DNA of 52,881 nt, from positions 1 through 52,881 of the IMG/VR virus record IMGVR_UViG_3300020446_000014; one strand, given 5' to 3'. Source of the stretch: a virus. The notes beneath the pieces are model-generated. The model did not search any database and was not told the DNA's origin. It was given only the letters and a program-made list of their open reading frames with translations. The number at the start of each line of letters is the position of its first letter. Within the stretch, counting starts at the first letter, position 1. Positions 1 to 52,881 of this stretch are shown here, one piece after another. The position numbers and the translations under genes were made by a program.

Positions 1-2
1 AT

Positions 3-3000
3 AAGCCGGGAAAGACAAATCTCACATCACCGGGTGCGGATGTGAAGGATCCTGCAGCACCCGATACGGATTCCAAGTCGGAAGATGGTTCTTTGGAATA
101 TACAGGTTCTGAACCTTTTAAAGATTTTAAAGAAAAAAAATCAGTAATAACAGAAGAAGGTGAAGCAGAATTAAGACAACTTGGAGATGGTGAATTTCAA
201 CCTATTGAGCTAGAAGAGGTTGTTGTTGAAGGAGTAGACAAAACAAAAATAAGAGAAGCTAAAGAAAGAGACGCTAGAATTAAAGCTATTTCTAGTATAT
301 CAAAAATTCCTGAATTAGGTGTTTCAGTTTCAGCAGGAGTTGCAGCAACAACTTTAGATATAACAAAAGGATTTTTAGAATTAATAGATAAATATGGATC
401 AGTACCAGTTACTAATGCTATTGGTAAAGCTTTAGGGTATGACGCGACTCTTAAAGAAGATTTACAATTAAGTGCTGATAACTATGCTGCTTTTGATGAA
501 GTAACTAATTTGTTTAGAAATTATACTATTAAAAAGTTTGATGAAAAGGGCAATGAAATTGATATAGTAGGTTTACTTAAGAAAGGTGATTACGAAAATG
601 CAGCAGATTTGTCAATAAGTGAAGGTTTTAGTGCTGCACCTTATTTAGCTTTAAGTATAATAAGTCCTATTTACGGGAGTGCTTTAATTGGCGCATCTGT
701 TACCGGCCAAGAAATAGCAACAGCATTAAAAGAAAGACCTGAAGAGTCTTTATTAAAGTTATATGGAGCATCTGCTTTAAAAGGAGGTGTTGAATTTGCA
801 ACTAATGCTATAGGCGGTGGTTTACAAAGAGGATTTTTAGGAATTGGTAAAACATTAAATATAGGCACAAATGCTTATAAAAAAGCAGCAAAAGAGTTTA
901 CTAAAACTTATATGGGTAAATTTGCCTCGTCAGCAGCTGGATTAACTAAATCAGGCGCAGTAAATTTTATAGAAGAATTTTCTGCTGAAATTGGCAATTC
1001 ATTAGTTGACAATTTTGTTTATGGTGATAAACAAGAGTTTTATGCTGAAATAAGAAAAGCAACTAACGCTGGATTTGCAGGACTTGTATTAGGAGCCCCA
1101 ATAGGTGGTATTGGTGGGTTTAACTCTATAGCATCTAAAAATGAAGCTTTAAAATTTATTGCCCCTGCACAATGGAGAAAAGATTATGGCAAGTTAAGAT
1201 ATAGATTAAGTCAAGTTGAAGTAGATTTACAAAACGCACCAGAAAATAAAAAACAAAAATTTACAAAACAAAAAAGAAAGATAGAGTCTCTTATGAAAAT
1301 GAGAGAACAGCAATTAGCTGAATCTTTTAATAATTTGACTAAAAAAGAAAAGAAAACATATCTTGAAAATCTTAAAATTATTGATGATGCATTTGGCGAA
1401 ATTAATAATGATAGATACACTGATGCGCAACAATTAGAAGCTAAAGAAAGATTAGATAGAGCCGCTGCTGAAAATCAAATTTTAGTTGGACAAGAATTTG
1501 CTAATGCTGATGAAGAAATAGCATTAAGAATTATTGCAAGAGAAATAAGAAGTTCTGAAATAATAAAAGAATCACTTAAAAAAGCAAACGCTGCAGGTAT
1601 AAAAGATTTAGAAATAAAATTTGCTACTTCTGAAGATCTTAATAATCCAAGATTAGAAGGATTAAAAACAAGTGAAGGTGTTTATGATTCTAAAACTAAA
1701 ACTATATATATAAATCAAGCTATTGCTAATGAAGCTGAGCAAACAAATGTTATAGGCCATGAACTTTTGCATTATATTATGGCTCAAAAATTTGCTGTAG
1801 ATGATGCCTCTTTAGAACCTTTAGTTAATTCATTTAAAGAATATCTTAAAAAAACACAGCCTAGAATTTATGAAAAAATACAACAGCGAATTGATGAGTA
1901 TTATAGTGAAATAAATGAGGCGGGTGAAAAAGTAATTAAACAAGGAGCTCTGGAAGAATATTTTAATGTATTTTCTGATCTTGTTTCTAAAGAAAAAGTA
2001 ATTGTTAATGAAAGCTTCTCTGATAAAATAAAAAATACAACAAAAAGATTTTTAAATAGTCAAGGCTTTGGAAGTGTTGAATTAAATACAGGAAAAGAAG
2101 TTTTTGATTTTATAAGAAATTATACAAAAAATATTAAAAATTTTAACTTTAAACAATTAGGGGTAGATTTAAAATCTTCAGAAATACCTAAAAAGGTACA
2201 GGAAACAGTTAATGAAGAACAAACAAAGTTTTCTAAATCAGGAGCTTCAGAAAGAGTACAAGAAATATATGAATCTCAAGGTGCGGCTAATGCTTTAGAT
2301 ATAATAGATCAGTTTAAACCTATAACAAATAAAATAGTAAACAGATATAAAGATGTACCTGGTTTTGAATTTGAATTATTAAGAGATGAAATAGAAACAG
2401 GTAAAAGAGGTATACTTGACATGATAATGGATTACACACCTGAAAAAGCAAAAGGTGCTCCATTAGCTGCTTATATAAATAGCTTATTACCAAAAAGAGC
2501 TATTGAAGCGGCAAACCGTATATTAGACACTGAATTTAAACTTGATGTTACAGAGGCTAAAAGTGTTACTGATACAACAACAGAAGAAGTAACAGAAATA
2601 CAAGAACAAGAAACATCTGAAGAATTAAAAAGTTTACGCAAAAAAATGGGTATTGGTGATGAAATAATACCTATTGTTTTTGGAGCTGTTCAAAAAACTT
2701 TTGGCACCAAACTACCTGATATTGATGAAAAAACCTTTAAAAAAGAATTAGAAAAAAGATATAGAACAGAACTTAAAAAGCCTATTTCTAAATTATTTGG
2801 TAAAGGAGAAGCATATGAATCTTTTTTACGCGATAATTTTGAAACAATATATAATTCATTACCTCAATCTATATTTAATAAAAGATTAAAAGAATTTGCT
2901 GAGCCTGTATTAGATGAAGATGGAAAACAAAAAAGAGAAAAAACAGCTGAGGGTAATAAAATATTTACTAAGAAAAAAATATCTAAAGCTGAGTTTATAA

Positions 3001-6000
3001 AATATTTTTTAGGCAGCGACGTAGGAAGATCTACACAAGGTACAAGAAAAACAGCAATAGTAGAAGCTGTAGCAGAAGCATTTGCATTCGATGCTACCAT
3101 GGAAGTTTTATCTGATCCTGCAATTTTACAGAAAGCTGAAGATATAGCTGAATTACAAGGCAAAAAATTACCTGAAAATTTTTTAAATAAATTAAGCGAA
3201 ATAATTGATAGACCTATTAATCTTAAATTTTCTATATCTTTATCTAAAGCAATGGGATTAGAAAGCAAAGATGCTTTTTCTTATACAAACTTTAACGACG
3301 TTAATTTAGGTAGAATAGGTTATGTAGATTTATCAGAAAAAATGATAGCTGCTTATGGTATTCAAGAATTTGTAAATATTATTGATCCTCTTGTTGGCAG
3401 ACAATATAAAAGTAAAAAAGACCCTAGAGGAATTAGTGTAGCTAAAGGTATATCTGTTACAGAAGAAGAATTTAAAAAATATGAAAACGTATTTTTTGTA
3501 AGAAGTAAAATTGATGATAAATATAGAACAGCACAATTTTTAACATTAGGTAGAAAAGATTTTTACGAAAATATTTTAGCTAAAGCTATTAATAAAAAAG
3601 TAGTTTGGACTGGTAGAAGATTAATAATTGATGGTAAAGTAATTGAAAGACAAACGGTTCCACCTCAACAACCTACTAGTAAAGGAAATTATCCTGGTTT
3701 TGAAAATAAAGAAGGATGGGATGCTACTATGCCTGAAAGAGTAAATTTTGCAACAGATCAAAGAAGAGGGTTTAAAAAAATTGTAGATATGTTAAGCCTT
3801 ATATATAATAACTCAGATAAAACAAGAAATGAAGTAGCTAAAATAGGTATGATATTAAATAGTTTTAATTCAAGCACCGATGCTTTAGTTAGAACAGCTG
3901 CTATTCCTGGATTAGAAATGAGAGTTGAGGGATTAAAAAGTGATGAATATAGATACGAGCATACACAACCAGCATCTGAAACTTTAAGACAATTAGCAAA
4001 ATTAATTGTTGGAAATGAAAAAGCTCAGTCATTTGATGAAATAATGGAAAACTTTAGAGTTGCTATAATACCTAAAACATATGATGCAATTATAAATAAA
4101 ACAAAAGCTGACGGAAAAACATTACAAAGTAACTCCCCTTTAGATAGTGATGGTAATTTAATAAAACCTTCTGATCCAACTAAGCCCACAAGATATGTAG
4201 CAGCTGAAAAAGAAATTGCAGATGCTGGATTACCTCCTTTAATTTTAGAAGATTCACAATTAAAATATTCTAGATCATTAAGTAAAGAATTTAATAAATT
4301 ATTAGAACAAACTACAGGAGTTCCATTTTACGAAAAGTTTTCACCTGTTAAAGCTACAATGATGGGAAGGGGTAAAGGTAAAAAATTCTTTATACCTTAT
4401 TCAGCAGATGACTTTGTAGGTTTATTATATGCGACATTAGGCACTAAAAAGCAAGGCGGTAATGAACAAATGAAATGGTATCAAGAAAATTTACTTAGAC
4501 CATTTTCTCGCGGTATACAACAATATGAAACTGCAAAACAAGTTGCATTACGTAATTGGCAAGTTCTTAAGAAAGAAGCTAAAAAAAATGTACCTGGTGG
4601 TTTAAATAAAGTCAATGAAACCGGATTTACAAATCAAAATTCATTAAGAGTTTATATGTGGCGTAAACAAGGTATAAAAGATAAAGATATACCTGGAATA
4701 AGCTCGCAAGAATTAAGAGATAATAGTAGAATAGTAAGAAATAATCCTAAGCTAAAAGCTTTTGCTGAAAGATTAATGGCTTTAAACCCTGAAGGTTATC
4801 CTCCGCCATCTACAGAATGGATAGCTGGTGATATTACTACTGATTTAGTTTCTTATATAAATGATGTAAAGAGAGCTGAATATTTAACTCAATGGAAAGA
4901 AAATGTTGATCAAATATTTAATGATCAAAATAAAAACAAGTTAAAAGCATTATACGGTGAATCATATATTAAAGCATTAGAAAACATGCTTTATAGAATG
5001 GAAAAGGGTAGAAATAAATTTAAAGATGCTAGCGATATTGAAAGAAAGTTTCAAACATGGACTAACAATTCTGTAGGTACTATAATGTTCTTTAACGCTA
5101 GGTCTGCTGTACTGCAAACATTATCTGCTGTTAACTTTATAAACTTTAGTGATAATAATCCAATTGCTGCGGGTATAGCATTAGCTAATTTTCCGCAGTA
5201 TGTAAAAGATTTTTCAACATTATTTAATTCAGACTTTTTAAAACAAAGACGTTCTGGTTTACAAACTGATGTAAATGCTGATGAAATTGCAAAAGCAGCA
5301 GCTACATCTAAAAACCAAGTACAAGCAATGCTTGCTGCAATACTTAAGTTTGGATTTACACCAACACAAATTGCTGACTCATTTGCTATTGCTTCAGGTG
5401 GTGCTACGTTTTATAGAAACAGAATAAACAAATACAAAAAAGAAGGATTAAGTCAAAAAGAAGCAGAACAAAAAGCATTTACAGACTTTCAAGAAATAGC
5501 AGAAGAAACACAACAGTCTGCTAGGCCTGATAGAATATCTATGCAACAAGCAGGTTCATTAGGTAGACTTGTATTAGCATTTGGTAACACTCCAATGCAA
5601 TATGCAAGGCTTACAAAAAAGGCTACATTAGATTTAATTAATGGAAGAGGAGATTGGAAGACAAATATAAGTAAGATTGCGTATTATAGTGTAATACAGA
5701 ATATTATATTCTCCGCTTTACAACAAGGACTATTTGCACTGCTATTTGATGATGAAGAAGAAGATGATAAGAAAGCAAGATATTATAGAATAGGTAATAG
5801 TAGTGCTGATACATTATTAAGAGGTATGGGGGTTTATGGTGCTGCCGCGGCAACAGTTAAGAATATGATTATCAAGATAGTAGAAGAAGCTAAAAAATCT
5901 AGGCCTGATTATACTAAAGTTGCAATAGAAGCAACAGCCATATCACCGCCTATAAACTCTAAATTAAGAAAACTTGTTTCAGCTGGTAAAACATTTACAT

Positions 6001-6314
6001 ATAAGCAATCAAAAGAAAAAGTATTTACAGAAGGATTTAGTTTAGATAATCCAGCTTTTTTAGCCGCTGGAAAAGTAATTTCTGCTGGAACTAATTTACC
6101 CGCTGACCGTATAGTTTTAAAAATGGATCACATATATACAGCAATGCAACCTGAAACAGAACTTTGGCAAGGTACTGCATTAATGCTTGGATGGGGTGAA
6201 TGGGAATTAGGTATGATAGAAAAGCAAACCAAAAAAGAAAGTAAAGCAAAGTCCTTTTTGAAAACAAAAAAATTAAAAAGTGGTTTAAAAAGAAAAAAAT
6301 TAAAAACAAAATGA
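3..6314 (+). CDS. Giant polyvalent internal virion protein with zinc-metalloprotease motif (5' partial)
   Basis: The frame is open from the left edge, so the gene begins outside the window. The first in-window start is GTG at 42, giving at least 2,090 residues. From that start, HELLH lies at about residues 573-577, the zinc signature of gluzincin or metzincin peptidases, and ALEEYFN about 60 residues later could give a glutamate ligand. The C-terminal third (NARSAVLQTLSAVNF near residue 1683, then a hydrophobic segment near 1885 followed by acidic DDEEEDD) resembles the LPD38-type domain of phage large polyvalent proteins. The tail is lysine-rich. Such proteins are packaged in the head and ejected with the DNA in short-tailed phages; that role here is inferred. 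It is followed by small virion-type genes with an ATGA overlap. The role is fairly sure; peptidase activity is a prediction. Confidence 0.75.
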   Translation, partial: KPGKTNLTSPGADVKDPAAPDTDSKSEDGSLEYTGSEPFKDFKEKKSVITEEGEAELRQLGDGEFQPIELEEVVVEGVDKTKIREAKERDARIKAISSISKIPELGVSVSAGVAATTLDITKGFLELIDKYGSVPVTNAIGKALGYDATLKEDLQLSADNYAAFDEVTNLFRNYTIKKFDEKGNEIDIVGLLKKGDYENAADLSISEGFSAAPYLALSIISPIYGSALIGASVTGQEIATALKERPEESLLKLYGASALKGGVEFATNAIGGGLQRGFLGIGKTLNIGTNAYKKAAKEFTKTYMGKFASSAAGLTKSGAVNFIEEFSAEIGNSLVDNFVYGDKQEFYAEIRKATNAGFAGLVLGAPIGGIGGFNSIASKNEALKFIAPAQWRKDYGKLRYRLSQVEVDLQNAPENKKQKFTKQKRKIESLMKMREQQLAESFNNLTKKEKKTYLENLKIIDDAFGEINNDRYTDAQQLEAKERLDRAAAENQILVGQEFANADEEIALRIIAREIRSSEIIKESLKKANAAGIKDLEIKFATSEDLNNPRLEGLKTSEGVYDSKTKTIYINQAIANEAEQTNVIGHELLHYIMAQKFAVDDASLEPLVNSFKEYLKKTQPRIYEKIQQRIDEYYSEINEAGEKVIKQGALEEYFNVFSDLVSKEKVIVNESFSDKIKNTTKRFLNSQGFGSVELNTGKEVFDFIRNYTKNIKNFNFKQLGVDLKSSEIPKKVQETVNEEQTKFSKSGASERVQEIYESQGAANALDIIDQFKPITNKIVNRYKDVPGFEFELLRDEIETGKRGILDMIMDYTPEKAKGAPLAAYINSLLPKRAIEAANRILDTEFKLDVTEAKSVTDTTTEEVTEIQEQETSEELKSLRKKMGIGDEIIPIVFGAVQKTFGTKLPDIDEKTFKKELEKRYRTELKKPISKLFGKGEAYESFLRDNFETIYNSLPQSIFNKRLKEFAEPVLDEDGKQKREKTAEGNKIFTKKKISKAEFIKYFLGSDVGRSTQGTRKTAIVEAVAEAFAFDATMEVLSDPAILQKAEDIAELQGKKLPENFLNKLSEIIDRPINLKFSISLSKAMGLESKDAFSYTNFNDVNLGRIGYVDLSEKMIAAYGIQEFVNIIDPLVGRQYKSKKDPRGISVAKGISVTEEEFKKYENVFFVRSKIDDKYRTAQFLTLGRKDFYENILAKAINKKVVWTGRRLIIDGKVIERQTVPPQQPTSKGNYPGFENKEGWDATMPERVNFATDQRRGFKKIVDMLSLIYNNSDKTRNEVAKIGMILNSFNSSTDALVRTAAIPGLEMRVEGLKSDEYRYEHTQPASETLRQLAKLIVGNEKAQSFDEIMENFRVAIIPKTYDAIINKTKADGKTLQSNSPLDSDGNLIKPSDPTKPTRYVAAEKEIADAGLPPLILEDSQLKYSRSLSKEFNKLLEQTTGVPFYEKFSPVKATMMGRGKGKKFFIPYSADDFVGLLYATLGTKKQGGNEQMKWYQENLLRPFSRGIQQYETAKQVALRNWQVLKKEAKKNVPGGLNKVNETGFTNQNSLRVYMWRKQGIKDKDIPGISSQELRDNSRIVRNNPKLKAFAERLMALNPEGYPPPSTEWIAGDITTDLVSYINDVKRAEYLTQWKENVDQIFNDQNKNKLKALYGESYIKALENMLYRMEKGRNKFKDASDIERKFQTWTNNSVGTIMFFNARSAVLQTLSAVNFINFSDNNPIAAGIALANFPQYVKDFSTLFNSDFLKQRRSGLQTDVNADEIAKAAATSKNQVQAMLAAILKFGFTPTQIADSFAIASGGATFYRNRINKYKKEGLSQKEAEQKAFTDFQEIAEETQQSARPDRISMQQAGSLGRLVLAFGNTPMQYARLTKKATLDLINGRGDWKTNISKIAYYSVIQNIIFSALQQGLFALLFDDEEEDDKKARYYRIGNSSADTLLRGMGVYGAAAATVKNMIIKIVEEAKKSRPDYTKVAIEATAISPPINSKLRKLVSAGKTFTYKQSKEKVFTEGFSLDNPAFLAAGKVISAGTNLPADRIVLKMDHIYTAMQPETELWQGTALMLGWGEWELGMIEKQTKKESKAKSFLKTKKLKSGLKRKKLKTK

Positions 6315-6472
6315 AGTACGCTCCGATAACATCAAAAACATGCACTAAGTCACCTTTACTTAAAAAGGATGCATGCTATAGAAAAGCAAAAGCTAAATAT
6401 AGAGTATTTCCTTCTGCATATGCATCAGGTTATATTGCAAAATGCCGTAAAAGAGGCGGTAATATAGGATAA
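6311..6472 (+). CDS. Small basic cysteine-containing phage protein (53 aa)
   Basis: ATG at 6311 overlaps the stop of the giant gene (ATGA), and the stop overlaps the next start (TAATG), which strongly supports a real gene. The product is basic, with cysteines in KTCTKSP, KKDACYRKAK and AKCRKRGG, and a conserved-looking core VFPSAYASGYIAKCRKR. I recall this motif in small proteins encoded beside phage and giant-virus structural genes. The function is unknown; a nucleic-acid-binding or virion role is guessed from charge and location. Confidence 0.7.
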   Translation: MKYAPITSKTCTKSPLLKKDACYRKAKAKYRVFPSAYASGYIAKCRKRGGNIG

Positions 6473-6825
6473 TGCCTTACGTTAGTGATGCCCAAAGAAA
6501 AGCTGTATGGGCTAGTAAAAACGAAAGAGCTGCTTTAAAAAAAGTAAGAAAAACAGAACAAGGCGCTAATCTTAAAAGATGGTTTAAAGAAAAATGGGTT
6601 GATGTTCGTACAGGTAAACCCTGTGGTAGAAGCAAAGGAGAAAGCAGAGGTGTACCATATTGTAGGCCTAGTAAAAAAATATCTAGTAAAACAGGTAAAA
6701 CAGCAGGAGAAATGTCTGCTTCAGAAAAAAGAAGTAAAATTAGAGAGAAAACAAGGTTAGGGCAGCCAGCAGGTAAGCCGCGAAGAGTTAGTCCGATTAC
6801 AATGAAAAGCTCTTGTAAATATTAA
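6472..6825 (+). CDS. DUF5872-like small basic protein
   Basis: A 117-residue, lysine/arginine-rich protein. The segment LKRWFKEKWVDVRTGKPCGR followed by a second cysteine (VPYCRPSKK) matches my memory of DUF5872, a domain of unknown function in phages and large DNA viruses. The start is fixed by the TAATG overlap with the 53-aa gene. Charge and position suggest a DNA-associated virion component, but no activity can be read from the sequence. The family name is from memory and was not searched. Confidence 0.7.
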   Translation: MPYVSDAQRKAVWASKNERAALKKVRKTEQGANLKRWFKEKWVDVRTGKPCGRSKGESRGVPYCRPSKKISSKTGKTAGEMSASEKRSKIREKTRLGQPAGKPRRVSPITMKSSCKY

Positions 6826-6833
6826 TCAAAAAA

Positions 6834-6980
6834 ATGGTAGAAGATTTGAAAATATATAGCATAAATTTGATAGCATTAGCTACTAGTATGACTTCTGTTA
6901 CACCGGTTTTACAAACTCTTGTATTGCTGTTAAGTATTATTTATACAGTAATAGGCATTTATAAACGATTAAAAAAGTAA
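6834..6980 (+). CDS. Tiny membrane protein, holin-like (48 aa)
   Basis: ATG at 6834 to TAA at 6980, following the previous gene by eight bases. The product has one long or two short hydrophobic stretches (INLIALATSMTSV and LQTLVLLLSIIYTVIGIY) ending in basic KRLKK. Size and topology suit a small phage holin or antiholin. The window has three further membrane proteins that could take that role (6987, 39607 and 39888), so assignment is uncertain. Confidence 0.6.
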   Translation: MVEDLKIYSINLIALATSMTSVTPVLQTLVLLLSIIYTVIGIYKRLKK

Positions 6981-6986
6981 AAATAT

Positions 6987-7412
6987 ATGGCACTTCCCAG
7001 AAACGGCGTTGCGCGCGAAATTAGACATTATGTAGGATCATTATTTATATTCCTATTTGTTATAGGTATTATTGTAGCACTTATACAATTCCCTGTGTTA
7101 GATACTAATAAAGAAGTTGTAATGATGCTTATTGGTACAATTTCCGCAAGTATTGGTATTGTGGTAAGTACAATCACTGGTGCCAAACCAGATGATGTTA
7201 CCGCTTTAAAAAATGAAGTTGAAAAGAAAAACAACCAAATTGACATGCTTGTTCAAGCAAAAGATAATTTAGAAGCCATGGTTATTGGTCTTCAAAAACA
7301 AATGCTTGACAATCAAGACAATGTGATGGATAAAATTATTCTTAAAGCAGCACTTGAGCATGATGACAGATATATGGCTAAAAAAGCAATGCAAGGTAAA
7401 AACAAATCATAA
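6987..7412 (+). CDS. Two-TM membrane protein with cytoplasmic coiled coil
   Basis: A 141-residue protein. A basic N-terminus precedes one membrane helix (about residues 17-35, VGSLFIFLFVIGIIVALI) and a second (about 45-65, VVMMLIGTISASIGIVVST). A charged coiled-coil stretch follows (about 70-110, LKNEVEKKNNQIDML...). It follows the 48-aa membrane protein by six bases, so the two may form a lysis or membrane-remodelling pair. Placement next to tail-fibre genes would equally allow an internal virion membrane protein. No family is recognised with certainty. Confidence 0.7.
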   Translation: MALPRNGVAREIRHYVGSLFIFLFVIGIIVALIQFPVLDTNKEVVMMLIGTISASIGIVVSTITGAKPDDVTALKNEVEKKNNQIDMLVQAKDNLEAMVIGLQKQMLDNQDNVMDKIILKAALEHDDRYMAKKAMQGKNKS

Positions 7413-7423
7413 AAAAATAAATT

Positions 7424-7732
7424 ATGACAACTGAAGAAAAAAATAAATTAACTACAGAAATTAAATCTTATGTACAAAGTGCTTTAAAAAGAAGTGATTG
7501 GTACATTACAAGAAAAGCTGAAAGAGATATAGCTATACCTCAATCTATTACAGATGAAAGAACAGCAATATTAGCAGCATATGATACTTATGAAGCCGGT
7601 ATAGATGCAAAATCAACATATCAAGAGGGATATGGGTTTATGACAGGCATTGTTATAAATAATGAGCCATTGCATTTTGAATTTTTAGCAAAGAAAAACC
7701 CTATGGTTTATCCTCAGGAAAGAATAATATAA
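7424..7732 (+). CDS. Small SDW-motif protein, possible tail assembly chaperone
   Basis: A 102-residue protein that follows the membrane gene after eleven bases. The central stretch (ALKRSDWYITRKAERDI, then AILAAYDTYEAGIDA) has the layout of the phage tail assembly chaperone family PF16778: a helix, SDW, and a second helix with Y and a short spacer. The gene at 10811 shows the same signature more clearly. They flank two fibre-type genes, which supports a tail-fibre assembly role. Similarity is weak, so the role is inferred from motif plus location. Confidence 0.55.
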   Translation: MTTEEKNKLTTEIKSYVQSALKRSDWYITRKAERDIAIPQSITDERTAILAAYDTYEAGIDAKSTYQEGYGFMTGIVINNEPLHFEFLAKKNPMVYPQERII

Positions 7733-7754
7733 ATAATATATAAAAATATAAGTT

Positions 7755-9686
7755 ATGCCAGAAAAATATGAATTGTTCTTAGATAAGAATAAAAAAGTAA
7801 AACTTGCCGCGAATGACCAAGGTGATTTTTTTGCAGAAGCAAACGGCAATAGAATTAAACTAGGGGAACAAGGCCTACAAACAATTAATAAAACAACAGG
7901 AGCTCCAGAAAGTGTTGGAGGCGCTCCAGACCCTAATCAAATAATACGAACTATTACTGGAGTTGAACAAAACGCATTTGGTGAAGATTCAGGTAGAACA
8001 ACATTTACTCATACCTCTTTACCTGGAGAAACTTTAATCGGATGGTATGCTCAAGCAAATAGTGGTAATTCACCAAGATTATTTCTTACAATAAACCCAG
8101 CTCTTAATAACTCCGGTACTCTTTCAGCTCCCGATGGAACTATAGTTTATGGAGGTAATAATGGTCCTTTCAAAATATCACTAAAAATAAATGGTAATGT
8201 TTATGGCCCAATGCGTATGAATTTGAATAATGCTTCTTGGTACAACGCTTCTCAAATAGCTTTTTCAGTACCTGCTCATGATCAAATTGTAATACAGTAC
8301 GCTCACCAAGATGTTTCAAATTTTTCTGCTATGGAAGCTGATTTATTAGCTGTTGCAAATACTACAGAATTAGCAGGTGCAGGACCAAATGATGCTTTTT
8401 CTAATGGATTTAGTCAAAGACAAGGAGGTATATATGGTCTTCCTTTATCTGCTGATATACAACTATATATAGTAGAAGACATAGATGTTACAACACCAAT
8501 TAAATTTAGTGAAACAACTAATTTTATTAAAAAGTTATCAATTGTAACAGATAATGAAGCTGAACAATTATTTAAAACAACAGATGATTTTAGTACTAAA
8601 ACACCATATTCTTCAGGAGATCAAAGATGGAATCATCAAGCAATGGCTTTAGATAATGTGTTACAAGTTAGTGGTGTAAAAGCAGGTGGTCTTTACAAAG
8701 TTCAGAGTTGGGGTGCTAATTTTAATAATGTTAATGAGATATTTACAAATAATAATACTCATGAGTTTCTAGGTATTGAAATAGAATTTGATAGATACAC
8801 AGATGAAAGCACGTATGGAATCACATATGTAGATCTTTTAATGGGTATGGAAGGTTTTTTAAATGCTAATCAATCCGGTAAAAAACATTTAATATTTTAT
8901 TCTAAAAATCATTCTCAGTATAATGGATCTGGCCCTGGTGAATATTTTATGTATACATTATATGGACAAGATAATGCACCTAACACTGGATCACAAAATT
9001 CACAAGGATTAGCTTATAGTGTTGATCCTAATGGAAGCGGAGGTTATGGTGTTGAATATCCTATGGAAACTTATTATCCTGGAAGAGGACATAGACTTAG
9101 GTTAGAAATTAATGGGAATGGCTATATGTATGGTTATCCTCTTGATAGAGGAGTTGACAAAAATCCAGGTTATGGTAGATTTGGACAATATGGTATTCCC
9201 GGAAATATAGTTAATATTGATTTAAGAGCACAAATTACAGGAAAAATGGGAGATCAGGATGCTAATGCTAATCCTTATATGTATAATGATTATTCAACTG
9301 GTAATCATATAAATATTAAAGTTACTCCTGGCACAAAATATTTTATAACAGATGGAGCTTGGCCTTCAAGTTCAGCTTTTCCTCCTGGCCAAGTAATAGG
9401 TGTAATTCTTGATTGCGCGTATCTAAAACAAGGTGATGAATTTGGTTTTGCTTTTGATCATTTAGGTAACGGGACAAATTTATGGCCGGGTCAAACAAAT
9501 TATAATGTTAATATAGTATTTGCTTTTGGTAATAATGGTTACCAAATGTGGCAGGGATATAGACCCAATTTCGGAGGTTCTGCAGATTTTAGAATGACTA
9601 TTTCTGAAACATCAGGAATAGTTGTATGGAATCAATTAAATGGAGGTACTTATTCTACTGCAACAATGAATACAGCATTAATATAA
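7755..9686 (+). CDS. Tail fibre / receptor-binding-type structural protein (643 aa)
   Basis: A Gly/Asn/Tyr-rich 643-residue protein. The N-terminus (MPEKYELFLDKNKKVKLAAND) has the short beta-repeat style of phage fibre anchor domains, and the next gene opens similarly, suggesting a shared attachment module. The middle and C-terminus are beta-rich with many aromatic-glycine turns (GNGYMYGYPLDRGV, FGFAFDHLGNG), typical of carbohydrate-binding fibre tips. No enzymatic motif is evident. Location between two SDW-type proteins supports a distal tail role. Expected to act on the virion surface in host recognition; the ligand is unknown. Confidence 0.7.
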   Translation: MPEKYELFLDKNKKVKLAANDQGDFFAEANGNRIKLGEQGLQTINKTTGAPESVGGAPDPNQIIRTITGVEQNAFGEDSGRTTFTHTSLPGETLIGWYAQANSGNSPRLFLTINPALNNSGTLSAPDGTIVYGGNNGPFKISLKINGNVYGPMRMNLNNASWYNASQIAFSVPAHDQIVIQYAHQDVSNFSAMEADLLAVANTTELAGAGPNDAFSNGFSQRQGGIYGLPLSADIQLYIVEDIDVTTPIKFSETTNFIKKLSIVTDNEAEQLFKTTDDFSTKTPYSSGDQRWNHQAMALDNVLQVSGVKAGGLYKVQSWGANFNNVNEIFTNNNTHEFLGIEIEFDRYTDESTYGITYVDLLMGMEGFLNANQSGKKHLIFYSKNHSQYNGSGPGEYFMYTLYGQDNAPNTGSQNSQGLAYSVDPNGSGGYGVEYPMETYYPGRGHRLRLEINGNGYMYGYPLDRGVDKNPGYGRFGQYGIPGNIVNIDLRAQITGKMGDQDANANPYMYNDYSTGNHINIKVTPGTKYFITDGAWPSSSAFPPGQVIGVILDCAYLKQGDEFGFAFDHLGNGTNLWPGQTNYNVNIVFAFGNNGYQMWQGYRPNFGGSADFRMTISETSGIVVWNQLNGGTYSTATMNTALI

Positions 9687-9718
9687 CAAATAAATAACAC
9701 AATAAATAACACAAAAGA

Positions 9719-10786
9719 ATGCCAGATAATAATAAGATAATTTTAGGTACAAATGATGATACTTATATTGCTGCAGATGATGCAGGAAATATAATATTAC
9801 AACACGAGGGAGGAAATAGAGTTTCTATGTCCAATACCTCTATAACTCCTGCTAGTAATGAGCAGATAGACTTAGGGTCTTCAACAAATAAATTTAGAGA
9901 TTTATATATATCTTCTAATTCTTTATTTGTAGGAAATACAAAAATATCAGCTGATCCAACTACGGGCGAATTAACTTCTGCTGTAGCAAATAATCAAGGA
10001 GTATTTGGAGCACCAGCAGCAATTGGAGGCGCTGATACTAGTAATTTAAATAATCCACAAGAAACATTGCTAGCTGTATGGAAGGGAGGAACTGCTTTAG
10101 GAGGAGATAATCCAACTACATTTCAGTTTGAAAATAATGCTGGAACGAATATTCCTAGCCCAATTATAGGTCATGCAACCGGTACAATAAATGGACCTGG
10201 AGGAATAGCTATTAATCATCCACTGCTTCAAACAAGAGTGCGATATGGTTCTAGTTATACTAATGTACCACTAGGAAATGCTACGCTTAAACTTAAAAAT
10301 AAAGGAAATATTCCATCTGGACAATTTATGTATGATGATGGTAATACTCCTAGTACTCCTGGTTATAGTATAAATCCTAATTTTGATCATTTAAAATTAG
10401 TTTATTATGAAGAAGGAATGGAAGGAGGATTTCCATTTTCAGGAACACCCACATATAATTATTACTGGAGAGTATTAGATGCAAACGGAAATGATGTTAA
10501 TTTATGGGATGGAGTTGATTTTTTCGCTTATAGTCCATTAGCTAATTTACAGTTTGGTCACAACTCAGATCCAGGTGGTTGGGGATTCCTAGATGTAGTT
10601 GTTAGAAATGCGACTGATCCTACTTGGGAATTGTATGAATCAACTAATCAAGTTGAAATTGAAGGAAGTATAAAAATTAAAGGAGAACCATATTCTAGTC
10701 AAGGAGTATTAATAAAAGACAACGCTGGTAGTTATAGAAGAATAACAGTAGATACAGTAGGTAATGTAAGTAGTGTATTAGTATAA
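9719..10786 (+). CDS. Tail fibre-type structural protein (355 aa)
   Basis: The N-terminus contains IDLGSSTNKFRDLYISSNSL, the short repeat often found in tail fibres of marine phages, preceded by ADDAGNIILQHEGGNRV, which parallels the N-terminus of the upstream fibre. The middle is Gly/Asn/Pro-rich beta sequence and the C-terminus (GSYRRITVDTVGNV) looks like a trimerisation end. Likely a second fibre or spike subunit sharing the same virion attachment. No catalytic residues are recognised. Confidence 0.72.
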   Translation: MPDNNKIILGTNDDTYIAADDAGNIILQHEGGNRVSMSNTSITPASNEQIDLGSSTNKFRDLYISSNSLFVGNTKISADPTTGELTSAVANNQGVFGAPAAIGGADTSNLNNPQETLLAVWKGGTALGGDNPTTFQFENNAGTNIPSPIIGHATGTINGPGGIAINHPLLQTRVRYGSSYTNVPLGNATLKLKNKGNIPSGQFMYDDGNTPSTPGYSINPNFDHLKLVYYEEGMEGGFPFSGTPTYNYYWRVLDANGNDVNLWDGVDFFAYSPLANLQFGHNSDPGGWGFLDVVVRNATDPTWELYESTNQVEIEGSIKIKGEPYSSQGVLIKDNAGSYRRITVDTVGNVSSVLV

Positions 10787-10810
10787 TCAATAGCATTAAA
10801 AATTAAAAAT

Positions 10811-11035
10811 ATGACAATAGACGAAGCTAACGCAAGAGATGAGGCAAAATGGTGGGCTAATTTTAGAGCTCAAAGAAATGCAAAGTTAAAAAGTAGTGAC
10901 TGGACACAAGGCGCTGATGTACCTGATAGTATAAAAACACCTTATGCTGTTTATAGGCAGGAACTTAGAGATGCTCCAGTGAATTCTTCAACGGAGAATG
11001 GAAAAATAGTATGGCCAACTGAGCCATCAATATAA
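10811..11035 (+). CDS. Phage tail assembly chaperone-like protein (74 aa)
   Basis: The pattern WANFRAQRNAKLKSSDWTQG, ADVPDSIKTPYAVYRQELRD and a closing VWPTEP matches the phage tail assembly chaperone / tail-fibre assembly family (PF16778): R..LL..SDW, D.P..., W..YR..LRD, WP..P. Proteins of this type help fold or assemble fibres. It is the last gene of the left rightward unit and lies just before a strong terminator. The family call is fairly strong; the exact client, probably one or both preceding fibres, is inferred. Confidence 0.75.
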   Translation: MTIDEANARDEAKWWANFRAQRNAKLKSSDWTQGADVPDSIKTPYAVYRQELRDAPVNSSTENGKIVWPTEPSI

Positions 11036-11041
11036 ATAATT

Positions 11042-11067
11042 AAGGGGCTTTGCGGCCCCTTTTTTTT
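11042..11067 (+). terminator. Intrinsic terminator between convergent transcription units
   Basis: Perfect 7-bp inverted repeat AAGGGGC / GCCCCTT (11042-11048 and 11055-11061) with a six-base loop and a run of eight T (11060-11067). It ends the plus-strand fibre unit. The last codons of the minus-strand reductase gene lie within the T tract. The minus-strand copy has a poorer T run, so it mainly serves the plus strand. Confidence 0.88.
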
Positions 11068-12808
11068 ATCCATCACACGATATGCAATCAGGATTCATAG
11101 CGTTTGCGGCTATATCACCGCGAAGTACAGATTCTGTTCTCATATAATATAAGGTTTTTATACCTCGTTTCCATGCTTCTAAATGTACTTTATTAATCCA
11201 TTTAGGTTCAGCAACAGAAGGAAACGCTAAATTTAAACTTACAGATTGATCTATATAATCTTGTCTTATACCTGCTTGACCTATTAATTCTAATTGATTT
11301 ATTTCTTTAAATGTTTTAAATACATTTTTTACAGGCTCACCATCTTCTTCGGTAAGTCTTCCTGAGTGATCGTAATACCATCCATCGAGTTTTTTAATTC
11401 CTTGAACGGATCCACCGTCTTCCAAAATTTTATCCCAAGTTTCTTTATTGTCGATTCCAATTTTTCTTAATATTTTTTTAAGTTCTTTATTTTTTCTAAT
11501 AAATGTTCCCTTAGCTGATTGTTCAGTAAACACATTAGCCGCCCAAGGTTCAATACCAGGTGATACATTACCCGATAGCTTACTATTTGAAACCGTTGGA
11601 GCTATTGATCTTAAATGTGTATTTCTAAAACCTGTACCAACACACCATAAAGGTTCACCATATATTTCAGCTAAAGCTCTTGAAGCTCTTTCAGTTTCAA
11701 TTTTTATTTTTGAAAATATTTCCCGCGTTTTGAATTGCGCTAATAAACCTTCGAAAGCTATTCCCTTTTTCTGTAATAGGCTGTGCCACCCAAGGACACC
11801 TAATCCAAGTGCCCTCCCTTTTTCCGCACTGCGTACAGAGTTCTCGAATCCCTTCATATTCTTTGCTCGTTGAATAAATTCTTCCAGCACACCGTCCAGG
11901 AACCAAGTTGCGTCGTAAATTAAATTCGTATTCTTCCATTCGTCGTATTTATCTAAATTTAAAGATGACAAGCAACAAACAAATGAATGTGACTCGTCAG
12001 TATGTAATGTTATTTCACTACATATGTTTGTCATATGAACTTTAAGTCCATTTGACTTATACGCTTTTGGGTTACTTTTGTTTGTATTTCCCTTAAATAA
12101 GATATAAGGTTCTCCAGTTGCTTTACGTTTCTGGAGTAGCTTACCCCACTTTCTTCTAGCGTCTTTATCTCCTCTATCAAGTTTTCGCATAAACTTGTCG
12201 CCGACCACAGCGCACTGGTGGAGATTGAGGGATTGTCTATTGACATCGCCTTTCGGTTCTCTGATCTCCAACCATTCTTCAAAGTCGGAATGATCAATAT
12301 TGATATTAACTGATGCAGCTCCTCTGCGGACAGATCCTTGATTAGTGGCGAGTATTGTTGAATCATAGATTTTGCAAAAAGGCACCACGCCGTCACTTGT
12401 TCCATTACCTGTAATTTTAGCTCCAGCGGGTCTAATCATATTAACTCCTATTCCAACACCGCCGCCATGCTTGGCTAAGAGCATCATTTCTAAATTTTTA
12501 TTCCCTATATCTTGTATACTATCTGCAACATCAATACCAAAACAACTAATAGGCAAACCTCTGTCTGTGCCTGTATTAGACAACACTGGTGAAGCTAAAC
12601 ACAACCAACCATCCCATATGTACTGGAAAAATTTATCGGCCATTTCAGGCTTATATAAACGCCTCGCAACAGTTTTTGCAACACGCATATACGCTTCTTT
12701 AGGTGACTCACCGTTGTATAAATAACCACCAGCTATTGTTTTTTTATAGACATCTGTATCTCCCCATACAGGATAGTCTTCACCTTTTTTCCAGTTACTA
12801 TTCCACAT
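11066..12808 (-). CDS. nrdA: Class Ia ribonucleoside-diphosphate reductase, alpha subunit
   Basis: Reduces ribonucleotides to deoxyribonucleotides with NrdB. The 580 residues carry the reductase hallmarks: redox cysteine in SCFGID (C89), catalytic N-x-C-x-E in MTNICSEITL (N261, C263, E265), second redox cysteine in VCCLSSLNL, the YY radical-relay pair in KTLYYMRT, and a C-terminal CISC. It is much shorter than the roughly 760-residue E. coli enzyme. The protein begins directly in the catalytic region, so the N-terminal ATP-cone that senses dATP is missing, which suggests escape from overall activity inhibition. It is the last gene of the leftward replication operon, separated from nrdB by three small genes. 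Confidence 0.95.
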   Translation of the reverse strand: MWNSNWKKGEDYPVWGDTDVYKKTIAGGYLYNGESPKEAYMRVAKTVARRLYKPEMADKFFQYIWDGWLCLASPVLSNTGTDRGLPISCFGIDVADSIQDIGNKNLEMMLLAKHGGGVGIGVNMIRPAGAKITGNGTSDGVVPFCKIYDSTILATNQGSVRRGAASVNINIDHSDFEEWLEIREPKGDVNRQSLNLHQCAVVGDKFMRKLDRGDKDARRKWGKLLQKRKATGEPYILFKGNTNKSNPKAYKSNGLKVHMTNICSEITLHTDESHSFVCCLSSLNLDKYDEWKNTNLIYDATWFLDGVLEEFIQRAKNMKGFENSVRSAEKGRALGLGVLGWHSLLQKKGIAFEGLLAQFKTREIFSKIKIETERASRALAEIYGEPLWCVGTGFRNTHLRSIAPTVSNSKLSGNVSPGIEPWAANVFTEQSAKGTFIRKNKELKKILRKIGIDNKETWDKILEDGGSVQGIKKLDGWYYDHSGRLTEEDGEPVKNVFKTFKEINQLELIGQAGIRQDYIDQSVSLNLAFPSVAEPKWINKVHLEAWKRGIKTLYYMRTESVLRGDIAANAMNPDCISCDG

Positions 12809-13016
12809 TAGTTTTTTTCTTTTTATTATTCATTTCTTTCGAAATATCTTTCTGTAAATCTTCCAGTGCTTTTTCGTACCCGTCAAATTTCTTCACTAGG
12901 CTCATCGTCCCAATAGATAAATCTCTGAGATTGTTCATTTCGTTTATTATTTGTTGTACGTTTTGGCCCAGAACTTCTATCCTGTTCCACATTTCTATTA
13001 GTTTGCTTTCTTTCAT
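12798..13016 (-). CDS. Small coiled-coil protein between nrdB and nrdA
   Basis: 72 residues, mostly heptad-like helix (IEVLGQNVQQIINEMNNLRDL...) with a very basic tail (NNKKKKTNVE). Its 3' end overlaps the nrdA start by eleven bases, and its start overlaps the stop of the upstream membrane-protein gene, so it is translationally coupled. No family is recognised. It could be a reductase accessory protein or an unrelated small protein. Confidence 0.65.
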   Translation of the reverse strand: MKESKLIEMWNRIEVLGQNVQQIINEMNNLRDLSIGTMSLVKKFDGYEKALEDLQKDISKEMNNKKKKTNVE

Positions 13017-13276
13017 TATGCATTAAAATAATATATTATATAACCTATTATAACGTTTAAATTAACTATTACTAAATTCCATTGCTTAGCCAACCAAACT
13101 TGTGGTAATGCTAATGCTCCACCTATTATATAGGTGTAAATACCCATATCACCATAAGAAAGTAAATATGGAGACATCATAATAAACGCTGCCCCCATAT
13201 ACCCTAATCTATTAGATAATCTTTCTAACGGTGAAAGTCTACGAGGCTTTACTAGATTTTTTAAGTATTTTTTCAT
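13016..13276 (-). CDS. Small integral membrane protein
   Basis: 86 residues with a basic N-terminus (KKYLKNLVKPRRLSPLERL) and two to three hydrophobic segments (LGYMGAAFIMMSPYLLSY, IYTYIIGGALALPQVWL, LVIVNLNVIIGYIIYY). Its start lies inside the preceding small zinc-finger gene in another frame. No family is recognised. Membrane topology is confident; function is unknown. Confidence 0.7.
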   Translation of the reverse strand: MKKYLKNLVKPRRLSPLERLSNRLGYMGAAFIMMSPYLLSYGDMGIYTYIIGGALALPQVWLAKQWNLVIVNLNVIIGYIIYYFNA

Positions 13277-13385
13277 TATTTAAATAAGGATAAAGATGTT
13301 CTTTTTCCCAATGCATTCTGTATTCATAACCATCAGGAAATTGTTCATCACATTGACTACATTTAATTATATTTTTTTTTACCAT
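13239..13385 (-). CDS. Single C2H2 zinc-finger miniprotein (48 aa)
   Basis: ATG at 13385 overlaps the nrdB stop (ATGGTAA). The product fits the classical C2H2 finger spacing C-x2-C-x3-F-x5-aromatic-x2-H-x4-H: CSQCDEQF, then a tyrosine five residues after the phenylalanine, RMH, WEKEH. A basic tail follows (KILKKSSKAS). Such an exact match in 48 codons is unlikely by chance. DNA, RNA or protein binding cannot be told apart from sequence. Its last 38 bases overlap the membrane-protein gene start in another frame. Confidence 0.68.
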   Translation of the reverse strand: MVKKNIIKCSQCDEQFPDGYEYRMHWEKEHLYPYLNNEKILKKSSKAS

Positions 13386-14347
13386 ATATCCTCAAAATCT
13401 TCTCCTTCGTTTGCTTTAGAATAATCAGTAGGCCTAACTGCAAAGAAATCAGTGTGAGTATGACCACCGGTAAGATGATAAAACCAATCGAGATTGCTTG
13501 CTGATTTTTCTTTAAAAGCAAAGTACCCCCCGAGGTCGAGGTAGCCAAGTTCTGATAACTTTTCATTAAGTCTTTTTCTAATAAATTGTTTAAGATCGTC
13601 GGCTTTAAGGTTTTCAATATCACCTTGTTCGAACATTTTATCAATGTATCGCTCTTCTGCTTCAAGCATTGTTTCTGCTGCTTTAATAACATCTTCTCTA
13701 CAATCTTCTAATAATGTTTTATTTTCTTGACACATATGTCTAAATAATTGACAACCCATTCTACTATGTAATGATTCATCTCTTACAGACCATTTCATTT
13801 GTTGTCCAATACCCTTGAGTAAATTACGTAATTGGAAGCTATAAAGAACAGCAAAAGCAGAATAGAGACTAACTCCCTCTGCGAATGCACTAAATATTGC
13901 CAATGATCTACCAATACCCACGGGATCGTTACCATCGTAAGCAACGAGATTATCAAATCTATCAGCCGTTGTCGGCTCATGTAAAAATGCTTCAAAGTTT
14001 TCAAGTCCTAAAGTTTCGTTTAAATAACTATATGCAACCGCATGAATAGTTTCTTGTGATCCAAACATCATTGCCATTTGTTGTATTTCATGCTTCGGAA
14101 ACCATGATACAACTTTTTGTGTCCAGTAATCAGACACCGCACACTCTGTTTGCGCAAAACCCAGTAAAATATTTCCAACCAAGTTTTTCTCTGAGTCTGT
14201 AAGCTTTTCGTTCCAATCCTTGACATCACCTGACATTGGTATCTCGGTATGTAACCAGAACGCTTGAGCTTGTTTAAGCCATCCCTCAGTATAGTATTCG
14301 GGGTATTCAAATGGTTTATACGGTATTCTTTCATCAAATAATCCCAT
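13379..14347 (-). CDS. nrdB: Class Ia ribonucleoside-diphosphate reductase, beta subunit
   Basis: Supplies the tyrosyl radical to NrdA. Counting from the chosen start (MGLFDERIPYKPF), the di-iron ligands are E68, E99, H102, E157, E191 and H194 (TECAVSD, QETIHAVAY, FAEGVSLY, RDESLHS). Y106, four residues after H102, is the expected radical tyrosine. The length of 322 is normal for NrdB. An in-frame ATG exists at 14476, but it would add 43 residues unlike NrdB that simply read through another small gene, so ATG 14347 (TAATG overlap) is preferred. The C-terminal tail (NEGEDFEDIW) is acidic and could dock to NrdA. Confidence 0.95.
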   Translation of the reverse strand: MGLFDERIPYKPFEYPEYYTEGWLKQAQAFWLHTEIPMSGDVKDWNEKLTDSEKNLVGNILLGFAQTECAVSDYWTQKVVSWFPKHEIQQMAMMFGSQETIHAVAYSYLNETLGLENFEAFLHEPTTADRFDNLVAYDGNDPVGIGRSLAIFSAFAEGVSLYSAFAVLYSFQLRNLLKGIGQQMKWSVRDESLHSRMGCQLFRHMCQENKTLLEDCREDVIKAAETMLEAEERYIDKMFEQGDIENLKADDLKQFIRKRLNEKLSELGYLDLGGYFAFKEKSASNLDWFYHLTGGHTHTDFFAVRPTDYSKANEGEDFEDIW

Positions 14348-14496
14348 TATATTTTTTCTATTTCTATGCATAAATCTACAAAAGGTAGATAAAACACGTG
14401 TTGTACATAATCTTTTTCTACATAAGATCTCATACCAAGCAATATACCTGGATATAGTCCTATAGTTATTTCCCAATTATCTGGAACTAATCTCAT
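14347..14496 (-). CDS. Small conserved-looking phage protein (49 aa)
   Basis: ATG at 14496 overlaps the previous stop (ATGA) and its TAA overlaps the nrdB ATG (TAATG). The product (ITIGLYPGILLGMRSYV, then VFYLPFVDLCIEIEK) has a balanced residue pattern unlike random AT-rich translation. I recall similar small proteins next to reductase or replication genes of Bacteroidota phages. Function unknown. Confidence 0.65.
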   Translation of the reverse strand: MRLVPDNWEITIGLYPGILLGMRSYVEKDYVQHVFYLPFVDLCIEIEKI

Positions 14497-14627
14497 TTGC
14501 CTTGACCTTTATAAAGTTTAACATAATTTTTACTGGTTTTTAATTTAGATGTTTTGCTTTTAGCGTGCACACCTTTTCTTTTTATTTTCTTTTTTTGTGT
14601 ATAATTACTTATTATATTTTTAGCCAT
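14493..14627 (-). CDS. Very small basic protein (44 aa)
   Basis: ATG at 14627 and a stop overlapping the next start. Highly basic (KKKIKRKGVHAKSKTSKLK, then KNYVKLYKGQGK). The KGVHAKSKTSKLK segment is a recurrent small-protein motif that I recall from Bacteroidota phage genomes. Likely RNA- or DNA-binding by charge; no activity is evident. Confidence 0.62.
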   Translation of the reverse strand: MAKNIISNYTQKKKIKRKGVHAKSKTSKLKTSKNYVKLYKGQGK

Positions 14628-14793
14628 AACATTTTATATTATACTGATCATGTATTTCAACAAGTTCTTTATATTTTAAATACCCTCTGTTCTCAATCGT
14701 CCATTTAATCCATTTTTCTATCTGGCGATTGGCATAATGCTTTCTAGCTATTTGTTTCGCATCTCCTTTATTATGCCTATTACTCTGTCGCAT
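14620..14793 (-). CDS. Small hypothetical protein (57 aa)
   Basis: ATG at 14793 lies inside the 3' end of the preceding nuclease gene in another frame; the stop overlaps the following start. The C-terminal core (HYANRQIEKWIKWTIENRG, then YLKYKELVEIHDQY) is a plausible helical domain with conserved-looking aromatic residues. Function unknown. The overlap with two neighbours lowers confidence slightly. Confidence 0.55.
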   Translation of the reverse strand: MRQSNRHNKGDAKQIARKHYANRQIEKWIKWTIENRGYLKYKELVEIHDQYNIKCYG

Positions 14794-15197
14794 TCTTTTT
14801 GATTTTGTGGTTTAAATAAAACGTAATCAGGAAATTGTTCAGAAACTAATCTTTTAAATAATTTCCATCTTATAGGAAACGATTCATTTGCTCTACCTTT
14901 TGTTTCTATTATAAAGTCGTCTCCTATAAAATCTGGTGTATATTTTATAGGTAATATTCTTTTACCTCCTCTATTAACTAATTCACCCTTTCCATTGGCT
15001 TGTCTTTCAAAAGATTGATTAGCTAAATGAAAACCGTTTATTAAAACAAATGTTTCACCTTCGTATTTAGCTTTTATCTTATGTTTTTTTAAAGCCATAT
15101 ACATATAGCGCTCAAGACCAGAAGCAAAGTTAACACCATCATAAGATATTTTCTTTGCTGTTACTGGACCTCTTTTTCTTTTAATTTTCTTGCGCAT
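14748..15197 (-). CDS. PD-(D/E)XK endonuclease, T7 endonuclease I / DUF1064-like
   Basis: 149 residues. An N-terminal basic tail leads into FASGLERYMYMALKK (possible first acidic residue), then IKYTPDFIGDDFIIETKGR, where D and the E-x-K triad give a PD-(D/E)XK active site, followed by a helix (PIRWKLFKRLVSEQF). Layout and size suit junction-resolving endonucleases of the T7 gp3 type or the DUF1064 group. It would process branched replication intermediates or degrade host DNA. It lies among nucleotide-metabolism genes and overlaps both neighbours. The nuclease fold is confident; the substrate is not. Confidence 0.75.
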   Translation of the reverse strand: MRKKIKRKRGPVTAKKISYDGVNFASGLERYMYMALKKHKIKAKYEGETFVLINGFHLANQSFERQANGKGELVNRGGKRILPIKYTPDFIGDDFIIETKGRANESFPIRWKLFKRLVSEQFPDYVLFKPQNQKECDRVIGIIKEMRNK

Positions 15198-15408
15198 CCC
15201 TTACATAACATTCTTCAATCTCATCACGTAAAACCATTCGTGCTTTTTCAAGATAGTTAACAGCATCCATAAGTTCTTCTTGTAGGTGCTGTAGCCATGT
15301 GTCTAGTGGTTGCTCATCATCAGCTAAAGTAACTTTATATTTTTTATAGCCAACGTCAGAACGTGATTTAATTTTATTAATTACTTGTTCAATTATTCTA
15401 TCTCTCAT
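15181..15408 (-). CDS. Small phage protein with helical EEL(M)DA motif
   Basis: 75 residues. The order (DVGYKKYKVTLADDEQPLDTWL, split here as DVGYKKYK and TLADDEQPLDTWLQHLQEEL, then MDAVNYLEKA) matches a small protein family common in phages, in which WLQHxxEExxDxxxYL resembles the metal-binding helices of MazG-type nucleotide pyrophosphatases. It directly follows a gene carrying a true MazG domain, which supports a nucleotide-pool role. Its start overlaps that gene by four bases. Catalysis by this short protein alone is uncertain. Confidence 0.65.
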   Translation of the reverse strand: MRDRIIEQVINKIKSRSDVGYKKYKVTLADDEQPLDTWLQHLQEELMDAVNYLEKARMVLRDEIEECYVRDAQEN

Positions 15409-16187
15409 AATGTATCTTTTACAAATGTTCCATCAATCATTCTACCAGTTCTATCAAAAATTTCATCATAAGCAGACTGAATACAGCTTTCAATGTCATA
15501 TCCGACCAATTTTGAGAGATTTGTAAGTACAACAACACTATCACCAATAGCGTCAATAATACCATTTTTATCGCCTTCAAGTATTGCTTTGGCGAGTTCT
15601 CCTGTTTCTTCATATAATTTAATTAATTGTGTCTTTGGATCACCTTCTTTATATATCCCTCGCTCATCTGCCCAGCTTCTAATAAGATCAAATATCTCTA
15701 CCTTATCATAAGTAGGTTTTGCTAAAAAAGCTTCATAATAAGCTTTATTATAAATAAAACAACGGTCATTGTTGTACATGGATGGCTTCACATTTGCTAG
15801 TATCCATTTTTTTGTTTCATTATTTATTTGAAACTCGCCAAGACTTGTTTTCCAAGATAGACCATCATTTTGATCTAATACCATTTCTAAGTCTTGTTTC
15901 TCACAATTAAACGTCGAGGTTTGTTCTGTGGGGTTAACTTTCATAGATTTAAGTTTTATTAAATTAGTATATAATTGTCTATCAACTTTATAGCCGTAGA
16001 ACTTTTGCAATTGTCTTTCCATCCAAGATGTTTTATCTACATTTCTTGATGAAAAAAGAATATCATATTCGTCTTTATTATATCCCTGTTCACTTTCAAC
16101 GCGTTTATTTAAATTACACGTCATTCCTATTTTTTGACCTGGAATGTGATAAATATAATATATTTTTTTATTGGTAGATTTTATCAT
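15405..16187 (-). CDS. GIY-YIG-like domain fused to MazG-type NTP pyrophosphohydrolase
   Basis: 260 residues in two parts. The N-terminal 85 residues have the GIY-YIG layout (IYYIYHIPGQKIGMTCNL, NKRVE, then SWMERQLQKFYGY with a candidate catalytic Glu). From about residue 165 the sequence is MazG-like: IFDLIRSWADERGIYKEGD, then YEETGELAKAI and IIDAIGDSVVVL carry the EExxE and DxxxD metal ligands. MazG proteins hydrolyse (d)NTPs to monophosphates. The GIY-YIG part may be a nuclease or a DNA-binding remnant. The gene is coupled to the CAP-domain gene upstream and a MazG-helix-like small gene downstream. Both domains are recognisable; how they cooperate is unknown. Confidence 0.8.
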   Translation of the reverse strand: MIKSTNKKIYYIYHIPGQKIGMTCNLNKRVESEQGYNKDEYDILFSSRNVDKTSWMERQLQKFYGYKVDRQLYTNLIKLKSMKVNPTEQTSTFNCEKQDLEMVLDQNDGLSWKTSLGEFQINNETKKWILANVKPSMYNNDRCFIYNKAYYEAFLAKPTYDKVEIFDLIRSWADERGIYKEGDPKTQLIKLYEETGELAKAILEGDKNGIIDAIGDSVVVLTNLSKLVGYDIESCIQSAYDEIFDRTGRMIDGTFVKDTL

Positions 16188-16587
16188 ATTTAGCTACAAC
16201 AAAAATTGACTCAGCGTTTTCAGATATTCCAAATCCAACTTTACTTATATCAGGATAAATCATTTGGTAAAATGGAACTCTATTGTCATCTTCTGATAAT
16301 GTCCAGTGAACTACTGCATCTAATATATAATTAACTTGTTGATTATAATATTCTTTATCTAAAGCATATATAGTTTCACCATATAAATCATCTTCGTGAG
16401 TGAAATTATTAGTTGCTGCTATATGATTTGCCCAAGCTTGTGCTTTGTTAGATAATTCTTTATCATAAGATAGTAAATCTAAATTATAATAACTTCTTAT
16501 ATTGTTTTGAAAATTTAACGCAGTAAAATATTCTACCTGCGCATTTATAAAAATTGGAAATAATAAAATTAAAATTAGTTTTTTCAT
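16168..16587 (-). CDS. Secreted CAP/SCP-domain protein
   Basis: 139 residues with a clear signal peptide (MKKLILILLFPIFINAQ, cleavage near residue 17). The mature part resembles the CAP (SCP/PR-1) fold: LNFQNNIRSYYNLDLL, LSNKAQAWANHIAA, NNFTHEDD, then VVHWTLSEDDNRVPF and KVGFGISENAESIFVV. It has the family-type His and Glu positions (FTHED, GISENAE). The protein should be exported to the periplasm or medium. It sits inside the nucleotide/replication operon between thyA and the MazG fusion, overlapping both by a few bases. A role in envelope modification or superinfection exclusion is possible but not shown. Confidence 0.72.
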   Translation of the reverse strand: MKKLILILLFPIFINAQVEYFTALNFQNNIRSYYNLDLLSYDKELSNKAQAWANHIAATNNFTHEDDLYGETIYALDKEYYNQQVNYILDAVVHWTLSEDDNRVPFYQMIYPDISKVGFGISENAESIFVVAKYDKIYQ

Positions 16588-17405
16588 GTTGATAGTTTTG
16601 CTTTAATTGGTTTATTATATTTATAATTATTTAATTTAATTTCATCCGGTTCAGGGATGTATGTATAATTACCTTTTCCTCTTAGTGTTATTCCATAAGG
16701 TATTTTTAATTGCGGTAATTCAAAGGTAGACCTTTCTAATTGAATTTTTGCAGCTTCAATATGATTATTATATAAATGACAATCACCTAAGCTAGCAATC
16801 AATTGTTTAGGTTTATACCCGCTGCCTTTTGCGAGCAACTCTAGTAACAAGCCATACATTACTATATCATAAGGCAAACCGAGAAATATGTCAGCAGATC
16901 TTTGCTGCCACATTAAACTCATCTCGCCATTAACACAATAGACTTGAAAACCGTGATGACAAGGAGGCAATACCATATCATCAAGCTCACCAACGTTCCA
17001 CGCACTAACCATAAGTCTGCGCGAGGATGGATTATCTTGAATTTGCTGAAGTAAGGTGAACAACTGATCATTATTACCCCAACGACGCCACTGCTTGCCA
17101 TATACGGGACCCAGTGTACCATCGGTTCTACCCGATCGCTTATAATCTGCATCCCAATACTTAACATTGTGAGTATGCAAATAATCAAGATCTGTACGCC
17201 CGGATAATATCCATAATAACTCTGCAACAGCTTTTTCAAAATATATTTTTTTAGTTGTTAAAATAGGAAAGCCAAGAGCCATATCGTGTCTAAGCATTCT
17301 ACCAAATACAGCACGTGTTCCTGTGCCTGTGCGATCTGGTTTTTCAGTTCCTCCATGCAAGACTCCTGACAATAATCCTAAATATTCATTTTCTATGTTT
17401 ATCAT
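16584..17405 (-). CDS. thyA: Thymidylate synthase (folate-dependent)
   Basis: Makes dTMP from dUMP with methylene-tetrahydrofolate. 273 residues, normal length. Family landmarks: DRTGTGT near residue 25, WDAD, GPVYGKQWRRWG near residue 100, the catalytic cysteine in LPPCHHGFQVYC (C149), RSADIFLGLPYDI, and GDCHLYNNH. A longer in-frame start at 17471 exists, but those residues do not belong to the family and the ATG at 17405 gives the canonical start MINIENEYLGLL. It is part of the leftward operon with reductase and MazG. Confidence 0.96.
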   Translation of the reverse strand: MINIENEYLGLLSGVLHGGTEKPDRTGTGTRAVFGRMLRHDMALGFPILTTKKIYFEKAVAELLWILSGRTDLDYLHTHNVKYWDADYKRSGRTDGTLGPVYGKQWRRWGNNDQLFTLLQQIQDNPSSRRLMVSAWNVGELDDMVLPPCHHGFQVYCVNGEMSLMWQQRSADIFLGLPYDIVMYGLLLELLAKGSGYKPKQLIASLGDCHLYNNHIEAAKIQLERSTFELPQLKIPYGITLRGKGNYTYIPEPDEIKLNNYKYNKPIKAKLST

Positions 17406-17667
17406 AATAAAATTTACACATTCTATAATATTCGATCCATATTGTATTAGCATCATAAATACTAGGTGCAATATGTATTTTTTCTCCTTTTTTATATGGG
17501 CCTAATGAAATACCTATTTTCCATTTTTTCTTTTCACCGTTAATACCCAATGGCGATATTCTAATATTGTTTTGAACACAAAAATCCCGCCATTTAGTTT
17601 CTTCTTCATTTGGTAAATATATTGGCATACCTTCATTTTTCTTTTTGCTTTTTAAACCGCTTCCCAT
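17386..17667 (-). CDS. Conserved-looking small protein between primase and thyA
   Basis: 93 residues, basic N-terminus (KSKKKNEGMPIYLPNEEE) then KWKIGISLGPYKKGEKIHI and a C-terminal aromatic helix (IWIEYYRMCKFYYDKHRK). Overlaps the primase-helicase stop by sixteen bases and the thyA start by twenty, so it is translationally coupled. No family recognised. Possible replication accessory protein by location only. Confidence 0.68.
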   Translation of the reverse strand: MGSGLKSKKKNEGMPIYLPNEEETKWRDFCVQNNIRISPLGINGEKKKWKIGISLGPYKKGEKIHIAPSIYDANTIWIEYYRMCKFYYDKHRK

Positions 17668-19367
17668 GGCATTACTTCATCTTTAACTTTTTCATAATGT
17701 GGTATAAAGCAACCAGACTTAGGTTCCCATTTAAAATATGCTTCAGCTCCATTCTCACCTAAATTTTGAAATTTAACTTTGAGAACTTTTGCTTTAACAG
17801 TTTTATTGTCGTAATCCCTATGAACAAGAAGACCATGATAAGAAGCATCATACCACTCACCACCTCCTTTAATATTGTACATTGTGGGTTCTTCAATTTT
17901 TCCATTAGTATCTTTATACATTTTAGTTGGATGAGCAACAATGATAACTAAAACATCATATTTTTTAGCAAATATTTCAATTTTAGTAAGATATTCCATA
18001 GTATATCTATTTACATCTTCTGTTTTAGCATCAATGTCTCTAATTTTATTAAATGGATCAATAACTAAACACTTAATCCCTTTCCGCTTTACAAGCTCAG
18101 CTCCTTTCTTTAATACAGACTCTAATGTATACCTTTCCATATCTATGAAAAAGAAATTATCATTAACGTGTCCAGCTATTGAGTTCCATTTATCTCCTCC
18201 TATATCACTTTTACGAGGCATATCTTGCCATACTTTTCTCATTAATTTATGAGCATGTAAAAATGTAGGTGCATTTTCAGGTGAGGCAAATGCTGTTTTC
18301 CAGCCATAATTTGCATTATAACCTATAACCATTTGATCAACAAAGTCAGACTTGCCAGAAGAAGGGATGCCAGTAACAGTAATAAATTGTCCGGTGTACG
18401 TTGAAAATATTTCATCAAAATTTTCCAGACCAACTTGATACCCTTTTTTAAACCCATTTTCCACAAAATCTGTAATCTCACCCTCAATATCTTTAAGGGT
18501 TGTAACGTTTTCGAGCGGTACCGGTTTTGCTTTGGTAATACACTGTACCAGTTTTTCTTTTCCATATTTTAATAAATATTCATTTGCATCTTTACAATCA
18601 TCAAAATCTGCTACATAACATACTTCTGCTCCTAACCTTCTAATTAATTCAGTTTTTAAAGCTACACCAGGTTCATCCTGATCAACAGCTATAATAACTT
18701 TATCTTTATCCGCAAAATAATCTATACAATTATCTAAATAATCTAAATTATTTGAGTTTAATGTAGCTCCATTAGGTACACTTATAACATTAGGTATACC
18801 AGCTTCATAAATGCTAAGAGCATCAATCTCGCCTTCCACAATAATACAATATTCATAACCAACAATGTTATTAATATTATAAAATATTTTTTCTGCTCCT
18901 TTATATAGTTTGAAATTTTTGCGACCATCTCTATATTTTACATTAATAAGTTCGTTACCAGCAAAATAATTGAAATGTATAGCATTTTCTTGTTTGCCAG
19001 TTTGAGGCATATACTCAGGGCCTTCAGAAACTTTTAAGGCTTCTAAAGTTTCCCGAGATATACCACGTTCACTAAACCATTTAGTAATCTTACTTCCTAA
19101 ATCCTGCTTCTTTACTTCAGGTTTAATGTAAATTTTATCTGCGTTACCTTTTCTTTGATATGTATGCAATTGAAAAGTTGAATTACAATTATGACAAGTA
19201 CCAAGACCCCGTTCCCAATCATAAGATGCACATTTGCGCTTTCTATTTTCAGGTTTTCTATCAGATGAACAAAGAGGGCAAATACCCTCTTTCTTACCTA
19301 TCTGTAGATCATATTGATTGAATGTATCAATCAAGAATCCATTGATCTCCGTATTGTTTATATTCAT
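17652..19367 (-). CDS. Bifunctional DNA primase-helicase (T7 gp4 / Twinkle type)
   Basis: 571 residues. The N-terminal zinc-binding domain has GICPLCSSD and LGTCHNCNS, with a further Cys between. A TOPRIM primase domain follows (IIVEGEIDALS near residue 176; VIIAVDQDEPG as the DxD segment). A RecA-like hexameric helicase makes up the C-terminal half, with Walker A GIPSSGKSD near residue 333, Walker B CLVIDPFN near 432, and a VIIVAHPTK motif. This is the full T7 gp4 order: primer synthesis plus 5'-3' unwinding at the fork. The SSB-like, exonuclease and ERF genes lie just upstream. No DNA polymerase gene is seen in the window. Confidence 0.93.
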   Translation of the reverse strand: MNINNTEINGFLIDTFNQYDLQIGKKEGICPLCSSDRKPENRKRKCASYDWERGLGTCHNCNSTFQLHTYQRKGNADKIYIKPEVKKQDLGSKITKWFSERGISRETLEALKVSEGPEYMPQTGKQENAIHFNYFAGNELINVKYRDGRKNFKLYKGAEKIFYNINNIVGYEYCIIVEGEIDALSIYEAGIPNVISVPNGATLNSNNLDYLDNCIDYFADKDKVIIAVDQDEPGVALKTELIRRLGAEVCYVADFDDCKDANEYLLKYGKEKLVQCITKAKPVPLENVTTLKDIEGEITDFVENGFKKGYQVGLENFDEIFSTYTGQFITVTGIPSSGKSDFVDQMVIGYNANYGWKTAFASPENAPTFLHAHKLMRKVWQDMPRKSDIGGDKWNSIAGHVNDNFFFIDMERYTLESVLKKGAELVKRKGIKCLVIDPFNKIRDIDAKTEDVNRYTMEYLTKIEIFAKKYDVLVIIVAHPTKMYKDTNGKIEEPTMYNIKGGGEWYDASYHGLLVHRDYDNKTVKAKVLKVKFQNLGENGAEAYFKWEPKSGCFIPHYEKVKDEVMPWEAV

Positions 19368-19368
19368 A

Positions 19369-19686
19369 TTAGAATGGTAAATCCTCTTCTTTAGTATTGC
19401 TTATACTTTGTAACATTTCCACATTAGATTGTTCAGGTCGTGGTGGAGGTGAAGGAAATTCACCGTTAGTCCATACAACTTGTACATTACCTAAATATGT
19501 TTTGTCAACCTTTGTTTCCCGCTCTTCTTTAGTTTGTGAAACTATTACAGGTCCTTGATTTCCAAATTGATCGACTTCATCATTTACTGTAATTGTAATA
19601 GGTAAGTATTTACCTTTTTTACCTTCTATGATTTTGTCTTTTGGTATATTGGTTAAATTAATACTTGTTTTAATAATTCCTGCCAT
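19369..19686 (-). CDS. Single-stranded DNA-binding protein-like
   Basis: 105 residues. A beta-rich core (KGKYLPITITVNDEVDQFGN, then GPVIVSQTKEER and KTYLGNVQVVW) is followed by a low-complexity linker with prolines and an acidic end in EEDLPF. That tail matches the acidic-plus-Phe C-terminus by which SSB proteins recruit partners. The gene is two bases upstream of the primase-helicase gene and follows the exonuclease. OB-fold identity is inferred from tail, size and context rather than from strong motif identity. Confidence 0.75.
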   Translation of the reverse strand: MAGIIKTSINLTNIPKDKIIEGKKGKYLPITITVNDEVDQFGNQGPVIVSQTKEERETKVDKTYLGNVQVVWTNGEFPSPPPRPEQSNVEMLQSISNTKEEDLPF

Positions 19687-19688
19687 TT

Positions 19689-20417
19689 TTATAATGTTTG
19701 GTTAATAAAATAGTTTTCTGGTTTAAAATTCTCTGTTTTGTAAAACAGCTCATACACATCAGTTGCTTTTTGTACTTTATCTAATCCTGTTTGATAAAAT
19801 TTATCAGACACATCAAATAAACCTAACTGATGAGTATTCTTATCTACAACGATAAACAAAAAGTCATAATTAAATAACTTACTATAAACATAGGCTTGAC
19901 TGTCATAATTATAACGTTTTGCACTATATTTAAATGATTGAATATCATTTGTAGTCTTGAGATCAATAATTAATCTCTCATCGTGATTTATAATATCCGC
20001 TTTGCCTTTCCACATATTATTTTCAATTTCAATAACACCTGGAACTTCATACTCAACATTGCCCGTAATTAATTTATTTATAATTTCATTGTTAAGCATT
20101 TTGTCTCGCATTACTTCTATTTGATCAACTTCATGTTGCAATAAACATAATTCACCTCCAGATAACTCCTTGTAATTCTTAGTGTTACGGGTAGAGCTAT
20201 CTATAACTTTATATTTCTTAAGCTTATCAGGCTCAAGAATACACGTGTGAAAATATCCTCCGACTAAAAAAGCGGGTGATGGTTTACTGGGTTTTTTAAA
20301 GTTGAGCGGATTTGTAAGTAATACGGAAATATCTGAATTGCTTAGAAACTTTTTACCATAATCACCATAATAATGATTATCGTCTCTTAGCTTTTCAATT
20401 ATTTCATCTTGGCTCAT
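19689..20417 (-). CDS. RecB/ExoVIII-like PD-(D/E)XK exonuclease (DUF3799-like)
   Basis: 242 residues. SPAFLVGGYFHTCILEP is the conserved His-containing helix of the family. WKGKADIINHDERLIIDLKT carries the active-site D...D-x-K, and YDSQAYVYSKLF is the QxxxY motif. This matches phage recombination exonucleases of the RecE/DUF3799 group that resect duplex ends. It is paired with an ERF annealing protein immediately upstream (14-base overlap), the usual exonuclease-annealase recombination pair. Confidence 0.85.
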   Translation of the reverse strand: MSQDEIIEKLRDDNHYYGDYGKKFLSNSDISVLLTNPLNFKKPSKPSPAFLVGGYFHTCILEPDKLKKYKVIDSSTRNTKNYKELSGGELCLLQHEVDQIEVMRDKMLNNEIINKLITGNVEYEVPGVIEIENNMWKGKADIINHDERLIIDLKTTNDIQSFKYSAKRYNYDSQAYVYSKLFNYDFLFIVVDKNTHQLGLFDVSDKFYQTGLDKVQKATDVYELFYKTENFKPENYFINQTL

Positions 20418-20949
20418 GCACTTTTAATGTTAACATATCATCACTTTTTACATCATATTTACTTAATATTGCATCAACTGCCCCTCCTGATTCAACAAAA
20501 CTAATTGCTTTTGTCCAGTTTTCTGTTCCTTTAATTAATTTAGGTTTAGATTTACTAGACTTATTATGCGTATTTGTTGCATCTGAATCTGCAGTATCAT
20601 CAATAAGTAATAGATTACCAAGCGCATATTTTTTACCATAAGAAGATGCTGAACCAAATTGCTGAGGTACTTGCATTCCTTTCTGATTAAAATCTACGCC
20701 AACTAGTGCGGTTGCCGTAATAAAGTTTGCACCATCTGCATCAAATACAGTTGCTGCCGACTCGATAACGCCATCGCCTAGGTACTTCTCATTAACAGTA
20801 AAGTATACTGAATACTTTTTGTTAAATGGTTTAAGTGCTTCAAGAATGTCTTCGGCAGATCTGAAGTTGTACTTGCCGAAAGAGTTATATCGTGATTTTT
20901 TAGACTTAAACTCTTGTTGTATTAAACTTAATTTCTCATGAATAGTCAT
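20404..20949 (-). CDS. ERF-family single-strand annealing protein
   Basis: 181 residues. NFRSAEDILEALKPFNKKY and VPQQFGSASSYGKKYALGNL with LLIDDTADSDA are the signature of ERF annealases (a GSA.sYg.kYaL.. core followed by an acidic stretch). A C-terminal linker (NKSSKSKPK) leads to a short helical domain. It anneals complementary strands after resection, with the downstream exonuclease as partner. Likely used for replication-linked recombination and concatemer formation. Confidence 0.87.
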   Translation of the reverse strand: MTIHEKLSLIQQEFKSKKSRYNSFGKYNFRSAEDILEALKPFNKKYSVYFTVNEKYLGDGVIESAATVFDADGANFITATALVGVDFNQKGMQVPQQFGSASSYGKKYALGNLLLIDDTADSDATNTHNKSSKSKPKLIKGTENWTKAISFVESGGAVDAILSKYDVKSDDMLTLKVHEPR

Positions 20950-20979
20950 ATAATATATATTACGTATTAATGGTTAAAC

Positions 20980-21723
20980 TTATAGAAAATCAACTACTTG
21001 CGCGGGATCAACGCTGTCAATTAATTTATTTATTGCATCCCTTTTTATTTGTGATATTCTCACATATGACGCAGAGCCTTTTATATTTAATTTATCTGCT
21101 ATTTCTTTTGCGGACATTTTTCCACAATCTAGGCCATAACTCATTCTTAATACATCATATTCTTTTATAGTAAGATGAGACTCCATTATAGATAATAAAT
21201 ATTTATTCATTATATCTATATTATACTCTTTTGAATTATCTGGTATTTCATAAAAAGTATTATTATCTTGATCTGTTTCATCAATAGAATAAAATACACT
21301 ATTGAAAAACATTTGTACTGTTTTTTTATCTGTTTCAGAGTTCTTACGTATATCATTTAATTTATGCTCAGGTATACGTATGTTACCCCTATTAATATCA
21401 ATAGCTCTTCTTATAGCACCTTTTATTCTTTTAGATAAGAAACTATTTAAAGTTCTTTCTGGTTCAGTTGAATCTGTTATTTGATTCCAATCTATTTTAT
21501 CTACTGCTGCTATCAAACCTATTGTTCCTTCTTGTATTAAATCATTTATTGTCATCACTCCAGATGCTTGTTGTGATGTTGAAAATTTTCTTGCTATTGT
21601 TTCAACTAAACTTATATGTGATATAATTAAATCTTGTCTGCTGTCTCCTGTGTCAGGTATATTTCCATAAGATGCAATGTCATGCTTAAATCTAACATAA
21701 TTTGCAATATTATATTTCTTCAT
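20980..21723 (-). CDS. Phage-encoded sigma-70 family RNA polymerase sigma factor
   Basis: 247 residues. Region 2 is recognisable: LVETIARKFST, NDLIQEGTIGLIAAVDKIDW, then FLSKRIKGAIRRAID in the position of the -10-recognition helix. Region 4 is near the C-terminus (LTIKEYDVLRMSYGL, SAKEIADKLN, SYVRISQIKRDAINKL), a helix-turn-helix for -35 contact. Region 1.1 is absent and region 3 reduced. The start overlaps the stop of the upstream HTH gene by fourteen bases, so the two are coupled. It would redirect host RNA polymerase to a set of phage promoters, probably middle or late ones. Which promoters cannot be read from sequence alone. Confidence 0.88.
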   Translation of the reverse strand: MKKYNIANYVRFKHDIASYGNIPDTGDSRQDLIISHISLVETIARKFSTSQQASGVMTINDLIQEGTIGLIAAVDKIDWNQITDSTEPERTLNSFLSKRIKGAIRRAIDINRGNIRIPEHKLNDIRKNSETDKKTVQMFFNSVFYSIDETDQDNNTFYEIPDNSKEYNIDIMNKYLLSIMESHLTIKEYDVLRMSYGLDCGKMSAKEIADKLNIKGSASYVRISQIKRDAINKLIDSVDPAQVVDFL

Positions 21724-22327
21724 TTAATAACGCCTTTTCTTTTTTTATTTCAGCGGTTATATTTCTATATATTGTTCTTGTTGAAACATCTAATACATTT
21801 GCTATTTTACTTATTGTTATCCTATTATTGTTTTCATGTATTCCTAACATTGCTTCATAAATATCTGGTGGCTCGGCTTTTTTTCTTTTACCTATTATAC
21901 TACCAACTATTTTTAATTTTTCTATTGATGTTAATCCAGAACCTTCTTTAAAAATAATTTTACGCATTTTATTTTTTGGAGGTGCTTCTAAGTCTTGTTC
22001 AAAGACTTCATCAACTAAATTTTTAATACTTATATTATTTAGTTTTATAGTAACAAATCCATTGTCCTTATCTGCAAGATAGTGCGTTAATTCCGAAAAA
22101 TCATCATATGTCATATGTTTATTTAAATACCATAATACTAATAAATGCCATTTAAATGATTTATAAGACGTTATCATAGCTTTAGATCTAAATAATTCAT
22201 AGCACTCGTATGTACCATTTTCATAAAAGTTACCCCAACTAAAAATTTCAGAAGGGGTATCAGTTATAGGTCCGCGTCGATATATGATGCGTCTTCGATG
22301 TAGATATTCGAGATTTCTATGTGACAT
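21710..22327 (-). CDS. Putative helix-turn-helix regulator coupled to the sigma factor
   Basis: 205 residues. The C-terminal segment (NNNRITISKIANVLDVSTRT, IYRNITAEIKKEK) is a good helix-turn-helix. The N-terminal 100 residues contain an aromatic helical part (SYKSFKWHLLVLWYLNKH) of no recognised family. The gene ends within the sigma-factor start. It may regulate early-to-late switching or act with the sigma factor; this is inferred from the motif and coupling only. Confidence 0.7.
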   Translation of the reverse strand: MSHRNLEYLHRRRIIYRRGPITDTPSEIFSWGNFYENGTYECYELFRSKAMITSYKSFKWHLLVLWYLNKHMTYDDFSELTHYLADKDNGFVTIKLNNISIKNLVDEVFEQDLEAPPKNKMRKIIFKEGSGLTSIEKLKIVGSIIGKRKKAEPPDIYEAMLGIHENNNRITISKIANVLDVSTRTIYRNITAEIKKEKALLNEEI

Positions 22328-22368
22328 TAGCCTACTACTATATTATATTAATTTGCTATCGTCGCTAT

Positions 22369-22578
22369 TTAAAACAATATCATATTTAAATGTTTTCTGT
22401 ATTGTTTCATTCTGCTTCCAATAGCTTGAATTTCTTTTACTTTGCTATTTAATTGTTTACCTTTTAAATCTGATAGTTCTAACGAACTTTTAGACAATTT
22501 TCTATGCAGGAACAGTACATGGTCCCTAACGAGTGTTACGTGTTTTGTTTTTCTGCTTTGTAATTTTTCTAAAATCAT
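22369..22578 (-). CDS. Small basic helical protein (69 aa)
   Basis: 69 residues rich in K and R with an apparent coiled-coil centre (RDHVLFLHRKLSKSSLELSD, LKGKQLNSKVKEIQAI). Overlaps the 3' end of the adjacent small ORF. No family recognised; function unknown. Confidence 0.55.
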   Translation of the reverse strand: MILEKLQSRKTKHVTLVRDHVLFLHRKLSKSSLELSDLKGKQLNSKVKEIQAIGSRMKQYRKHLNMILF

Positions 22579-22645
22579 TAATTTTGGTTTTTATATTAGC
22601 GTAATTATTAGAAATAATGTGCTTATAAATTTTGATCGCCTTCAT
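22526..22645 (-). CDS. Possible tiny basic protein (39 aa)
   Basis: ATG at 22645 shares a TAATG overlap with the stop of the upstream 50-aa gene. Product is basic (MKAIKIYKHIISNNYANIK, then RKITKQKNKTRNTR). It overlaps the next gene by about fifty bases in another frame, so either could be the real one. Low confidence. Confidence 0.35.
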   Translation of the reverse strand: MKAIKIYKHIISNNYANIKTKINDFRKITKQKNKTRNTR

Positions 22646-22797
22646 TAACAAACTTTCACAATATCAATCGAAGCTTCGCTACTAAAATATTTTAATATAT
22701 CATTTATAGCTTTCTCTTGTACATGCAAGGGTACTACAGTATTAATTAAATATTTTTTATGGCCATAAACAGGGCAATCTATTATAAGCTCACTCAT
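22645..22797 (-). CDS. Small hypothetical protein (50 aa)
   Basis: ATG at 22797 in a TAATG overlap with the upstream UVR-like gene; TAA at 22647-22645. Product: MSELIIDCPVYGHKKYLIN then VVPLHVQEKAINDILKYF. Too short for the usual ORF cut-off, but the coupling and balanced composition support it. Function unknown. Confidence 0.55.
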   Translation of the reverse strand: MSELIIDCPVYGHKKYLINTVVPLHVQEKAINDILKYFSSEASIDIVKVC

Positions 22798-23072
22798 TAT
22801 AGTTTATTTATTTTAATTCTCAATATTCTAATTTTATTTTTAATTATTTCAGCTTTTTCATAATCTTCATTTTCTACATATGTATTAAGTAGATTTTCAA
22901 GTTTATGAAGCTCATATCCATAATATTCAATTTCTGATACTTGAGTATTATTACCAAATTCATCAGACACCATAAACGTTTGTGTATTTTTTTCAAACTT
23001 TTCTTGATGTTTAATTAATTTTTGAAATAACGACTCAGCTATTTGTTCGATTTCTTGTTTGCTTAAGGCCAT
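22797..23072 (-). CDS. Small protein with UVR-like helical hairpin
   Basis: 91 residues. The C-terminal part (YVENEDYEKAEIIKNKIRIL) resembles the UVR motif of UvrB, UvrC and Clp partners, a short helical hairpin used for protein-protein contact (consensus ..A...EdYE.AA.lRD.I..L). The N-terminus is helical and charged (KQEIEQIAESLFQKLIKHQ). It may bind a host UvrA/UvrC or Clp system; the interaction is a guess. The gene is real by coupling to its downstream neighbour. Confidence 0.65.
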   Translation of the reverse strand: MALSKQEIEQIAESLFQKLIKHQEKFEKNTQTFMVSDEFGNNTQVSEIEYYGYELHKLENLLNTYVENEDYEKAEIIKNKIRILRIKINKL

Positions 23073-23088
23073 AAAAATAATATATTAC

Positions 23089-23292
23089 CTATTCTAATGT
23101 GTTATTTAACAATTTATACAGATCTAATTTGGTTTCAACGATTGACTCGCAGGCTTTGATAATGTCGTGTATAGCATTGCATTCGGGCATATCTAATTCA
23201 GTATCAGCTAAGTTACCGACTTCAAAATCATTTACAAAATTCCAAAGATTAGTTGCTGTTTCAGTTATATTATTTTTTATATGCATATTCAT
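23089..23292 (-). CDS. Small acidic hypothetical protein (67 aa)
   Basis: 67 residues, acidic, one domain-like unit (ATNLWNFVNDFEVGNLADTE, then LDMPECNAIHDIIKACESI). Overlaps the KTSC gene stop by 23 bases. No family recognised; part of the early small-gene run. Confidence 0.55.
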   Translation of the reverse strand: MNMHIKNNITETATNLWNFVNDFEVGNLADTELDMPECNAIHDIIKACESIVETKLDLYKLLNNTLE

Positions 23293-23503
23293 ATTTGTTC
23301 GCTTTTATAATGTGTTTATTAATAAACTTACCTATTGATCTAGAATTACGCATTCCTTCAAAAATAAATGGTTCTACACCAATATAACTATAAGTTTTTC
23401 CATTATTAAATTTCAGATCTAATATTTCATTAGCAAAATCATATTTAGCTTTTGTTATAGCCATTGAGTTTACATGTACTACTTCTTTATTTAATTTAAT
23501 CAT
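23270..23503 (-). CDS. KTSC-domain small protein
   Basis: 77 residues matching the KTSC domain (PF13619) layout: HVNSMAITKAKYDFANEIL, then DLKFNNGKTYSYIGVEPFIF and SIGKFINKHI. The family is short, named after a lysyl-tRNA-synthetase-associated domain, and its biochemical role is poorly known. It is common in phages and mobile DNA. Coupled to the following and preceding genes by short overlaps. Confidence 0.75.
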   Translation of the reverse strand: MIKLNKEVVHVNSMAITKAKYDFANEILDLKFNNGKTYSYIGVEPFIFEGMRNSRSIGKFINKHIIKANKYEYAYKK

Positions 23504-23702
23504 AATGTTTTGATTTTTGATATTTAATTAATTTCATTCTTATTCTATTTTTGTCCCAGTATTCAATTGTTTTATCCTGTAATAACCTATGCTTAGTATA
23601 GTGCCGAGGATCACTAAAATCGTATCCAACACGATAACCTTCTTCATACATTGTTTTAACAATTGTATATACTTCTTTAGGATCTAATACTCTAACTCCC
23701 AT
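23496..23702 (-). CDS. Small hypothetical protein (68 aa)
   Basis: 68 residues with a basic C-terminus (DKNRIRMKLIKYQKSKHYD) and a tyrosine-rich middle (YTIVKTMYEEGYRVGYDF). Overlaps the DnaA-like gene stop by eleven bases. Unknown function. Confidence 0.55.
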   Translation of the reverse strand: MGVRVLDPKEVYTIVKTMYEEGYRVGYDFSDPRHYTKHRLLQDKTIEYWDKNRIRMKLIKYQKSKHYD

Positions 23703-24090
23703 TTCTTAATAATTGATTTAGTTTTTGTTCTAATATATTTATGCGCTCCATAACATCTTTAAAACTAGGTGGAGGTTGAGGAGGTACATAGTGTTCATCT
23801 AAATCACTATATATTTTATTATATACAGTGTTCATATAGCTATCATATTTAGCTTCAGTATCAAACTTTTTTAAACCATTAAGTACAGTTGCGTGATCTC
23901 TCTTTACAGCTCTACCAATAGCAGCTAAGCTTGAATAACTACAAAACTTACGTGCTAGTTTAAAATATATAAATCTAGCTTGCGATAATTCACGTGTACG
24001 TTTTTTAGTTTTTAGGTTAAATAGATTTAATTCATCTTCAACCATTTTAAGTATATCTGTAGGTCTTGCGACTCTTGTTTTTGTTTTCAT
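23692..24090 (-). CDS. Stand-alone DnaA domain IV-like DNA-binding protein
   Basis: 132 residues from MKTKTRVARPTDIL. Residues about 34-75 reproduce the DnaA C-terminal helix-turn-helix: ELSQARFIYFKLARKF, SLAAIGRAVKRDHATVLNGL. R64-D65-H66-A67-T68-V69 corresponds to the RDHTTV signature that contacts DnaA boxes. No AAA+ part is present. A C-terminal coiled coil (SFKDVMERINILEQKLNQLL) suggests dimerisation. A start at 24105 is possible but falls inside the conserved promoter-like motif, so 24090 is preferred. It may bind phage or host DnaA-box-like sites. Confidence 0.78.
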   Translation of the reverse strand: MKTKTRVARPTDILKMVEDELNLFNLKTKKRTRELSQARFIYFKLARKFCSYSSLAAIGRAVKRDHATVLNGLKKFDTEAKYDSYMNTVYNKIYSDLDEHYVPPQPPPSFKDVMERINILEQKLNQLLRNGS

Positions 24091-24093
24091 ATT

Positions 24094-24128
24094 TATATTA
24101 TCCATTTATATTCGTGTTTACCTTGTAA
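24094..24128 (-). promoter_or_regulatory. Early-gene motif copy 6 (before DnaA-like gene)
   Basis: Minus-strand TTACA...TAAACACGA, eight variable bases, GGATAATATA. Same ungapped spacing as the five other copies. The stop codon of the upstream 67-aa gene lies within it, and the DnaA-like start is three bases after it, so a transcript from here would be nearly leaderless or start translation further in. Confidence 0.65.
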
Positions 24129-24321
24129 TTGTCCAAAGTTTGTTGTGTACAAATTTCGTTTTGTACGAACGTTTACCAGCTATAATAATATCTTGATGTT
24201 TTAGATATTCTTTTAAAGTAAATGGCTTACATTCACCGTGAATAGCTTTTTGTTTAGCCCATTGTTTTGCTTTGGCTTTTCTTTTATCTTTAACGTATTG
24301 TTTTAATTCTTGTATTGTCAT
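24118..24321 (-). CDS. Small basic protein (67 aa)
   Basis: 67 residues, very basic (QYVKDKRKAKAKQWAKQKAI), then GECKPFTLKEYLKHQDIIIA. Start overlaps the previous stop (ATGA). Its stop codon is embedded in the regulatory motif upstream of the DnaA-like gene. Unknown function; nucleic-acid binding is plausible from charge. Confidence 0.6.
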   Translation of the reverse strand: MTIQELKQYVKDKRKAKAKQWAKQKAIHGECKPFTLKEYLKHQDIIIAGKRSYKTKFVHNKLWTITR

Positions 24322-24473
24322 TTCTTTTTAATTATAGTTAAACCTTTTTTTCCAAAAGTATTTTTATATCCAAATTCATAGCCATCAGCTAATTCATATT
24401 TGATATTTTTTGCTGGAGGTATATTAGCACGACCTCCCATATATTTATCTATGAGGTATTGTTCTATATTCAT
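24318..24473 (-). CDS. Small hypothetical protein (51 aa)
   Basis: ATG at 24473 (TAATG overlap with the upstream gene), stop in an ATGA overlap with the next. Product: MNIEQYLIDKYMGGRANIPP, later YELADGYEFGYKNTFGKKG. Unknown function; supported by precise coupling on both sides. Confidence 0.6.
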   Translation of the reverse strand: MNIEQYLIDKYMGGRANIPPAKNIKYELADGYEFGYKNTFGKKGLTIIKKK

Positions 24474-24733
24474 TATGATAATTGTTTTGCTTTATAAACT
24501 GTATATGGTTCAAGGGATTTAATTGGCATCCTATATTTAGATTCATCAATAAGTTTAGCCATTCTAATCCATACTCTTAAGTCTCTAATGTCACCCATAA
24601 TTCTTTTATAATTTAATTCAGGCCACATACCTTTGTGTCTTTCTTTAAACCCTTCTCGTATATTCAAACGGTAGTTAGCTATTTTTGATATGAGCATTGA
24701 TTCAATGCGATCGTCTATATATGTGTTATCCAT
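24473..24733 (-). CDS. Hypothetical early protein (86 aa), first gene after the tRNA
   Basis: 86 residues, basic, helical (DRIESMLISKIANYRLNIRE, then LNYKRIMGDIRDLRVWIRM). It begins 21 bases downstream of the tRNA 3' end in the same direction. No family recognised. Confidence 0.6.
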   Translation of the reverse strand: MDNTYIDDRIESMLISKIANYRLNIREGFKERHKGMWPELNYKRIMGDIRDLRVWIRMAKLIDESKYRMPIKSLEPYTVYKAKQLS

Positions 24734-24753
24734 TTTATTTAATTTAAAATTAG

Positions 24754-24826
24754 TTGCGCGGGCAGGATTCGAACCTGCGACCTCAGGGTTATGAGCCCTG
24801 CGAGCTGGCCACTGCTCTACCGCGCT
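24754..24826 (-). tRNA. tRNA-Met (CAT), initiator type
   Basis: 73-nt cloverleaf: 7-bp acceptor with an unpaired A1/A72, D stem GAGC/GCTC, anticodon stem CAGGG/CCCTG with loop CTCATAA, 5-nt variable loop, T stem GCAGG/CCTGC with TTCGAAT. Initiator hallmarks: no 1-72 pair, three consecutive G-C pairs at 29-31/39-41, and A11-T24 in the D stem. The discriminator is A and CTA follows, so CCA is not encoded and must be added by the host enzyme. Confidence 0.93.
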
Positions 24827-24833
24827 AAAAGTT

Positions 24834-25106
24834 AGGGAATTGTTTAGTTCACTGTGGGCTCGCTTCTGAACGAAGTTACATCGCCTCCCCTAAACTTTTC
24901 CCTATATAATAACAGACGAGGTAGGTTTATTTCCACAGAGCCTACATTGTCATCACTTTATGCAACCCTCACCTTTGCTTTTCGTTTACTCTCCCATGCT
25001 AGCCAAGAGGTACGCCGGTTTTTTTGGGTTACTGTGGCCCGTCTGTATAAGATGCCCGATAGCTATATTAACTGAGGGAAATTCTAAAAAACCTCAACTA
25101 CCGGGC
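24834..25106 (-). ncRNA. Candidate structured non-coding RNA with pseudoknot, next to the tRNA
   Basis: A roughly 270-nt stretch without a convincing gene, clearly richer in G+C than its surroundings. Complementary segments: 25098-25106/25054-25062 (9 bp, one G-U), inside it 25092-25096/25073-25077; nested 24912-24918/25040-25046, 24933-24938/25032-25037 and 24964-24968/25026-25030, almost continuous on the 25026-25046 strand; hairpin 24921-24925/24941-24945 whose loop holds 24933-24938, making a pseudoknot; and 24834-24839/24898-24903 with 24842-24847/24890-24895 enclosing a CTTC/GAAG hairpin. Minus strand is chosen from the neighbours. It lacks recognisable RNase P, tmRNA, 6S or group I signatures. 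Confidence 0.7.
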
Positions 25107-25137
25107 GGTTGAACACACACACAATTTGAAAAAAAGT

Positions 25138-25293
25138 TTATAATTGTTGATTAAGTATATAATTAATCACTTGCTTAGGTGTGCCCGTCATTTTATTTAT
25201 TTTGCCATGTTCGTCGTGAAATTCTAATTGATAGAAAGCTGGACGGTGTATAGCAAAAGGTGTATCATATTTGTTTCCTGCCATATTATTCAT
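25138..25293 (-). CDS. Small hypothetical protein (51 aa)
   Basis: From MNNMAGNKYDTPFAIHRPAF; ends PKQVINYILNQQL. A longer in-frame start at 25329 would intrude further into the upstream gene, so 25293 (or 25284) is preferred. Core YQLEFHDEHGKINKMTG is beta-like. It is the last gene before the structured RNA region. Unknown function. Confidence 0.5.
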   Translation of the reverse strand: MNNMAGNKYDTPFAIHRPAFYQLEFHDEHGKINKMTGTPKQVINYILNQQL

Positions 25294-25510
25294 CTTTAGG
25301 TATATAATCATCTTCAGGTCGGTATTCAAATTTATCTCGCACGCGACCTTTTTGACTTGGTCTAGGTATACTATAACCTACGATCGGATTTATGTTGTGG
25401 TTCCAAAAGTCCCACGGCATTTCCTTTGTTTCAATTTTATCATCTAATATTCCCATAGGGTCATTATCAAATATTTCTTGTAATATTTTATCTTTTTTAT
25501 TCTTCGTCAT
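25286..25510 (-). CDS. Small hypothetical protein (74 aa)
   Basis: From MTKNKKDKILQEIFDND; contains a W-rich stretch (EMPWDFWNHNINPIVGYSIP) and an acidic end (RPEDDYIPKDE). The start lies within the 3' end of the upstream gene. Unknown function. Confidence 0.52.
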   Translation of the reverse strand: MTKNKKDKILQEIFDNDPMGILDDKIETKEMPWDFWNHNINPIVGYSIPRPSQKGRVRDKFEYRPEDDYIPKDE

Positions 25511-25835
25511 CTTCGTTGTCTTTATGTTCTTCAATATAATCTTGTACTTCATACTCTGGTAAGTATATGTCTATGTCTGATATGTAAATGATTGCTTCAT
25601 TCATACCGTCATCTTCACCCACTTGTTTAATACGCTCAATAACTTGTTCAAATGATGGTTCATAATAGTATACATCATATTCAAAGTCTAAGTTGTGTGG
25701 GTCTTCAGTCATAACGTGTAGGTCATACCCGTCAGCTGTGTGCCATTCACCGATTTCAAGAGCGGTGCCTGATTTCCAATCTTCAGTTATTTCAGCTACT
25801 TTTAATAGCTGTGCTAATTGTTCTATATGTGTCAT
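25497..25835 (-). CDS. Acidic early protein (112 aa)
   Basis: 112 residues, strongly acidic with an Asp/Glu C-terminus (EEHKDNEDDEE). Middle: LDFEYDVYYYEPSFEQVIER, then NEAIIYISDIDIYLPEYEV. Charge distribution recalls DNA-mimic or inhibitor proteins among phage early genes, but no family is recognised. Confidence 0.62.
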   Translation of the reverse strand: MTHIEQLAQLLKVAEITEDWKSGTALEIGEWHTADGYDLHVMTEDPHNLDFEYDVYYYEPSFEQVIERIKQVGEDDGMNEAIIYISDIDIYLPEYEVQDYIEEHKDNEDDEE

Positions 25836-25836
25836 T

Positions 25837-26016
25837 TTAATATTCTTTTAATTTTTTAATTACTAATTGTCTTATATCTGTTATTGCTTCATTAAAATAA
25901 TCATCACTGAGTTCATCAACTTCTGTACCATCAACAGCCCATGCAATGCTATTATTAATGTGTTCATTTATTACGTCAGCAACGTTTGTTGCTATTTCAT
26001 CTAATTCTTTTTTCAT
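25837..26016 (-). CDS. Small acidic helical protein (59 aa)
   Basis: From MKKELDEIATNVADVINEHI; later WAVDGTEVDELSDDYFNEAI. The longer start at 26037 adds residues overlapping the zinc-ribbon gene. Ends one base before the next start. Unknown function. Confidence 0.55.
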   Translation of the reverse strand: MKKELDEIATNVADVINEHINNSIAWAVDGTEVDELSDDYFNEAITDIRQLVIKKLKEY

Positions 26017-26021
26017 AATAT

Positions 26022-26114
26022 TTAATATTCTAAGCATTCACCACAAATATCACAGAATTCAAATTCTTCTTCTGCCATTGGTTGAAAGCATATTTGACAA
26101 GTAAATTCATTCAT
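26022..26114 (-). CDS. 30-residue zinc-ribbon miniprotein
   Basis: ATG at 26114 overlaps the stop of the upstream gene (ATGA); TAA at 26024-26022. The product contains TCQICFQP and FCDICGECLEY, so two CxxC knuckles separated by 14 residues plus a fifth cysteine, the pattern of a zinc ribbon. Five cysteines in thirty residues in an AT-rich genome is unlikely by chance. Probably a protein- or nucleic-acid-binding microprotein. Confidence 0.6.
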   Translation of the reverse strand: MNEFTCQICFQPMAEEEFEFCDICGECLEY

Positions 26115-26308
26115 ACTATTTCAAGATTTAGTTCACTAGCTACATAATTAATATGCTTTGTAGTTGTTGCGCTGTATGACCCTACACCTGGAACGTACCA
26201 GTTTAATCTGTATAGTTTGCCATCTTTTATTTCAGCAACGTGTGTGTCATATGATATAACGTCGTTGCCAATTATTTTTAGGTTTTGTTTGTATCTGTCT
26301 AATTTCAT
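26111..26308 (-). CDS. Small conserved-looking phage protein (65 aa)
   Basis: 65 residues: MKLDRYKQNLKIIGNDVISY, DTHVAEIKDGKLYRLNWYV, ATTTKHINYVASELNLEIV. This arrangement (beta hairpin 'vxSYxThVA', then 'SxTTxKHINYVA') is one I recall recurring in many phages as a domain of unknown function. Ends one base after the upstream gene's stop. Confidence 0.66.
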   Translation of the reverse strand: MKLDRYKQNLKIIGNDVISYDTHVAEIKDGKLYRLNWYVPGVGSYSATTTKHINYVASELNLEIV

Positions 26309-26309
26309 T

Positions 26310-26540
26310 TTATTTAGTATTTGTTGTTATTAATTCGCCATCTAGTTCAGCTTTGTCAATCCAAGCATGAAGCTTTACGGTCATGTATTCAATTACATCT
26401 TCAACGTCATATCCGTCTTCCCACATTTTAGGGACAAATTTTTCAAATGCATATCTTAAATCCCAGTCAGCATTTGTAAGGTTATCAATTCTTGTTACTT
26501 TTGATTGTATGTCTAAGTATGTTTGTATTTGTGTGTTCAT
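26310..26540 (-). CDS. Small hypothetical protein (76 aa)
   Basis: 76 residues, helical and acidic (LTNADWDLRYAFEKFVPKMW, then DVEDVIEYMTVKLHAWIDKA). First gene after motif copy 1, with an A-rich leader of about 33 bases. Unknown function. Confidence 0.58.
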   Translation of the reverse strand: MNTQIQTYLDIQSKVTRIDNLTNADWDLRYAFEKFVPKMWEDGYDVEDVIEYMTVKLHAWIDKAELDGELITTNTK

Positions 26541-26573
26541 AATATTTAATTTTAATTGTTATTGTTATTCATA

Positions 26574-26610
26574 ATTATTATCCGATTACTATCGTGTTAG
26601 GTCTGTAAAA
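26574..26610 (-). promoter_or_regulatory. Early-gene motif copy 1
   Basis: Minus-strand TTTTACA...CTAACACGA, eight bases, GGATAATAAT. Preceded by AATGCTATACAT, also seen before copy 2. Lies in the gap before the 76-aa gene; the upstream gene's stop is just outside it. Confidence 0.68.
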
Positions 26611-26621
26611 ATGTATAGCAT

Positions 26622-26795
26622 TTAGCCAATGTATTGTAGTTCTTTTTTAACTTTCTTTAATATTTTAAAACTACTTTGTGCATTCTGCCATACGCCATAA
26701 TCAGGACCTAATTCAACTAAAGTGTTTATTGCTACTTTAGCATCCAGTAATAAGTCTTGAGCATTAGCTCTTGTTGTTTCTTGTTGTGTTTTCAT
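26622..26795 (-). CDS. Small hypothetical protein (57 aa)
   Basis: ATG at 26795 to TAA at 26624-26622. Product: TTRANAQDLLLDAKVAINTL, then ELGPDYGVWQNAQSSFKIL. Short, helical, single domain. Begins one base after the upstream stop. Unknown function. Confidence 0.55.
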   Translation of the reverse strand: MKTQQETTRANAQDLLLDAKVAINTLVELGPDYGVWQNAQSSFKILKKVKKELQYIG

Positions 26796-26796
26796 A

Positions 26797-26976
26797 TTAA
26801 TGTATTATCGGTTTGTTTTTATGGACCATCCATTCACAATTTGTAATGTTGTGGCCTAGTTCAGTTAGCTTTGATTCAAGGTCCTCATTATCTACATCCC
26901 ATACACTAATAGGATATTGACAGACATCACCTTGCTCAAAATCTAATACGGTTACATATTTCATTGGTTCTATCAT
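26797..26976 (-). CDS. Small hypothetical protein (59 aa)
   Basis: From MIEPMKYVTVLDFEQGDVCQ; ends MVHKNKPIIH. The longer in-frame start at 27045 would overlap the upstream gene, so the ATG at 26976, ten bases after that gene's stop, is chosen. Unknown function. Confidence 0.57.
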   Translation of the reverse strand: MIEPMKYVTVLDFEQGDVCQYPISVWDVDNEDLESKLTELGHNITNCEWMVHKNKPIIH

Positions 26977-26986
26977 ATTATTTGTT

Positions 26987-27298
26987 TTAGGTTCCTGCAA
27001 ATGTCCAAGGATTATTTGCACAGTATTCATTAATTTCTTTCTCACGTTTTAATATATTTGGTAGGTCAACTAATGTGTCTTGAATACGCTGAGCACATTC
27101 TATGACGTTGTTCTCATTGACTTGAATTATACTATCACCCATGGCGGTTTTTAATCTTAATACTTTACCACCATAGAGTGCATTGTCTTCAAGTGTAAAA
27201 TACCATTCGCCGTTATGACTTGCATTGTAGCCAGGGAAATGGCCATCTAAAAATTGTTTTATTATGTATTCGTTAAGTGTTGTTCTTTTTGTATTCAT
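26987..27298 (-). CDS. Hypothetical early protein (103 aa)
   Basis: 103 residues: EYIIKQFLDGHFPGYNAS, GEWYFTLEDNALYGGKVLRL, then helix ECAQRIQDTLVDLPNILKRE. A compact alpha/beta protein with no recognised family. Start overlaps the preceding stop (ATGA). Confidence 0.62.
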   Translation of the reverse strand: MNTKRTTLNEYIIKQFLDGHFPGYNASHNGEWYFTLEDNALYGGKVLRLKTAMGDSIIQVNENNVIECAQRIQDTLVDLPNILKREKEINEYCANNPWTFAGT

Positions 27299-27471
27299 CC
27301 TATATAATTTTTTTTGATTTGTTGTTTTAAATAATTGCGTCGAGTTAATAGTTTTTCGTTGGTGTATAGCAATTGACCTTGTTGGGCCAGTGGCATACCT
27401 TCGATTGATAACTCTTGTATCAATTCTAGTTTTGCTTCGACTGCTTTTAATTCATCTAATATTGTGTCCAT
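27295..27471 (-). CDS. Small coiled-coil protein (58 aa)
   Basis: ATG at 27471; TGA overlaps the next ATG. Product: MDTILDELKAVEAKLELIQE, then GMPLAQQGQLLYTNEKLLTR. Predicted helical hairpin. Unknown function; supported by ATGA coupling. Confidence 0.6.
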   Translation of the reverse strand: MDTILDELKAVEAKLELIQELSIEGMPLAQQGQLLYTNEKLLTRRNYLKQQIKKNYIG

Positions 27472-27609
27472 TTATTTGTAATTTATAATTCCTCTTATAT
27501 CTTTTTCATCAAAGTCCCAGCGATTTAATATGCGCTTTACTATTTCATCTTCAGAGACGCCTTGGCGTTCCCATTTGTCTATTAGTTCTATTATATATTC
27601 TACTAGCAT
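27472..27609 (-). CDS. Small helical protein (45 aa)
   Basis: ATG at 27609; TAA is directly followed by the next ATG. Product: YIIELIDKWERQGVSEDEIV, then KRILNRWDFDEKDIRG. Amphipathic helices with regular spacing support a real small protein. Unknown function. Confidence 0.57.
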   Translation of the reverse strand: MLVEYIIELIDKWERQGVSEDEIVKRILNRWDFDEKDIRGIINYK

Positions 27610-27749
27610 AATGTGTTTTTTATTTTGATTAGATTTGTTAATGTGTCTGTTATTGTTTCTTTTTTGCCATCAGCATATGTGATGTTGAGGTTAAACTTTT
27701 CTTTTATTAAACTACCTGTGATGTTCCAGTCAATTGTTTTTGTTTTCAT
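27603..27749 (-). CDS. Small hypothetical protein (48 aa)
   Basis: ATG at 27749; TAG overlaps the next gene by seven bases. Product: KTIDWNITGSLIKEKFNLNI, then YADGKKETITDTLTNLIKI. Looks like a small beta-beta-alpha unit. Unknown function. Confidence 0.55.
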   Translation of the reverse strand: MKTKTIDWNITGSLIKEKFNLNITYADGKKETITDTLTNLIKIKNTLC

Positions 27750-27910
27750 TTTATATTTTTTATTAGATTATGTATTTCTTTTGTGTCTTTTATATGATAA
27801 TTAGAGTGGTACTTATCATTTACTTTTATTATTGTGTCTATTAGATAATCAAATTCTTTATCAGTGTAGTAAAGTTCAATTGATATTTTTTTAGTGTGTA
27901 TTTGTTTCAT
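27746..27910 (-). CDS. Small hypothetical protein (54 aa)
   Basis: ATG at 27910, TGA in an ATGA overlap with the next gene. Product: KKISIELYYTDKEFDYLIDT, then VNDKYHSNYHIKDTKEIHNL. Directly downstream of motif copy 2 with a 22-base leader. Unknown function. Confidence 0.58.
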   Translation of the reverse strand: MKQIHTKKISIELYYTDKEFDYLIDTIIKVNDKYHSNYHIKDTKEIHNLIKNIK

Positions 27911-27932
27911 TTTGTTTTATTTAGTATTCAAT

Positions 27933-27969
27933 TATATTATCCAATTTGATTCGTGTTTAGTTTGTAAAA
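27933..27969 (-). promoter_or_regulatory. Early-gene motif copy 2
   Basis: Minus-strand TTTTACAAACTAAACACGA, eight bases, GGATAATATA. Contains TAAACA and TATAAT separated by 17 bases, a plausible -35/-10 spacing. Preceded by AATGCTATACAT as in copy 1. Sits 22 bases before the start of the 54-aa gene. Confidence 0.72.
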
Positions 27970-27978
27970 TGTATAGCA

Positions 27979-28155
27979 TTAGAGTTCAAATCTAGTATGT
28001 GCATAGTACACTTTAGTTGTATTGATATGGTTCCAGTGAGCATTTCTTGCAAAGGTTATTCTTGTTGGACCTTTAGAACCAAGTCTATACATAGTCATTT
28101 GTCTTTCAGTTTGCTTTGCTTGTCTTGCTAATTTTTTCTCTAATTTAGTTTTCAT
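27979..28155 (-). CDS. Small basic protein (58 aa)
   Basis: ATG at 28155 to TAA at 27981-27979. Basic helical N-terminus (MKTKLEKKLARQAKQTERQM), then TMYRLGSKGPTRITFARNAH and a Tyr-rich end. Its stop lies beside motif copy 2. Unknown function. Confidence 0.55.
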   Translation of the reverse strand: MKTKLEKKLARQAKQTERQMTMYRLGSKGPTRITFARNAHWNHINTTKVYYAHTRFEL

Positions 28156-28195
28156 AAGGTGTGTATTTTATTTATTATTAAATTTTAGTTATGTG

Positions 28196-28351
28196 TTATT
28201 GTGCTTTGTCTCTGGTTATGTCAAAGAATTTATTGAGTAATATTTTCATATCTTGATGTGCTTGCTCAGGTAAATTATCAAAATCATCAGAGTTTAGTAA
28301 ATTTTCTAAAGCATATTCAATTAATTGTGATTGACTTTTTGTTAATTGCAT
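28196..28351 (-). CDS. Small acidic helical protein (51 aa)
   Basis: ATG at 28351 to TAA at 28198-28196. Product: QLTKSQSQLIEYALENLLNS, then NLPEQAHQDMKILLNKFFDI. Follows motif copy 3 with a 25-base A-rich leader. Unknown function. Confidence 0.57.
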   Translation of the reverse strand: MQLTKSQSQLIEYALENLLNSDDFDNLPEQAHQDMKILLNKFFDITRDKAQ

Positions 28352-28376
28352 TTTATTTTTATTTTATGTGTTCATA

Positions 28377-28412
28377 TATATTATCCAGTTGAGGTCGTGT
28401 TTACTTTGTAAA
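28377..28412 (-). promoter_or_regulatory. Early-gene motif copy 3
   Basis: Minus-strand ATTTACAAAGTAAACACGA, eight bases, GGATAATATA. The stop codon of the upstream 43-aa gene (FTK-stop) lies inside the conserved TAAACACGA, so coding end and control element are merged. Confidence 0.7.
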
Positions 28413-28532
28413 TTTCCAAGTAGCATTTTCAAATTCATCACAGTATTCACTGTCCCAAAGCATTTCTTCTAATACTTTATTAATTTCTTTTTTGCTTAAA
28501 TCTGTTTGTAGTGTAATAGTTATATTTTGCAT
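28401..28532 (-). CDS. Small hypothetical protein (43 aa)
   Basis: ATG at 28532 to TAA at 28403-28401. Product: QNITITLQTDLSKKEINKVL, then EEMLWDSEYCDEFENATWKF. Beta strand plus helix. Preceded by motif copy 4 with a 23-base leader. Unknown function. Confidence 0.55.
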   Translation of the reverse strand: MQNITITLQTDLSKKEINKVLEEMLWDSEYCDEFENATWKFTK

Positions 28533-28555
28533 TTTATTATATTTTTATGTTCTTA

Positions 28556-28591
28556 TATATTATCCAATTCAGTTCGTGTTAACTCTGTAAA
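28556..28591 (-). promoter_or_regulatory. Early-gene motif copy 4
   Basis: Minus-strand TTTTACAGAGTTAACACGA, eight bases, GGATAATATA, with the same spacing as the other copies. A short GC-rich patch (28592-28620) lies just upstream on the minus strand. Confidence 0.7.
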
Positions 28592-28621
28592 AAACTCGCG
28601 GGCTCGCTGTGTCCGATGAGG

Positions 28622-28804
28622 TTAATAAGCTTTTGAAACTCTATTGTAAAACTCTTCAATTGCTTCATTATATTTCATTTCAATTCCACAATCTTTGAAT
28701 GCAAATTTTATTATCATTTTTTCCATTTCAATTTGTATTTTGCTGCCATAATAATTCTCATCATTTGCTAATAATTCTAATTCTTTTTTTATAATTTCTA
28801 ACAT
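28622..28804 (-). CDS. First early gene of the leftward arm, small helical protein (60 aa)
   Basis: 60 residues: MLEIIKKELELLANDENYYG, then KMIIKFAFKDCGIEMKYNEA. First ORF on the minus strand after the divergent region, 23 bases downstream of motif copy 5, so probably among the earliest transcribed genes. No family recognised. Confidence 0.6.
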   Translation of the reverse strand: MLEIIKKELELLANDENYYGSKIQIEMEKMIIKFAFKDCGIEMKYNEAIEEFYNRVSKAY

Positions 28805-28827
28805 AATTTTTATATTTTATTTACATT

Positions 28828-28865
28828 TATATTATCCAAAATAGTTCGTGTTTAGCTTGTAAAAA
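28828..28865 (-). promoter_or_regulatory. Early-gene motif copy 5 (first promoter of the leftward arm)
   Basis: Minus-strand TTTTACAAGCTAAACACGA, eight bases, GGATAATATA. It sits at the head of the whole leftward unit with no gene overlapping it, so it is the cleanest promoter candidate. TAAACA and TATAAA are 17 bases apart. Confidence 0.74.
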
Positions 28866-29129
28866 TTTGCATTAAAAAGGCAAAAAGTTAAAGTGTTGAT
28901 ATACAATTAGTTAGGGGGTGGGGTTTAAAATATGGTTTTAGTTTAAGTGGCTGAGTGTCAAATAGTTACGCGTAATACAAAACCTATAAACTTATAACAA
29001 AAAAATAATTTACCTACCCGGGGTATATTAAAAAACCTTAAGTGGTATGACAATAGGGTATTAATATAATAATGTAGGGGGCTAACGTCACACTTTTGAC
29101 TTCTGAGAATAGCATGTAATAAAATATGC
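28866..29129. other. Divergent intergenic control region
   Basis: About 260 bases without a convincing gene between the leftward early and rightward late arms. It contains G runs (TTAGGGGGTGGGGTTT near 28910-28926 and TAGGGGGC near 29082), a CCCGGG palindrome near 29018 and AT-rich stretches. I see no clear intrinsic terminator. It must hold plus-strand promoters for the gene at 29130. It is also a candidate replication origin by position, without direct proof. Confidence 0.55.
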
Positions 29130-29369
29130 ATGCAAGATTCATTTATAAAAAATAACTTATCTATAGTTATATCATTCGTAGCCGCTGTATTCGCAGCAGG
29201 TGGTATATTCTCTGAATTCACATCACTGAAAGATGAACTACATCTGGTCCATGAAAGATTAGATGATAAGATTATTATTATAGATCGTCTTGAAATGCGT
29301 ATACTCGAAATAGAAAAACAATTAGAGTATGAACGTGGACTGCTTGAAGCAAATAAAAAACGCAAATAA
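29130..29369 (+). CDS. Small membrane-anchored coiled-coil protein, possible inner-membrane spanin
   Basis: 79 residues. An N-terminal membrane helix (about 10-28, LSIVISFVAAVFAAGGIF) is followed by a long coiled coil (LKDELHLVHERLDDKII, RLEMRILEIEKQLEYERG) and a basic end. This is the topology of Rz-type inner-membrane spanins, and a small lipoprotein gene follows 137 bases downstream. Alternatively a phage membrane structural protein. First gene of the rightward arm. Confidence 0.6.
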   Translation: MQDSFIKNNLSIVISFVAAVFAAGGIFSEFTSLKDELHLVHERLDDKIIIIDRLEMRILEIEKQLEYERGLLEANKKRK

Positions 29370-29378
29370 AATTTAATT

Positions 29379-29582
29379 ATGAGTAAAGATACAGTATACA
29401 TAAAGAGTAACGGTATACGTAATGAACTAAAGGAGATACGAAAGAGTATCGACTCACTAACTAACGCGCTTATTGAAATACATATCGCACAAACAAACAA
29501 ACCTTATGAAAACGATAATAATGACTGCACTTGTGGGGAGTCTAGCCGCAAGCTGCGTAAGTCAAAAAAACCTAGCAAATGA
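29379..29582 (+). CDS. Small hypothetical protein overlapping a lipoprotein gene
   Basis: 67 residues: IRNELKEIRKSIDSLTNALI then a polar, Cys-containing, basic tail (NDCTCGESSRKLRKSKK). Its last 77 bases are shared in another frame with the lipoprotein gene at 29506. The helical N-terminus may pair with the preceding coiled-coil protein. Unknown function. Confidence 0.58.
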   Translation: MSKDTVYIKSNGIRNELKEIRKSIDSLTNALIEIHIAQTNKPYENDNNDCTCGESSRKLRKSKKPSK

Positions 29583-29685
29583 GTACAAGCAAAAAACAAT
29601 AGATGTAAACAGGGATAATCCTGTGGAGGTAACTTTAGCTCAACATCTTTATAATGAAATGAAACCGCTTAAGTCAAACAATTAA
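29506..29685 (+). CDS. Small lipoprotein, possible outer-membrane spanin
   Basis: From MKTIIMTALVGSLAASC: a short signal peptide with lipobox LAASC, then a 43-residue mature part (CVSQKNLANEYKQK...). The in-frame ATG at 29473 would add a non-signal extension, so ATG 29506 is chosen. It overlaps the preceding gene out of frame, as Rz1 overlaps Rz in many phages. With the coiled-coil membrane protein at 29130 it could form a spanin pair for outer-membrane disruption. The lipobox is clear; the spanin role is inferred. Confidence 0.62.
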   Translation: MKTIIMTALVGSLAASCVSQKNLANEYKQKTIDVNRDNPVEVTLAQHLYNEMKPLKSNN

Positions 29686-29750
29686 GACGTGATATAACAA
29701 GTTATAATACATGCATGTAAACTAAAAGATTAATCTTAAAAAAACAACAA

Positions 29751-30248
29751 ATGAAGTCACCATTCAAAATGATGCCTAAGACGCCATTTATGAAAGCGCT
29801 TGTAGGTAACCAACACAGATTGCCGGAACATCTTAAAAAGGCAATACTAGCTGCGCCAGCTAAATCATACGGTAAATCCCCAATTAAAAAAGAAGGAACT
29901 GGAAAAGATCCTAAAAGAAAAACTTTAGCAGAAGTAGGTAAAGGAGAATATACTAAAATTCGTGATTACACACCACAAGAGCTAGTTGAACAAGTTAAAA
30001 AAAGAGGTGTAACATCTGCACAAATTAAAAAAGAAGTAGCTGACTATAAAGCTAAATCACAAAAAATAAGATCAAGCAGTAAAGCAATTCCTAATTCTGG
30101 ATCACAAATGGCCGAAATACTTAAAGAAGGTGGAGCTGGAGGAGAAAGAGGTATTGCAAGAGCAGCTAAAAGAAGAGGTTCTGGTAAAAAGACTCCAATA
30201 AAATCTTACGGCAAAAAGACTCCTATTAAAAAACATTGCTATAAATAA
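29751..30248 (+). CDS. Basic proline/lysine-rich protein with repeated SPIKK/TPIKK motifs
   Basis: 165 residues, strongly basic. The N-terminus (MKSPFKMMPKTPFMKALVGN) carries the SPFK/TPFMK short motifs that also open the gene at 39264 (QSPFMKKPP). Repeats KSYGKSPIKK and KSYGKKTPIKK occur near residue 40 and at the C-terminus. Proteins of this type accompany structural genes in Bacteroidota phages. S/TPxK repeats resemble histone-tail minor-groove binders, so DNA condensation in the head is possible but unproven. Confidence 0.65.
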   Translation: MKSPFKMMPKTPFMKALVGNQHRLPEHLKKAILAAPAKSYGKSPIKKEGTGKDPKRKTLAEVGKGEYTKIRDYTPQELVEQVKKRGVTSAQIKKEVADYKAKSQKIRSSSKAIPNSGSQMAEILKEGGAGGERGIARAAKRRGSGKKTPIKSYGKKTPIKKHCYK

Positions 30249-30256
30249 TAATAGTA

Positions 30257-30496
30257 ATGCCTCAAAAATTATCACCTGACGCAAAGCGTCGCAAAGCAAT
30301 CCGCGACAAAAAAGTTGCGATGACACCGCGGCGCCGAGCTATGAAGGCTGAAAACCAACGTAAGCGGAGGGCTGCAAAAAAGAAAGGAAAAAATATTAAT
30401 GGTATGGATTACGACCATACTACAAGTTCTTTTGTATCTGCAAAACGAAATCGATCAGGATTTGGTAAAGGAACTAAATTAAACAACACAAAGTAA
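30257..30496 (+). CDS. Small basic DYDH-motif phage protein
   Basis: 79 residues. Basic helical N-terminus (DAKRRKAIRDKKVAMTPRRR) followed by GMDYDHTTSSFVSAKRNRSG and FGKGTK. This arrangement is one I recall in small proteins of marine phages near fibre genes. An HNH nuclease is unlikely at this size without further His/Asn motifs. Its stop overlaps the start of the fibre gene by one base. Confidence 0.62.
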   Translation: MPQKLSPDAKRRKAIRDKKVAMTPRRRAMKAENQRKRRAAKKKGKNINGMDYDHTTSSFVSAKRNRSGFGKGTKLNNTK

Positions 30497-33213
30497 TGCC
30501 AATAATTAATAACTACGACATAGACACAAATATAGATGCTACCGATTTTTTTATTGGTATATCGGGAGAAGACGGTAGAACTAGAAAGTTTAGTGCTACT
30601 ACTGTTTCCAACTTTGTGCAATTACAAGCAAATAGTGTAACAGACACAAATTTTTATTTAGAAAATGTTTCTGCAAACTCATCAACAGGAGACGTTACGT
30701 TTACAGTAAATGGATCTTCTGATTTAGTATTATCATTAGGAACAGCCGCATTTTCACAAGTAGATGATTTTGCTACAGCAACTCACGTGCATGCATTTTC
30801 CGATATTGCTACACCAAATATAGTAACATCAGAATATTTAAATGTTGGTGGCAACGGAACATTAGGACAGGTATTAACATCAGATGGAACTGGAGGGTTT
30901 ACATGGGAAAATGTTTCTGCAGTAGGTGATACTAATTTTTATTTAAACGGTATAACACAATCTGGAAATTCTTTAACATTTAGTGTTTTAGGTGGAACAG
31001 ATCATATTGTTGATTTTGGCGAAGGAGCATTTCTGTCATTACAACAAATAGTAGATAATGTACAATTAAATATAAATGTAAACGATATTGTAAATGCATT
31101 AGGCGGTTTAGCAGGTTTAAATTCTGTTGGTACTGCTAATATAGATGCTGCTTCTATTACCGCATCAAAAATTCAAGACGGTATAATAACAGAACAAAAA
31201 TTAAACGTATCAAATACACCACAAAACGGATACGTATTAACTTCAGATGGCGCTTCTGGATTTACATGGGTTTTAAATTCTTCATCAAATTACTTTGTAA
31301 ATAATATAGTAAGAAACGGTAACGCTTTAACATTTGAATTAGCAGGCGGTGCTGCTCCATCAACTTTTGCTTCATACACTTTAGGTGAAGCTGCTTATAG
31401 AGATGTAGGTACTAATTTAGGACAAGTAGCCGACGGGGCACATACCCACGATATTTCAACAATACTTAACGCAGGTGTTTTAGCAACACTAGATACAGTA
31501 AATACAGCACAAATAGATAATAGTGCTGTAACAATAGATAAACTATCTGCCTCAGGTACTGACGGACAATTTTTAACAATAACTTCAGGATCTTTAGCAT
31601 GGACAACAATTTCTACGGCAAATATTGATTTCTTATCATTACCAAACACACCGTCTTCTTTTGCAAGTCAAGCAGGTAAGGTAGTAAAAGTTAATTCCGG
31701 AGAAACAGCTTTAGAGTTTGTAGACTTTACAATAGATTTAAATTCTATAACAACAGCAAACGTTGGTGCACCTGGTAAAGTATTAAGTGTTGATTCAAAT
31801 GGAAATCTTACTTGGATTAATGTAACAGCAGGTGGTACTATAACAATATACCCAGATGATTTAAATGGTATAACAACCTACGGAACATCTGGCCAAACTA
31901 TTCAAACAAATGGAAACGGCACATTTAGTTATCATACTCCTTTTGACTATCAGTTTAGTTCTTTACTAAATACACCAACAACAGTATCAGGTTATGGAAT
32001 AACTGATGCAATGACAACAGCACATGACGCTAATGTTATTACTTCAGCAGATATTTCAAACTGGAATACAGCATACGGATGGGGTGATCATTCGCTTGTG
32101 GGATATTTAACAGCAGAAACTGATCCTATATTTACTGCATCAGCGGCTGGAGGCATAACTGCTACACAAGTTACAAATTGGGATACAGCTTACAGCTGGG
32201 GTGATCATTCTTTAGCTGGTTATATAACGGCTGAATCAGACCCTGTATTTAGTGTTTCGCCAGCAGGTACAATAACAAATACAAATATTGCAAATTGGAA
32301 CACTGCTTATGGTTGGGGCGATCACAGTACTCAAGGCTATATAAATAGTGAAACAACTACAACACTTGCTTTAGCTAATAATACACTTACATATACCGAT
32401 GAAACAGGTACTGCCACAAATATTGATTTATCATTATATTTAGATGACACAAATTTAGCTAGACTTACAAGTGGTACATTAAATGGATCTACAGGTATTG
32501 CAACATTTACAAGAGATGATAATTCTACATTTAATGTAGATTTTAGTGCTTTTTTAAGCGGCGGCGGTTTAACAGATACGTATGTTAATGCTGCTTCATT
32601 TAATACAAATACAGGTGTATTAACATTAACTAGAAATAATTCAGCAACAGTTGATGTAGATCTTGATAACAGATATTTACAAACATATAGTGAATCATCA
32701 ACATTAGATGATGTAGTTGGAAGAAATAATGCAACAACAACTACAGCGGTAATTCCTTTTTATTATGCAAATCAAGCAGCATTTCCAAGTGCAGGAACAT
32801 ATCATGGTGCTATAGCACATTCACACATTGATGGTACAATGTATTATGCTCATAGTAGTGCTTGGCATGAATTAGCAAATGCAGATGCAAGTAATATATC
32901 TAATGCTATAGGATATGCTCAAACTGCAAATGAATTTAAAACCTCAACTACATTTACTACAGATGTAGATTTTTCAACAGCTGCAGTATTTACACAAACA
33001 CTTTCCGGAAACTTAACAATGACATTTTCAAACGCTGGAATTGGTATGACCAAAATACTTTTAATTACGGGAGGTAATGGAGGTTATACTTTAACATTCC
33101 CAGCGGGCGCAACAAAATTAGAAGGTACTTATGATGATACCGTAGTAAACTTTATACAGGTTACTTGTACGGGATCAGGAGAATACTATTATACAATTTC
33201 ACAACCAGCATAA
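30496..33213 (+). CDS. Large repeat-containing tail fibre protein (905 aa)
   Basis: 905 residues of Thr/Asn/Gly-rich beta sequence. Repeats are obvious: LTSDGTGGFTWEN and LTSDGASGFTWVL in the first half, and three tandem 39-residue units with WNTAYGWGDHS in the middle (about residues 520-620). Near the end AAFPSAGTYHGAIAHSHID resembles segments found in phage fibre tips. No enzymatic motif seen. Likely a trimeric fibre or lateral appendage; the head of the protein (MPIINNYDIDTNID) may be the anchor. Followed one base later by another fibre-type gene. Confidence 0.75.
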   Translation: MPIINNYDIDTNIDATDFFIGISGEDGRTRKFSATTVSNFVQLQANSVTDTNFYLENVSANSSTGDVTFTVNGSSDLVLSLGTAAFSQVDDFATATHVHAFSDIATPNIVTSEYLNVGGNGTLGQVLTSDGTGGFTWENVSAVGDTNFYLNGITQSGNSLTFSVLGGTDHIVDFGEGAFLSLQQIVDNVQLNINVNDIVNALGGLAGLNSVGTANIDAASITASKIQDGIITEQKLNVSNTPQNGYVLTSDGASGFTWVLNSSSNYFVNNIVRNGNALTFELAGGAAPSTFASYTLGEAAYRDVGTNLGQVADGAHTHDISTILNAGVLATLDTVNTAQIDNSAVTIDKLSASGTDGQFLTITSGSLAWTTISTANIDFLSLPNTPSSFASQAGKVVKVNSGETALEFVDFTIDLNSITTANVGAPGKVLSVDSNGNLTWINVTAGGTITIYPDDLNGITTYGTSGQTIQTNGNGTFSYHTPFDYQFSSLLNTPTTVSGYGITDAMTTAHDANVITSADISNWNTAYGWGDHSLVGYLTAETDPIFTASAAGGITATQVTNWDTAYSWGDHSLAGYITAESDPVFSVSPAGTITNTNIANWNTAYGWGDHSTQGYINSETTTTLALANNTLTYTDETGTATNIDLSLYLDDTNLARLTSGTLNGSTGIATFTRDDNSTFNVDFSAFLSGGGLTDTYVNAASFNTNTGVLTLTRNNSATVDVDLDNRYLQTYSESSTLDDVVGRNNATTTTAVIPFYYANQAAFPSAGTYHGAIAHSHIDGTMYYAHSSAWHELANADASNISNAIGYAQTANEFKTSTTFTTDVDFSTAAVFTQTLSGNLTMTFSNAGIGMTKILLITGGNGGYTLTFPAGATKLEGTYDDTVVNFIQVTCTGSGEYYYTISQPA
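32062..32346 (+). repeat. Three tandem 117-bp in-frame repeats in the fibre gene
   Basis: Units begin at 32062, 32179 and 32296, exactly 117 bases apart. Each starts WNTAY.WGDHS or WDTAYSWGDHS and the first two continue with GY(L/I)TAE(T/S)DP. The third diverges after about fifteen residues. Confidence 0.85.
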
Positions 33214-33214
33214 A

Positions 33215-35518
33215 ATGATTTTTGGACCTCAGTTTATACACATTTCCTCATCTTCTGGTGGAGGTTCGGGATCTGGTCCTGAAGTTGTAACTCCAGCAAT
33301 TTTAGGGCTTGTTAAAAAATTAGGCAATAAGCTTTTTGCTACTTCAGCTGATGGCAATATGTATGAATCATCAGATAATGGTGCTACTTGGAGTAATGTT
33401 TCAGCGGTATCAACAACGCTGCATAGTCAACATACTTATAGTGTTAATGAAGAATCATCAAGATTATCATTTTCTGATACTAGTTTAGATTTAGTAACAT
33501 TTGATGGTACAAATAATGTATCAACAGTAAATTTTACAACTAGTTCAAATGCATTACAATTTTTAAAAAAAATAGGTTCTAGGTATTATGCTTCTGAATC
33601 TGTTTCTGGAGGTAATGCTTTATATTATACTACAGACAGTACGTTTGCTACAGGTTGGACATCACTAGGAACAGGCACAGCATCGCATTGGATAGAAGAA
33701 GGAAATGGCGTAGAAATTAGAGATAATGGAGGCACAGTATATAGAAGTACAGATGGATTTGCAACCTCTACAACTATATATGGATTTTCATCAAGTAGTG
33801 CTCCCCAATTAATAACAGACGGTAATGATAATTGGATTAGATTAGGCGGAGGTAATTCAGCAAGAATTTCTACTGATAATGGTGTTAACTGGACTAATAA
33901 ATATATAATAGAAGCGGGAGGAAGTTATCCTAGTGATATTATTCAAGCAAAAGCAGATACATCTGGTAATGCTTTTTATTATGATGGTAATTTTTATTTT
34001 ATGAATACCAATTATTCTAATAATTATACTCCTCCAAATAGAGCATATAAATTACCTGTTTCTGAACTAAGTAATACATATCCTGAAGCAACTGTATTAT
34101 ATGACTTTAATGTTTCAAGCAATCCAGCATTATCATCTTATACTTCAATAATTCCTTTATATATTTCATATACTAATAACTATGCATATATAAGTGCTTA
34201 TGATAATGATCAATTAGGTACTATAACTCCGTTATTATTTTCTTTTCAGTTATCTCAAAATTATGTTCAATCTTACAGTATAACACCAGCATCAAGTGGT
34301 TCATTTTTTGGATTTGACACTAATAATATACGGTTCCAATCTAATGAACATACCACCCCTGCAGAATCAAAAAGACTTTGGAATTTAGGAAATAATACAA
34401 TTCAAGTATCATACCAATGGTATATTGATACAACAAATTTAGAGGCAGGAACTAAATTATATACTTCATCTGGTTTAACCGATTTAGCAATGGGACCTAA
34501 TGGTTGGCCTGTAGAAACAAGAAACACATATGGGTATTATTTAATTAATTCAAATGCATCAAACCAATATAATGTAAACCCAGCTTCTGTAGATTATTGG
34601 GTTAAAGTAGATACAGCTACAAGCAAGGTTCTTCATGTGTACGCAGATTCAGATGTTACAGCAAATACATTAAAAGATCTTACTTCTAATGTAGGTACAG
34701 GTGGAACTGTTGGAACAAACGGTGCAATTTTCTTCGGTGATGGAAATACAGGATATAGCACTTATCAAGGAGCTTTAGGTGCTAATATTTCTAATCAGGA
34801 TTATGGTTATCAAATATATACTGATGCTGAAGATAAATATCCAAAACCAGGCGATAGAACTTATCTAACAACAACCGCTACATCATCTCAAGTATGGTCA
34901 TCGGGAGGTGGTGCTGGTAAGTGGTATCCTTTTTTATTAGAAGGTACAACGTCATCTAATAGTGTTTCGTACGCAATACAATTTGGTTATGCAAGTCATG
35001 ATGGATCAAACATTGCAACAACATCACCAAACCATAATAATGGTTTATTTATTACCGATATTAAAGATAGTAATGGTAATAGTATAACAGAAATTCCAAG
35101 TAATGCTACGCCTACTACACCTGCTGTTCCAATGGGATGGTTTGCTAATGCATATGATGAATATAGTGCGTTTTCAACAAGATCAAATGCTTGCTCAGGA
35201 GGATTTGCTAATTCAACAAGTATAAGAGTACACTTTAAGTCAGGAAATACTATAGCATATCCAACCACAACACAAGATATTATCGATGGATCACTCTCGG
35301 GTTCAGGTACAAATTTAGATCTGTACACTGATAGCAATGGCAGTCCAGCTACTAAATTCAGGGGTGGAGCTTTATATGTTGGTTTAGTTTATAAACCCAT
35401 AAGCAATCAAAATACTTCTACTCAACCTCAGCTAACTTTAACTGCTCTTGGAAGTTCAACTGATTATCCACCTTATATTGCAGAAGGAACATATGATTAT
35501 GTGCAGTCATGCCCATAA
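33215..35518 (+). CDS. Large fibre/spike-type protein with beta-propeller-like start (767 aa)
   Basis: 767 residues. The N-terminal third has BNR/sialidase-like turns (SADGNMYESSDNGATWSNV; VYRSTDGFATS; ARISTDNGVNWTN), the S.D.G..W pattern of beta-propellers. The rest is Ser/Asn/Tyr-rich beta structure, including NSNASNQYNVNPASVDYW. It follows the 905-aa fibre by one base. It could be a receptor-binding spike or depolymerase; no complete catalytic set is visible, so enzymatic activity is not claimed. Confidence 0.7.
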   Translation: MIFGPQFIHISSSSGGGSGSGPEVVTPAILGLVKKLGNKLFATSADGNMYESSDNGATWSNVSAVSTTLHSQHTYSVNEESSRLSFSDTSLDLVTFDGTNNVSTVNFTTSSNALQFLKKIGSRYYASESVSGGNALYYTTDSTFATGWTSLGTGTASHWIEEGNGVEIRDNGGTVYRSTDGFATSTTIYGFSSSSAPQLITDGNDNWIRLGGGNSARISTDNGVNWTNKYIIEAGGSYPSDIIQAKADTSGNAFYYDGNFYFMNTNYSNNYTPPNRAYKLPVSELSNTYPEATVLYDFNVSSNPALSSYTSIIPLYISYTNNYAYISAYDNDQLGTITPLLFSFQLSQNYVQSYSITPASSGSFFGFDTNNIRFQSNEHTTPAESKRLWNLGNNTIQVSYQWYIDTTNLEAGTKLYTSSGLTDLAMGPNGWPVETRNTYGYYLINSNASNQYNVNPASVDYWVKVDTATSKVLHVYADSDVTANTLKDLTSNVGTGGTVGTNGAIFFGDGNTGYSTYQGALGANISNQDYGYQIYTDAEDKYPKPGDRTYLTTTATSSQVWSSGGGAGKWYPFLLEGTTSSNSVSYAIQFGYASHDGSNIATTSPNHNNGLFITDIKDSNGNSITEIPSNATPTTPAVPMGWFANAYDEYSAFSTRSNACSGGFANSTSIRVHFKSGNTIAYPTTTQDIIDGSLSGSGTNLDLYTDSNGSPATKFRGGALYVGLVYKPISNQNTSTQPQLTLTALGSSTDYPPYIAEGTYDYVQSCP

Positions 35519-35612
35519 AACACTATAATAATGAAAACAGTAAAAACATATAATTAAATGTAATATACTATATAACCAAAAAACAATTTTTTAACCTTAA
35601 AACCAAATACCT

Positions 35613-35897
35613 ATGACGTATTTTTATTATAAGACCAATACATGGTCTAGTGAACCACAAGTATCCAAAGAAACCAAAAACCTTTGGAAAGAATATGCCG
35701 AAAAAAGCAATTGGCGAATTACACAATTACCTAATGGTTTTTATCAAACAGAATTTAATAATGATGATAACTGGCAAGGTATAACAAGAAGAGAAACAAT
35801 AGAAGGTGCTGAAAAAGCAATTGATTCTTCTATTGATCACTATAAGAAAAAACTCAAACTATCAGAGGGACCTATTGTAGTGAAAACATTTAAGTAA
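35613..35897 (+). CDS. Small hypothetical protein before groEL (94 aa)
   Basis: 94 residues: ETKNLWKEYAEKSNWRITQL, then TEFNNDDNWQGITRRETIEG and AEKAIDSSIDHYKKKLKLS. Eighteen bases before groEL. A 94-base gap separates it from the fibre gene. No family recognised. Confidence 0.62.
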   Translation: MTYFYYKTNTWSSEPQVSKETKNLWKEYAEKSNWRITQLPNGFYQTEFNNDDNWQGITRRETIEGAEKAIDSSIDHYKKKLKLSEGPIVVKTFK

Positions 35898-35915
35898 TAT
35901 TTAAAATTTAATTTA

Positions 35916-37466
35916 ATGGAATTTAATCATCCGAGTGAGATTGTTAAAAATTTATCTTTTAGCAATAACGCTCAAGACAAAATTATGTCAGGAGTTGACA
36001 AATTAGCTAAAGCTGTTGCGTCTACAATGGGAGCATCTGGTAAATGCGTTATATATGAAGATGCCTTAGGTAAACCAATAGTTACAAAAGACGGAGTGAC
36101 TGTTGCAAATAGCGTTATCCTTATGGATCCCGTCGAGAATATCGGCGCAACCCTCATTAAAGAGGCAGCTCAAAAAACAGTTAAGGAAGCGGGCGACGGT
36201 ACTACTACAGCTACCGTGCTCGCACACTCCATTTTAAAAGAATACTGGAAAATAGAAGATCCAGATATAAGAAGAATAAAAGAAGATATAAATAAAGCAT
36301 CAAAAGAAATATGTGCTTATTTAGAAAAATCTTCTAAAAAAGTTACAGGCAAAATGCTAGACCATGTTGCTACTATATCAACAAATAATGATGCGACATT
36401 AGGTACTATAATAGCAGATGCTTATAATAAAGTTGGTAAAGACGGTGTTGTACTTATGGAAGAATCTGAAACAGATGAAACATATGTTGATACAGTTGAT
36501 GGTGTACAATTTGATTCAGGTTTAAAATCTCAGCATTTAATTACCGATAAAGAAAAAAATAAAGTAATACTTGAAGAGCCTTTAGTGTTGATAGTAGATT
36601 CAGAAATTGAATCAATAAGAAAAATACAAAATGTTTTAGAGTATGCTATAAAAAACAATAAACCTATATTAATAATAGGTAATGTTTCTCAACAAGTATT
36701 GTCTGCGCTTATTATGAATAAAGTAAAAGGCAATATAAAAGTAAATATAATTGATCCACCTGGTTTTTCTTCTATAAGAAAAGAGATGCTAGAAGATCTA
36801 GCAATAATAACTGGAGCTAAAGTTATTAATGAAGAATTAGGCGATGATTTAGATTTAATAAATGAAACGTGTTTAGGTATTGCATCTAAAGTTGTAACTG
36901 ATGAAAATAATACTGTTATAGCTACTAATGTAGATACTGAAGATATAAAAGAAAGAATTGCGACAATAGACAAGCAAATAAAGAATGAAAAAAATCCTTA
37001 TTCTTTAAAAAAGCTAGAACAACGTAAAGCAATGCTTTCAGGTTCTGTAGGTATTATATACGTAGGTGCTGATTCTAAAATAGAATTAAAAGAAAAAAAA
37101 GATAGAGTTGAAGACGCTATTTATGCTGTTAAAGCGGCTTTAAAAGAAGGTATTGTTTCTGGAGCTGGAATTGCACTGCACAATGCATCTAATGAAATAC
37201 AAGACGGAACAAATGGTAGAGACTTATTGTTAAATGCAATAAAATCACCATATAAAACAATTCTTGAAAACGCTGGAATATCTTATGATAATCCCACAAA
37301 AAAAGGATGGGGTAAAAATGTTGTAAATAGTGAAAGCGTTAACTTAATTAAAGAAGGAATTATTGATCCTGTATTGGTAACAAAAACTGCATTAAAAAAT
37401 GCTGTATCAGTTGCCACAACAATAATGTCAGCTGATTGTGTAATATCTAATGTAAGAGAACAATGA
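35916..37466 (+). CDS. groEL: Phage-encoded GroEL chaperonin
   Basis: 516 residues aligning across the family: VTKDGVTVANSV (D of the KDG(V/I)T motif), EAGDGTTTATVLAHSI (D94, equivalent to the ATP-hydrolysis Asp87 region of E. coli), an apical domain (FDSGLKSQHLITDKE; DPPGFSSIRKEMLEDLAIIT), and DRVEDAIYAVKAALKEGI with the second key Asp. It is shorter than the roughly 548-residue bacterial protein and ends at ISNVREQ without the GGM-repeat tail. ATP-driven folding chamber in the cytoplasm. The next gene, overlapping by four bases, encodes a GroES, so order is EL-ES, opposite to most bacteria. Confidence 0.95.
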   Translation: MEFNHPSEIVKNLSFSNNAQDKIMSGVDKLAKAVASTMGASGKCVIYEDALGKPIVTKDGVTVANSVILMDPVENIGATLIKEAAQKTVKEAGDGTTTATVLAHSILKEYWKIEDPDIRRIKEDINKASKEICAYLEKSSKKVTGKMLDHVATISTNNDATLGTIIADAYNKVGKDGVVLMEESETDETYVDTVDGVQFDSGLKSQHLITDKEKNKVILEEPLVLIVDSEIESIRKIQNVLEYAIKNNKPILIIGNVSQQVLSALIMNKVKGNIKVNIIDPPGFSSIRKEMLEDLAIITGAKVINEELGDDLDLINETCLGIASKVVTDENNTVIATNVDTEDIKERIATIDKQIKNEKNPYSLKKLEQRKAMLSGSVGIIYVGADSKIELKEKKDRVEDAIYAVKAALKEGIVSGAGIALHNASNEIQDGTNGRDLLLNAIKSPYKTILENAGISYDNPTKKGWGKNVVNSESVNLIKEGIIDPVLVTKTALKNAVSVATTIMSADCVISNVREQ

Positions 37467-37723
37467 GAGCTGTAAATAAGTATATTATAATAAAACCTAT
37501 TAAAGAAGAAGTTAAACCAAATAAATCAGGTTTAATAATTACAGAAAAACATCAAGATGAAATACGCTATAGAAAAGCACAAGTTAAATCTGTGGGTAAT
37601 TATGTAGAAGGTATTTCAAAAGATGATGAAATTTTTTATGATAGGTTTGCAGGGTATGGTATTGATTTTGATAATGAATATCTTCAAGTTATAAAAGAAC
37701 AAGACGTTGTTGTAGTATTATGA
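37463..37723 (+). CDS. groES: GroES-like co-chaperonin
   Basis: 86 residues: VNKYIIIKPIKEEVKPNKSG then LIITEKHQDEIRYRKAQVKS, matching the GroES start, mobile loop (NKSGLIITEK in place of GG-IVLT) and second strand; VGNYVEGISKDDEIFYDRFA and QDVVVVL complete the barrel. It overlaps groEL by four bases and would cap it. Divergence in the loop suggests adaptation to the phage GroEL. Confidence 0.88.
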   Translation: MRAVNKYIIIKPIKEEVKPNKSGLIITEKHQDEIRYRKAQVKSVGNYVEGISKDDEIFYDRFAGYGIDFDNEYLQVIKEQDVVVVL

Positions 37724-38160
37724 AAATAGAGCCTAATGATTTAAGAAATATAGGCCTATTAAAGTATTATAGATTAGTTAGAAAGTGGGCTTGTAAAACT
37801 TATAAATTAACTGATGCTGAATTAGAATTATTAATTCATTTTGATTGCTTAGGGACTTTTACACGCGATGATTATATTAAGGGAACTTATATATATTCCT
37901 GGGATAAACATAGATGGCAAAAACTAAGATCGAATGGTTGGATTGATATATATTCTAAACGTAATAAAACTACAATTAAATATAATGTGTATAAGGTTTC
38001 AACACATTGTAAATATATAATAAGCAGGATATATAGAATTCTTTTAGGAGAAGAAGACTTACCTGTTTCAAGAAGAAGTGTATTTAATAAAAATGCAACT
38101 TATACGGATAAAGTGTTTAACTCTGCTATAAATAGCATGAATAAAGATTTACAAAGATAA
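37720..38160 (+). CDS. Winged-helix-like phage protein (146 aa)
   Basis: 146 residues. LVRKWACKTYKLTDAELELL, then YSWDKHRWQKLRSNGWIDIY and a basic strand (SKRNKTTIKYNVYKVS) fit a MarR-like winged helix. The C-terminal tail is polar. It overlaps groES by four bases. The role could be regulatory or structural; the same layout recurs in Bacteroidota phages without known function, as far as I recall. Confidence 0.62.
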   Translation: MKIEPNDLRNIGLLKYYRLVRKWACKTYKLTDAELELLIHFDCLGTFTRDDYIKGTYIYSWDKHRWQKLRSNGWIDIYSKRNKTTIKYNVYKVSTHCKYIISRIYRILLGEEDLPVSRRSVFNKNATYTDKVFNSAINSMNKDLQR

Positions 38161-38483
38161 TGGCTTACAAAATGAAAAACACCGTTGAAAATATTATAAT
38201 GAATAACGGTAAAGTTGTAAAAACAAGCTTACCCGATGGAGTACACGGAGTTACTGAAAATGACGGTACAGTTTTTATAAATAGTAAGCTATCACCTGTG
38301 CAGCAAAAAATTGCTGAAAAGCATGAAAAAGTGCATAGAGATCAAATATTGAGAGGGGATCTTTCTTATGATGATGAAAATGTTTATTGGAAAGGAAAAA
38401 AATACCCCAGAAAATCAATGAAAGAAGGTTCTCCTAAATTAGCTTGGGAAGCCGAAGCATATAAAAAACAAAATAAAAAATAA
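38160..38483 (+). CDS. Small putative zinc metallopeptidase-like protein (HEKVH)
   Basis: 107 residues. EKHEKVHRDQILRGDLSYDD contains HExxH, the zinc protease signature, and an acidic residue follows in WEAEAYKK. The N-terminal part (SLPDGVHGVTENDGTVFINS) is a beta region that in small metallopeptidases precedes the motif. It lies among structural and lysis genes, so a role in virion maturation or peptidoglycan processing is possible. The motif is clear; activity is inferred. Confidence 0.62.
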   Translation: MAYKMKNTVENIIMNNGKVVKTSLPDGVHGVTENDGTVFINSKLSPVQQKIAEKHEKVHRDQILRGDLSYDDENVYWKGKKYPRKSMKEGSPKLAWEAEAYKKQNKK

Positions 38484-38488
38484 AAAAA

Positions 38489-38626
38489 ATGGATATTCCT
38501 ATTACTAAAAAAGTGCACGCATTCAAATCAGCTTCAAAAGAAGAAATTTGCCCAACTTGTAAAGAGCCTATTGGAAATAGCAAATATTGTGATAGACCAT
38601 ATTTGCATGTAAGGGGCGGAAAATAA
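38489..38626 (+). CDS. Small zinc-ribbon-like protein (45 aa)
   Basis: ATG at 38489 to TAA at 38626. Contains EICPTCKEPIGNSKYCDRPY, that is CxxC followed by a third Cys and then His (LHV), a one-knuckle zinc site. Six bases after the metallopeptidase-like gene. Unknown role. Confidence 0.57.
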   Translation: MDIPITKKVHAFKSASKEEICPTCKEPIGNSKYCDRPYLHVRGGK

Positions 38627-38639
38627 TATTAATAAAAAA

Positions 38640-38786
38640 ATGAAAATAAAAGCGCCAAAAGGATATCATTGGATGAAATCAGGCAAAGGACTTCCAAAGC
38701 TTATGAAACATAAAGGTAAATATAAACCTCACAAGGGGGCAAGTTTGTCTTTTAATTTTGAAATACAAAAAATACATAAAAAATAA
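38640..38786 (+). CDS. Small basic phage protein (48 aa)
   Basis: ATG at 38640 to TAA at 38786. Product: MKIKAPKGYHWMKSGKGLPK, then KYKPHKGASLSFNFEI. The APKGYHWMK...LMKH...PHKGASL pattern is a small-protein motif I recall from marine phages, next to structural genes. Basic and probably nucleic-acid or virion associated; function unknown. Confidence 0.6.
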   Translation: MKIKAPKGYHWMKSGKGLPKLMKHKGKYKPHKGASLSFNFEIQKIHKK

Positions 38787-38803
38787 TTTATATTTAATTT
38801 AAT

Positions 38804-39271
38804 ATGACTAAAATCTCAGAACATATAAGTTTAAAAGAAGCTACTAGATCAAATACAGCTGAAAGAAAGGGTATAGATAATTTTCCTGATAATGATACAC
38901 TAATAACTATGCAAATAACAGCTGAGCACATATTTGAACCTTTACGCAATAATTTTAATGAACCTATTTATATATCTTCATTTTATCGTTCGCCTGAATT
39001 GAATAAAGCGATTGGTGGAAGTTCTCGGTCGCAGCATTGCCTTGGTGAAGCTATTGATATTGATGATATTTATAGTAAAGCTAGTAATGCTGATTTTTTT
39101 AACTATATAAAAGATAGGTTAGAATTTGACCAGCTTATATGGGAATTTGGAGATGATGAAAACCCCGCATGGGTTCACGTTAGTTATAGATTAGCTAAAA
39201 ACAGAATGCGTGTTTTAAAAGCTATTAAAGAAAATGGAAAAACAAAATATATAGACATTACACATGAGTAA
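38804..39271 (+). CDS. Endolysin, peptidase M15 family
   Basis: 155 residues. YISSFYRSPELNKAIGGSSR then SQHCLGEAIDIDD gives the zinc-site H-x6-D (H78, D85), and the second histidine is in AWVHVSYR near residue 124. These are the conserved residues of M15 (D-Ala-D-Ala carboxypeptidase / L-Ala-D-Glu endopeptidase type) lysins, which cut peptidoglycan cross-bridges. No signal peptide is seen, so a holin is needed for export; a 3TM holin lies 617 bases downstream. Confidence 0.88.
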   Translation: MTKISEHISLKEATRSNTAERKGIDNFPDNDTLITMQITAEHIFEPLRNNFNEPIYISSFYRSPELNKAIGGSSRSQHCLGEAIDIDDIYSKASNADFFNYIKDRLEFDQLIWEFGDDENPAWVHVSYRLAKNRMRVLKAIKENGKTKYIDITHE

Positions 39272-39590
39272 GCCAATAACATCAATAGTATTACAGTCAC
39301 CTTTTATGAAAAAGCCACCAGCCCCTTCTAAAAAGAAAAGCTTAGGCTATTATAATAAAGCTAATAAAACCGGCACTGGTGCTGCAGCAGGAGGAGGTAT
39401 GAGTCAAAAAGGTGTTGACAAATACAGAAGAGACAATCCTGGCAGTAAGCTTAAAACGGCGGTAACTACCCCGCCGAGTAAATTAAAAAAAGGTAGTAAA
39501 GCGTATAAACGCAGAAAATCATTTTGTGCGAGATCAAAAAGCTGGACTTCAGAAAGAGGTAGAGCTGCTCGTAGAAGATGGAATTGTTAA
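39264..39590 (+). CDS. DUF6321-like basic Cys-containing protein
   Basis: 108 residues, strongly basic. MSQKGVDKYRRDNPGSKLKT, AVTTPPSKLKKGSKAYKRRK and SFCARSKSW match my memory of DUF6321, seen in phages and large viruses. The N-terminus has the SPFMKKPP motif shared with the gene at 29751. It starts inside the endolysin 3' end (eight-base overlap). Likely a DNA-associated virion protein; function unknown. Confidence 0.72.
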   Translation: MSKPITSIVLQSPFMKKPPAPSKKKSLGYYNKANKTGTGAAAGGGMSQKGVDKYRRDNPGSKLKTAVTTPPSKLKKGSKAYKRRKSFCARSKSWTSERGRAARRRWNC

Positions 39591-39606
39591 TTTTAAATTT
39601 TATATT

Positions 39607-39888
39607 ATGAGTACTATTACAATTATATTAACAGTAATAACTGTTTTATCAATTTTATTAAACTTCTATCTTATACAACTTTATACTGGAAAGATTAAAG
39701 ATGCAGATAAGGACATGATTGCAGACTCAGCTGAAGAAGCTGCAGCAGCAATTAAGGAACGAGCTACAGCGGTAATGAAAGAAATTAAAGACGTTGGAGT
39801 TGCAGTTAAAGAAGTGGGTAATCAAATTGAAGATGTAGCAAGCGCATCAACCGGAAAAAAAAGATCCGGAAGAAAGCCTAAAAATTAA
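39607..39888 (+). CDS. Single-TM helical protein, possible lysis accessory
   Basis: From MSTITIILTVITVLSILLNF: one membrane helix (residues 3-22), then an Ala/Glu/Lys-rich coiled helix (SAEEAAAAIKERATAVMKEI, KDVGVAVKEVGNQIEDV) and a basic tail (GKKRSGRKPKN). The ATG at 39607 is preferred over 39526, which would add sequence overlapping the preceding gene. Lies directly before the holin (one-base overlap). Topology suggests an antiholin or a spanin-like partner. Confidence 0.6.
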   Translation: MSTITIILTVITVLSILLNFYLIQLYTGKIKDADKDMIADSAEEAAAAIKERATAVMKEIKDVGVAVKEVGNQIEDVASASTGKKRSGRKPKN

Positions 39889-40307
39889 TGGCTGAAAAGA
39901 AAAAATTTAAAGACACTGCTGTCGGAAAATTTTTACTTAATAAAATACCAAATGTAGTTGGTGCCATAGCTGGAGATACTCCAGTTGGTTCTGTAATTGA
40001 AGCAATTATCGGTGGAAGCGATATGTCTGAAACCGATAAAAGCGTAGCTTTAGAAAAGCTAAAAATGGAAAGAGCAGAAATAGATGGTGTAACTAAAAGA
40101 TGGGTAGCTGACGCGAGATCAGGGTCGTGGCTTGCATCAAATGTGCGGCCTTTGATATTAGTATTTTTAACTGTCAGTTATGTTATTGGATGGTATATGG
40201 GATATTCCCTTGACCAGATTACGGGTCTTTTAACAATAGTAATTGGTGGCTATTTCGGCTCTCGTGGAGTAGAAAAAGTTTTTGGAAATAATAAACATAA
40301 AAATTAA
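39888..40307 (+). CDS. Holin of the 3TM superfamily
   Basis: 139 residues. The N-terminal soluble part (VGKFLLNKIPNVVGAIAGDT, later LEKLKMERAEIDGVTKRWVA) leads to DARSGSWLASNVRPLILVFL, two membrane helices and GLLTIVIGGYFGSRGVEKVF. This is the layout of the 3TM holin family (PF11351), with the SWLAxNxRPL signature before the first helix. It would permeabilise the inner membrane to release the M15 lysin. Confidence 0.83.
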   Translation: MAEKKKFKDTAVGKFLLNKIPNVVGAIAGDTPVGSVIEAIIGGSDMSETDKSVALEKLKMERAEIDGVTKRWVADARSGSWLASNVRPLILVFLTVSYVIGWYMGYSLDQITGLLTIVIGGYFGSRGVEKVFGNNKHKN

Positions 40308-40308
40308 A

Positions 40309-40458
40309 ATGGAAATTAAATTAAATGAATCTCAATTGAGTAGAATCAATCAAGTATTAAATGAATTACCTATAAAAGAAATAAATAAGGTAAAAGCTAT
40401 TTTATCTATTATAGATGAATCTAATCAAAATAAAAATGAATCTAATAAGAAAAATTAG
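40309..40458 (+). CDS. Small helical protein (49 aa)
   Basis: ATG at 40309, one base after the holin stop; TAG at 40458. Product: LNESQLSRINQVLNELPIKE, then NKVKAILSIIDESNQN. Overlaps the next gene by 23 bases. Unknown function. Confidence 0.57.
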   Translation: MEIKLNESQLSRINQVLNELPIKEINKVKAILSIIDESNQNKNESNKKN

Positions 40459-40654
40459 TATTGGTAGAGATTACAAAAATGACGCCATGCATTACAGTGT
40501 AGGGCAAGAAGTTTTTGGAGGTCATATAATATCAGAAATACTCGAAGAAAAAGAATGCTATAAAATATATATTAAAAAAAATGACGAGGTATTACCTTGG
40601 AAAGAATTTAATAAAAATATGGCAGTAAGTATAGAATTTAATTTAGAATATTAA
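40436..40654 (+). CDS. Small phage protein with LPWKEFN motif (72 aa)
   Basis: From MNLIRKISIGRDYKNDAMHY; VGQEVFGGHIISEI and EVLPWKEFNKNMAVSIEFNL follow. The GRDYKNDAMHY...VLPWKEFN order is a small-protein motif I recall in marine phages, often near terminase. One-base overlap with the next gene. Unknown function. Confidence 0.62.
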   Translation: MNLIRKISIGRDYKNDAMHYSVGQEVFGGHIISEILEEKECYKIYIKKNDEVLPWKEFNKNMAVSIEFNLEY

Positions 40655-41253
40655 TGAGGCATACACATTGCTATATTGTAGAACCTGTAAACGGAAGATA
40701 CAATAATAAAAAAAGTGTAGCAGATAAAGAACTGATATTAAATACTTCAATAGAAGATCATAAGTTTGTAAATAGAAATGCAGTTATAATTGCATTGCCT
40801 ATTGTTAATGAAAATGAATATTTACAAATAGGAGATGAGTTAATAATACATCATAATGTGTTTAGAAGATATTATGATGTTAGAGGTAAAGAAAAAAATA
40901 GTAAAAGCTTTTTTGAAGAAGATAAATATTTTTGTTACCACGACCAAATATTTCTTTATAAAAGAAACAATAAATGGTATACCCCTCCTGGTTTTTGTTT
41001 TGTAAAACCAATTCATAATCTAAATTCTTTGCACGTAGATAAAGAAGAACCGTTAACAGGCGTTTTAAAGCACATAGGAAGCGATTTAAAAGCTTTTGGT
41101 TTATCTAATAATGATTTAATAGGTTTTACTCCTAATAGTGAATATGAATTCGTTATAGATAACGAAAGATTATACAGGGTACCTCTAAATTCAATTTCAA
41201 TTAAATATGACAGAAAAGGAACTGAAGTCGAATATAATACAAGCTGGGTATAA
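40654..41253 (+). CDS. Tandem GroES-fold-like protein (199 aa)
   Basis: 199 residues that look like two GroES-like barrels. First half: NRNAVIIALPIVNENEYLQI, GDELIIHHNVFRRYYDVRGK, YFCYHDQIFLYK. Second half: GVLKHIGSDLKAFGLSNNDL, IGFTPNSEYEFVIDNERLYR. In both, 'V.GD.L(I/V)...' and 'dy.fi.e..lyr' echo the GroES order of central strand, turn and closing strand. I recall similar annotations near terminase in Bacteroidota phages. It could act as a co-chaperonin with the phage GroEL in folding capsid proteins, similar in idea to T4 gp31. The GroES relation is by pattern only. Confidence 0.6.
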   Translation: MRHTHCYIVEPVNGRYNNKKSVADKELILNTSIEDHKFVNRNAVIIALPIVNENEYLQIGDELIIHHNVFRRYYDVRGKEKNSKSFFEEDKYFCYHDQIFLYKRNNKWYTPPGFCFVKPIHNLNSLHVDKEEPLTGVLKHIGSDLKAFGLSNNDLIGFTPNSEYEFVIDNERLYRVPLNSISIKYDRKGTEVEYNTSWV

Positions 41254-41482
41254 AGCTGTTCATGAGCTTATACGTGTAGCAGAAGAAGAAATAATTGTTG
41301 AAGGTGGTGAAGATGAACTTGCCGCTGATAGATTAAAAAACGCTGCTGCAACAAAAAAGCTTGCAATATTTGATGCTTTTGAAATACTCTCTCGTATAGA
41401 AACAGAAAAAAATATTATGGAAGATAAACCCGTTGAAAACAAAAATAGCTTTTCAGGGTTTGCTGAAAAAAGATCTAAATAA
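41207..41482 (+). CDS. Candidate small terminase subunit
   Basis: 91 residues, helical: ELKSNIIQAGYKAVHELIRV, DELAADRLKNAAATKKLAIF, DAFEILSRIETEKNI. Directly upstream of the large terminase gene (one-base overlap), the usual place and size for a small subunit of this phage type. No DNA-binding motif stands out, so this is mainly from position. It overlaps the upstream gene by 47 bases. Confidence 0.55.
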   Translation: MTEKELKSNIIQAGYKAVHELIRVAEEEIIVEGGEDELAADRLKNAAATKKLAIFDAFEILSRIETEKNIMEDKPVENKNSFSGFAEKRSK

Positions 41483-43689
41483 TGTACGAGCAAACTTTAA
41501 TAAAAACTATATATCCTATTAAAGAAAAAATTATTAAAAAAAATAATAGATACAAAAAATGGGAATATGGTTATAACAAAGAATTTGACGTAGTAATTAT
41601 AAGTAAAGATGGTACTATAGGTGATATTATTGAAATACAAAATTTAGCAATTGCTTTGCCATCAAAACCAAAAAGTATTGAAAATAATAATGATTGCTGG
41701 GTTCCTCATAAATACCCTAAAGAATTAAATAGAATAAATACTATATTTGATTGGGAATCATATCCTGAATCATTTAAAAATAAATGGTATGCATATATTG
41801 ATAAAGAGTTTGTTAAAAGAGAACAGGGACATTGGTTTAAAAATAAAAATGTTGACACTTATATTACTGGCTCTCATTATATGTACTTGCAACACTCCAA
41901 GATTGATGTTGGGAAGCCAGACTACAGAGAAGCTAATAGAATTTTCTATATCTTCTGGGAAGCTTGTAAGGCCGACGTTAGATGTTATGGAATGTGCTAT
42001 CTTAAAAACAGAAGGTCAGGCTTCTCTTTTATGTCTTCATCAGAAGCCGTCGCTCAGGCGACAATTACTTCAGACGCACGTTTCGGGATATTGTCCAAAT
42101 CTGGAGCTGATGCTAAAAAAATGTTTACAGATAAAGTCGTACCAATATCCGTCAACTATCCATTCTTTTTCAAACCAATACAAGATGGAATGGACAGGCC
42201 TAAAACAGAATTGGCATACAGAGTTCCAGCTTCCAAACTTACCCGTAAGTCGATTACAAACACAGAAGAAAGACAGATATTAGAAGGATTAGATACAACA
42301 ATTGATTGGAAAAATACAGGAGATAATAGTTATGATGGTGAAAAGTTAAAGTTATTGATACATGATGAATCAGGTAAATGGGAAAGGCCTGATAATATAT
42401 TAAATAACTGGCGAGTTACAAAAACTACATTAAGATTAGGTAGCAGAATTATAGGAAAATGTATGATGGGCTCAACATCAAATTCATTAGATAAAGGAGG
42501 TGATAACTTTAAAAAACTATATTATGATTCAGACGTTACTGCACGAAATAAAAATGGCCAGACTAGCTCAGGATTATATTCTTTGTTCATTCCTATGGAA
42601 TGGAACTACGAAGGATACATTGATTCTTATGGACACCCTGTCTTTAATACGCCAGAAATACCCAGAACTGACAAAGATGGATATAACATTGAGACAGGAG
42701 TCATTGAATTCTGGGAAAATGAAGTGGAAGGACTTAAGCATGACAGTGACGGACTAAATGAATATTATAGACAATTTCCTAGAACAGAGGAACATGCATT
42801 TAGAGATGAAGCTAAAAATAGCATCTTTAATCTTTCAAAAATTTATGAGCAAATAGATTTTAATGAAGATGTAATTCGTACAGGTGCGGTAACTAAAGGA
42901 TCTTTTATTTGGGAGAACGGTATTAAAGATACTAAAGTTATTTTTTCACCAAATAATAGTGGAAGATTTTTAATTAGCTGGGTACCATCTAAAGATTTAC
43001 AAAATAACGTGATAGTAAAGAATGGGTCTAAACATCCAGGTAATGAACATATTGGATGTTTTGGTTGTGACTCATATGATATATCAGGAACAACAGATGG
43101 TGTAGGTTCTAAAGGAGCTTTACACGGATTGACAAAATTTAGTATGGAGGATGCTCCTCCTAATACGTTTTTTTTAGAATATATTGCAAGACCTCAAACC
43201 GCTGAAATGTTTTTTGAGGATGTTTTAATGGCTTGTGTATTTTATGGGATGCCAATACTTGCAGAAAATAATAAACCTAGATTGTTATATCATTTTAGAA
43301 GAAGAGGATACAGAGGATTTTCTATGAATAGACCTGATAAAATTTGGAATAAATTATCAGTAACAGAAAAAGAAATAGGAGGTATACCTAATTCATCTGA
43401 AGATATAAAACAAGCGCATGCCGCAGCAATTGAAACATATATTAATAAGTATGTTGGGATTACTGAAAACGGTGGAGGTAATATTTATTTTAATAAAACA
43501 CTTAATGACTGGGCAAAGTTTGATATTAATAAACGAACAAAGTATGACGCCACTATTTCAAGTGGGCTCGCTATTATGGGTTGTAATAGGCATTTATATC
43601 ATCCGAAGCCAAATCGTGAGAAACAAGCATTAAACATAAGCATAAAAAGATTTAATAATAAAGGAATGCATTCGCAAATAATTAAATAG
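41482..43689 (+). CDS. terL: Terminase large subunit (DNA-packaging ATPase/nuclease)
   Basis: 735 residues. The ATPase part has a Walker A-like KNRRSGFSF (K175-x-R-R-S-G-F-S) of the 'K/RxxRxGxS' terminase variety and a Walker B KLLIHDES near residue 293. The C-terminal RNase-H-like nuclease has an acidic motif IGCFGCDSYD near residue 530, followed by LHGLTKFSMED. The N-terminal 130 residues are an extension not obviously related to either domain. It packages concatemeric DNA through the portal. The gene lies immediately before the portal gene. Confidence 0.88.
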   Translation: MYEQTLIKTIYPIKEKIIKKNNRYKKWEYGYNKEFDVVIISKDGTIGDIIEIQNLAIALPSKPKSIENNNDCWVPHKYPKELNRINTIFDWESYPESFKNKWYAYIDKEFVKREQGHWFKNKNVDTYITGSHYMYLQHSKIDVGKPDYREANRIFYIFWEACKADVRCYGMCYLKNRRSGFSFMSSSEAVAQATITSDARFGILSKSGADAKKMFTDKVVPISVNYPFFFKPIQDGMDRPKTELAYRVPASKLTRKSITNTEERQILEGLDTTIDWKNTGDNSYDGEKLKLLIHDESGKWERPDNILNNWRVTKTTLRLGSRIIGKCMMGSTSNSLDKGGDNFKKLYYDSDVTARNKNGQTSSGLYSLFIPMEWNYEGYIDSYGHPVFNTPEIPRTDKDGYNIETGVIEFWENEVEGLKHDSDGLNEYYRQFPRTEEHAFRDEAKNSIFNLSKIYEQIDFNEDVIRTGAVTKGSFIWENGIKDTKVIFSPNNSGRFLISWVPSKDLQNNVIVKNGSKHPGNEHIGCFGCDSYDISGTTDGVGSKGALHGLTKFSMEDAPPNTFFLEYIARPQTAEMFFEDVLMACVFYGMPILAENNKPRLLYHFRRRGYRGFSMNRPDKIWNKLSVTEKEIGGIPNSSEDIKQAHAAAIETYINKYVGITENGGGNIYFNKTLNDWAKFDINKRTKYDATISSGLAIMGCNRHLYHPKPNREKQALNISIKRFNNKGMHSQIIK

Positions 43690-43690
43690 C

Positions 43691-46114
43691 ATGGCGGAAA
43701 CAATATTAAAAAGTTCATTTCCAAGTCAAATAGCAAGTGACTCAGAAAAAGCTAGTTCAGAATATGGACTGCAAATAGCTCGTGCGATTGAACATGAGTG
43801 GTTTAAAAGAGATTCGGGATCTACTAGATTTTTTTCTAATAGAGATGAATTTCATAGATTAAGGTTATATGCTAGAGGTGAACAATCAATAAAAAAATAT
43901 AAAGATGAGTTATCTATAAATGGTGATTTATCATATCTTAATTTAGACTGGAAGCCTGTGCCTATTATACCAAAGTTTGTTGATATAGTAGTTAACGGAA
44001 TGTCAGATAGACTTTATGATGTAAAAGCTTTTTCTCAAGATCCAGCATCAATGAAGCAACGTACCGATTATGTAGAGTCTATATTAATGGACATGCAAAC
44101 AAAAGAAATATCGGACCAAATTCAAAGCCAGCTGGGGATAAACGTGTATAGCAACGATATTGAAACGCTTCCAGAAAACGAAGAAGAGCTAGCGTTACAC
44201 ATGCAACTTGAATATAAGCAAGCTATAGAAATTGCTGAAGAGCAAGCTATTAATACAGTATTAAATTCTAATAATTATGAATTAACACAAAGAAGAGTTA
44301 ATTATGATTTAGCTGTTATAGGCATAGGTTGTGTTAAAAATGAATTTAATAATTCAGAAGGAATAAAAATAAAATATGTAGATCCTGCAGATATTGTTTA
44401 TTCTTATACTCATTCACCTTATTTTGATGATATATATTATATAGGGGAGGTAAGATCAGTAACTATTAATGAATTAAAACAACAATTTCCTGATTTAGAT
44501 GATTCTGATTTAAAAGAAATAGCTAATCAAGGTACACAAACAGCAGCATCTCATAATAGATATATTAATGAGGATAGTGTTTTAGATGCTAATACAATAC
44601 AGGTTTTATATTTTAATTATAAAACTTATAATAATGAAGTATTTAAAATAAAGAAAACAGCTACAGGTGCTGATAAAGCTATTGAAAAAAATGATCAGTT
44701 TAATCCACCTAAGGATAATAGATCTTTATTTACAAAGCAATCAAGATCAATTGAAGTTGTATATGATGGAGCTTTTGTTTTAGGAACAAGAAAATTATTA
44801 AAATGGGAACTATCAAAAAATATGATTAGGCCCAAAAGTGATACTACAAAAGTAATGATGAATTATAATGTGGTTGCACCTCGTATATATAAAGGAAGAA
44901 TTGAATCATTAGTTAGCAGAATAACTGCATTTGCAGATACTATTCAATTAACACATTTAAAACTACAACAGGTTATGTCAAGAATGATACCTGATGGAGT
45001 TTATTTAGACGCGGATGGATTAGCTGAAATTGATTTAGGTAATGGTACAAATTATAATCCGCAAGAAGCATTAAATATGTTTTTCCAAACAGGTTCAGTT
45101 ATTGGTAGATCAATGACAACTGATGGAGACTTAAATTCAGGCAGAGTTCCTATTCAAGAGTTAACTTCTAATGGTGGTAATAATAAAATATCATCATTAA
45201 TTAATACGTATAATTATTATTTACAAATGATACGTGACGTTACCGGGTTAAATGAAGCAAGAGACGGTTCAATGCCTGATAAAAATGCTTTAGTTGGTGT
45301 ACAGAAATTAGCAGCAGCAAACTCTAATACTGCTACAAGACATATATTACAATCAAGCTTATATCTTACAGCAAAAACAGCTGAGGCTATTAGTTTAAGA
45401 GTTTCTGATATATTAGAATTTTCACCAACAAGAGATTCTTTTATATCTAGTATAGGAAGATTTAATGTAGCAACATTAGATGATATTAAAAATATGCATC
45501 TTCATGACTTTGGTATATTTATAGAACTAACTCCGGATGAAGAAGAAAAACAGTTATTAGAAAATAACATACAGCAGGCTCTTGCTAAAGATCAAATATA
45601 TTTAGAGGATGCTATTGATATTAGAGAAATAAAAAATATAAAATTAGCTAATCAATTATTAAAAGTAAGAAGACGTAAAAAATTACAACAAGATCAAGAA
45701 AGAGCACAAGCAAATATTCAAGCACAAGCTAATGCAAATACTCAATCAACTCAAGCTGCTGCACAAATGGAAATGCAAAAAAATCAAGCTATTTCACAAC
45801 AAAAAGCTGAGTTAGCAGAAATTGAAGCTAATCTTGAAATGCGAAAATTACAGCAAGAAAAAGAACTTAAGAAAGAACTTATGAAATATGAGTTTGATTT
45901 AAGCATGGCAATGAAAGATAAAGATAGCGAAATGCTAACTGATAAAGAAAAATATAAAGAGGATCGTAAAGACGAAAGAACTAGAATACAAGCCTCACAA
46001 CAATCTAAACTTATAGAACAACGTAAGGATAGAAAAGGAGAGCAAGCATTTGAATCTGCTGGTAATGATACCATGGGTAGCGGATTTAACTTAGAAATGT
46101 TTGAGCCAAGATAA
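43691..46114 (+). CDS. Portal protein with long C-terminal coiled coil
   Basis: 807 residues. LNLDWKPVPIIPKFVDIVVN, GMSDRLYDVKAFSQDP, then VIGIGCVKNEFNN and DPADIVYSYTHSPYFDD have the portal layout: N-terminal wing, central clip and ring. About 110 C-terminal residues are Gln/Ala/Glu-rich coiled coil (SQQKAELAEIEANLEMRKLQ...). One base after terL. Forms the dodecameric ring at the capsid vertex. The length exceeds T7 portal because of the coiled coil. Confidence 0.85.
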   Translation: MAETILKSSFPSQIASDSEKASSEYGLQIARAIEHEWFKRDSGSTRFFSNRDEFHRLRLYARGEQSIKKYKDELSINGDLSYLNLDWKPVPIIPKFVDIVVNGMSDRLYDVKAFSQDPASMKQRTDYVESILMDMQTKEISDQIQSQLGINVYSNDIETLPENEEELALHMQLEYKQAIEIAEEQAINTVLNSNNYELTQRRVNYDLAVIGIGCVKNEFNNSEGIKIKYVDPADIVYSYTHSPYFDDIYYIGEVRSVTINELKQQFPDLDDSDLKEIANQGTQTAASHNRYINEDSVLDANTIQVLYFNYKTYNNEVFKIKKTATGADKAIEKNDQFNPPKDNRSLFTKQSRSIEVVYDGAFVLGTRKLLKWELSKNMIRPKSDTTKVMMNYNVVAPRIYKGRIESLVSRITAFADTIQLTHLKLQQVMSRMIPDGVYLDADGLAEIDLGNGTNYNPQEALNMFFQTGSVIGRSMTTDGDLNSGRVPIQELTSNGGNNKISSLINTYNYYLQMIRDVTGLNEARDGSMPDKNALVGVQKLAAANSNTATRHILQSSLYLTAKTAEAISLRVSDILEFSPTRDSFISSIGRFNVATLDDIKNMHLHDFGIFIELTPDEEEKQLLENNIQQALAKDQIYLEDAIDIREIKNIKLANQLLKVRRRKKLQQDQERAQANIQAQANANTQSTQAAAQMEMQKNQAISQQKAELAEIEANLEMRKLQQEKELKKELMKYEFDLSMAMKDKDSEMLTDKEKYKEDRKDERTRIQASQQSKLIEQRKDRKGEQAFESAGNDTMGSGFNLEMFEPR

Positions 46115-46147
46115 AAACCCTATTTATTAATTTTATAATATTTTATT

Positions 46148-47407
46148 ATGTCAGAAGAAACAACACCGGTTGAAGAAACTGTACAAGAGACAGTTGAACA
46201 ACAAGCAGAAGAAAAAAATAAAGCTGCTGAAGAATCTAAAACACCTGATAATGTATCAGTTGCCGAAGATGGAACTATTAAAGTAGATTTACGTAATACA
46301 AAACAAGAAACAGATGCCGTTCAAGAGCAAAGCACAGATGAGGTTTCTGTACGCGACGGATCCGAAACTAGCGGAGAGGTACAAGAACAAAACATCGAAA
46401 AAACAGATGAAAAACCTACCGGAAAAAGTCAGCCCGATAACAATGAAGATGCGGTGCTCGAACGCTTACCGGATGAAGAAGAGGTAAAAGAAGAAAAAAG
46501 CTTAGCGGATAAAATAAAAGATATACCTAATAAGCTTAAAGAAGATGTAGAAGATGTAAATAATAATCAAGAAGCCAGACAGTTACCAGAAAATGTTGAA
46601 AAATTAGTTCAATTTATGGAAGAAACTGGTGGTTCAGTACAAGATTATGTAAATCTTAATAAAAATTATGATGATATGGATGATATGCAGCTATTGCGTG
46701 AATACTATCATCAAACAAAACCTCATTTAGCTTCTGATGAAGTTGACTTTTTAATTGAAGACAATTTTTCATATGATGAAGAAGTTGATGAAGAAAAAGA
46801 TATAAAGCGAAAAAAATTAATGTTTAAAGAAGCTATTGCAGACGCAAAGTCTAATCTTTCAAATCTGAAGAATAAATATTACGAAGAACTTAAGTTAGGT
46901 TCTAAGTTAACATCAGATCAAAAAGAAGCGGTAGATTTCTTTAATAATTATAAATCTGAACAAGAGTCAACGCAACAATTGCTTGAAAAACAAAGAAACA
47001 TTTTTTCTGAAAAAACAAATCAATTATTTTCTAATGAATTCAAAGGTTTTGAATATAAAGTTGGAGATAATAGATATAGATTCAATGTAAAAGATGTTGA
47101 TAGCGTTAAATCCCAGCAGTCAGACATAAATAAGTTTGTCAGCAAGTTTGTTGATAGTAATAACGAATTAAATGATGCAAGAGGATACCATAAAGCTTTG
47201 TTTACAGCAATGAACGCAGATGCTATAGCTAATCATTTTTATGAGCAAGGTAAAGCAGACGCAATTAAAGATTCTATGGCCAAATCTAAAAACATAGATA
47301 TGGAAGGTAGAAAAACTCATGAAGCTGTAACAACAGATTCTGGTATAAAAATAAGAGCAATAAGCGGAGATGATAGTTCAAAACTAAGAGTGAAAATTAA
47401 AAATTAA
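46148..47407 (+). CDS. Capsid scaffolding-type protein
   Basis: 419 residues. The first 130 are disordered and Glu/Gln/Thr-rich (VQETVEQQAEEKNKAAEES; KTDEKPTGKSQPDNNED), followed by a charged helical region (LADKIKDIPNKLKEDVEDVN; NLKNKYYEELKLGSKL) and a C-terminal helix. Composition and position between portal and major capsid match a scaffold. No protease domain is recognised. Thirty-three bases after the portal gene. Confidence 0.72.
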   Translation: MSEETTPVEETVQETVEQQAEEKNKAAEESKTPDNVSVAEDGTIKVDLRNTKQETDAVQEQSTDEVSVRDGSETSGEVQEQNIEKTDEKPTGKSQPDNNEDAVLERLPDEEEVKEEKSLADKIKDIPNKLKEDVEDVNNNQEARQLPENVEKLVQFMEETGGSVQDYVNLNKNYDDMDDMQLLREYYHQTKPHLASDEVDFLIEDNFSYDEEVDEEKDIKRKKLMFKEAIADAKSNLSNLKNKYYEELKLGSKLTSDQKEAVDFFNNYKSEQESTQQLLEKQRNIFSEKTNQLFSNEFKGFEYKVGDNRYRFNVKDVDSVKSQQSDINKFVSKFVDSNNELNDARGYHKALFTAMNADAIANHFYEQGKADAIKDSMAKSKNIDMEGRKTHEAVTTDSGIKIRAISGDDSSKLRVKIKN

Positions 47408-47425
47408 TATTTAAACAAACTTACA

Positions 47426-48859
47426 ATGGGATTATTTTCTACAGGTGGATCGTTTCCAGCAGGATTAACGCCTTCACCTACTAAAACACTTTTTTCAGGT
47501 AACTACCTGACATTTGATTCTGTCTCTGGAGGCGGAACATTTGCACAACAATTCCTACCAGATGTTTATGAAAAAGAAGTTGAAAGATATGGTAACAGAT
47601 CTGTATCTTCTTTTTTAAGAATGGTAGGAGCTGAGATTCCTTCTGCTTCAGATCAAATTATTTGGTCAGAGCAAGGAAGATTACATATTGCGTATGATAG
47701 CGCATCTGCTGATACTGCAACTGGTATTATTACTCAAGCTGACCATGCCGTAAGAGTTGGACAGACTGTAGCAATTGCTGAAGGGCTTGTTACTGTAAAA
47801 GGAGTTGTTACTGCTGCAGACGCTACTACATTTACAGTTGCTGCTTATGGCGGTGCTGATCTTGATGCTGCAGGGCTTTCAACTGGAGGTGCTGTATCTG
47901 TAAAGGTATTTGTATATGGTTCTGAATTTGGCAAAGGTACTGCAGGAATGCAAGGATCTGTTGATGCTGGTTTCCAGCAGTTCAGCAATTCTCCTATTAT
48001 CATTAAAGATAAATATGAGATTTCTGGATCTGATGCTGCACAAATTGGATGGGTTGAAGTAACTACTGAAAATGGAGCATCTGGATACCTATGGTATTTA
48101 AAATCTGAGCATGAAACAAGACTACGTTTTGAAGATTACTTAGAAACTGCTATGATTGAAGGTGAATTAGCTGCTGCAGGTTCTGCTGCCGCTACTGCTT
48201 CATATAAAGGTACTGAAGGTTTATTTGCTGCTGTTGAAAGCAGAGGTAATATCTATCAAAACTTTAATTCAGGTGAAGCAACGCTTTCTAACGCTGGTGC
48301 TGATAGAACTGCGCTACAAGATTTTGATGAAATACTTAAAAATCTTGATAAGCAAGGTGCTATTGAAGAAAACATGCTTTTCTTAAACAGAGCAACTGCG
48401 CTTGCATTTGATGATATGTTGGGAGCTGTAAATGCTCATTATAATGGAGGTACTTCTTATGGAGTATTTAATAATAGTGAGGATATGGCACTTAATTTAG
48501 GATTCAGCGGATTTAGAAGAGGTTCTTATGACTTTTATAAAACTGACTGGAAATATCTAAATGACGCTGCTACACGTGGCCTTACTGAAGATATTGATGG
48601 TATACTTGTACCTGCTGGTACTTCAACTGTATACGATCAGACTTTAGGTAAGAACATTAAGCGTCCTTTCTTACACGTTCGTTATAGAGCTTCTGAAGCT
48701 GACGATAGAAAGATGAAATCTTGGATCACTGGATCTGTAGGTGGAAACTTCACGAGCGATGTTGACAAGATGGAAGTACAATTCCTATCTGAAAGATGTC
48801 TTTGTGTGCAAGGAGCAAACAACTTCGTGTTATTCAAGTCTGTTACTCAGTCACCATAA
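47426..48859 (+). CDS. Major capsid protein
   Basis: 477 residues. N-terminus GTFAQQFLPDVYEKEVERYG, NRSVSSFLRMVGAE, then DQIIWSEQGRLHIAYDS; an inserted beta domain around residues 95-180 (VRVGQTVAIAEGLVTVKGV); a C-terminal half with YDFYKTDWKYLNDAATRG and KRPFLHVRYRASEADDRKM. It follows the scaffold and precedes a strong terminator, as expected for the most expressed virion gene. An HK97-type fold is assumed from context. Its codon use is more G/C-rich than its neighbours, typical for a highly expressed gene. Confidence 0.83.
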   Translation: MGLFSTGGSFPAGLTPSPTKTLFSGNYLTFDSVSGGGTFAQQFLPDVYEKEVERYGNRSVSSFLRMVGAEIPSASDQIIWSEQGRLHIAYDSASADTATGIITQADHAVRVGQTVAIAEGLVTVKGVVTAADATTFTVAAYGGADLDAAGLSTGGAVSVKVFVYGSEFGKGTAGMQGSVDAGFQQFSNSPIIIKDKYEISGSDAAQIGWVEVTTENGASGYLWYLKSEHETRLRFEDYLETAMIEGELAAAGSAAATASYKGTEGLFAAVESRGNIYQNFNSGEATLSNAGADRTALQDFDEILKNLDKQGAIEENMLFLNRATALAFDDMLGAVNAHYNGGTSYGVFNNSEDMALNLGFSGFRRGSYDFYKTDWKYLNDAATRGLTEDIDGILVPAGTSTVYDQTLGKNIKRPFLHVRYRASEADDRKMKSWITGSVGGNFTSDVDKMEVQFLSERCLCVQGANNFVLFKSVTQSP

Positions 48860-48867
48860 TTTTTAAT

Positions 48868-48909
48868 GTAAGGATGGGGCGTCATACGGCGCCTCAATCT
48901 TTACTTTTT
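48868..48909 (+). terminator. Intrinsic terminator after the major capsid gene
   Basis: GTAAGGAT / ATCTTTAC outer stem (48868-48875 with 48896-48903; one G-U) and an inner GGGGCG/CGCC-type stem, followed by TTTTT. Placed nine bases after the capsid stop, it would insulate high-level capsid transcription. Confidence 0.75.
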
Positions 48910-48931
48910 ATTAATCTTATTATATTATATC

Positions 48932-49696
48932 ATGGCAACAAAAGAAGCTACACAAGCAAAAGCTTGGAAAATTAAGGATAGAACTTATATATTAAAAGGT
49001 GATAAAACGCCTATAACTTTTACATTAGCGTCTAAACATCATTCAAGAAACCCTTTAATGTGGTTTGATGAAGAAACAGGACAAAACAGGGAATTGAGAT
49101 ACGCAAGTAATCAAAATTCACCATTTAGAGATGAACAAGACGGAATGTCTACTTTAAAGCATATAGTTTTTAAAGATGGATCTTTATTTGTGCCTAGAGC
49201 ACAACAATCTTTACAAAAACTACTTTCATTGTATCATCCGCAGTTAAATAAAACATATTACGAATTAGATAACGTAGCGGTGGCTAAAGATGAGCTTTTT
49301 GATATTGAATTAGAAATAAAAGCACTTAATTTAGCAAAAGATTTAGAAGTTGATCATGCAGAAGCAGTACTAAGAGTCGAAATGGGCTCTACCGTTTCTA
49401 AAATGACTTCTTCGGAAATTAAAAGAGACTTATTATTATTTGCAAAAAGAAATCCAGATACTTTTTTAGCATTAGTTGAGGATGATAACGTACAATTACG
49501 CAATTTTAGTATTAAAGCTGAAGAAGCAGGCGTAATTAAATTATCAGGCGATCAAAAGTCTTTTCATTGGGCTAGTAATAATAAAAAATTAATGACTGTT
49601 CCATTTGATGAAAACCCATATTCTGCATTTGCAGCTTGGTTAAAAACAGATGAAGGAACAGAAGTTTATAAGTCTATACAGAAAAAATTAAAATAG
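48932..49696 (+). CDS. Structural protein after the capsid gene (254 aa)
   Basis: 254 residues: WKIKDRTYILKGDKTPITFT, RNPLMWFDEETGQNRELRYA, SLQKLLSLYHPQLNKTYYEL, then VALVEDDNVQLRNFSI-type alpha/beta sequence. Between two terminators, so likely its own transcription unit. Position between capsid and connector genes suggests a head decoration, completion or internal protein. No family is recognised with certainty. Confidence 0.65.
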   Translation: MATKEATQAKAWKIKDRTYILKGDKTPITFTLASKHHSRNPLMWFDEETGQNRELRYASNQNSPFRDEQDGMSTLKHIVFKDGSLFVPRAQQSLQKLLSLYHPQLNKTYYELDNVAVAKDELFDIELEIKALNLAKDLEVDHAEAVLRVEMGSTVSKMTSSEIKRDLLLFAKRNPDTFLALVEDDNVQLRNFSIKAEEAGVIKLSGDQKSFHWASNNKKLMTVPFDENPYSAFAAWLKTDEGTEVYKSIQKKLK

Positions 49697-49703
49697 GAAT
49701 ATC

Positions 49704-49746
49704 TTATAATGATAAGGGTCATTTAAGATGGCCCTTTTCATTATAA
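49704..49746 (+). terminator. Strong hairpin terminator
   Basis: Nine-bp outer inverted repeat TTATAATGA / TCATTATAA (49704-49712, 49738-49746) enclosing AAGGGTC / GGCCCTT-type pairing, with TTTT before the 3' outer arm. It sits eight bases after the 254-aa gene. The outer stem is long and may also act as an RNA-end stabiliser. Confidence 0.8.
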
Positions 49747-49759
49747 TAAAAAAAATAAT

Positions 49760-50452
49760 ATGGTTAGTGTAGATACGGTATATCAAACAGTATTGGCAAT
49801 ACTAAATAAAGAAAACAGAGGATATATGACTCCACAAGAGTTTAATCTTTTAGCTAATCAAGCTCAAAATGAAATATTTGAGCAATATTTTTATGATTTA
49901 AATCAATATAAACGCAGAGGTGCGATAACAAATGAGTTTGCTAATATTGTAAAAAATATACAAGAAAAAATTGATTTATTTAAAGCACAATTAGTTCCAT
50001 TAGTATATTCTACAAATAAATTTAATTTACCTTCTGATTTATATAGGGTAGGTTCAATTAATTTTCAAAAAATAACGGCAGTAGAACAAGTAACTAATAA
50101 AGAATATATATATTATTCTCAGTCTCCGTTAACAGCTCCATCAGTATCTTATCCTATGTACATTAGAGAGGAAAATTGTATATATGTTCATCCAAATTCT
50201 ATTATTTCAGAAATATTTTGTACTTATATAAGAAAACCCGCACCGGTTAACTGGACTTATAATACAGTTAATAATGAAGCTTTTTATAACCCAAGTGCTT
50301 TAGATGCTCAAAATTTTGAATTGCATGCATCTGAAGTATCTAATTTAGTTATAAAAATATTAAGCTATGCTGGAATTGTAATAAAACAAGCTGAAATTAT
50401 TCAATTAGCAGAAGCTAAAGAGAATAAAAAAATAACTCAAGAAAAATCTTAA
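49760..50452 (+). CDS. Ring/connector protein, first of a pair (230 aa)
   Basis: 230 residues. LAILNKENRGYMTPQEFNLL, ANQAQNEIFEQYFYDLNQY, KRRGAITNEF, then VYSTNKFNLPSDLYRVGSIN are typical of the head-tail connector proteins of crAss-like and related Bacteroidota phages (R-type ring proteins), as I recall them. It precedes a second connector and the tail protein. Forms the neck with the portal; the exact ring number is not assignable. Confidence 0.68.
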   Translation: MVSVDTVYQTVLAILNKENRGYMTPQEFNLLANQAQNEIFEQYFYDLNQYKRRGAITNEFANIVKNIQEKIDLFKAQLVPLVYSTNKFNLPSDLYRVGSINFQKITAVEQVTNKEYIYYSQSPLTAPSVSYPMYIREENCIYVHPNSIISEIFCTYIRKPAPVNWTYNTVNNEAFYNPSALDAQNFELHASEVSNLVIKILSYAGIVIKQAEIIQLAEAKENKKITQEKS

Positions 50453-50455
50453 TAA

Positions 50456-51343
50456 ATGGCTTTAGCTAAAGTAACACCAGTACAACATTACGCCTCAAAT
50501 AATATGGGGCAGTACCAATTTATTAGTTTAAAAGATATTGTAAATAATTTTATTGTTTCTCAAGTTGGAGATGATAAAATAATTAAAAGCGCAAAAAGAT
50601 CAGAGGTACTATATCATGCACAACGTGGTATTGCTGAATTAAACTATGATACTCTTGGAAATATAAAAACACAAGAAATAGAATTACCTCCATCTTTATC
50701 AATAGCTATACCTCATGATTTTGTAAATATTGTTGAAATTTGTTTTGTTAATTCTAAAGGTATTTTATACCCAATACAAAAAAGCTCTGTTTCAGCAGAC
50801 CCTAGCTCAATACAACAAGATATAGATTATAACTATATATTTGATTTTGATGGTTTTCCAACAATAGCTTCTCAATCTGTAACTGCAGATAGATTTTTAG
50901 ATGCTACAAAAGGTAATGTAGCAAATAGAAATGAAATAGATTTTTTAGAGGAAGGCTTTGGTTATACAGTAGACAAAGGAGCTAGATATGGTATAGATCC
51001 AACATTAGCAAATAAAAACGGATCTTATTTAATAAATGATAAATTTGGTTTAATAAGTTTTAGTGGTGATTTAGCTGGTAGTATTATTGTTCTTAAATAT
51101 ATATCAGATGGTCTGCATTCAGATGCTGATATGGAAATACATAAATTTGCAGAAGAAGCAATGTATAAAATAATTGCATATGGCCTTGTATCTGCTAAAT
51201 CAAATATACCTGAATATCAAGTTAATAGGTTCAAAAAAGAAAAAAGAGCATCAATAAGAAATGCAAAATTAAGATTAGCAAAGCTAAGCCCTAATGAAAT
51301 TATTCAGGAACTAAGAGGTAAATCTAAACAAATTAAACATTAA
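50456..51343 (+). CDS. Ring/connector (tail adaptor) protein, second of a pair (295 aa)
   Basis: 295 residues. KRSEVLYHAQRGIAELNYDT, LPPSLSIAIPHDFVNIVEI and EIHKFAEEAMYKIIAYGLVS then RASIRNAKLRLAKLSPNEII match the adaptor layout (helical bundle plus beta middle) of short-tailed phage adaptors. Three bases after the first connector. It would sit between the portal and the tail hub. Confidence 0.7.
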   Translation: MALAKVTPVQHYASNNMGQYQFISLKDIVNNFIVSQVGDDKIIKSAKRSEVLYHAQRGIAELNYDTLGNIKTQEIELPPSLSIAIPHDFVNIVEICFVNSKGILYPIQKSSVSADPSSIQQDIDYNYIFDFDGFPTIASQSVTADRFLDATKGNVANRNEIDFLEEGFGYTVDKGARYGIDPTLANKNGSYLINDKFGLISFSGDLAGSIIVLKYISDGLHSDADMEIHKFAEEAMYKIIAYGLVSAKSNIPEYQVNRFKKEKRASIRNAKLRLAKLSPNEIIQELRGKSKQIKH

Positions 51344-51346
51344 TAA

Positions 51347-52881
51347 ATGGCAGAGCTTAAGCATACTTTCCTTAAGGGGAAGATGGATAAAGATAGCGAT
51401 GAAAGATTAGTTGAAAACGGAGCGTATAGAGATGCGCTTAATATACATGTGTCTTCTTCAGACGGTGCTAATGCTGGTGCAATAGAAAATTTATTAGGTA
51501 ATGAACAACTTTCTTCATTACAATTAAAAAATGCAAAAGTATTAGGTTCTGTAGTTTATACTTTAAAAGATAAATTGTATTGGATTGTAACTTCAGATAA
51601 TATAGATGGTATATATGAATATGACCAAATACAAAAAGAAATATCACCTATATTAATTGACACAAAAAGTGCTAGTACAAAAACTTTTTTCTCTACAATT
51701 ATAGACTCTAATTCTGATAATGAATTAATTTTAGATAATGTATCTAATACAGATATAAGTACAATATTTGGCAACGTCCCAAATAGCAATAATGATGAAA
51801 CGCTTGTTTCAAATAATATTGATCTTTATTGTGAAAATCCATATATAAAAATATCTATACCAAAAGATACGGTAATAAGAAAAGAAAATGATTTACTTGT
51901 GTTTAAGAATATACATTATTCTGGGCAAGCATATGGTGGTGTTGATTTAAATGTAGATTTTTCATTAAAAAGTGTATTGAATTTTTCAAAAAATAATATT
52001 ATAACAGGTATTAATATTATAGATGATATGCTTTTTTGGACAGATAATTTAAATGGACCAAGAAAAATAAATATTTCAAGATTTAAAAAATATACAGAGT
52101 CACAAAAATCAAATAACGTAAATATATTTGAAACACAAACAAAAGTATTGTTTGACGATAAAGATATACATGGGAATATATTTACTAATACAAGAAATTT
52201 TACAGAAGATGATATTAGTTTAGCTAAAAAAGTGCCAATGAGTGCACCCACATTATCATTATCTAATACATTAACTAATTCAGGCATTACTACAATACCA
52301 TTTTTAACTAATTTTCAAAATAATAATGTAAACGTTGACATTGGTGATGATTTATTTATACCCGTTAAAACATTACCTATTTGGAAAGTAGGAGATACTA
52401 TAACAATAATAGCTGAAAATCCAACTGTTGAAACTATTGAGCTTACAGCTACTGTAAAATCAATTTCTTTTATTGGCATAACATTAACATTAACGACTAA
52501 AGATTCTGATATAGACTATAGCTTAAACTATGAAGCTACATTTACTTTATTAGAAAAGAAACCAATTCATGAATTGTCTTTTGTTAGATTTGGTTATAGA
52601 TGGAAATATAATGATAATGAGTATTCATCTATTTCGCCTTTTTCTGAAGTTGCTTTTATACCCGGTGATACATTTAAGTATAATGCTAAAGAAGGCATTA
52701 ATACCTCAATGGAAAATCAACTTAGAATAATTAAATTATCTGATTTTGATACGGGGGATGATAATGTTTCAGAAATAGAAATATTATATAAAGAAAGTGC
52801 TAATCAAAATATATATACTTTAAGATCAATAAAAAGAATAGATTTTGAAGATACTTACGAAATAACAAAAGAACAAATACA
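51347..52881 (+). CDS. Large tail hub / stabilisation protein (3' partial)
   Basis: ATG at 51347, open to the window edge (511 codons), so truncated. The N-terminus (HTFLKGKMDKDSDERLVENG, AYRDALNIHVSSSDGANAGA, IENLLGNEQ) and the internal FVRFGYRWKYNDNEYSSISP with FSEVAFIPGD are characteristic of the large tail hub or stabilisation proteins of crAss-like and related marine phages. It acts at the base of the short tail, probably like T7 gp12. Family call strong; the name of the structural part is inferred. Confidence 0.82.
   Translation, partial: MAELKHTFLKGKMDKDSDERLVENGAYRDALNIHVSSSDGANAGAIENLLGNEQLSSLQLKNAKVLGSVVYTLKDKLYWIVTSDNIDGIYEYDQIQKEISPILIDTKSASTKTFFSTIIDSNSDNELILDNVSNTDISTIFGNVPNSNNDETLVSNNIDLYCENPYIKISIPKDTVIRKENDLLVFKNIHYSGQAYGGVDLNVDFSLKSVLNFSKNNIITGINIIDDMLFWTDNLNGPRKINISRFKKYTESQKSNNVNIFETQTKVLFDDKDIHGNIFTNTRNFTEDDISLAKKVPMSAPTLSLSNTLTNSGITTIPFLTNFQNNNVNVDIGDDLFIPVKTLPIWKVGDTITIIAENPTVETIELTATVKSISFIGITLTLTTKDSDIDYSLNYEATFTLLEKKPIHELSFVRFGYRWKYNDNEYSSISPFSEVAFIPGDTFKYNAKEGINTSMENQLRIIKLSDFDTGDDNVSEIEILYKESANQNIYTLRSIKRIDFEDTYEITKEQI

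Follow-up and report, generated by a model that had tools for sequence, protein, structure and literature searches.

The stretch of DNA analysed here, called the window in what follows, is the whole IMG/VR record IMGVR_UViG_3300020446_000014 with its 52,881 bases. Judged by terminase and portal, the nearest named phages infect Flavobacterium, Cellulophaga, Maribacter and Tenacibaculum, and the host of the window virus is therefore most likely a member of Bacteroidota. The minus strand encodes a sigma70-family factor, a protein with a C-terminal HTH and a protein resembling domain IV of DnaA, and the same strand carries six copies of a conserved motif (Table 1), which the earlier note had placed between positions 24094 and 28865 and which are all found where it put them. 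Two further features may be mentioned: a CAP-superfamily (cysteine-rich secretory protein) gene at 16168-16587 on the minus strand (Pfam E 4e-16), which lies amid genes of nucleotide metabolism, and about 300 bases of non-coding DNA at 24827-25125, which follow the tRNA-Met gene. This non-coding stretch is 97% identical in near relatives and short pieces of it recur in other relatives, while it has no Rfam match and folds no better than its shuffles (z -0.27).

Table 1. Features of the window that bear on the motif; promoters and transcription starts are predicted
Feature	Position	Strand	Details
Promoter copy 1 (predicted)	28824..28862	-	exact match, 49.1 bits; inferred start G 28824; ATG of first gene 28804
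Promoter copy 2 (predicted)	28552..28590	-	exact match, 43.8 bits; inferred start G 28552; ATG 28532
Promoter copy 3 (predicted)	28373..28411	-	exact match, 48.6 bits; inferred start G 28373; ATG 28351
Promoter copy 4 (predicted)	27929..27967	-	exact match, 51.5 bits; inferred start G 27929; ATG 27910
Promoter copy 5 (predicted)	26570..26608	-	exact match, 39.4 bits; inferred start G 26570; ATG 26540
Promoter copy 6 (predicted)	24090..24128	-	exact match, 45.6 bits; AACACGA from 24118; inferred start A 24090
DnaA domain-IV-like protein (gene would be transcribed from copy 6)	23692-24090	-	Bac_DnaA_C E 2.7e-12
205-aa protein, C-terminal HTH	21710-22327	-	gene overlaps sigma start; Pfam HTH_11 in 31/33 members
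Phage sigma70-family factor, 247 aa	20980-21723	-	phrog_351 E 1.7e-21; Pfam Sigma70_r2/r4

All six copies match AACACGA-N8-GGATAATA exactly, in agreement with the claim of eight variable bases and a spacing that never varies. About two matches with three mismatches are expected by chance in the window, and there is no seventh match in it at three mismatches or fewer. One detail of the original description needs correction, namely that the number of bases between TTACA and wAACACGA is four and not five. When scored with the profile of the whole motif family (see below), the six copies reach 39-52 bits, whereas none of 60 Markov surrogates of the window exceeds 8.9. To exemplify the arrangement, copy 1 consists of TTACAAG at 28862-28856, AACACGA at 28852-28846 and GATAATA at 28836-28830. 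As had been claimed, an ATG follows five of the copies, here 19-30 nt past the inferred start; the gene behind copy 2 is a 43-aa ORF (28401-28532), the stop of which overlaps copy 3. At the sixth copy the ATG lies inside the claimed motif, the inferred start coinciding with the first base of the DnaA-like gene's ATG, five codons inside a longer ORF that was listed mechanically, and the mRNA from this copy is predicted to be leaderless.

A profile search over the window and its relatives had been proposed as a check, and the motif is indeed found in relatives. A scan of IMG/VR with the exact pattern gives 107 stretches, and many contigs have three to six matches, while the number of single exact matches is about what chance would give in so large a collection. 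When ACA is added to the pattern and two mismatches are allowed, 42 of these contigs have 2-10 copies each, on one strand within each contig, and the reversed pattern is found in none of the 42. Iteration of the profile leads to 346 distinct sites that score at least 14 bits, with 0 in reversed sequence, and among 143 loci with the sigma gene there are 497 distinct sites on the sigma strand versus 4 on the opposite strand, again with none in the reversed-sequence control. In 19 near-complete contigs, all 136 copies lie on one strand, a single one falls within an ORF of at least 100 aa, and the median distance from inferred start to ATG is 20 nt. These results confirm that the motif is real.

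The motif has three parts at fixed spacing, TTACAAA, AAYACGA and GATAATA, followed by a purine at a fixed place. With position 0 defined as the first A of AAYACGA, the consensus reads TTACAAACTA (-10 to -1), AAYACGA (0-6), 8 or 9 variable bases, (G)GATAATA (15/16-22), TAAA, Y27 and R28. AAYACGA and GATAATA are separated by 9 nt in 347 of 348 cases; between TACA and AAYACGA the gap is 5 nt in 267, where no other value accounts for more than 8.

Position 28 is a purine in 490 of 494 sites. When the ATGs that open ORFs of at least 35 codons are plotted along the profile, they show a wide maximum over positions 37-50 and a narrow peak exactly at 28; an ATG stands at position 28 in 67 of the 494 sites and every one of these 67 is open, as compared with 18 of the 125 ATGs at position 26, which are common there by sequence. 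Because the peak of open ATGs coincides with the fixed purine, position 28 is most likely the transcription start and some of the mRNAs are most likely leaderless, the simplest reading being a leaderless share of about 14%. If position 28 is +1, GATAAT would lie at -12 to -7, TTACAAA at -38 to -32 and AAYACGA at -28 to -22, in the spacer. The canonical place of the -10 hexamer is -12 to -7. As in a sigma70-family promoter, GATAAT would thus end 6 nt before the starting purine, and an upstream element would lie near -35 with a fixed gap to the element that follows it. The boxes proposed in the earlier note, TAAACA and TATAWW at a distance of 17 bp, are probably wrong, since the ATG peak and the purine at 28 place the -10 box at GATAAT; they would give a +1 near position 33, where there is no comparable purine or ATG signal. 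Its more general suggestion of a promoter-like element with conservation beyond a -35/-10 pair is supported.

Some other recurrent sequences accompany the motif. The element TGCTATACA(C) occurs at 27977 and 26619 on the minus strand of the window and also in L410 (386-5201); it is strand-biased in many of these phages (e.g., 12 vs 2) and is often situated 10-20 nt upstream of the promoter motif or in front of small genes. A C-rich tract, ACCCCACCCCC on the early strand, occurs at about 28911-28925 in the window. Many relatives have it too, about 40-70 nt ahead of their first copy of the motif, where early and late clusters start divergently. Rare motif copies precede a G-rich stretch, often with GGGGCCCG, and no obvious gene (L288 at 94, L297 at 280 and L316 at 389, all three on the strand opposite to sigma; also L026, L095 and L099), and this stretch is perhaps a small RNA.

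The sigma factor matches PDB sequences of SigA with E 1.5e-9, and its AlphaFold2 model resembles chains of the primary sigma factor (SigA; E 6.5e-7). It has no close relative in INPHARED, where the best hit is about 25% identical over most of its length. A relative is encoded at at least 515 viral loci in a scan of viral records. Relatives of the gene occur also in MAG contigs labelled Lewinella, Saprospiraceae, Sphingobacteriales and Flavobacteriaceae, and in a few with other labels that may be binning errors. One contig of 129,537 bases (IMGVR_UViG_3300047157_000162; L219 and L229), roughly double the length usual for these genomes, has two sigma genes separated by about 62 kb; it is probably two related phages joined during assembly.

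A promoter that depends on a phage sigma factor should be found in phages encoding that factor, and 58 of 64 IMG/VR loci with this sigma do carry the motif, always on the strand of the sigma gene; the sigma loci without sites have mostly little DNA upstream of the gene. Conversely, sigma is present in 21 of the 23 motif-bearing contigs of at least 40 kb, and in the other two the motif cluster is near a contig end. The contigs G011, with four copies, and G051, with one, have the motif near an end and no sigma, which can be explained by truncation. Three MAG-derived loci (L404, L406 and L408), which have the sigma gene and flanks of short or moderate length, show no clear site. The motif should also be lacking where the sigma factor is lacking. 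Six isolate or complete phages that share terminase and portal without having the sigma show, in the stretches scanned, no site that reaches 8 bits and, over their full records, no match to the motif pattern, the nearest of them being only 63% identical in terminase, and 199 Flavobacteriaceae genomes contain 1 exact match, the same number as the reversed control. Terminase-bearing contigs searched for cases with motif and without sigma were mostly fragments of the structural half and uninformative. All 29 sigma-bearing contigs that were checked share one terminase lineage, and partnership is therefore only partly separated from common descent: sigma and motif may be joint markers of a clade rather than partners.

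Three proteins had been named in the earlier note as possible binders of the motif, and only the phage sigma accompanies it throughout. The DnaA-like protein, present in just 17 of the 64 sigma loci, is rejected as reader. The HTH protein is the usual neighbour of sigma (97 of 105 loci with distinct sigmas) and a possible co-factor, and a fold search with it gives no confident match; as a necessary reader of the fixed element it is rejected, since G065 and four other contigs (G064, G066, G067 and G068) keep the motif without it, one of the contigs lacking it being 62 kb long with six motif copies. Because each of these proteins is absent from some motif-bearing loci, the sigma factor is the only candidate reader found together with the motif throughout.

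We infer, with a probability of roughly three in four, that the six copies are early or middle minus-strand promoters read by the host RNA polymerase core together with the phage sigma, where the label early or middle comes from the position and content of the genes. The holoenzyme would start transcription at each copy, with GATAAT as -10 hexamer, TTACAAA as -35-like element, the rigid AAYACGA in the spacer as a third specificity element, and the start at the purine that lies 12 nt downstream of the initial G of GATAAT. The system would probably be self-reinforcing, because the sigma gene lies downstream of the copies on the same strand. In seven relatives (L219, L220, L222, L223, L224, L243 and L318) a copy is situated directly in front of the sigma gene, 28-31 nt upstream of its ATG, the ATG in L318 falling exactly at the inferred +1, and this suggests positive feedback of sigma on its own gene.

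Copies of the motif stand in front of the first genes in the early cluster, and these genes would have to be transcribed before any phage sigma exists. This would be accounted for if the host sigmaA holoenzyme read the copies together with an activator, of phage or host origin, that binds at AAYACGA in the manner of T4 MotA, and if the phage sigma served late genes; the element in the spacer does suggest an extra protein, and most relatives have an HTH protein coupled to sigma. We consider such a scheme unlikely. Flavobacterial sigmaA promoters have TAnnTTTG at -12 to -5 (PMC9723704), whereas profile positions 16-23 read GATAATAT, with G at -12 and GATAATA as the box, so that the motif is as unlike the host promoter as the earlier note had said. 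Moreover, the motif is at control level in the Flavobacteriaceae genomes, it is not used by the related phages without sigma, and contigs without the HTH protein retain it. Host-type promoters as starters of the cascade were looked for separately and rejected: TTG-N17-23-TAnnTTTG is near chance in 19 contigs, and before first copies TAnnTTTG shows no clear enrichment (5/59 vs 21/461). As to a T7-type RNA polymerase, 14 contigs gave 0 matches to PF00940, but the control genomes likewise gave none.

That the copies would be operators or replication iterons, bound by the DnaA-like or the HTH protein, is very improbable, even though TTATCC, which forms part of the DnaA box, occurs on their opposite strand, TATTATCCA agrees with TTATCCACA in 7 of 9 bases, and one copy lies at the start of the DnaA-like gene itself. 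The final two bases of the DnaA box are not conserved, the protein is missing from most sigma loci where a binder of iterons should always be present, and the copies are scattered, one per gene start, on a single strand with ATGs at fixed distances. More improbable still is a conserved RNA element, such as a leader or processing site in which TTACA pairs with TGTAA. Some copies do end in TGTAA, but it follows only 41 of 237 sites with TTACA, as against 27 of 257 others, which led to rejection of the dyad, and an mRNA that begins with an ATG at position 28 would contain no motif at all.

The motif varies between clades. Within the main group GATAAT is nearly invariant. In two distant sigma relatives (L409 and L415), AAYACGA is replaced by AAAACGA in most copies with the same spacing, and the phage with another distant sigma, L410, has TTGCAGA..AACGA..TATAATA, where CTTGCAGATYTWTAACGA...TATAATAAC is found in five copies and the distances between the three elements are kept. 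Since the motif thus diverges together with the sigma, the comparison supports the idea that the two form one recognition unit. TTACAAA is the usual form of the upstream box; it is replaced by TTCGAAA in the clade that lacks the HTH protein (18 of 22 sites in these contigs have a box of this kind) and by TACGTAAC in another clade. These differences come without obvious change in the helix of sigma region 4.2, which counts against the scheme with the phage sigma. A contact between Arg104, at the position of T440 in sigma70, and G at -12 had appeal when both seemed invariant; it is rejected, since L410 keeps the Arg and yet has T at -12 (TATAAT). The rigid distance from AAYACGA to the -10 box favours a reader that is a fixed part of the holoenzyme, or else a helper that binds tightly. 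A tentative proposal, which we find rather doubtful, is that the phage sigma's own holoenzyme reads AAYACGA at its fixed distance of 9 nt from the -10 box, in a rigid -25/-12 layout reminiscent of sigma54 spacing and with an accessory -35-like box that drifts between clades.

A large, widespread and uncultured group of phages with a sigma factor of its own has hereby a predicted promoter for that sigma. The motif can be used as a handle, as it marks gene starts and predicts a regulon as well as leaderless mRNAs, and it offers pairs of sigma and promoter for laboratory Flavobacterium. It also raises the structural question of how a sigma70-family holoenzyme, or a helper, reads the bases from -28 to -22. 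To our knowledge, work on sigma factors encoded by phages has dealt with only a few cultured ones. In the open-access literature we have found no report of a sigma for any Bacteroidota phage, nor of a promoter motif for phages of this kind.

Middle promoters of phage T4 combine a MotA box centred near -30 with the -10 element of sigma70. They share with the present motif a strong extra element between -35 and -10, but here its centre is at -25, the -35-like TTACAAA is kept as well, and the proteins scanned contain no MotA-like match. With flavobacterial sigmaA promoters the motif has in common what is presumably the same host RNA polymerase core and a similar leader length (median 24 nt in the host; PMC9723704), while the -10 box, the base at -12 and the upstream elements differ, and about 14% of the sites here are predicted to give leaderless mRNAs versus 5.5% of mRNAs in F. 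psychrophilum (PMC9723704). In phage 7-11, the phage sigma gp47 reads late promoters of the form GTAAtg-16-aCTA (PMC8948821). Here, too, a phage sigma would act on the host core at a motif shared by many phage genes, but there is no likeness in sequence, the 7-11 promoters are bipartite whereas a third element stands at invariant spacing in the spacer here, and they are late whereas the present genes are early or middle by position. The middle and late promoters of phiEco32, tAATGTAtA, depend on the sigma factor gp36 and the activator gp79 (described in PMC8948821); these phages resemble it in having a phage sigma, possibly with a phage co-activator, and differ from it in that the single -10-like element of phiEco32 is here joined by conserved upstream and spacer elements, and in that the sigma keeps region 4. 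By analogy, the six copies would work like the sigma-dependent promoters of 7-11 and phiEco32, with a different sequence and with an extra element in the spacer.

Follow-up and report, generated by a model that had tools for sequence, protein, structure and literature searches.

The gene-free island and its surroundings

The DNA analysed, referred to as the window, comprises the 52,881 bases of a phage record. Its terminase is most similar to that of a spring-water podovirus (MW202828, 63%), followed by those of Flavobacterium phages (45%), and matches Cellulophaga phages as well; the primase-helicase is closest to that of Cellulophaga phage phi10:1 (43%). On these matches the host is likely flavobacterial. 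A GroEL-like chaperonin ORF was recognised from its sequence elsewhere in the window (Table 1), and GroEL is also present in Elemovirus relatives.

All plausible genes between positions 22000 and 28000 reside on the minus strand, as does a tRNA-Met with initiator features read from the sequence (GGG/CCC anticodon stem, A1-A72 mismatch). This confirms the initiator-type tRNA that the first-pass annotation had placed against a structured region. The island lies just upstream of the tRNA in the reading direction of the genes. Because flanking genes and tRNA are on the minus strand, the island RNA is most likely read on the same strand, which is taken as the sense strand. A coding role was rejected: inside the island a single minus-strand ORF reaches the threshold of 30 amino acids, with exactly that length, the plus-strand ORFs (73 and 50 amino acids) oppose the genes, and module I, described below, is entirely missing in the close relative L002. 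Seven flanking ORFs were searched, and a Pfam or PHROG match was obtained solely for a small protein resembling the DnaA C-terminal helix-turn-helix domain, encoded near the island. Defence or toxin families were not matched near the island, apart from one weak WYL-type match, and neither a promoter nor a terminator stands out at the island.

The region had been described as structured RNA of no known class, and this holds: the Rfam gathering score is reached on the island by the tRNA only, and extending the search to E values of 10 adds chance matches only. Neither an RF00023 match nor an ARAGORN tmRNA was found in the window. A likeness to RNase P RNA motifs noticed by eye (CCACAGUAAC, GUAAACG) was discarded, no Rfam match being obtained even at E 10. 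Type III toxin-antitoxin RNAs (ToxI-like) and their phage mimics are small pseudoknotted RNAs able to work as protein-binding antitoxins or decoys; the island differs from them because tandem repeats are lacking between 24500 and 25500, and none of the flanking ORFs matches a toxin family. Antisense pairing of the island with the phage's own genome was also dismissed, as exact matches extend to 14 nt at most (at 32938), against maxima of mostly 11-13 in shuffled sequences.

Table 1. Features of the window and of related loci. Bare positions refer to the window, L numbers to relatives.
Feature	Position or locus	Strand	Basis or remark
Sigma-factor-like gene	20980-21723		Pfam Sigma70_r2; PHROG sigma factor
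DnaA-C-like protein	23692-24105	minus	Pfam PF08299, E 2.7e-12
ORF bordering the hotspot	24473-24733		similar ORF in nearest relatives
tRNA-Met(CAU), initiator-type	24753-24826	minus	ARAGORN; Rfam tRNA, 65 bits
Module I: outer stem UAGGGAA/UUCCCUA, inner stem GUUUAG/CUAAAC, apical core I	24833-24904	minus	z -2.45
Core I with inner stem	24842-24895	minus	covarying stem, seven other loci
Shell J: P1, P2, hairpin round P2 strand; core A in arm	24912-25046	minus	helices read directly
P1 of J, ACAGACG with CGTCTGT	24912-24918/25040-25046		base for base
Pseudoknot hairpin of J, GTAGG with CCTAC	24921-24925/24941-24945		base for base; loop contains CCACAG
P2 of J, CCACAG with CTGTGG	24933-24938/25032-25037		base for base
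Innermost nested helix, AACCC with GGGTT	24964-24968/25026-25030		base for base
Core A in the J arm: P1, P2, P3, A-rich linkers	24964-25030	minus	model R1 match
Module H: hairpin GCCCGGUAG..CUAUCGGGC, inner GAGG..CCUC hairpin, U-rich loop	25054-25106	minus	z -4.5
ORF bordering the hotspot	25138-25329		similar ORF in nearest relatives
GroEL-like chaperonin ORF	35916-37466	plus	recognised from its sequence
Module C	L012, L013, L025, L028, L029, L053, L056, L069, L072, L073, L074, L075		sister pseudoknotted RNA
tRNA-like structures, examples	L003:3388-3466, L010:3972-4061, L032:5838-5934, L035:378-483, L056:6823-6927, L085, L092

Structure and covariation of the modules

Read from sequence, this gene-free island of a marine phage is a set of three small predicted RNA folds, modules H, J (with core A) and I, and not one RNA class. 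The first-pass annotation had drawn a single pseudoknotted RNA; its structured, non-coding nature stands, and the four helices that it listed are all present, but relatives in which parts of the island are missing (L002, L005) resolve it into three separable modules. Mononucleotide shuffling of the region yields a comparable trio of perfect nested helices separated by small gaps 38 times in 2000 (1.9%). By minimum free energy the island as a whole is ordinary (z -0.78 on the minus and -0.88 on the plus strand), and so is the J/A unit taken by itself (z -0.24); H and I are unusually stable (0/200 and 4/200 shuffles, respectively).

Module H is also found in L002, L004 and L005, in the last with a different 3' part. 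The UGAGG/CCUCA pairing of the window is replaced by CGAGG/CCUCG in L005, and a C-A mismatch is present in L004. The sole additional contig retrieved by scanning with the module H pattern (L123) is a chance match.

Shell J is known only from the window and two close relatives, L002 and L004. Its elements follow the order P1, P2, arm, S3, P2', S3', P1', which is also that of module C, and the pseudoknot arises since the loop of the S3 hairpin holds the 3' strand of P2. Three helix changes distinguish L004 from the window, and pairing is kept in all (G-U to A-U beside P1, C-G to U-G in P2, C-G to U-G in P1 of core A). The helices of the pseudoknot already proposed for this DNA are present as drawn and the fold is plausible, the single pairing-keeping change in P2 of L004, the sole direct test offered by three close relatives, being suggestive rather than proof.

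Core A occupies the arm of J. As P1 came out misplaced when the nine A copies were aligned together with MAFFT, the covariance model R1 was built from six short copies, leaving the window out. In the six-copy alignment 97.9% of 96 cells pair, compared with 26-44% in slid controls, and 6 of the 16 model pairs are changed on both sides. The best match of R1 in the window is core A itself (22 bits, E 0.0006), the next match scoring 11 bits; the window copy hence falls within a family defined from six relatives by a model built without it. Extending the alignment by the window, L002 and L004 brings the share of paired cells to 91% and the number of pairs changed on both sides to seven; these three copies keep P1 but have lost part of P2, and show an alteration in one pair of P3. 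Core A is, on comparative grounds, a predicted structured RNA domain supported by covariation. The short form is found with H directly before the tRNA in L005, and along with other modules in L003, L006, L007, L011 and L018.

Core I, a 42-nt sequence (GGGAGGCGAUGUAACUUCGUUCAGRAGYGAGCCCACAGUGAA), matches at least seven other phage contigs, where it resides on unrelated, self-complementary stems. It is found near letter for letter in the window, L004, L025, L073, L086, L088, L087 and L094, and these eight loci score 73-85 bits on the core I model, the window being one of the model's five sequences. Five of the six pairs of the stem below are changed on both sides, and all aligned sequences pair (UUUAG/CUAAA, CUAA/UUAG, GUUG/CAAU and AUUG/CAAU are among the versions found), so that the family consists of a conserved core on a covarying stem. 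Homologues with compensatory changes, which the first-pass annotation had named as the support to look for, therefore exist both for core A and for the stem of core I. A candidate UGU/ACA pseudoknot within core I gains one supporting change in L073, and one breaking change in L094.

The scaffolds of core I differ. It is carried by a plain hairpin in the window and L004, by an arm of module C in L025 and L073, by a CAGTAGG..CCTACTG shell in L086 and L088, and by tRNA-like structures resembling tmRNA in L087 and L094. The CAGTAGG..CCTACTG shell is empty in L103. Module I as a whole is identical in L004 (72/72 nt), and cleanly absent in L002. Its outer flanks in the window match the ends of the L013 module C shell, which also adjoins a tRNA-Met, and the copy in the window could be a shell with its interior exchanged. 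The exact core I pattern has no match in 84,980 species genomes, a distant BLAST among 50,697 phage records yielded no genuine match, and the core was not found in the examined part of an Elemovirus.

A hotspot of variable modules in related phages

Through the sigma-factor-like gene 64 related loci were gathered. In the nearest relatives the spot between the two bordering ORFs (Table 1) holds differing sets of structured modules: H and J/A without I in L002, all three modules in L004, H and a short A without either the J shell or I in L005. The identity of the island and tRNA region to L004 is 97-100%, whereas core genes are 83-87% identical, a difference that suggests either transfer of the island as a cassette or strong constraint on it. 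In the scans made, presence was confined to viral contigs, and in 50 contigs neither core A nor core I exceeds one copy per contig. At the level of sequence, comparison of the loci demonstrates that the island is modular, that core A and the core I stem covary, and that shells occur both empty and occupied.

Other modules recur at the hotspot, as module B (CCGAAGGATTGCTGACGAGC..) in L003, L006, L007, L009, L010, L011 and L018, and module E (ATGATGGTCCTCTACC..) in L008, L009, L011, L015 and L018; neither B nor E reaches the gathering score of any Rfam family in the loci scanned. Module C (AAAGA..UAUAAACAG..CAUUCC..) is a sister pseudoknotted RNA, the arm of which holds different inserts, core I included. 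Its pseudoknot strand covaries across relatives (GAUGA/UCAUC, GGUGA/UCACC, GACAA/UUGUC, GACAG/CUGUC).

Clean insertions and losses (L002 versus the window, L103 versus L088), and a module content differing between close relatives, are what would be left by selfish small RNA or DNA elements inserting into the loops of structured RNAs and tolerated there. Yet the near-invariant core and the compensated stems suggest selection on the RNA, and the low copy number of cores A and I is unlike that of an amplifying element. This origin is regarded as quite improbable.

A 20-nt apical core (GTGAGGGATCGTTATGAACT) was found in 29 viral contig stretches, on many unrelated stems (e.g. L031:7351, L032:5870, L042:6926, L092); the exact pattern is absent in 84,980 species genomes. 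Mimicry of rRNA, or antisense pairing to it, was tried and rejected, as short matches to E. coli rRNA, such as one of 13 nt with one mismatch between this core and 23S rRNA, do not clearly exceed what so many comparisons would yield (12 shuffles). Both the 20-nt core and core I stand in differing gene contexts across contigs, and no fixed downstream gene follows them, as it would a riboswitch or a leader. This bears on the idea that the folds are cis-acting elements of an early polycistronic transcript, which stabilise, punctuate or attenuate the mRNA with no action in trans. In its favour, the modules lie in gene direction in a dense, operon-like arm beside a tRNA, and in L108 the closing stem of the module carrying the 20-nt core is right by a start codon. 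Yet the same core precedes different genes or sits in tRNA-like structures, and the content of the island varies while the flanking genes are constant. A purely cis-acting role appears rather unlikely.

The relatives contain 43 tRNA or tRNA-like candidates, versus none in a reversed control, and 18 of the 43 carry a G3:U70 pair, a feature of alanine identity present also in tmRNA. The tRNA-like structures keep acceptor and T arms, the anticodon region being replaced. One of them, L060:5483-5565, is a mini-tmRNA. It scores 59 bits on the Rfam tmRNA model, above the gathering value of 47, and the stretch that in the model comprises some 304 nt of tag and pseudoknot sequence measures only about 13 nt; similar sequences are found in L093, L106 and L112. 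The L094 form hosting core I scores 25 bits on the same model, below gathering. In L073, at about 2240-2380, a candidate of 139 nt is a tRNA gene whose anticodon region is interrupted by a long insertion. Another reading makes the RNAs modulators of translation, which would target the ribosome or the initiation step in concert with the phage initiator tRNA and, where relatives have them, tmRNA-like scaffolds. The initiator-type tRNA adjoining the island, the presence of core I in tmRNA-like structures and the frequency of G3:U70 all fit, but, the true tRNA apart, tRNA-like scaffolds are lacking in the window, and core matches to rRNA are near chance. This role is judged unlikely.

A tRNA-Met adjoins gene-free sequence in Elemovirus as well. 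In Flavobacterium phage elemoA (L121) this sequence, at about 8660-8780 on the minus strand, is rich in hairpins, and is preceded by a promoter-like motif (TATCTTTGC). As a cultured relative, L121 is a possible laboratory system for such a hotspot.

Possible roles of the island RNAs

The explanation tentatively preferred, with a confidence somewhat short of even, is that the island is a composite of autonomous RNA units with exchangeable cores A and I, released by RNase P, acting in trans as decoy or inhibitor RNAs, and renewed by cassette exchange. The RNAs would be transcribed leftwards along with the neighbouring genes and the initiator-type tRNA, and transcription from the promoter of an upstream gene is assumed because none stands out at the island. 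RNase P would cut the transcript at the tRNA (candidate site 24826/24827), setting the 3' end of the upstream RNA. The folds would then work in trans as small stable RNAs binding a host protein or a factor associated with the ribosome. Most likely they would serve as decoys or inhibitors against the host's defences or its control of translation, defence being a guess, since no defence or toxin family is matched nearby. The repertoire would turn over by cassette exchange.

Trans-acting RNAs binding host factors are suggested by the combination of near-invariant cores and variable hotspot content, and the clean gain and loss of modules at one site in L002, the window and L005 supports the same reading. 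Cores that hardly vary while the self-pairing stems beneath them are replaced resemble recognition domains needing nothing but a stable base. High core identity could in part reflect recent cassette exchange, not selection. A broader version of this trans-acting model, which we consider doubtful, envisages a combinatorial RNA toolkit, in which cores binding proteins or ribosomes are swapped among pseudoknot shells, hairpins and tagless mini-tmRNA scaffolds, the RNA equivalent of islands of anti-defence genes. Within it the window would hold, with the same doubt, three toolkit parts beside an initiator tRNA.

Phage-encoded tmRNAs are known as whole genes including the tag-encoding part (PMC9004378). 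The tRNA-like structures hosting core I in L087 and L094 resemble the tRNA-like domain of tmRNA (ssrA, RF00023). In contrast, the modules of the window do not match it, and the tRNA-like forms of relatives lack the tag and pseudoknot part of about 300 nt, and feature exchangeable cores instead. Structured-RNA candidates have been obtained from metagenome comparisons (PMC2864571), and these share with the present elements conserved structure, covariation and an unassigned function; they differ in having one fixed architecture, whereas here interchangeable cores sit on different shells, and no Rfam family matches. Descriptions of exchangeable cores were not found in the searched corpus, which omits most subscription journals and preprints. 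As far as the searched literature and Rfam go, exchangeable RNA cores set on scaffolds of several kinds are previously undescribed.

If this is true, RNA domains would be exchanged naturally between scaffolds, as protein domains are, with tRNA-like scaffolds among those carrying guests. A set of RNA-target interactions would await identification in phages of marine bacteria, and the use of banks of structured RNAs by phages, whether against defence or to direct translation, could be put to the test.
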